DNA from: a virus
Strand: one strand, 5' to 3'
DNA: 21,233 nucleotides
IMG/VR virus record: IMGVR_UViG_3300044681_000521
Location: 1-21,233 of that record
Shown: positions 1 to 21,233 of the stretch, one piece after another
How the letters are laid out: each line of letters opens with the position of its first letter
How positions within the stretch are numbered: the stretch's first letter is position 1
The notes under the pieces: model-generated
What the model was told of the DNA's origin: nothing
Database searches by the model: none
What the model saw: only the letters and a program-made list of their open reading frames with translations
Program-made: the position numbers and the translations under genes

Positions 1-455
1 AAACCATCAAGGTCTGTGCCACAAATATTCTTAGTTACTGTTTTCCAAGTTGAATTGATTTGAAGCAAGCCTCTATCTTGAGATTTATCCCTATTCAATG
101 TCTTGTTATGAGCGTTAGGAATACACCTGCTTTCTCTCCACATAATGTAGGAGAATAATCTGACAGGCAATCTGTGTTCTCTTATTTTACTTTCCCATTG
201 AGGACATCTCTTAGTTAAATCGTTGGGAATTTTCTTCTCAACGCTAAGAGGTATTGCTTCTTCAATAATTTGTTCATTTGCCAATGTCTCTATAATGACA
301 TTGGGTTGAACAATTTCTTTTTCTATAATGGTAACTACTTTAGGTTCAATTGACTCATAATAATCTTTTGTGACTGTATGAGAGATAACTGCGCCTGTAA
401 TTATTCCATATAATAAACCAATAGTGCCAAGTATTGGTGATGATTTTAATTTCAT
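1..455 (-). CDS. Membrane-anchored lytic transglycosylase / lysozyme-like protein (3' truncated by window edge)
   Basis: The frame opens at an ATG at 455 and stays open for 151 codons to the left edge, so the C-terminus is missing. Residues about 8-25 (ILGTIGLLYGIITGAVIS) form a hydrophobic N-terminal signal-anchor. A polar, beta-rich linker (about 30-80) follows. Then comes a lysozyme-fold signature: YIMWRESRC (103-111), whose Glu108 would be the catalytic acid, and RGLLQINSTW (128-137), the conserved glycine/Gln-Ile-Asn motif of SLT transglycosylases. C111 and C145 could pair outside the membrane. The role inferred from the family is peptidoglycan cleavage, at lysis or during virion entry. 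The Shine-Dalgarno is strong (GGAGG, 4 nt before the ATG). A 125-bp non-coding gap separates it from the next gene upstream, so it may have its own promoter, although none is convincing. Confidence 0.8.
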   Translation of the reverse strand, partial: MKLKSSPILGTIGLLYGIITGAVISHTVTKDYYESIEPKVVTIIEKEIVQPNVIIETLANEQIIEEAIPLSVEKKIPNDLTKRCPQWESKIREHRLPVRLFSYIMWRESRCIPNAHNKTLNRDKSQDRGLLQINSTWKTVTKNICGTDLDG

Positions 456-580
456 ATTTCCTCCAAAAGTTTAGGTTTTGCGTTTGTACGCATTAGCATT
501 GGCATTTAGAAGAAAACCAAAAGTAAATCAACAACTTCACTTTTGCTTTCTTAGTTTAGAACTATAGGCATCACTCCCCT

Positions 581-949
581 TTAATTTTCCCAATCCATTG
601 CCTTAGATATCTTTAAAGCTATTTCTGGGTGAAGAACTGGAATCTGTGTCATACTCTTTCTAATACCGGAATTATAATCAAGCAGATAATCTGACCAAAC
701 CTTATCCATTTCATCTCCGGTACTAGATGCTAATTTACTAACTAAAATACCTATATGTAGCAATGCTCCAAACAATAGCCCAGTCATAACAGTATCATTA
801 TCACCAACTTCAGAAGAAATTGATTTGACAACTGTTTCAACAATGTCTGTGCTTCCTGATACCCAAGACGACATAAGTTCTAGAACCATATCTGTATACA
901 AAGTGTTGTTTTCTGACAATTCTTCTTCGTTAAAAATGTCTTCAGTCAT
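581..949 (-). CDS. Hypothetical protein, 122 aa
   Basis: No family is recognised. The N-terminal 20 residues are acidic. A glycine-rich hydrophobic stretch (residues 55-70, MTGLLFGALLHIGILV) is long enough to be a buried helix but is not a convincing membrane span. The C-terminus is short and mixed-charge. The ATG at 949 has AGGA about 7 nt upstream and overlaps the end of the preceding gene by 8 bp (ATGACTGA), typical of translational coupling within this operon. It is the last gene before the transglycosylase. Confidence 0.65.
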   Translation of the reverse strand: MTEDIFNEEELSENNTLYTDMVLELMSSWVSGSTDIVETVVKSISSEVGDNDTVMTGLLFGALLHIGILVSKLASSTGDEMDKVWSDYLLDYNSGIRKSMTQIPVLHPEIALKISKAMDWEN

Positions 950-1145
950 AATAAAATCCTATGTAATGTTGTTCCCTGTTGAGTATGGATTTGGTGTATT
1001 CTGAACGATTGTTATCTATCCATTCTACCAAATCAAATCTATTAAGTCCAATCAAATGCTCTCTCACTGTTTTATAGCTGTGTATCTCCAATCCCATCTT
1101 TTCCATTTCCAATATCACCTCTAACAATTCCTTTTTCAATATCAT
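942..1145 (-). CDS. Hypothetical protein, up to 67 aa
   Basis: A small helical, charged protein with no recognised family. The longest reading starts at the ATG at 1145 and overlaps the upstream gene by 74 bp, which is unusually large for this region. An internal ATG at 1106 (MEKMGLEIHSY) is preceded by GAGG and reduces the overlap to 35 bp, giving a 54-aa product. The start is therefore uncertain. The stop overlaps the next gene by 8 bp. Confidence 0.5.
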   Translation of the reverse strand: MILKKELLEVILEMEKMGLEIHSYKTVREHLIGLNRFDLVEWIDNNRSEYTKSILNREQHYIGFYYD

Positions 1146-1431
1146 CTACGCTCATACCTTTTTCTACTAAGTCATTGAAATAAGCAATATTTTTTTGTAT
1201 CTCTCTGAAGTTAGATGAATTAGGATTATAAAAATATTCTTTTACATGGCCAGCTTCATCCATTCCAGTTGAATATTCAAATATTCTTGCGTTCCAATTT
1301 TCAGGTTTAAATCCAAATTGGTTTTCGCAAACTTGTTTTGCTCTACTTAATGCTTCTTGAACAGTAGATACTGAATCTACTTTAATCGGCATTCTAAACT
1401 CTACAATGTAGTATTGATCAAATCTTGGCAT
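1072..1431 (-). CDS. Hypothetical protein, 119 aa
   Basis: The start chosen is the ATG at 1431 (MPRFDQYY), because the frame upstream of it is occupied by a separate 45-aa membrane-protein gene ending 2 nt before this ATG. The N-terminus reads as a beta strand (YYIVEFRMPIKV) followed by an amphipathic helix (STVQEALSRAKQVCENQFG), a pattern resembling small ferredoxin-like or dodecin-like domains. This is shape only, not a family assignment. The C-terminal 30 residues are glycine- and aspartate-rich. There is no clear Shine-Dalgarno, so translation may be coupled to the upstream gene. Confidence 0.6.
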   Translation of the reverse strand: MPRFDQYYIVEFRMPIKVDSVSTVQEALSRAKQVCENQFGFKPENWNARIFEYSTGMDEAGHVKEYFYNPNSSNFREIQKNIAYFNDLVEKGMSVDDIEKGIVRGDIGNGKDGIGDTQL

Positions 1432-1433
1432 AA

Positions 1434-1571
1434 TTAGTAAACAATATATGCTAGAACTGCTAATAGTATTAGAGGCAATACAATTATTGCAATTGGAATT
1501 AAAATAATTGATCCAATAGACAACAATATGAAACCCCAAATACACCACATAAAAAAGGTAAATTTTGACAT
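1434..1571 (-). CDS. Small hydrophobic membrane protein, 45 aa
   Basis: ATG at 1571, TAA at 1434-1436, sitting exactly between its neighbours: it starts 1 nt after the stop of the GHKL-like gene and ends 2 nt before the next ATG. After a short MSKF start, almost the whole protein is hydrophobic (FFMWCIWGFILLSIGSIILI, then PIAIIVLPLILLAVLAYIVY), consistent with one long or two short membrane spans around Pro26. A holin-like or membrane-anchor role is possible given the transglycosylase downstream, but this rests on hydropathy alone. The packing between flanking genes is the best argument that it is real. Confidence 0.6.
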   Translation of the reverse strand: MSKFTFFMWCIWGFILLSIGSIILIPIAIIVLPLILLAVLAYIVY

Positions 1572-1572
1572 A

Positions 1573-3189
1573 TTAATCCAATCTGCTAATTGTACCGTTG
1601 CGACCGATATTGATTTCTAATTCCTCACCAGTTTTGTTTGGCATTGCTACACCACTTAGTGAGATTTTTTCGTCTCCAATGTCAAGTTTAAAAGTTAACT
1701 TGCCAATACGAGCCAAATGCCAACTTGTTTTTTCAACCGGCTGAATGATAAAATCCACAGACGAAAACATAGGCAAATCTTTTAATTTAATTTTAATTGC
1801 ACCATTATGGATGTAAGCAGGTGTCTCTTTATACATAGAAGTCATAAGTTTAGAAATTCTACTATCTGCAAGAGAACGGAATTCACGATACATACTATCA
1901 CCGATACCACTTGAATAGTGATCATATTCATGAATTATTGTTGCTACTAATTCACGAATAGTAGAACCCTCTGCGTGATGTTTAGCAATCATAATCTGTC
2001 GATCATTAATTTCTTTACCAACATTTACTGTGAGACCTAGCATTAGCTCATCACCTTTTGTATCAAAGACGATAATTTGTTTTTGCATATTCAGTAGTCC
2101 AGGCTCAAAGTAAGAAGCTATTTTCATCGCTTCTACTAGTTTTGGGTATTTAGAAACATCATCATCAGTATCGTATTCATACTTTTCATCAATCAAATCT
2201 TCACATGTAGGAATACCGCATTCTCTAAGAAAAGTAAACATTCCATTTGAGGTGCAATACTTTGATTTCTTACCTTTTGCTGTAATCAAAGATGAAAGAC
2301 CTTTTACAATGCTTTGCTCTGGAGAAACAATAACGGCATTATCTCCATACATTTTGTGGAATTGCCGCTTCCAATTATTAGATGGCGTAGTAAATGACCA
2401 ATGCATATCGCTAATAAAATTGAATTCCCAGATATTCCTATCAAAAGATTCTTCAAGAATTTCTTCGATTAGATTGTTGTCCTTAGCCCCGGCAATTGCT
2501 TTACAGATTTTAATACGTTCAGTTGATACATACTTAAATGATCTATCTTCATTTAGGTCTCCATTTGGAAAATCATAATCAAACATTGAACTAAATTCAG
2601 TATTTTCCGTATGACAAAGAACGCCTTTGTTATATAGCCTTTCTAATCTATCGTACTTTTGCAAGAACTTAATATCCGTTCTATCACAAGTATAAATAAC
2701 CTCTCTATTGCGAGAAAAATACTTGTCATGCTCATTATATATTTCCATCATATTTGGAGATGCTGTTACATAGATAGCAAATTCACCATCTTCATTATTG
2801 ATTTCATCAACAATTGCTCTTGCCCAATTACCATTATCCATAGCATTTGAAACAATTTCACGATAGATTTGCCACTCTGAATCCCAACTCAAAGAGCCAG
2901 CATCGACTGTAAACGAAGATGGTTTTTGATAATTGCCATAATCATAAACAATTGCATCAATGCCATCTTCATCTACAACCGTATAGCGAAGCTGATAACT
3001 ACCCTTATCATCAAAGCCAACAAAAGCAAAATCAAGACCCATTCTAATTGCTGAGATTGGGGCATACTTGATACCCGAACCAAATTGACCAATTGTATCT
3101 GGATCATTTCTTTTTGTTGACATACCCAACTTTTCCAAATGAAGTCTATTGACTCCGTTTGATTTGTTGAATATCTTGATATATTTCAC
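1573..3189 (-). CDS. GHKL-ATPase-like protein with a C-terminal HExxH motif, 538 aa
   Basis: The start is a GTG at 3189, with GAAGG 5-6 nt upstream. Residues 24-43 (STKRNDPDTIGQFGSGIKYA) match the ATP-lid/G2 region of GHKL (Bergerat-fold) ATPases: Hsp90 has IGQFGVGF, and MORC and rIIA proteins have comparable glycine motifs after a Ser-Lys-Lys/Arg. A good N-box, REIVSNAMDNGNW (110-122, cf. Hsp90 ELISNSSD), comes after this motif instead of before it, so the domain looks permuted. The first 20 residues (FNKSNGVN) could be a degenerate G1 loop. The N-box to G1 to G2 order is normal for the family, so ATP binding is inferred rather than certain. About 300 residues later, IRELVATIIHEYDHYSSG (411-428) carries an HExxH zincin motif (H420, E421, H424), with acidic candidates for a third ligand at D431, E436 and D442. 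No phage process can be assigned; an rIIA-like or host-takeover role is speculation. Confidence 0.75.
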   Translation of the reverse strand: MKYIKIFNKSNGVNRLHLEKLGMSTKRNDPDTIGQFGSGIKYAPISAIRMGLDFAFVGFDDKGSYQLRYTVVDEDGIDAIVYDYGNYQKPSSFTVDAGSLSWDSEWQIYREIVSNAMDNGNWARAIVDEINNEDGEFAIYVTASPNMMEIYNEHDKYFSRNREVIYTCDRTDIKFLQKYDRLERLYNKGVLCHTENTEFSSMFDYDFPNGDLNEDRSFKYVSTERIKICKAIAGAKDNNLIEEILEESFDRNIWEFNFISDMHWSFTTPSNNWKRQFHKMYGDNAVIVSPEQSIVKGLSSLITAKGKKSKYCTSNGMFTFLRECGIPTCEDLIDEKYEYDTDDDVSKYPKLVEAMKIASYFEPGLLNMQKQIIVFDTKGDELMLGLTVNVGKEINDRQIMIAKHHAEGSTIRELVATIIHEYDHYSSGIGDSMYREFRSLADSRISKLMTSMYKETPAYIHNGAIKIKLKDLPMFSSVDFIIQPVEKTSWHLARIGKLTFKLDIGDEKISLSGVAMPNKTGEELEINIGRNGTISRLD

Positions 3190-3210
3190 GATGCCCTTCT
3201 TTCTAATTGT

Positions 3211-4020
3211 TTATAGCGGATTGTCTTGTGTATTAGTTTTTGTTGTAAACTGAACTCTGGATTCTCGCATTTGTTTATTTGAGAACAAAAACGCTTTAAT
3301 TGCTTCAGACTGTTCTGGAGTGTAAGTTGTAATCTTAAAATGAGTACAAGGGAAAGCTGTACTTGGAACAAGATCGTCAACAATTTCAACTTTTGTAGTC
3401 TTATCAAAGGTTTTAACCAACTCTACTTTTTGAAGCCTGTCATCAACAATTTCTTCAATGATACGCTTCAATTGATTAAATATTGTTAAGCCTTCTCCAT
3501 GAACATAATGAGATTCACGAGTGCTTTCATTAATACCATGACACATCAAATCATAACGAACTGAATCAATAATTGCTTCATATGCTTTCTTAGCCATTCC
3601 GCAACTACTTTGTGGGCTGTATTGGTCTAGATTATTTTCAATTCCATCATTAACCAAATCCCGATCATCAATTCTACTTATGACATCATTGACAATATCT
3701 GATTGATCAAGATACTCATCAAAATTATCGCTGAGATAGGAAGCGATATGCTCATCAATATTGTCACTAGTCATAATGTCATATCTATCAAGCAATTCAC
3801 TGCCTTTTTCCGAAAAGTATTCATCAACGCTGTTCTCAGTGTTTTCGGCAACGGCATCACTAATTAGATTAGTAATGATATTGCTCTCTGCTAGAGAATC
3901 AATAAGTTGATTCACCGGAATTTTAATTGATACTTCATTGCTTTGCTGTGTTTCCATTTTATTCTCCTGTTTAGTTGTAATTGAATTTCCTGCTACTTCT
4001 GTTCTTTCTAAATATTCCAT
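3211..4020 (-). CDS. Hypothetical acidic protein, 269 aa (alternative start at 3957, 248 aa)
   Basis: No family is recognised. The protein is acidic and helical, with repeated segments rich in Asp, Glu, Ile and Ser in its first half (for example SDAVAENTENSVDEYFSEKG and YLSDNFDEYLDQSDIVNDVI), then a more basic C-terminal third. Two in-frame ATGs each have a good Shine-Dalgarno: 4020 (AAGGAG, 4 nt spacing) and 3957 (AGGAG, 6-7 nt spacing). The first is chosen because it leaves 8 bp to the upstream stop; the second could yield a shorter isoform. It is encoded just upstream of the GHKL-like gene (21-bp gap), so the two may act together. Confidence 0.7.
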   Translation of the reverse strand: MEYLERTEVAGNSITTKQENKMETQQSNEVSIKIPVNQLIDSLAESNIITNLISDAVAENTENSVDEYFSEKGSELLDRYDIMTSDNIDEHIASYLSDNFDEYLDQSDIVNDVISRIDDRDLVNDGIENNLDQYSPQSSCGMAKKAYEAIIDSVRYDLMCHGINESTRESHYVHGEGLTIFNQLKRIIEEIVDDRLQKVELVKTFDKTTKVEIVDDLVPSTAFPCTHFKITTYTPEQSEAIKAFLFSNKQMRESRVQFTTKTNTQDNPL

Positions 4021-4028
4021 TTTGCTCC

Positions 4029-4493
4029 TTAGATAAGGTCTAGTAATCCTTGACAATAAATTTCAGCAAATTCCCAAAGTGGATCATTGTCAGATACTTC
4101 CATTTCAGCGTGATCAAACCAATCAGCAAAATGATAAACAACTCTAACAACAGTATCTGTATACTCTGGGTCAATAAATACCTCAAGATAATCAGCAGGG
4201 CCACCCGTGCTCAATTCAATTTTGACAACCTTATGAATAATAAATCCCAATGGAAACTCCATAAGACTATCTTCATTGTATTCATTATCAGAAGCATTCT
4301 CCCGGAATTTATCAATTTCATCTTCTGTTGGTTCTCTATTCTCTGTCTTTGTAAATTCCTCGACAAATTGTTCAGTCAATTCATCAATTTCATCTTCAGC
4401 AGTTCCGTTATGATATTTAATCATTTTGGCAACTGATTCATTTCTGTTGTCGTATTGCTCTCTAATGCGTTCTGCGCATGTTTTTTCTGACAT
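4029..4493 (-). CDS. Hypothetical acidic protein, 154 aa
   Basis: Unrecognised. The N-terminal half is a charged, helical segment rich in Glu and Asp (about residues 30-70). The C-terminal half looks like a compact alpha/beta unit with strands (FIIHKVVKIELS, YLEVFIDP, VVRVVYHFADWF). AGGAG 7 nt upstream supports the ATG at 4493. It lies 8 bp before the next gene and 10 bp after the previous one, in the same operon. Confidence 0.7.
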   Translation of the reverse strand: MSEKTCAERIREQYDNRNESVAKMIKYHNGTAEDEIDELTEQFVEEFTKTENREPTEDEIDKFRENASDNEYNEDSLMEFPLGFIIHKVVKIELSTGGPADYLEVFIDPEYTDTVVRVVYHFADWFDHAEMEVSDNDPLWEFAEIYCQGLLDLI

Positions 4494-4503
4494 AATATGT
4501 CTC

Positions 4504-4707
4504 CTATCTTATTTTATTTACTAGATCCCTTTCGGCAATCTCTCTACCAGCTTTATATTCTTCAATGACATTGACATTGAGTAGATCTAAATAGTAATCA
4601 TTTAGTTCTAATGATGGTGGAGAATCTACTTTTTGAATTCGGTCAGAATAACCGAGAGCAAAATAGTATTTTTTGACGAAAGGGACACTAGTAGTTTTCT
4701 TAGCCAT
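4504..4707 (-). CDS. Hypothetical protein, 67 aa
   Basis: Start chosen at the ATG at 4707, which shares its A with the TAA stop of the upstream ParB-like gene (TAATG), a classic translational-coupling junction. A GTG six codons upstream (4725) is a weaker alternative. The product starts MAKKTTSVPFVKKYYF, is mixed alpha/beta and matches no family I know. Confidence 0.6.
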   Translation of the reverse strand: MAKKTTSVPFVKKYYFALGYSDRIQKVDSPPSLELNDYYLDLLNVNVIEEYKAGREIAERDLVNKIR

Positions 4708-5696
4708 TAGGCTTTCTGAGTCCACACTTGTTGTGGAAGCAGATTCATTGGGAAATCGGTAAGTCGATCCTTGCGCAATTTCACATTATAGCGGCTAACA
4801 ATAAGGTAAGGCAATGATGTGAAAGTAACTGTTTGACCACTACTAATCATTGCTTGAGACTGAGCAATAACCAATGATGGATTACCCATCTTAGCCAATG
4901 TATCAGTCAAACGCTCTTGATTTACTTTCTTGCCATATCGATTATAAATACAACCGACAGCCGAAATCATTTGATCGCGGAACATTTCCTTATTATTCGG
5001 ATACGCTTTCTTTAGCGTTTCCAATGTCTTGAGTAGGACATTAGCGCCACCATTTGTGTAAACTCTACGCAAAGTAGCAACTGCTCTAATTTTATTAGGT
5101 CCTGGCGTAAAATCAACCATTGCCCCAACTTTTTCTACAACACTATTGATACCAATAGAAATCTCATCACCAGAAATAATACCGGCTTTAAAGATTTGCG
5201 CAGGTGTTGGCTTTGTATGTTCTTGATTTGTTAGAGCAAAGATATGCGCTTCATCTTCAAGCGAAAGACCAAAGTAAACCAATGCGTTTACATTTGTATT
5301 TTTCATACCCTTTTCAATCAATGCGTGATAACGATGACTACCATCAATAATTGCCAAACTATTATCATCACGCATTGAGCAGGTAATAACGCCAAGCAAA
5401 TCGGGGTCAAAGTTTTTAACAATTCTGTTAATCTTTTTCTTGAGCGGAACACGCTGATAACTGTAATCAACAAACATATCTGAAACCTTAATTAGTGACG
5501 ACATCTTTGAGATATGTCCAACATCAAAGTTAGCACCGGGCGCTTCATTTTTTGTAGCAAAAGGCGCAGTAATAACTTTTTTAACTTCAGATACTTTTAC
5601 AGTATCAGAGTCAGCAGTTTTCTTAACCTTTTTAGTGGTTTTCATTTTCTTACCTCCATTTTGAATTGACTTTGTGGATTGATTGCTTTTTTTCAT
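4707..5696 (-). CDS. ParB/Srx-like (ParB N-terminal-type) phage protein, 329 aa
   Basis: The N-terminal 45 residues are Lys/Ser/Thr-rich and probably disordered. A ParB-like fold follows: VDYSYQRVPLKKKINRIVKNF (residues 76-96), then FDPDLLGVI, then AIIDGSHRYHALIEKG (115-130), which corresponds to the DGxHR signature of ParB/sulfiredoxin-like domains, with H121 and R122 the key positions. The C-terminal 180 residues are helical. Phages of actinobacteria often carry stand-alone proteins of this type; NTP hydrolysis, nuclease or DNA-binding activity has been reported for relatives, but the role here is unknown. There is no ParA in the window. Two in-frame starts each have a Shine-Dalgarno: 5696 (AGGAG, 5 nt) and 5645 (GGAGGT, 6 nt, the better site), so a 312-aa form is equally possible. 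Confidence 0.75.
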   Translation of the reverse strand: MKKSNQSTKSIQNGGKKMKTTKKVKKTADSDTVKVSEVKKVITAPFATKNEAPGANFDVGHISKMSSLIKVSDMFVDYSYQRVPLKKKINRIVKNFDPDLLGVITCSMRDDNSLAIIDGSHRYHALIEKGMKNTNVNALVYFGLSLEDEAHIFALTNQEHTKPTPAQIFKAGIISGDEISIGINSVVEKVGAMVDFTPGPNKIRAVATLRRVYTNGGANVLLKTLETLKKAYPNNKEMFRDQMISAVGCIYNRYGKKVNQERLTDTLAKMGNPSLVIAQSQAMISSGQTVTFTSLPYLIVSRYNVKLRKDRLTDFPMNLLPQQVWTQKA

Positions 5697-5704
5697 TTTA
5701 TCTC

Positions 5705-5875
5705 CTATACGGTTGATAATTGTTCTACTTCGGTATAAACAGTAACTAGATTTCCAAACATTTTTTGATTGTTTTCTCTCAAAGCCATCATTTCGGCAAT
5801 TTGATTTGCTTCATCAAGACTTTGAGCATCAATATATGTCTCTTTAACTAGTCTGAGACAGTACTTGGTTTCCAT
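5705..5875 (-). CDS. Hypothetical small protein, 56 aa
   Basis: ATG at 5875, TAG at 5705-5707; this fills the gap between the WhiB and ParB-like genes. The product reads as strand (KYCLRLVKETYID), helix (LDEANQIAEMMALRENNQKM), strand (GNLVTVYTEVEQL), a small alpha/beta unit. Its strand-then-helix start resembles that of the 1072-1431 product, though the similarity is only in pattern. It overlaps the WhiB gene by 32 bp; GGTGA about 8 nt upstream is a weak Shine-Dalgarno. The stop is 8 bp before the next ATG. Confidence 0.55.
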   Translation of the reverse strand: METKYCLRLVKETYIDAQSLDEANQIAEMMALRENNQKMFGNLVTVYTEVEQLSTV

Positions 5876-6173
5876 ATTTGATCACCAAACTTTTGGCTTC
5901 CTCCTTTGTTAGAACGGTTACACTTCTTACAAGTTTATTCCTTTCTCTTGTTGTAAATCCTCCCCATATGCCAAATCTTTCCTTATTCCGCACAGCGAAT
6001 TCTAAACATTTATCAGCAACAGTACATTTTCTACAAGCTTCTTTTGCCATTTGTATCTGTTCTTTATCTTCAGAAAACCAATCAATAGATTTAGTTTTAC
6101 TGCACATAGAATCTTGTCTCCAAGATTCACTCATATTGATAAACATTTCCTGATAATCAGTCACTATCTTCAT
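5844..6173 (-). CDS. whiB: WhiB-family Fe-S transcriptional regulator, about 109 aa
   Basis: The four WhiB cysteines are present: C24 in SMCSK, then CRKCTVADKC (C47, C50, C56), giving the C-x22-C-x2-C-x5-C spacing that ligates a 4Fe-4S cluster. The family turn GIWGG (68-72) is followed by a basic TTRERNKLVR segment for DNA contact. The W18-R19 before the first cysteine is also typical. WhiB proteins are restricted to Actinobacteria and their phages and bind the primary sigma factor, so this gene is the best host indicator in the window. The start is uncertain: ATGs at 6179, 6173, 6146 and 6134 all leave the whole domain intact and none has an ideal Shine-Dalgarno. The choice of 6173 gives a 17-bp overlap with the upstream gene. 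Confidence 0.85.
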   Translation of the reverse strand: MKIVTDYQEMFINMSESWRQDSMCSKTKSIDWFSEDKEQIQMAKEACRKCTVADKCLEFAVRNKERFGIWGGFTTRERNKLVRSVTVLTKEEAKSLVIKYGNQVLSQTS

Positions 6174-6558
6174 CTCCATTTTCTTGTTGATCTTCATAAT
6201 ATGGCAGCATTTGAGATTCAATTTCAAACATTGGCAACACTTCTGTTTCCAAATGTCTAAAATATTCCTCTTTGTCTTCATTGACCATACCACCTAGTAT
6301 GGTTTGAATATGATACATAAGAGCAATACCAACACCATAAACCTTTTCATCATTTAGATTTTCTTCATCTTCATGCATTAGGTTTATCACATTCATCATT
6401 GCTACCATTTTACTATCGGAAGATTCATAATCAGTTTCCTTTAGATATTCACTTGTTTGTCTCAATATTAAAGCATAATCACTAGCATCAACAACACCAT
6501 CTGGTACTGTATCTTCATTTATCTTATCAATATTATCAAAATCATCTTTGTTAAACAT
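6157..6558 (-). CDS. Hypothetical acidic protein, 133 aa
   Basis: Very acidic, with Asp/Glu clusters at both ends and a more hydrophobic middle (VYGVGIALMYHIQTILGGMV, about residues 73-92). No family is recognised. The acidity and small size would suit a DNA-mimic or host-protein inhibitor, but nothing specific supports that. AAGGATGAG precedes the ATG at 6558. Confidence 0.65.
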   Translation of the reverse strand: MFNKDDFDNIDKINEDTVPDGVVDASDYALILRQTSEYLKETDYESSDSKMVAMMNVINLMHEDEENLNDEKVYGVGIALMYHIQTILGGMVNEDKEEYFRHLETEVLPMFEIESQMLPYYEDQQENGDEDSD

Positions 6559-6574
6559 CTCATCCTTTTTTCTG

Positions 6575-7072
6575 TTAGTACCAAATGGCTGAACCGTCTG
6601 CGTATTCTGCTACAAAATCTAACCACCAAGAAGCATAAACCCAATCTTTAATTAAATTTTCTGCTTCATCTGGACTGTTTACATAAGCTCTATTCGCAAA
6701 CTCCTCAGTATGATTTTTCATAAACTGCGACATATCTTTGCAGTATTCTATAGATAATCCTTCTTCTCCGTCATCACCTCCATTTCCATAAAATGAGTAT
6801 TGCGTATTTGCATACGCATCTAAATCTCCATTTTCAAGCAATGATAAAAGCATATTGCCATATTTTCCGCGATACCAACAAGGAACTCCAAACATACCGT
6901 AAGTAGGTTCAGCACCTGATTCCTTTAGTAAAACTGAAGATTCAGCTTCTCGCTTATACGGACATTGATTAGCTTTTATTGTTGCATCACAATCAATTCG
7001 GCCATCATTAGCCATAATGCCGGTATTTTCCTTTTCGCAAGGATAAGAGCGTGGAATATTGTCAAGTCCCAT
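6575..7072 (-). CDS. Conserved-looking phage protein beginning MGLDNIP, 165 aa
   Basis: Start set at the ATG at 7072, just after the stop of the upstream gene (TAATATG), with AGG 7 nt before it; an in-frame ATG 24 nt further upstream would overlap that gene. The product starts MGLDNIPRSYPC and holds several cysteines (SYPCEKE, RIDCDATIKANQCPYKR, GVPCWYRGKYG, EYCKDM) that could bind a metal. The C-terminal third is rich in Trp and Tyr (DWVYASWWLDFVAEYADGSA). I have the impression of similar MGLDNIP-type proteins in other phages but cannot name a function. Confidence 0.7.
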   Translation of the reverse strand: MGLDNIPRSYPCEKENTGIMANDGRIDCDATIKANQCPYKREAESSVLLKESGAEPTYGMFGVPCWYRGKYGNMLLSLLENGDLDAYANTQYSFYGNGGDDGEEGLSIEYCKDMSQFMKNHTEEFANRAYVNSPDEAENLIKDWVYASWWLDFVAEYADGSAIWY

Positions 7073-7073
7073 A

Positions 7074-7679
7074 TTAATACCTATCCAATGCGTCACTCAT
7101 TGATGTTGGAAATTCATTTAGAGTTTCACAACCACTTTCTACTAATGAACCATCTTTGATAAAGAAAAATCCATGAAAACCCATTCCAGGCTCTTCATAA
7201 TAAAGATGAAATGTGAGATTTTTATAATCTTTAACTGCTAGATTTTTCATAAGAAAATCATCACCTGGAGACCAAGCAGTGCTATAGTTAATTTGCATTT
7301 CATATTCACCACTATCAATTTTATAAATAGGATCAAATGAAACATCATAACAACCCCATTTAGTACCCCAAACATTATTTGCCCAGTCGTACCAATTGTC
7401 AGCACCATATTTATCAATCAACGCCTGATCTTTTTCAGCACCAAAAGCTTTGTCTTCACGCAAATCTTCTGGCATTGGCGTTAGTTTTCTAAACAAACAA
7501 AAGTTTTCAAAGACATATTTTGAATCATCATTGTATCCTCCTTGAATAATTGCATATTTAATTTGGTTTTCACTCAATGGTTCTTCACCGTGTTTTGGAT
7601 TTACACAAGATACGATGAAATTAATTACATCGTCTTTACTGCCTCTTACAGTAAATTGATTTAGGCAATGGTTAGGCAT
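7074..7679 (-). CDS. Api92-like (DUF1281-type, ferredoxin-like domain) protein, 201 aa
   Basis: The start MPNHCLNQFTVRG (1-13), the F-x-LTPMPEDL segment (63-73) and NNVWGTKWGCYD (101-112), followed by a Tyr-x-Thr-x-Trp-Ser-Pro motif (132-138), follow the pattern of the Api92-like/DUF1281 family, found mainly in phages, plasmids and prophages. These are small ferredoxin-like-fold proteins of unknown role. AAAGGAG lies 7 nt before the ATG at 7679. It overlaps the upstream KTSC-like gene by 8 bp. The assignment is from memory of the family pattern. Confidence 0.75.
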   Translation of the reverse strand: MPNHCLNQFTVRGSKDDVINFIVSCVNPKHGEEPLSENQIKYAIIQGGYNDDSKYVFENFCLFRKLTPMPEDLREDKAFGAEKDQALIDKYGADNWYDWANNVWGTKWGCYDVSFDPIYKIDSGEYEMQINYSTAWSPGDDFLMKNLAVKDYKNLTFHLYYEEPGMGFHGFFFIKDGSLVESGCETLNEFPTSMSDALDRY

Positions 7680-8040
7680 TTGTTAGCTCCTTTTGTTTGG
7701 TTTCTCTTGCTTTTTGTTTTCTTACTCTTCTTGCTGCATTATTTTTTGCTAAATATTGCTTCTTCCTTTCAACTTTAATTATTTCAAAATACTTATCTGT
7801 TTTAACTCGACTATTCATTGGATAACATGAGTGTATATATTTATTGTATTGATGAGCAATAAATACATCTTCTTGAAAAAGAGTATCTACGCTTTTTTTA
7901 GAAACATCTTTGTATTTACAGATTATTCCAGATTTAAAATGTATTTCTAAACTACCGGTTTCTTTTTGATCATTATAATCAAACTTAACCTTTCCAATAA
8001 TTGGATCGTCTACATTTTTGTTAATTCTAACCCTGGTCAT
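7672..8040 (-). CDS. KTSC-like domain protein with basic tail, 122 aa
   Basis: The ATG at 8040 is preceded by GGAGGTG at 4 nt, one of the strongest ribosome sites in the window, which decides this start over an in-frame codon 60 nt upstream. Residues about 29-71 (GSLEIHFKSGIICKYKDVSK, then VDTLF and HQYNKYIHSCYP) have the strand-strand-turn-helix layout of KTSC domains, with the Lys/Tyr/Ser/Cys-type positions partly conserved. The C-terminal 35 residues are strongly basic (RRVRKQKARETKQKE), suggesting nucleic-acid contact. The KTSC assignment is tentative. Confidence 0.65.
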   Translation of the reverse strand: MTRVRINKNVDDPIIGKVKFDYNDQKETGSLEIHFKSGIICKYKDVSKKSVDTLFQEDVFIAHQYNKYIHSCYPMNSRVKTDKYFEIIKVERKKQYLAKNNAARRVRKQKARETKQKELTNA

Positions 8041-8731
8041 TTTCACCTCCAAATAGTGATAGTTGATTTTTATTCCATCTTGAAATTGATTCCAAATCAA
8101 ATGGTGGTCTTTCTAAGCCGTACTTATCGGCAAATTCAAACCATTCTGTTGGATATTCCTTATTCCATATTTGCAAATTATAAATTGCTCGCATAACCAT
8201 ATCGTCTGATGGATAATTATCTTCATCCCAATATTCACCAATATTGTGAAGTTCATTGACAATATTCTCAGCCCAATTATTGACAGTTTGATCAGCAAAT
8301 TTTGCTACTTGTAATTGAGGAATATCATCAATATTTTGTTGATATAATCTATCGGAATAATCGCTATCATCAGCAACAGGATAGTTTGTCAATTGGTCTT
8401 GCCATTCCATAGCCTTTTTGAAAGCTTCAGTTATATTTTTATCTTCAATTTCACCTTTACGGTGAAGGATACGGCAAATTAATCTTGTTACTTGACCAAC
8501 AGCCCAATGTCGATATGTTTCAATTCTGAAATCGTTAGGGAATTCAGACATGAGTTTTTGTGATATTGTTTCAAAGTTACTTTCTTCTAAAATATTAGAA
8601 GCTTGGCTTTTATCAATACCACAAAAACCCCAAGTCTCAAACATATCCTTAGGCCCCCAATACCCAAAATCAGATGGTTTTTTTAATCCATCTTCTGCGC
8701 ATTGTAGAAGGTTTTCAGAATATGAAAACAT
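8027..8731 (-). CDS. Hypothetical protein, 234 aa
   Basis: Unrecognised, mostly helical and acidic, rich in Trp and Tyr (SDFGYWGPKDMFETWGFCGI near the start). A central segment (RIETYRHWAVGQVTRLICRILHR) looks like an amphipathic helix pair. It ends with GGENDQG, overlapping the KTSC-like gene by 14 bp. The ATG at 8731 follows the upstream stop by 3 nt (TAATTAATG), with only a weak GGTG upstream, so translation may be coupled. Confidence 0.7.
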   Translation of the reverse strand: MFSYSENLLQCAEDGLKKPSDFGYWGPKDMFETWGFCGIDKSQASNILEESNFETISQKLMSEFPNDFRIETYRHWAVGQVTRLICRILHRKGEIEDKNITEAFKKAMEWQDQLTNYPVADDSDYSDRLYQQNIDDIPQLQVAKFADQTVNNWAENIVNELHNIGEYWDEDNYPSDDMVMRAIYNLQIWNKEYPTEWFEFADKYGLERPPFDLESISRWNKNQLSLFGGENDQG

Positions 8732-8734
8732 TAA

Positions 8735-9214
8735 TTACACCCAATTCAATCCAGTAAGCAATTCGTCAAATGCTTCACGAAGTGCTCCTTGACCTTTGTT
8801 GTAATCATATACTTGTTCTTCATCTTCACCATCAAATGATATGACGCTTGATACCTGATTTACTGTGTAACCCATAATAGAAACCAAAACACGCTTTCTT
8901 TGTGGATGTTGAGATGGAGCAATTTCGTCACCTTCATCATTATTGACAGGCGCAGCCCAACCACCAGTCGAAACACTAATCAAATCGTATTGACCAAGTT
9001 TTGACATCATGATTTCATTTGCTTGGGTTTTTGAAAGCAGTTCATAAATATCTGAATTCTCTCTAATAATATCACAAGTAATTTGTCCATTTTCATTCAG
9101 CTTAACTCCAAGGAGTTGTGCTTTGTTTTTGTTACCGCGTAGTGGTACGCTATCATTGAACACTTTAAAAGAAATATCTTTGAAAGTATCTTGATCAATT
9201 GTTTTCTTTGTCAT
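8735..9214 (-). CDS. Hypothetical protein, 159 aa
   Basis: Unrecognised alpha/beta protein. Notable segments are a basic NKNKAQLLGVKLNENG strand region near residue 30 and an SVSTGGWAAPVNNDEGDEIA loop near residue 80, then two hydrophobic strands (VLVSIMGYTV, VSSVISFDG). AAAGGAAAA precedes the ATG at 9214. It sits 13 bp after its upstream neighbour in the same operon. Confidence 0.7.
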   Translation of the reverse strand: MTKKTIDQDTFKDISFKVFNDSVPLRGNKNKAQLLGVKLNENGQITCDIIRENSDIYELLSKTQANEIMMSKLGQYDLISVSTGGWAAPVNNDEGDEIAPSQHPQRKRVLVSIMGYTVNQVSSVISFDGEDEEQVYDYNKGQGALREAFDELLTGLNWV

Positions 9215-9227
9215 GTTTTTTCCTTTG

Positions 9228-9560
9228 TTATTCTATGCCTTTTGGCAATAGATCTAGTTGTTTTTTTGCTTCATCATCCCAATATTCCGGGAGATTTCTT
9301 TCAATTTCATAAATCACATCATAATCTGTTTCATCATCAAAATTGATTACAACTTCTCCATAAGTTCCAAAATCGTGAGGAAACCATTTCTTGCTAAAAT
9401 AAATGGATCGATTATCTTTAATCAATTCTCCAAACATACGGTTAAGTTGATTAATGTAGGCATCCATTTCATTATTTGCTCTTTGACGAAAACCCTCATC
9501 TCCAACTTGAGCACAATTTTCACTACAAGGTGAAGGTCCAATTTCCATATAATCTTTCAT
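9228..9560 (-). CDS. Conserved-looking phage protein with MEIGPSPC start, 110 aa
   Basis: The N-terminus MEIGPSPCSENCAQVG and the central FPHDFGTYGEVVINFDDE resemble a small protein seen repeatedly in phage genomes, beginning MEIGPSP-C and containing FPHDFGxYxEV. It has no known function. The C-terminus is acidic, ending with a predicted helix. The ATG at 9560 shares its A with the upstream stop (TAATG). The alternative start at residue 5 (MEIG) is possible and would match the remembered family start better. Confidence 0.7.
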   Translation of the reverse strand: MKDYMEIGPSPCSENCAQVGDEGFRQRANNEMDAYINQLNRMFGELIKDNRSIYFSKKWFPHDFGTYGEVVINFDDETDYDVIYEIERNLPEYWDDEAKKQLDLLPKGIE

Positions 9561-9967
9561 TATTCTTCTTCTCCGTTTCTAAGATATGAACCTACTGAAT
9601 TAAAATTATTGCTAAGTATTGCTAAATGATTTTTCCATTTTTCAACACTAACAACATCATGAATATGTTGAAGATCAGCCAATAATTCTTCATTTAATTC
9701 CCAATTTGGAATTGATTTTACAATTGCTGCTCTAACTGACATATCGTAAACATCATTTTTTTCTAATCCAGCTGAATAATGTTTGTCTTCAATAAGACAA
9801 CCAATAGCACAAGATAATCCATCAGGACTTCTATAAGCACAGAAAATGTTTGATATTTCATTTACATCAAGTTTTTCTTCTGCTAATTGTGATTTTGCAT
9901 TTTGTGTTTCAAGATGATTTCTAATGTAGCAAAATACATCAAAATCCGTTAGTAGATTAGTTTTCAT
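9560..9967 (-). CDS. Hypothetical protein, 135 aa
   Basis: Start set at the ATG at 9967 because its ATGA overlaps the stop of the 48-aa upstream gene, and AGGAGAT lies about 10 nt upstream. The product is mostly helical. A motif IFCAYRSPDGLSCAIGCLIED (about 41-61) holds two cysteines and resembles proteins that begin with a CAYR-x-P-DGxxCA signature in bacteria and phages, of unknown function. The C-terminal part is a helix-rich HIHDVVSVEKWKNHLAILS. Confidence 0.7.
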   Translation of the reverse strand: MKTNLLTDFDVFCYIRNHLETQNAKSQLAEEKLDVNEISNIFCAYRSPDGLSCAIGCLIEDKHYSAGLEKNDVYDMSVRAAIVKSIPNWELNEELLADLQHIHDVVSVEKWKNHLAILSNNFNSVGSYLRNGEEE

Positions 9968-10110
9968 TTTTTGCTTATCTCCTCTTGCCACTTTTGGAAA
10001 TCTTCATTCATTTCCAAATCCAATTTCCAATCGTATGGCTCAATCACTTCGTGAATACCCAATACTTCTTTTGTTGTTGCGTATTGCCAATTTCTTCTTT
10101 GATTATTCAT
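9964..10110 (-). CDS. Hypothetical small protein, 48 aa
   Basis: ATG at 10110 with AAAGGT 6 nt upstream; the stop TGA overlaps the next ATG (ATGA). The product (MNNQRRNWQYATTKEVLGIH onwards) is short, charged and helical, with no recognised family. The good Shine-Dalgarno and the precise 4-bp overlap make it credible despite its length. Confidence 0.6.
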   Translation of the reverse strand: MNNQRRNWQYATTKEVLGIHEVIEPYDWKLDLEMNEDFQKWQEEISKK

Positions 10111-10130
10111 TGGTTTACCTTTCTTTGTTG

Positions 10131-10370
10131 TTATTCGGATTTAAATTGCAGCGTTTTTACATAGCGAACTTTTTGCGATTCAATTGCTTGTTTCAAGCAG
10201 TTATCGCAAATCGTTGCTTCAAATTGATCTAAATCAAAATTGCTACCATAATCGCTTTGGACAATGATATCTGAAGCATTTTCCAGATTTGTTGTTTTTT
10301 CCAAATCCGGCCATAGATACTTCACTTCACGGTCACAAATAATGCAATTTGTTGGCTGATTGTTTCTCAT
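10131..10370 (-). CDS. Zinc-ribbon-like small protein, 79 aa
   Basis: Two CxxC knuckles, NCIICDRE (C9, C12) and TICDNCLK (C55, C58), frame a segment holding SDYGSNFDLDQFEA. This is a small zinc-binding fold as found in many phage proteins of unknown role. The ATG at 10370 shares its A with the upstream stop (TAATG). Confidence 0.7.
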   Translation of the reverse strand: MRNNQPTNCIICDREVKYLWPDLEKTTNLENASDIIVQSDYGSNFDLDQFEATICDNCLKQAIESQKVRYVKTLQFKSE

Positions 10371-10606
10371 TACAAATTTTCTCTTTCTTGTAATAGGTCA
10401 CTTCTTGTATTTAGTGTTTGTAGTTGATCTTTCTTAACCCAAAAATAATTGGATTTGTGAAGTAGAGCAACTGTGTATTCTTTAATAAACTCTCGATGCT
10501 TTATATCAAGCCCTTTCAAATGGCAATCGTGAGCCATACAGTAATCGTATCCGGCTTCTTTTCGCTCATCTGAAAACTCTTGTTCACAATAAATACAAAT
10601 AGCCAT
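10370..10606 (-). CDS. Zinc-finger-like small protein, 78 aa
   Basis: MAICIYCEQEF supplies a CxxC (C4, C7) and YDYCMAHDCHLKG supplies C23, H26 and C28, enough ligands for one zinc site. The rest is helical with a KHREFIKEYTVALLHK segment. AAAGGG lies 6 nt before the ATG at 10606. It pairs with the next zinc-ribbon gene in tandem, which suggests related roles. Confidence 0.65.
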   Translation of the reverse strand: MAICIYCEQEFSDERKEAGYDYCMAHDCHLKGLDIKHREFIKEYTVALLHKSNYFWVKKDQLQTLNTRSDLLQERENL

Positions 10607-10630
10607 TTTTGCCCTTTCAGTATTCTGCTT

Positions 10631-10870
10631 TTAGTTTTCTTCATCCCTTATTGTAAAGATGTTCATCAGGAATAAATCAACATCTTTTGATGTGGATTTT
10701 TTAACCTGATTAACATCTGTATACCAACCAGTTAACGTGTTATTTACTTCATAAATATAACAACTATCTGGGTCTTCTTTGGCATAACTATCAAAGTATG
10801 CCAATTCATAATCTATCCAGTTATCATATTCTGGATACCATCTAACTAAATCACCTTTTTTAAACATCAT
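10631..10870 (-). CDS. Small SH3-barrel-like protein, 79 aa
   Basis: Starts MMFKKGDLVRWYPEYDNWID, the pattern of a small beta-barrel opening with a KGDxVxW strand. Beta-prone segments YIYEVNNTLTGWYTDVNQV follow, and then a short hydrophobic helix. ATGs at 10870 and 10867 are both possible; GGAAGAAAG lies upstream. The longer frame that opens 45 nt upstream lies in the body of the neighbouring gene and is not chosen. Overlap with that gene is 11 bp. Confidence 0.55.
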   Translation of the reverse strand: MMFKKGDLVRWYPEYDNWIDYELAYFDSYAKEDPDSCYIYEVNNTLTGWYTDVNQVKKSTSKDVDLFLMNIFTIRDEEN

Positions 10871-11054
10871 TATCTTCTTTCCGAAGTAATTTACAAATCT
10901 TGATAATTTTCTCAAGGTTTTTGTGACCAGGATTATTTATCCCGGCATTTCTCAATAACCAACCTGGATCTTTTTGCCGATGAATAGGCACATCCATTTG
11001 ACGAGTTAGATTTTCTAACTCATTCAATAGCTGATTCTTAATTAGATTGTCCAT
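10860..11054 (-). CDS. Hypothetical small helical protein, 64 aa
   Basis: Start set at the ATG at 11054, with GAAGGA 3-4 nt upstream, giving a 17-bp overlap with the previous gene; upstream in-frame codons lie inside that gene. The product is basic and helical (LIKNQLLNELENLTRQMDVP, then GHKNLEKIIKICKLLRKED). No family is recognised. Confidence 0.55.
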   Translation of the reverse strand: MDNLIKNQLLNELENLTRQMDVPIHRQKDPGWLLRNAGINNPGHKNLEKIIKICKLLRKEDNDV

Positions 11055-11442
11055 TTTCCTTCTTTCTGATTTCGTCACCTTCATAGACAACGAATGTGAA
11101 ATCGTTATCAAATAGCCATTGGCAAAGAATATTTGCTTCATTAGTTGGAAGCATACGGAATTCAATAATGTCATCCAATACTGCTACCAGACCTTTTTTG
11201 TTTACTCGACGCACTTTGATACGCACAAGTGAAGCATAAAAATCCCAATCAACTTTTGTCCAACCATCACGGTGATGTGGATAATTTGTCAAATATGTAC
11301 CACCATCAAAATACGGTTTGATTTTCTTTTTCTTTTGACGTGGGAATTCTAGTTCACTTTCATCAACAATGACCATATCCAAATCATCTGCTGATGAAAC
11401 ATCATTTTGTAGAACATTGTCTCGCATTTCACTGTTTTCCAT
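11038..11442 (-). CDS. Hypothetical protein, 134 aa
   Basis: The N-terminal 35 residues are acidic and probably disordered (SSADDLDMVIVDESELEF), followed by a lysine run (QKKKKIKP). The remainder looks like a compact alpha/beta unit (DWDFYASLVRIKVRRVN, LCQWLFDNDFTFVVYEGDE). AAAGGT about 7 nt upstream supports the ATG at 11442. No family is recognised. Confidence 0.65.
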   Translation of the reverse strand: MENSEMRDNVLQNDVSSADDLDMVIVDESELEFPRQKKKKIKPYFDGGTYLTNYPHHRDGWTKVDWDFYASLVRIKVRRVNKKGLVAVLDDIIEFRMLPTNEANILCQWLFDNDFTFVVYEGDEIRKKENGQSN

Positions 11443-11462
11443 TGTTGTTACCTTTCTTGTAA

Positions 11463-11804
11463 CTATTTATTATCGACCGGAATAAACAAATAATCTTGTT
11501 CAGTCATTCCAATAATGCCATACATACTTGCTTTATAAGGCCATTGAATATGATTAGCATCAATCAATTGCCATTTATCACTATCTTCACAATGCCTATT
11601 GTCATTCCAAAGTGTTTTGAATACTTCAATCATAAGCATTTTGTCACCAACTGACAAATTCATAGATTTAGCCTCTTCACAAAGGCTTTTCTTTATCGCT
11701 TCTCCATTTCGCCATACACCATAATCATCTGAATAATAATATGTATGATCAAAACGAAATACTTTTACAGCAAATTGAATTACCTCATTTGTGTCGTTTC
11801 TCAT
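11463..11804 (-). CDS. Hypothetical protein, 113 aa
   Basis: Unrecognised alpha/beta protein rich in Tyr and Trp (FRFDHTYYYSDDYGVWRNG; LIDANHIQWPYKASMYGIIG). AAAGGAC lies 7 nt before the ATG at 11804, which shares its A with the stop of the upstream gene (TAATG). Confidence 0.65.
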   Translation of the reverse strand: MRNDTNEVIQFAVKVFRFDHTYYYSDDYGVWRNGEAIKKSLCEEAKSMNLSVGDKMLMIEVFKTLWNDNRHCEDSDKWQLIDANHIQWPYKASMYGIIGMTEQDYLFIPVDNK

Positions 11805-12241
11805 TAGTTTGTCCTTTCTTGAATATTTTTGATACTTACTTTGGTACTTTCATTAGATGAGACGTGTTTTGTAATATCAATACGCTCATCTCCAATCATT
11901 GCGTTATTATTGATACTACCAATACCACAAACAGAATACTTATGAACTCGCCTACCTGAAAACACACGCTTAGCGTATTTGTAACCTTCTGGATAGGCAA
12001 CAACAAAAAACTTACCGTCATCTTTGCGACGAAGGAAAATCTTTTGTGAAGCCAATAACTCAGACAAAAACTTGAGCGTAATGGCTTTATTTTTACCACT
12101 CTCAGCAATAGATGTAAGAACGGCATAAACAGTTGCTTTACCATTTTGATCAACCGTGACAAATTTCATTACTTTGCCGTAGTCAGTTTTGTTATCTTTG
12201 ATAGATAGCCCAACAAGAGCGTCAAAAATAGACAAATCCAT
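11804..12241 (-). CDS. Hypothetical protein, 145 aa; first gene of the leftward small-gene operon
   Basis: Unrecognised. Residues 17-60 (NKTDYGKVMKFVTVDQNGKA and ITLKFLSELLASQKIFLRR) are strand-helix-rich, and the C-terminal half is basic (RVFSGRRVHKYSV). It is the promoter-proximal gene of the long block reaching to 581, behind the 417-bp non-coding region. AAAGGGATAGGTT precedes the ATG at 12241. First-gene position suggests an early or strongly expressed product. Confidence 0.65.
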   Translation of the reverse strand: MDLSIFDALVGLSIKDNKTDYGKVMKFVTVDQNGKATVYAVLTSIAESGKNKAITLKFLSELLASQKIFLRRKDDGKFFVVAYPEGYKYAKRVFSGRRVHKYSVCGIGSINNNAMIGDERIDITKHVSSNESTKVSIKNIQERTN

Positions 12242-12516
12242 AACCTATCCCTTTCTCGTATCTGATTTTTTACACAATACAAACGACGACCCAATACCGT
12301 ACACAATGAATAAACTATTGCGTAGATAATGGCTCGTCATTTGTGTAACCATACTATCAGGGGAACGTGTCGAAAAAAACCTCAAAATAAAGATTTCTGA
12401 GATTTCTTTTGGATCGGGGATAAGATCAGACAGATGCTCAATTTATCTATTAATTAAGATCCCGGCATAATCTCCAAGATGAGCTTATATTTAATGATCG
12501 GCTTGTCGATCCAGTC

Positions 12517-12545
12517 AATATAATGAATTAGCTAAAAACTGACAC
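12517..12545 (-). promoter_or_regulatory. Candidate leftward promoter for the small-gene operon
   Basis: On the minus strand GTGTCA (12540-12545, 4 of 6 to TTGACA) and TATATT (12517-12522, 5 of 6 to TATAAT) are spaced exactly 17 bp. The two palindromes at 12554-12579 lie just upstream of the -35. Sequence match only. Confidence 0.4.
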
Positions 12546-12550
12546 GCCCC

Positions 12551-12579
12551 CATGTAATATTACGACCATGTAATATTAC
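12551..12579. repeat. Pair of 10-bp palindromes, 16-bp pitch
   Basis: GTAATATTAC occurs at 12554-12563 and 12570-12579, each a perfect palindrome and each preceded by CAT, with a 16-bp repeat distance. The same motif at the same pitch forms the array at 15927-16018. Candidate operator or protein-binding sites. Confidence 0.75.
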
Positions 12580-12658
12580 CGCTGGCGTTTATCCTAAGTT
12601 TTATCAAAATTTTAGTATATTTTTTTAAGCACCCCAGGGGCTTTATGAAAATCCCAAT

Positions 12659-13471
12659 TTAGGAATTGTTTTTGGAAATTTCCATTAGGTAATCTATCAT
12701 ATTACCTTGATATGTAAAACGACCTAAATGACTAAGCTCAATCGCCGGATCAACCCAAATCTTTCCACCAATCTTTTGCCAATATCGACAAAAACCGTAG
12801 TCTTCACTCAGAAAGCGTTTATTTTCGTCTACATAAGAATTAAAGAGAGCATAAGTGTGTTTCAACTCATCACCTTTTAAACCTCCTGTATCATCTTTAA
12901 ATTGTAATTCTGGGTAAGCCTCAAACATCTTTGTAAACACTTCTCTTTTAATTAACATAAATCCTGTACCTGCATCATGAACAGCAATAGCACCATTATC
13001 AGTTTCAATTTTATCTTGTCCAACAGTTACCGGATTGACAACAAATCGTGTAGCTTTTGCCGCTAATTTATCTGGCTCAACACCTTCCTGAGCAAGTTTG
13101 TGAACTTTTTTCCAATTAATATCTTTGATCGGATAAGAACCTGTAATAATATCCTTATCGTGCCAGAGCATCTTCAATATATCATTATGGTTGAACTTTA
13201 AATCAACATCAATAAATAGTAAATGCGTGAACTGTTCGGCGGCCATAAACTTAGCAACAATGCTGTTTCTAGCCCTGGAAATTAGAGAATCACTAATTGT
13301 GCCAATTCCAAAACGCAATCCAATTTGTTTAAAATACATAGCAGCTTGAACAAGGGACAAAGTAAATGGTTCAGTCAATTGTCGATCATAACAAGGAAGT
13401 GCAATCATTGGAGCCCACTTAGCAATTTGCTCCGGCGATATTTCAATATTTTGTTTTTCAGTAGTTAACAT
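12659..13471 (-). CDS. GT-A fold (family 2-like) glycosyltransferase, 270 aa
   Basis: The product has the layout of a small GT-A enzyme: MIALPCYDRQ near the start, SRARNSIVAKFM (65-76), HLLFIDVDLKF with the metal/nucleotide-sugar DVD motif (88-90), DAGTGFMLIKREVF (167-179) as acceptor region, and SEDYGFCRYWQKIGGKIWVD (222-241) with E223/D224 as candidate catalytic base, followed by SHLG (H248). Phage enzymes of this type glycosylate virion proteins, phage DNA or host surface glycans; the target here is unknown. It has no Shine-Dalgarno and its ATG coincides with the start expected from an extended -10 promoter, so its mRNA may be leaderless. It stands alone, between a terminator and the 417-bp non-coding region. 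Confidence 0.85.
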   Translation of the reverse strand: MLTTEKQNIEISPEQIAKWAPMIALPCYDRQLTEPFTLSLVQAAMYFKQIGLRFGIGTISDSLISRARNSIVAKFMAAEQFTHLLFIDVDLKFNHNDILKMLWHDKDIITGSYPIKDINWKKVHKLAQEGVEPDKLAAKATRFVVNPVTVGQDKIETDNGAIAVHDAGTGFMLIKREVFTKMFEAYPELQFKDDTGGLKGDELKHTYALFNSYVDENKRFLSEDYGFCRYWQKIGGKIWVDPAIELSHLGRFTYQGNMIDYLMEISKNNS

Positions 13472-13477
13472 ATTAAC

Positions 13478-13486
13478 AGTATAGCA
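13478..13486 (-). promoter_or_regulatory. Extended -10 promoter, probable leaderless start
   Basis: On the minus strand TGC-TATACT (extended -10, hexamer at 13478-13483) immediately follows the T-tract of the terminator. The expected start site, about 7 nt downstream, falls at the ATG at 13471. No -35 match at 17 bp, as is common for extended -10 promoters. Confidence 0.5.
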
Positions 13487-13512
13487 AAAAAAAGTGGGGC
13501 TTTCGCCCCACT
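13485..13512 (-). terminator. Intrinsic terminator after the 13545-13880 gene
   Basis: A perfect 8-bp GC-rich stem (13493-13500 with 13505-13512) closes a 4-nt loop, GAAA on the minus strand. It is followed on that strand by an uninterrupted T-tract (13492-13485). This is the clearest terminator in the window and ends the transcript carrying the 111-aa gene. Confidence 0.9.
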
Positions 13513-13544
13513 CAAAAAAACTTATTTATTTTTTTATTGATTTA

Positions 13545-13880
13545 TTACTTAGACTTTACGGTAGTCGTATTCTTGTTCTTAACCGAGCTAACTTCATTAG
13601 CCTGAACTGTTGCATTACCACCACGATTAGCCTTGAAGAAAAGTTCCTTTTTAGCCGAGTCATAGCGAATGATAATCTTATATCCAAACTTTTTTGCCTG
13701 CGCACGAATACGCTGTTGCATTGAGTTATATGGATTACCAGGCTCAACAAAAAGGCTAAACTTTTGTCCAGTATTAACCGATTCATGTAGTGCATTGATA
13801 ATTGCCTGCAAATCTTCAGACTGTCTGCCAGCCCTACTAATTTCTGGGAAACTATCTACTTTGTTCATTTTTAGTGCCAT
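13545..13880 (-). CDS. Hypothetical protein, 111 aa
   Basis: Unrecognised. An N-terminal SRAGRQSEDLQAIINALHES helix (15-34) is followed by a strand (QKFSLFVEPG), a helix (MQQRIRAQAKKFGYK) and a strand pair (IIIRYDSAKKELFFKA). The last 25 residues are Asn/Val/Lys-rich and probably disordered. The layout (helix, strand, helix, strand hairpin, basic tail) would suit a small nucleic-acid-binding protein; this is inference. GGAGA lies 7 nt before the ATG at 13880. A strong terminator follows. Confidence 0.7.
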   Translation of the reverse strand: MALKMNKVDSFPEISRAGRQSEDLQAIINALHESVNTGQKFSLFVEPGNPYNSMQQRIRAQAKKFGYKIIIRYDSAKKELFFKANRGGNATVQANEVSSVKNKNTTTVKSK

Positions 13881-13984
13881 TTTATTTTCTCCGTATTCTG
13901 ACTTGTTTACTTATGTGATGCTGACGGTTGCCAGCGAGTAGAACAGTAGCACAGGGAAATATCTAATGTGTGAGAAACAAAAAA

Positions 13985-14016
13985 TTTTTTTAATAACCGA
14001 TCTAAGCTTGGTTATT
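13985..14016 (-). terminator. Weak candidate terminator after the 59-aa gene
   Basis: AATAACC (14010-14016 on the minus strand) can pair with GGTTATT (13992-13998) over an 11-nt loop, followed by A7 and then a T6 tract. The stem is AT-rich and overlaps the end of the coding sequence, so termination would be partial at best. Confidence 0.3.
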
Positions 14017-14181
14017 GATGATTGACTGTTGCGCTGCAAATTCCTTGATCTTTTCCTTCAACTTCTCATTCTCAATTCGCAGTGCAGTAATTTGAAGAAA
14101 AGCTTTCTGTAATTCTCCAGACAAAACCACGGCAATTTCTTCAGCTGTTGCCGTGACACCTTCTAAAGGGTTTCCAGCCAT
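14002..14181 (-). CDS. Small coiled-coil protein, 59 aa
   Basis: ATG at 14181, TAG at 14002-14004; overlaps the end of the terminase large subunit gene by 19 bp. After a Gly/Thr/Ala-rich start, residues about 24-50 (LQKAFLQITALRIENEKLKE) show heptad spacing of Leu/Ile with an internal Asn, a short leucine-zipper-like coiled coil. Small coiled-coil proteins next to terminase genes occur in many phages; the role is unknown. Upstream of its ATG the Shine-Dalgarno is poor (GGCTAATAA), so coupling to terminase translation is likely. Confidence 0.6.
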   Translation of the reverse strand: MAGNPLEGVTATAEEIAVVLSGELQKAFLQITALRIENEKLKEKIKEFAAQQSIINNQA

Positions 14182-15893
14182 TTATTAGCCTCCGATTTCT
14201 TTTCAGAAAATCCTTGTTCAAATTTTCCAGTTCCACCATTATACACTGATACAGTACCAAAATCAGGCATTTCTTCATTTATCTCATACCATTTATCTGG
14301 TTGCAATAATTCAATTTCAATTTCACTACTGACTGAAATATTTTCTACACAGGTAAACACAGCCCCGGCGATAGCATCTGCTAAATCTTTTGAGCCTTTT
14401 GTTGGGTGATCAATTTTATTATTTGAAAACAAACGCAATTTTAAAAGCTCTTCTTCAACCAATAATTCATTCCAATATCCACGCAAACGGCCATCATAAA
14501 TAGCAGATGTTAATGTATCATAATCTGTTTTCTTTACGCTATGAAAATCAGCATTAATTGCAAGAGATCGCAAGCTTTGAATCATCTCAATTGATTGCCA
14601 ACGGTCAAATGTAACTTTAGCAACATCAAATTTTCTACACAGATCAATAATCATTTGTCTGATGCTTGAGAAATTAATTTCTTCATTAATACCGGCCTCC
14701 CAAGAATAAACAAGATCTACATTTATTACCGGAAGCTTTTCAGTGCCATTTAATGTTTTTACTTCTCTTAATCCAGGAGAATGCACTAAGCTTAATGCCG
14801 CGCGGTCTCTTTTAAGCGCTAAGTCAACATGAATAAAACGAACATGCTGATCTGTATTGTTAAACCATTTCTTAAATGTGCCATCTTCATTAATTGGGTC
14901 TTCACCATACATAAAAGCTTTTCTAACCAATTCAGGATCTCTAAAGTAAGCGTCTTCCATATTTGGAGGATTACATTCAAATCGAGCCGCTGCTTCAACC
15001 GGATTTCTAATATATTCAGATTCTAATTGTTCTCTTTTAATTGTTGGGTTTACTTCCCAAGTAGCAGCTTTGATGAACCATGTTTTAGGCTCTTTCTTTT
15101 CCCTAGCTCCATAAAATCTTTGCTCAATAAAATCACCCTTATACCGGGGGAATGAAAGAAGAATAACTTTACCGACTTCTGGGAAGCGCGACATAACAGA
15201 TAGCTTACTCATATTATAAATTGCAGAAGCGGACCCTTTTGATCTCGTTTCGCCTTTTAATTCAGCATCAGTTTTAAAAGCTGCAATTTCATCCAAAACC
15301 ACAGTCAAAACTTCATAACCTTCCCAACCTTCACTTTCAGAGTGACCTGAGAAACATCTTACTGGTCTTGAAAAGAAAAATATTTCTGAAACTCTTGGCT
15401 CAAATCCAACTTCATTGAAATACGGAGATGCCAACAATAAGTTTTTCAAAGGCTCAAAGAATACTCTTTGCGCTTGCTGCGCGTTTACGGCGAGGTTTAG
15501 AAGATCTATATATACTCCGTGTGCTTTACCAAAATAATTTAGCGGGTCCCTTAAACAATGGAGTAGGTACGCTGTATAAGCGATTGATATTCTTGAACAA
15601 TGATCTTTGCCAGATCCTTTGCCTAACATACATATAACTTCGTTATCAGTATATTTCTGATAATACTCTCGCCCTTCTTTGTCACCGTATATAGATATCA
15701 AAGTCTTTTCTTTAAGTATTTGAGTACTATGTTTAACGATCTCTTCTTGTATTGGAGATAATGGTGGTAAGCCTAAATATTTTTTATCCTGCACAAATAC
15801 TTGAATCGGGACAGGAGTTTCAACCAAATCGTCTTGCCTAAGTAGTCGATCAAAGTCATTAAAATCTAAATTTAATCCAATAAAGTCACTCAT
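14163..15893 (-). CDS. terL: Terminase large subunit (ATPase/nuclease), 576 aa
   Basis: The DNA-packaging motor protein. The ATPase domain has Walker A LGKGSGKD (90-97) and Walker B VLTVVLDE (195-202) with the catalytic E202. The coupling-type segment ILLSFPRYKGDF (244-255) follows. The RNase H-like nuclease domain shows HVDLALKRDRAALSL (D357), VTFDRW (D430) and KGSKDLADAIAG (D503, D507). Length is normal for the family. The unusual Gly-rich Walker A (GKGSGKD) is of the type seen in several actinophage terminases. GGGTGAC lies just before the ATG at 15893, and a TATACT -10 at 15908-15913 would give a 5' leader of only about 8 nt. The upstream region carries six palindromic sites, and the terminase small subunit gene lies on the far side of them. 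Confidence 0.95.
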   Translation of the reverse strand: MSDFIGLNLDFNDFDRLLRQDDLVETPVPIQVFVQDKKYLGLPPLSPIQEEIVKHSTQILKEKTLISIYGDKEGREYYQKYTDNEVICMLGKGSGKDHCSRISIAYTAYLLHCLRDPLNYFGKAHGVYIDLLNLAVNAQQAQRVFFEPLKNLLLASPYFNEVGFEPRVSEIFFFSRPVRCFSGHSESEGWEGYEVLTVVLDEIAAFKTDAELKGETRSKGSASAIYNMSKLSVMSRFPEVGKVILLSFPRYKGDFIEQRFYGAREKKEPKTWFIKAATWEVNPTIKREQLESEYIRNPVEAAARFECNPPNMEDAYFRDPELVRKAFMYGEDPINEDGTFKKWFNNTDQHVRFIHVDLALKRDRAALSLVHSPGLREVKTLNGTEKLPVINVDLVYSWEAGINEEINFSSIRQMIIDLCRKFDVAKVTFDRWQSIEMIQSLRSLAINADFHSVKKTDYDTLTSAIYDGRLRGYWNELLVEEELLKLRLFSNNKIDHPTKGSKDLADAIAGAVFTCVENISVSSEIEIELLQPDKWYEINEEMPDFGTVSVYNGGTGKFEQGFSEKKSEANKWLETL

Positions 15894-15907
15894 TTGTCAC
15901 CCTTAAT

Positions 15908-15936
15908 AGTATACACTATCCAATATGAAATCTTAC
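15908..15936 (-). promoter_or_regulatory. Candidate promoter of the terminase large subunit gene
   Basis: On the minus strand TATACT at 15908-15913 is a good -10. At 17 bp spacing the -35 position (15931-15936, GTAAGA) is poor and lies inside the first palindrome of the array, so a protein bound there would act directly on this promoter. Confidence 0.45.
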
Positions 15937-16018
15937 ACGCCGCCAATATTACAGCTCAGTAATCTTACAAGAATTCGTAATCTTACACATCTGTATTCTT
16001 ACGCGGATGTAAGAATAC
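15927..16018. repeat. Array of six palindromic 10-bp sites, 16-bp pitch
   Basis: Sites: GAAATCTTAC 15927-15936, CCAATATTAC 15943-15952, GTAATCTTAC 15959-15968, GTAATCTTAC 15977-15986, GTATTCTTAC 15993-16002, GTAAGAATAC 16009-16018. Starts are 16 bp apart except one 18-bp step. The 6-bp spacers (8 once) are not conserved. A degenerate seventh site (7 of 10 to the reverse complement) falls at 16025-16034, again 16 bp on. The last two form a perfect 10-bp inverted repeat around GCGGAT. It fills the space between the terminase subunit genes. Confidence 0.85.
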
Positions 16019-16055
16019 AATAAGGAAAGATAAGAAAAACATATTGAATTTACAC

Positions 16056-16103
16056 CTTTATGTGAAAGTTTTTCCGTCTCTTTATGTGAGGAAATATCCG
16101 CCT
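16056..16103. repeat. 24-bp imperfect tandem repeat
   Basis: Two copies of CTTTATGTGA-N8-CCG-C/T-CT (16056-16079 and 16080-16103), with a partial third start (CTTTAT) running into the end of the small-subunit gene. It lies between that stop codon and the palindrome array. Confidence 0.55.
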
Positions 16104-16105
16104 CT

Positions 16106-16678
16106 TTATTCAACTCCGTCATTCATGATTTCAAAAGCAATTTCTAATTCTCTCCGAACCTCTTCAGCGATGTTAGGATGTTTAGAAATAACATCTCTTA
16201 AAATTTTTGACAGGATTTGATTGACATTTTCAGCTTTTTGCATTCTTGCAATATATTGACCATCTGTTTGATTTCCACCCATCAGCTTGTGAAGCTGAGC
16301 TTTCTTAGTTGCAACTTCTGCCGCTAATTTAATGGCTTGGATTCTTGCTGGGACCATTCCATGGTCAGTAGCAATATTTATTGTTTCCCAAGCTTCTTTG
16401 CTTAATTGATCAAATTCTTGCAATGCTTTAATTGTATTGAATTGAATCTTTTCCAGAAAATAAGGATCGGATTCAGCTTGCCGGTTAAGGATTTTTCTAT
16501 ACTCAGCAATCATACCCTTTGCCTTGTCTGCGGTTACCGACATCAAGGAACTAACTTCGTGAATTGAGTAGCCCTTTACATGAAGCAATCCGGCCTGTTC
16601 AATATCAGCTAAGTCATCAAGAATAGTCCTTGATTCAGGCTCAATATCTGGTTTTACATATGGTTCAATATCTGACAT
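16106..16678 (-). CDS. terS: Terminase small subunit, 190 aa
   Basis: Assigned from position (directly upstream of the large subunit) and from an N-terminal helix-turn-helix: KGYSIHEVSSLMSVTADKAKGMI (about 35-57) reads as turn, recognition and support helices like the DNA-binding part of small terminases. A long helical segment (LEKIQFNTIKALQEFDQLSK onwards) is suited to oligomerisation, followed by a KKAQLHKLMGG region and a helical C-terminus. It would recognise the packaging start site on the concatemer and hand DNA to the large subunit. The ATG at 16678 overlaps the glycosyltransferase gene by 25 bp. The repeat array just downstream is a candidate binding site. Confidence 0.75.
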   Translation of the reverse strand: MSDIEPYVKPDIEPESRTILDDLADIEQAGLLHVKGYSIHEVSSLMSVTADKAKGMIAEYRKILNRQAESDPYFLEKIQFNTIKALQEFDQLSKEAWETINIATDHGMVPARIQAIKLAAEVATKKAQLHKLMGGNQTDGQYIARMQKAENVNQILSKILRDVISKHPNIAEEVRRELEIAFEIMNDGVE

Positions 16679-17715
16679 AATCTATCCGCCATGGGTTTAG
16701 TTGCACTAGTCCAACTAAGATTTTTGTTTATCCACCTAGCACCTTTTAGAGTCTTTGATGAGATCTCTTCATAGTGATTAAATACATATAACATTTTATC
16801 ACATAAATCGTCGAAATCTGGGATTGCCCATGTACCACAACCACTATATATGCCATGCATATTGTCAGTACCCCATCTATAATTAAGGGGCATAGACAAT
16901 TCTGCATACTCAGTGCAGGCTGTGGCGTTTGTGCATATTGTAGGAATACCTTTTGCAATTGCTTTCATTGGTAAAATACCCCAGCCCTCTCCACTTGTTG
17001 GATACAACACACAATCGGCGCTATCGTATAATTTTGCCAATTCTTCGTGGCTTAGCTCGTAATCTATAACATTTATATTTCTAGCACCATGCAGCTTTCT
17101 TTGATGATCAGTTCCTTTGTATAATCTGGCATCCGGTGCTCCCATTGATTTATAGATAAGCACACACTCATCACTCCGACCAAACACCTTTAAAAATGCG
17201 TCTACGGCCATCTGAGAGTTTTTACGGCTTGATGGAGAGCCTATGCTAAGAAATCTAAACCTATCGTTATGGGATCTGCGGGGTTCTTTTGGCGGAAAGT
17301 ATAAATTCTTATCAACGCCAAGCTTAAAATCATAGACGGGCTTTTTAACTCCAGATTCAATAAATACATCTTTAGCCCATTTAGAAACTGTCCAAATTTC
17401 ATCCATTACATTCATTTCTGGTATCCAATAACCCGGCAATCTATTGGTTTCCCAATATGAAAAACCTATTGAATATTTTGATCCTACTGAGTAGATCTCT
17501 GGAAGGCAGTGGTTTATTCTAATTAATTCATTGCAGGGCGTTTTGTTTGTATAGGAAATTCCAAGCCTGATTAAATCACGATAGTCATCTGGTGGAGTAT
17601 TTGAAAAATCGTTAACTTCAATTTTGTGTTTTTTCAAACCATTAATTATTGATCTTGCAGCGTATCCATAACCTTCGGAACCCGAAGCGGAAGGGTTTTC
17701 AGTCCAACGAATCAT
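16654..17715 (-). CDS. GT-B fold (family 4-like) glycosyltransferase, 353 aa
   Basis: The N-terminal Rossmann part begins SGSEGYGYAARSIINGL (11-27), the glycine loop region. SYWETNRLPGYW (86-97) and KLGVDKNLYFP (131-141) are typical of GT4 enzymes, FLSIGSPSSRKN (155-166) opens the donor domain, and YPTSGEGWGILPMKAIAKG (238-256) is the donor-binding E-x7-E region. The second Glu is replaced by K251 (E243-x7-K), so catalysis may be altered. GT4 enzymes transfer sugars from nucleotide donors; the acceptor is unknown. Its TAATG start couples it to the YkgJ-like gene. Confidence 0.85.
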   Translation of the reverse strand: MIRWTENPSASGSEGYGYAARSIINGLKKHKIEVNDFSNTPPDDYRDLIRLGISYTNKTPCNELIRINHCLPEIYSVGSKYSIGFSYWETNRLPGYWIPEMNVMDEIWTVSKWAKDVFIESGVKKPVYDFKLGVDKNLYFPPKEPRRSHNDRFRFLSIGSPSSRKNSQMAVDAFLKVFGRSDECVLIYKSMGAPDARLYKGTDHQRKLHGARNINVIDYELSHEELAKLYDSADCVLYPTSGEGWGILPMKAIAKGIPTICTNATACTEYAELSMPLNYRWGTDNMHGIYSGCGTWAIPDFDDLCDKMLYVFNHYEEISSKTLKGARWINKNLSWTSATKPMADRLCQILNHM

Positions 17716-18467
17716 TATTCTTTAGGGAATCTTAACTCTACTCCAACAGCTTTTGCTTCTGAATTAAGCTTGTCATAATCATATCCGTGAAGCTTTGTAT
17801 ACCCAACCCTATAATTAAACCAACCCTGGACTGCTTTCCAGAATTTTTTATCGGTTGTTTTTTCTAGCTCAATAAGCTCATCTGCTGTAAGGAGAAAACT
17901 TAATACCCCTAGTGGCATATAGACGACCATATCATATCCTTCATCTTTATCAGATGTATATTCTTTTAGAAACTCTTGAAAAGATATGATTACTCTTTTA
18001 ACTCCATCGCCACTAAAATAGTCAATATTCCCTGTAGCATTTCTAATTCTAGGGCAATAATCATCGACATAAGTAACTGTGCCAAATGTTCTACACACCA
18101 TCGGTCTATATCTATAAATACTGCAACCGCCTTTGTAGAATGCACAATGTCGTTTTGTTTCCCCGCCAATTTCCCAGTCTTCATCATACATTGCTTCTTT
18201 AAGATCGTTTACAACATCATCAATCCATTTATCTGCATATTCAAGACCCTTATCTTCAAGGTACAAATAGTATTGCTGTCTAATATTAAATGCAATATTT
18301 GCACATTCAGCCATATGAATATTTAAGCCAATCCGACAGCAATTGCCAGATCCCAAACACTTATACTGTGTTGCATTTTGTTTTGATTCAATAACTCTAA
18401 TTTGATTGTAAATCATATCAAGTTTTGCAAAACTTGATATGTCCTTTACACTTACGCTTCTTCTCAT
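17715..18467 (-). CDS. YkgJ-like cysteine-cluster protein, 250 aa
   Basis: The cysteines follow the YkgJ (zinc/iron-chelating) pattern: CLGSGNCCR (C37, C43, C44), MAEC (C55), HCAFYKGGCSIYRYRPMVCR (C108, C115, C125) and YCPR (C138). RPxxCR after CSIY is the hallmark. Relatives are thought to bind metal or an Fe-S cluster, and some act in oxidative modification; the function here is unknown. The last 80 residues are helical and lack cysteines. Its start overlaps the helix-turn-helix gene by 4 bp (ATGA) and it is coupled to the GT4 gene by TAATG, so the pair is probably co-functional, for instance modifying a glycosylated virion part. Confidence 0.8.
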   Translation of the reverse strand: MRRSVSVKDISSFAKLDMIYNQIRVIESKQNATQYKCLGSGNCCRIGLNIHMAECANIAFNIRQQYYLYLEDKGLEYADKWIDDVVNDLKEAMYDEDWEIGGETKRHCAFYKGGCSIYRYRPMVCRTFGTVTYVDDYCPRIRNATGNIDYFSGDGVKRVIISFQEFLKEYTSDKDEGYDMVVYMPLGVLSFLLTADELIELEKTTDKKFWKAVQGWFNYRVGYTKLHGYDYDKLNSEAKAVGVELRFPKE

Positions 18468-18763
18468 CTCCCTCTGACTTCCTTTCTTTTTTGTTTAGTT
18501 CTTTGCTGCATTTCTCTTTTACGCCTATTAGCTTCCTCTTGAGCCGGGGATTTTGGTCTTCGCATGCTAGTGTTAGCAAGATTTCTTCCCTTTCCTCTAA
18601 ACTTAAGAAGATCGTATTTTTTCACCCAGTTATAAACTGCCTGCGGTGTGACTTTAACATTATAAGACTGCTCTAGGTGCTTGCAAATATCAGTAAGGTT
18701 CATTCTACGTTTGACATACATATCGTACAAGAAGCCCTTGTCTTTATATATCTCATTTGCCAT
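18464..18763 (-). CDS. Helix-turn-helix DNA-binding protein, 99 aa
   Basis: Residues 13-50 (YDMYVKRRMNLTDICKHLEQ, VTPQAVYNWVKKYDL) form a helix-turn-helix of the MerR/transposase-like or sigma-factor-like kind. The tail from about 53 is Arg/Lys-rich (RRKREMQQRTKQKRKEVRGR), which suits non-specific DNA contact. GAGGG lies 6 nt before the ATG at 18763. It overlaps the RuvC-like gene by 11 bp. A regulator, or a DNA-binding partner of the resolvase, is possible. Confidence 0.75.
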   Translation of the reverse strand: MANEIYKDKGFLYDMYVKRRMNLTDICKHLEQSYNVKVTPQAVYNWVKKYDLLKFRGKGRNLANTSMRRPKSPAQEEANRRKREMQQRTKQKRKEVRGR

Positions 18764-19349
18764 TTGAACCCTCTACAATTTGATTACAATACCACAAACC
18801 GATACCTGCTGCATCTATAATATCATCATCATCTAAATATTCTGGTAGATTATTGAAGTAATTTTTGACAATCTCCTGCACTCTGCGCTTCCTTTCTTTT
18901 TTTAATTTTACAGCAAGAGATCCCTTTTCTCCATTCTCAGATATGATCTGTTGCTCTTTTTTATTCAAATTTTTATAGCCAATCCCAGATTTCCAAACAA
19001 GTGGATTGACATCAGTTACGCTACAGCCGTAATTATTTAAAACTCCCCAAGAATACCCAATAATATAAGAAATTATTCTACTTGTTTCAAAATTTTGAAT
19101 ATAAATTGATTGCTCGATTATTGCTAATTTTGGCTTGTATTCCTTGTATACTTTTTTAAGTTCAACATCAATAACAGAAAATTTTGCCGACGCACCTTTG
19201 TATTCTTTATAATTTATTTTACCGCAGGCAAAAATTTTAATCTTTGATGATTCAATATCATAAACAACCCAAGCAAGCGAATGAGATGCCGGATCTATTG
19301 CAATCACCCTTGTATTTTTTACTGAGGAAACTAGTTTGGAGATACTCAC
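18753..19349 (-). CDS. ruvC: RuvC-like Holliday-junction resolvase, 198 aa
   Basis: RNase H-fold nuclease signatures in order: VIAIDPASHSLAWVVYD (15-31, catalytic D19), KLAIIEQSIY (74-83, E79) and LDDDDIIDAAGIGLWY (172-187, D176/D179). This is the metal-binding set of RuvC. The basic insert KKLKKERKRRVQEIVKNYF-type segment (148-165) can contact DNA. The likely role is resolving branched replication or recombination intermediates before packaging. The start is a GTG at 19349 that overlaps the previous stop (GTGA). Confidence 0.85.
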   Translation of the reverse strand: MSISKLVSSVKNTRVIAIDPASHSLAWVVYDIESSKIKIFACGKINYKEYKGASAKFSVIDVELKKVYKEYKPKLAIIEQSIYIQNFETSRIISYIIGYSWGVLNNYGCSVTDVNPLVWKSGIGYKNLNKKEQQIISENGEKGSLAVKLKKERKRRVQEIVKNYFNNLPEYLDDDDIIDAAGIGLWYCNQIVEGSNGK

Positions 19350-19657
19350 ATCTGATCCCCTCTAGCCTGCTCTTCAGACCAGCCCCAAGACATAAGGCGC
19401 TTAACAAATCTTTCTCGCTTGCAACTTTCACAAATTTTTTCCTTATTGTACTTAGATAGTATTGTACCGCATCCGTCTGTCTTGCAGACTCTTTTCTTAT
19501 TCTTATTGTTCTTCTTTTCATAGTAATTAGCAAGAAGATTTTTATTGGTTACAATTCGTCTACACTCTGGTGAGCAATATATAGCATTATAGACTTTAGC
19601 TAAAAATACCTTATTGCATTCAGGGTTAGAACATTTCTTCTTTTCCTTCTTGTACAT
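19346..19657 (-). CDS. Double zinc-finger protein, 103 aa
   Basis: Two four-cysteine sets: C9, C14, C28, C32 (CSNPECNKVF...YCSPECRR) and C58, C63, C76, C79 (CKTDGCGTIL...ICESCKRERF). The first resembles the treble-clef finger of HNH-associated or FPG-type proteins. No catalytic HNH histidines are visible, so this is a binding module. It is Lys-rich throughout. GGAGA is almost adjacent to the ATG at 19657, and the gene overlaps the nuclease gene by 32 bp. It sits between a nuclease and a resolvase, suggesting a DNA-binding accessory. Confidence 0.7.
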   Translation of the reverse strand: MYKKEKKKCSNPECNKVFLAKVYNAIYCSPECRRIVTNKNLLANYYEKKNNKNKKRVCKTDGCGTILSKYNKEKICESCKRERFVKRLMSWGWSEEQARGDQM

Positions 19658-20369
19658 TCTCCGACCAACATAAAGCAGCCAAATCGCAAGAACTACAGTG
19701 TTGTGAAGTTCTTTTATAAGGGCGCTCGGGTATCTGATTATTCAGATAATTATTATAAATTTTAGTATATTTTTCAAACAATTTGTTTATAAATTTATCG
19801 TCTTTTTCAATGTAAATTGGTAGTATCTCTTGATTATTTTTATTTTCGTAAATAACATAACCAGAGTCAAGATTCAAGCAGCGCATATAAATCTGTGCTT
19901 GCCTGTAGTGCTCATCCTTTGGTTTATTGTAAAGCTGTCTGTAGTGGAAGCCTTCTGAACTAATTGATTTTAATTCAATAAGCTTATGTCCATACCAATC
20001 AATGATACCATCTGCTGTGCCTTCAATTGGCGGAGAATCATGACTTACTGGAATTTCTTCATCAACCAAGATACCCATGTCTCTAAAATAGCTATATAAT
20101 CTATCGTGAACTGCATGCCCGTTATCAAAAATCCTATATGTTTGAGGATTAAATGAAGATGTTACTTCAACACCATTAAACAAATAGTACCAATATCTTG
20201 CACATTGGTTTGTGTAGCTTGGATGAAAACCACTTACTTGTTTATAAACTGGTACATTTCTCTTGGCAAGGAACTCATCAATCCCCTCAGTAATCGTCTT
20301 TCGTATTTCAACCTTAACATCTTTTGTCAAAGGCTCTTTCTTTTCTTTTAATTTCTTTAATGATTTCAT
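19626..20369 (-). CDS. Cas4/RecB-like PD-(D/E)XK nuclease with Fe-S cysteines, 247 aa
   Basis: Motifs of the Cas4/RecB superfamily: HAVHDRLYSYF (85-95, with H86/H89), GTADGIIDWYG (117-127, D120), KLIELKSIS (129-137, E132 and K134) and HYRQAQIYM (154-162, the Q-x3-Y motif). C56 near the start and C225, C228 and C234 at the end are placed as in Cas4, where they ligate a 4Fe-4S cluster. A single-strand or 5' exonuclease role in phage recombination or replication is likely. There are no CRISPR repeats or other cas genes in the window, so this is a phage nuclease rather than part of an adaptation module. It overlaps its upstream neighbour by 4 bp (ATGA). Confidence 0.85.
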   Translation of the reverse strand: MKSLKKLKEKKEPLTKDVKVEIRKTITEGIDEFLAKRNVPVYKQVSGFHPSYTNQCARYWYYLFNGVEVTSSFNPQTYRIFDNGHAVHDRLYSYFRDMGILVDEEIPVSHDSPPIEGTADGIIDWYGHKLIELKSISSEGFHYRQLYNKPKDEHYRQAQIYMRCLNLDSGYVIYENKNNQEILPIYIEKDDKFINKLFEKYTKIYNNYLNNQIPERPYKRTSQHCSSCDLAALCWSENVQEGKEEMF

Positions 20370-20689
20370 TGGTTATAGCCTCCTTTAGCGGCCAGTTTTA
20401 GCGCGTTAATGTTTTCGGATAGAGCTTCATACATGGTTTTCCAGATGTCATTTACAAATTTGTCTTGCTCAGACATCATTGTTGACTTTCTTTTAAACAT
20501 TTGAGATTTAACAATCATCATTGTCCGGTATGCAGCCAGAATGTTTGCATATTTAATAGCCTGTAAGCCAACATAATGATCTGGATTTTGGATAATATCT
20601 TCAACTATACGAAGGCATTCAATAAATTCACCAGCTTTGTCCCCCATATGGGAAGCAAGAATTTCTTTATTTATTAAAATGTCTGGCAT
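20366..20689 (-). CDS. Hypothetical helical protein, 107 aa
   Basis: No family can be named. The product is almost entirely helical (IECLRIVEDIIQNPDHYVGL; IKYANILAAYRTMMIVKSQM), with a basic KRKS patch and a helical C-terminus. It directly precedes and overlaps the Cas4-like nuclease by 4 bp, a fixed partner position that suggests a shared role, perhaps as a subunit or loader. AAAGGG lies 5 nt before the ATG at 20689. Confidence 0.65.
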   Translation of the reverse strand: MPDILINKEILASHMGDKAGEFIECLRIVEDIIQNPDHYVGLQAIKYANILAAYRTMMIVKSQMFKRKSTMMSEQDKFVNDIWKTMYEALSENINALKLAAKGGYNQ

Positions 20690-20882
20690 CGGATCCCTTT
20701 CTTCCGTAGTTATATTTAATAAGATCTTCCGCCATTATTACTGCTTTCTTTTCTTTGTATGATTGTAACCCAATGAGCCATTTCGCAATGTACACTCCAA
20801 AGTATACACCATCATCCCAGTTAATTGTGATGCCAAATGCCATCCATCCAATTAATTTATCACAAAAAAATCTAAATTTCAT
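20667..20882 (-). CDS. Hypothetical small protein, 71 aa
   Basis: The ATG at 20882 is chosen because GGGAGG lies 7 nt upstream, and this gives an 11-bp overlap with the methyltransferase stop; an upstream in-frame codon would run through the methyltransferase body. The first 35 residues are aromatic and hydrophobic (FFCDKLIGWMAFGITINW, VYFGVYIAKWLIGL), possibly one or two membrane-associated helices; the rest is basic. No family is recognised. Confidence 0.6.
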   Translation of the reverse strand: MKFRFFCDKLIGWMAFGITINWDDGVYFGVYIAKWLIGLQSYKEKKAVIMAEDLIKYNYGRKGSDARHFNK

Positions 20883-21233
20883 AGATTTTCCTCCCAATCC
20901 ATTCGGCAACTGGACTTGCCACAGCATTACCACACATCTTGTACCTGTTGGTATCCGCCACAACTTTCCCATCCTGATAATATTTTGTATGTTCATCTGG
21001 AAACCCCATAAGTCTTTCACATTCAAGCGGGGTTAATCTTCTGAGCAATAAATCAGGTGTCATAACTCCATGCTGTGAAATTGTATCAAGAGTATACGAT
21101 GGATCATTTTCATCACCAAAACCTTTTCCTTGCGGTCCGGCTTTGTCTGATCGACCAATAATTGTTCCTTGAATTGGAATAGCAATATGGTCAGCAGAGT
21201 CAATTCCAATCCTCAATGTACGATAAATATTTT
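20872..21233 (-). CDS. dcm: C5-cytosine DNA methyltransferase, C-terminal part (5' truncated by window edge)
   Basis: The frame stays open through the right edge, so the N-terminal catalytic motifs (PCQ, ENV) are outside the window. What is present fits the end of a C5 methyltransferase: IGRSDKAGPQGKGFG (about 28-42 of the visible part) and YTLDTISQHGV, then motif IX, LLLRRLTPLECERLMGFPDEH, then motif X, RYKMCGNAVASPVAEWIG. These pack against the catalytic domain and help the target-recognition region. The role is methylation of a short DNA motif, probably to escape host restriction. Start and full length cannot be seen. Confidence 0.85.
   Translation of the reverse strand, partial: NIYRTLRIGIDSADHIAIPIQGTIIGRSDKAGPQGKGFGDENDPSYTLDTISQHGVMTPDLLLRRLTPLECERLMGFPDEHTKYYQDGKVVADTNRYKMCGNAVASPVAEWIGRKIYEI

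Follow-up and report, generated by a model that had tools for sequence, protein, structure and literature searches.

MetJ, Arc, and omega repressors are small dimers that bind tandem operators cooperatively; ribbon-helix-helix arrays have a pitch of 7 to 8 bp, shorter than the one described here. In DNA packaging, pac sites of the SPP1 and P22 types adjoin terS, and TerS is a ring-shaped oligomer that repeated sites would suit. In cluster A mycobacteriophages, the sites of the L5 repressor are 13 bp long, asymmetric, and oriented with transcription, and they are bound by a monomer (PMC9283540). The sites we describe here resemble the L5 stoperators, which are likewise numerous copies of one short regulator site, scattered over the genome of an actinobacteriophage within promoter regions and small gaps between genes (PMC9283540). 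Unlike stoperators, they are palindromic rather than asymmetric, with 388 distinct sites giving the logo TGTAANNTTACA, and they form tandem arrays at a 16-bp pitch; large relatives of the phage also gave no tyrosine integrase. Adjacent short sites at a fixed pitch are reminiscent of the MetJ, Arc, and omega repressor arrays and may likewise reflect cooperative oligomer binding, but the candidate protein is modeled as helix-strand-helix-strand-strand, unlike ribbon-helix-helix proteins. Proximity to the terminase genes is shared with pac sites of the SPP1 and P22 types; in contrast to those, the sites are neither kept with the terminase nor confined to its locus.

The window that we analyzed is a viral record of 21,233 nucleotides that encodes a WhiB homologue. 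The operator-like array lies on the upstream side of terL, at 15927..16018 (no strand assigned). Six near-palindromes had been proposed here by the first-pass annotation, and reading positions 15900-16120 together with a mismatch scan confirmed all of them: GAAATCTTAC at 15927, CCAATATTAC at 15943, GTAATCTTAC at both 15959 and 15977, GTATTCTTAC at 15993, and GTAAGAATAC at 16009. The steps are 16, 16, 18, 16, and 16 bp, a regular pitch with a single 18-bp exception, as had been stated. Compared with GTAANNTTAC, the sites score 7, 6, 8, 8, 7, and 7 of 8. When sites scoring 6/8 or better are chained at steps of 15 to 18 bp, the longest chain in the window has six members, and the maximum after dinucleotide shuffling is three (window, 500 shuffles; spacer, 3000 shuffles). 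Other half-sites gave chains of at most four in the spacer for all of the 256 tried. The weak seventh copy suggested at 16025, GAAAGATAAG, matches only 5/8, which is at chance level. GTAATMTTAC with two mismatches is not overrepresented window-wide (51 found versus 48 expected); the array signal is the clustering and the pitch of the sites, not the abundance of the motif. The window has four exact sites, each of which belongs to one of two arrays, the one at terL or a pair at 12554. The spacers had been described as unconserved, and in a clade alignment they carry 0.04 to 0.68 bits, versus about 1.4 to 1.85 bits for the arms; the exception within the arms is the ninth position, at 0.45 bits.

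The array is flanked by the terminase genes. The large subunit, TerL (14163..15893, minus strand), matches phrog_17415 with an E value of 1.8e-12 and is 42% identical to Streptomyces phage terminases, for example those of Karimac and StarPlatinum. The small subunit, TerS (16106..16678, minus strand), is presumed from its position, and its sole match is a PHROG of unknown function. The likeness of TerL and the WhiB homologue suggest an actinobacterial host. Among annotated phage records, we found none that matched 7.9 kb of the window at the DNA level; the close relatives are IMG/VR metagenomic contigs of up to ~105-109 kb. The putative terL promoter has a -10-like TATACT at 15908..15913 (minus strand), which is TATAAT or TACAAT in array-bearing relatives and is missing in those without the array. 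Relatives with a TerL that is at least 91% identical share an ATAGTG-TATAMT-like box 13 to 14 bp ahead of the terL start codon. A -35 element had been placed inside the first site of the array. The position corresponding to a 17-bp spacing, 15931-15936, does lie inside that site; the putative promoter has no recognizable -35 hexamer.

We then aligned the terS-terL spacers of related phages, a comparison that the first-pass annotation had recommended. The clade with a TerL identity of at least 91% keeps 2 to 6 recognizable sites before terL, and 33 of the 38 steps in this clade are 16 bp. Neither the array nor the -10 box was found in relatives with a TerL that is 81-84% identical, whose TerS is 72-77% identical. 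In the relatives compared, the array and the TATAMT box are present together or absent together. In these alignments, the terL array tracks the promoter-like box and not the terminase. This pattern bears on the possibility that packaging starts at the palindromes (pac), with the small terminase as their binder, to which their place between the terminase genes would be well suited. A packaging site is expected to track the terminase and to be kept whenever TerS and TerL are, but the palindromes are absent from relatives that retain both proteins. Furthermore, most of the sites lie ~23 kb from the terminase genes, and in most relatives another tandem repeat fills the terS-proximal part of the spacer. 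We consider it highly improbable that the palindromes serve as a packaging start. In the window, the other repeat is a 24-bp tandem, CTTTATGTGA...CCGTCT twice, at 16056..16103 (no strand assigned), directly after the presumed terS. It has counterparts in most relatives, with a pitch of 24 to 42 bp and a sequence that drifts between clades, often ending in CATAAAGG. This post-terS repeat is a better candidate for the packaging site than the palindromes. The CATAAAGG motif is also found in the site clusters described below, where one genome strand carries nearly all copies.

The sites are abundant elsewhere in the larger relatives. Two ~105-kb genomes, read in pieces, contain 43 and 24 exact copies of GTAANNTTAC, compared with 0 to 6 for 11 permuted palindromes. 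A single 4-6-kb cluster of small genes, located ~23 kb downstream of terL, takes 38 of the 43 copies and 21 of the 24. Among the copies outside the cluster are the counterpart of the 12554 pair, present in both genomes, and the terL spacer sites, present in the first. Counting both strands, we found 24 to 36 site pairs at 16 bp in three of four ~105-kb records, with 0 to 1 in the reversed control; the fourth record has 5 such pairs and is richer in 17-18-bp steps. Ten related records have up to 36 paired sites per genome, and two of the most distant ones have none. In five clusters with 201 exact sites in total, just 5 of the sites fall inside homology-supported genes, though 35-46% of the DNA is coding. 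The logo shows more half-sites one pitch away; site spacing peaks at 16-17, 32-34, and 49 bp, and some clusters use a pitch of 15, 17, or 18 bp. A single genome has the same site at several locations that are promoter-like or intergenic, as in a dispersed operator regulon.

Palindromes that are dense and regularly spaced could also be replication-origin iterons or a set of nucleoid or partition (centromere-like) sites, and the 12554 pair does lie near conserved AT-rich DNA. However, the sites do not form one block but are distributed among numerous intergenic gaps in the cluster, and no initiator was identified. A ParA-type ATPase (PF13614), as expected for a partition centromere, was absent from five large relatives and was found in 14 of 14 controls. 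We regard an origin or partition function as improbable. An actinobacterial phage with a WhiB homologue could likewise exploit sites for a host transcription factor. Triple arrays, however, gave nine matches among 84,980 species, one genome each, and these come from unrelated taxa with only one actinobacterium among them; a host factor is very unlikely to be the binder. Triple-site matches in viral contigs outside the phage family appear to be mostly coding repeats with an 18-bp period.

The clusters have other recurrent elements. CATAAAG is enriched ~17-fold near the palindromes in the L149, L150, L151, and L153 clusters, nearly always on one genome strand whatever the orientation of the genes. 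Intergenic gaps of the clusters contain long hairpins whose bases are GC-rich (GCGGGCGTAA...TTACGCCCGC) and that are built partly of the sites (L150, 13187-13230; L151, 11240-11285; L153, 10885-10925).

The second array of the window was overlooked by the first-pass annotation. It consists of two perfect GTAATATTAC palindromes that start at 12554 and 12570 (12554..12579, no strand assigned; 16-bp pitch), in a 417-bp noncoding region between a glycosyltransferase-like gene and a gene for a 145-aa protein. The pair, or a counterpart with one to three sites, is present in most relatives with a glycosyltransferase-like neighbor that is ~62-95% identical. These include relatives that have no terL array, and the counterpart is missing from the most distant relatives. 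The terL array is much more narrowly conserved than the 12554 pair. Downstream of the pair lies the 145-aa gene, which is of unknown function (11804..12241, minus strand). A promoter-like block, AGGTTTTTTTCGACACGTTCCCCTGATAG, at 12354..12382 (minus strand) is common to the upstream region of a candidate regulator, A1, in a relative, and it may function as a promoter in both places. Searching with its pattern, AGGTT...TTTTT-N-GATAG, we located the block ahead of the 145-aa gene in one relative as well as in the window, and ahead of A1 in a further relative. Between the block and the 145-aa gene is a putative leader-like ORF of 31 codons (12245..12340, minus strand). The sites upstream of A1, like those upstream of the 145-aa gene, are ~150-200 bp before the promoter-like block. 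At these genes, the sites may act from afar or serve a second promoter, and their mode of action need not be equal everywhere. The noncoding gap, 12242-12658, also holds a conserved AT-rich block, AAAATATAYTAAAATTT, and a conserved AAAGAAATCT...GAGGTTTTTTT block. We considered a known RNA element and rejected it, as the only Rfam match was a sub-threshold one to the L20 leader; a search for tRNAs found none. In the clade of L028, L031, and L033, the noncoding gap after the glycosyltransferase-like gene has three sites at a pitch of 14 bp in place of 16 bp.

The first-pass annotation viewed the terL array as an ordered binding platform and left operator and packaging start as competing functions. 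The array and its pitch support a platform, and between the two functions, an operator is favored and a packaging start is disfavored. We favor operators because further promoter-like places in the genome carry the same sites and because the terL array comes and goes with the -10-like box. The array probably serves as operators for a DNA-binding regulator that the phage itself encodes and that most likely represses terL until late in infection. We observed the sites, their pitch, spread, and intergenic location, their clade pattern, and their co-occurrence with a family of small proteins described below (RGRKS); binding, dimer stoichiometry, cooperativity, and the direction and timing of regulation are inferred. 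One dimer would probably bind each 10-12-bp palindrome (TGTAANNTTACA). A 16-bp pitch is ~1.5 helical turns and would put neighboring dimers on roughly opposite faces of the DNA, so that several of them could coat it side by side, perhaps cooperatively. At terL, this coating would overlap the -35 position and the upstream DNA of the presumed promoter, leading to repression, most likely until late infection. The same regulator would act on promoters of the 4-6-kb small-gene cluster and on the noncoding region around 12554. The binder would most likely come from the RGRKS family, as one member or several; these are encoded beside the cluster arrays and would then regulate their own expression.

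A protein bound to the same operators might instead activate terL and the other promoters, the array being upstream of a promoter that lacks a -35 box. Consistent with activation, there is no good -35 hexamer upstream of TATACT, the sites are immediately upstream of the -10 box, and those at A1 and the 145-aa gene are well upstream of the promoter-like block. However, between the last array site and the -10 box there are 6, 10, or 13 bp, depending on the relative, and this varying distance fits repression better than an activator with a fixed geometry. The 6-bp case puts a site within the polymerase footprint, between -10 and -35. Activation appears unlikely to us, and repression by a phage protein remains the preferred reading.

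The candidate for this protein comes from the clusters themselves. Every site cluster encodes, beside the arrays, paralogous proteins of ~95-115 aa; their family has an RGR motif that is invariant and mostly extends to RGRKS. In L149, the members A1, A2, and A3 are encoded at 5588-5908, 6437-6739, and 7348-7632. The family is present in seven of seven cluster-bearing records, with three full-length copies in six of them and two in the seventh, and in none of five site-less relatives, which are partial records. The largest of these, at 83.6 kb, has its terL at such a distance from the contig end that the cluster region would be covered. A coincidence of site and gene patterns could arise from clade structure alone. 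Based on its distribution, the RGRKS family is the best candidate for the binder of the sites. TerS, the 99-aa HTH protein, and WhiB, which had been put forward for binding experiments, all occur in site-less relatives too, and none of them tracks the sites.

The window encodes an apparent distant homologue of the RGRKS family, a 111-aa protein just downstream of terL (13545..13880, minus strand; hhalign probability, 90.8; E = 1.2e-6). With smaller alignments, the hhalign probability is weaker, 24.6. We also considered that the 111-aa protein might be specific to the terL array and rejected this, as its orthologues are found downstream of terL in array-less relatives as well. AlphaFold models of the RGRKS family and of the 111-aa group have a predicted helix-strand-helix-strand-strand fold (pLDDT, 81 and 71). 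Searches for the candidate regulator in Pfam, PHROGs, NCBIfam, PDB sequences, and 50,697 phage records gave nothing convincing. Foldseek and VIA gave only weak matches to R3H, IF3-C, and SpoVS-like folds, which bind nucleic acids, with Z scores of 4.4 to 6.8 for two related models, below the level of trust.

We tentatively propose that RGRKS may be a previously undescribed family, usually with three paralogues per genome and a distant cousin beside terL, that coats the 16-bp-pitch arrays. It could form an autoregulating network of several repressors that times the small-gene cluster and, in one branch, terL as well; a tyrosine integrase was not detected in these phages (five large relatives searched). 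If true, this would provide a readable control system, an operator code, for abundant uncultured actinobacterial phages, along with a candidate regulator family that has no database match. It would also mean that a late gene, terL, was newly wired into an existing regulon through the gain of an operator array.

The same clusters encode a second paralogous family, without an NCBIfam match, of basic proteins of ~160 aa; its members are found at 8761-9240, 10008-10526, and 11212-11703 in L149 and at 13010-13540 and 13949-14428 in L151.
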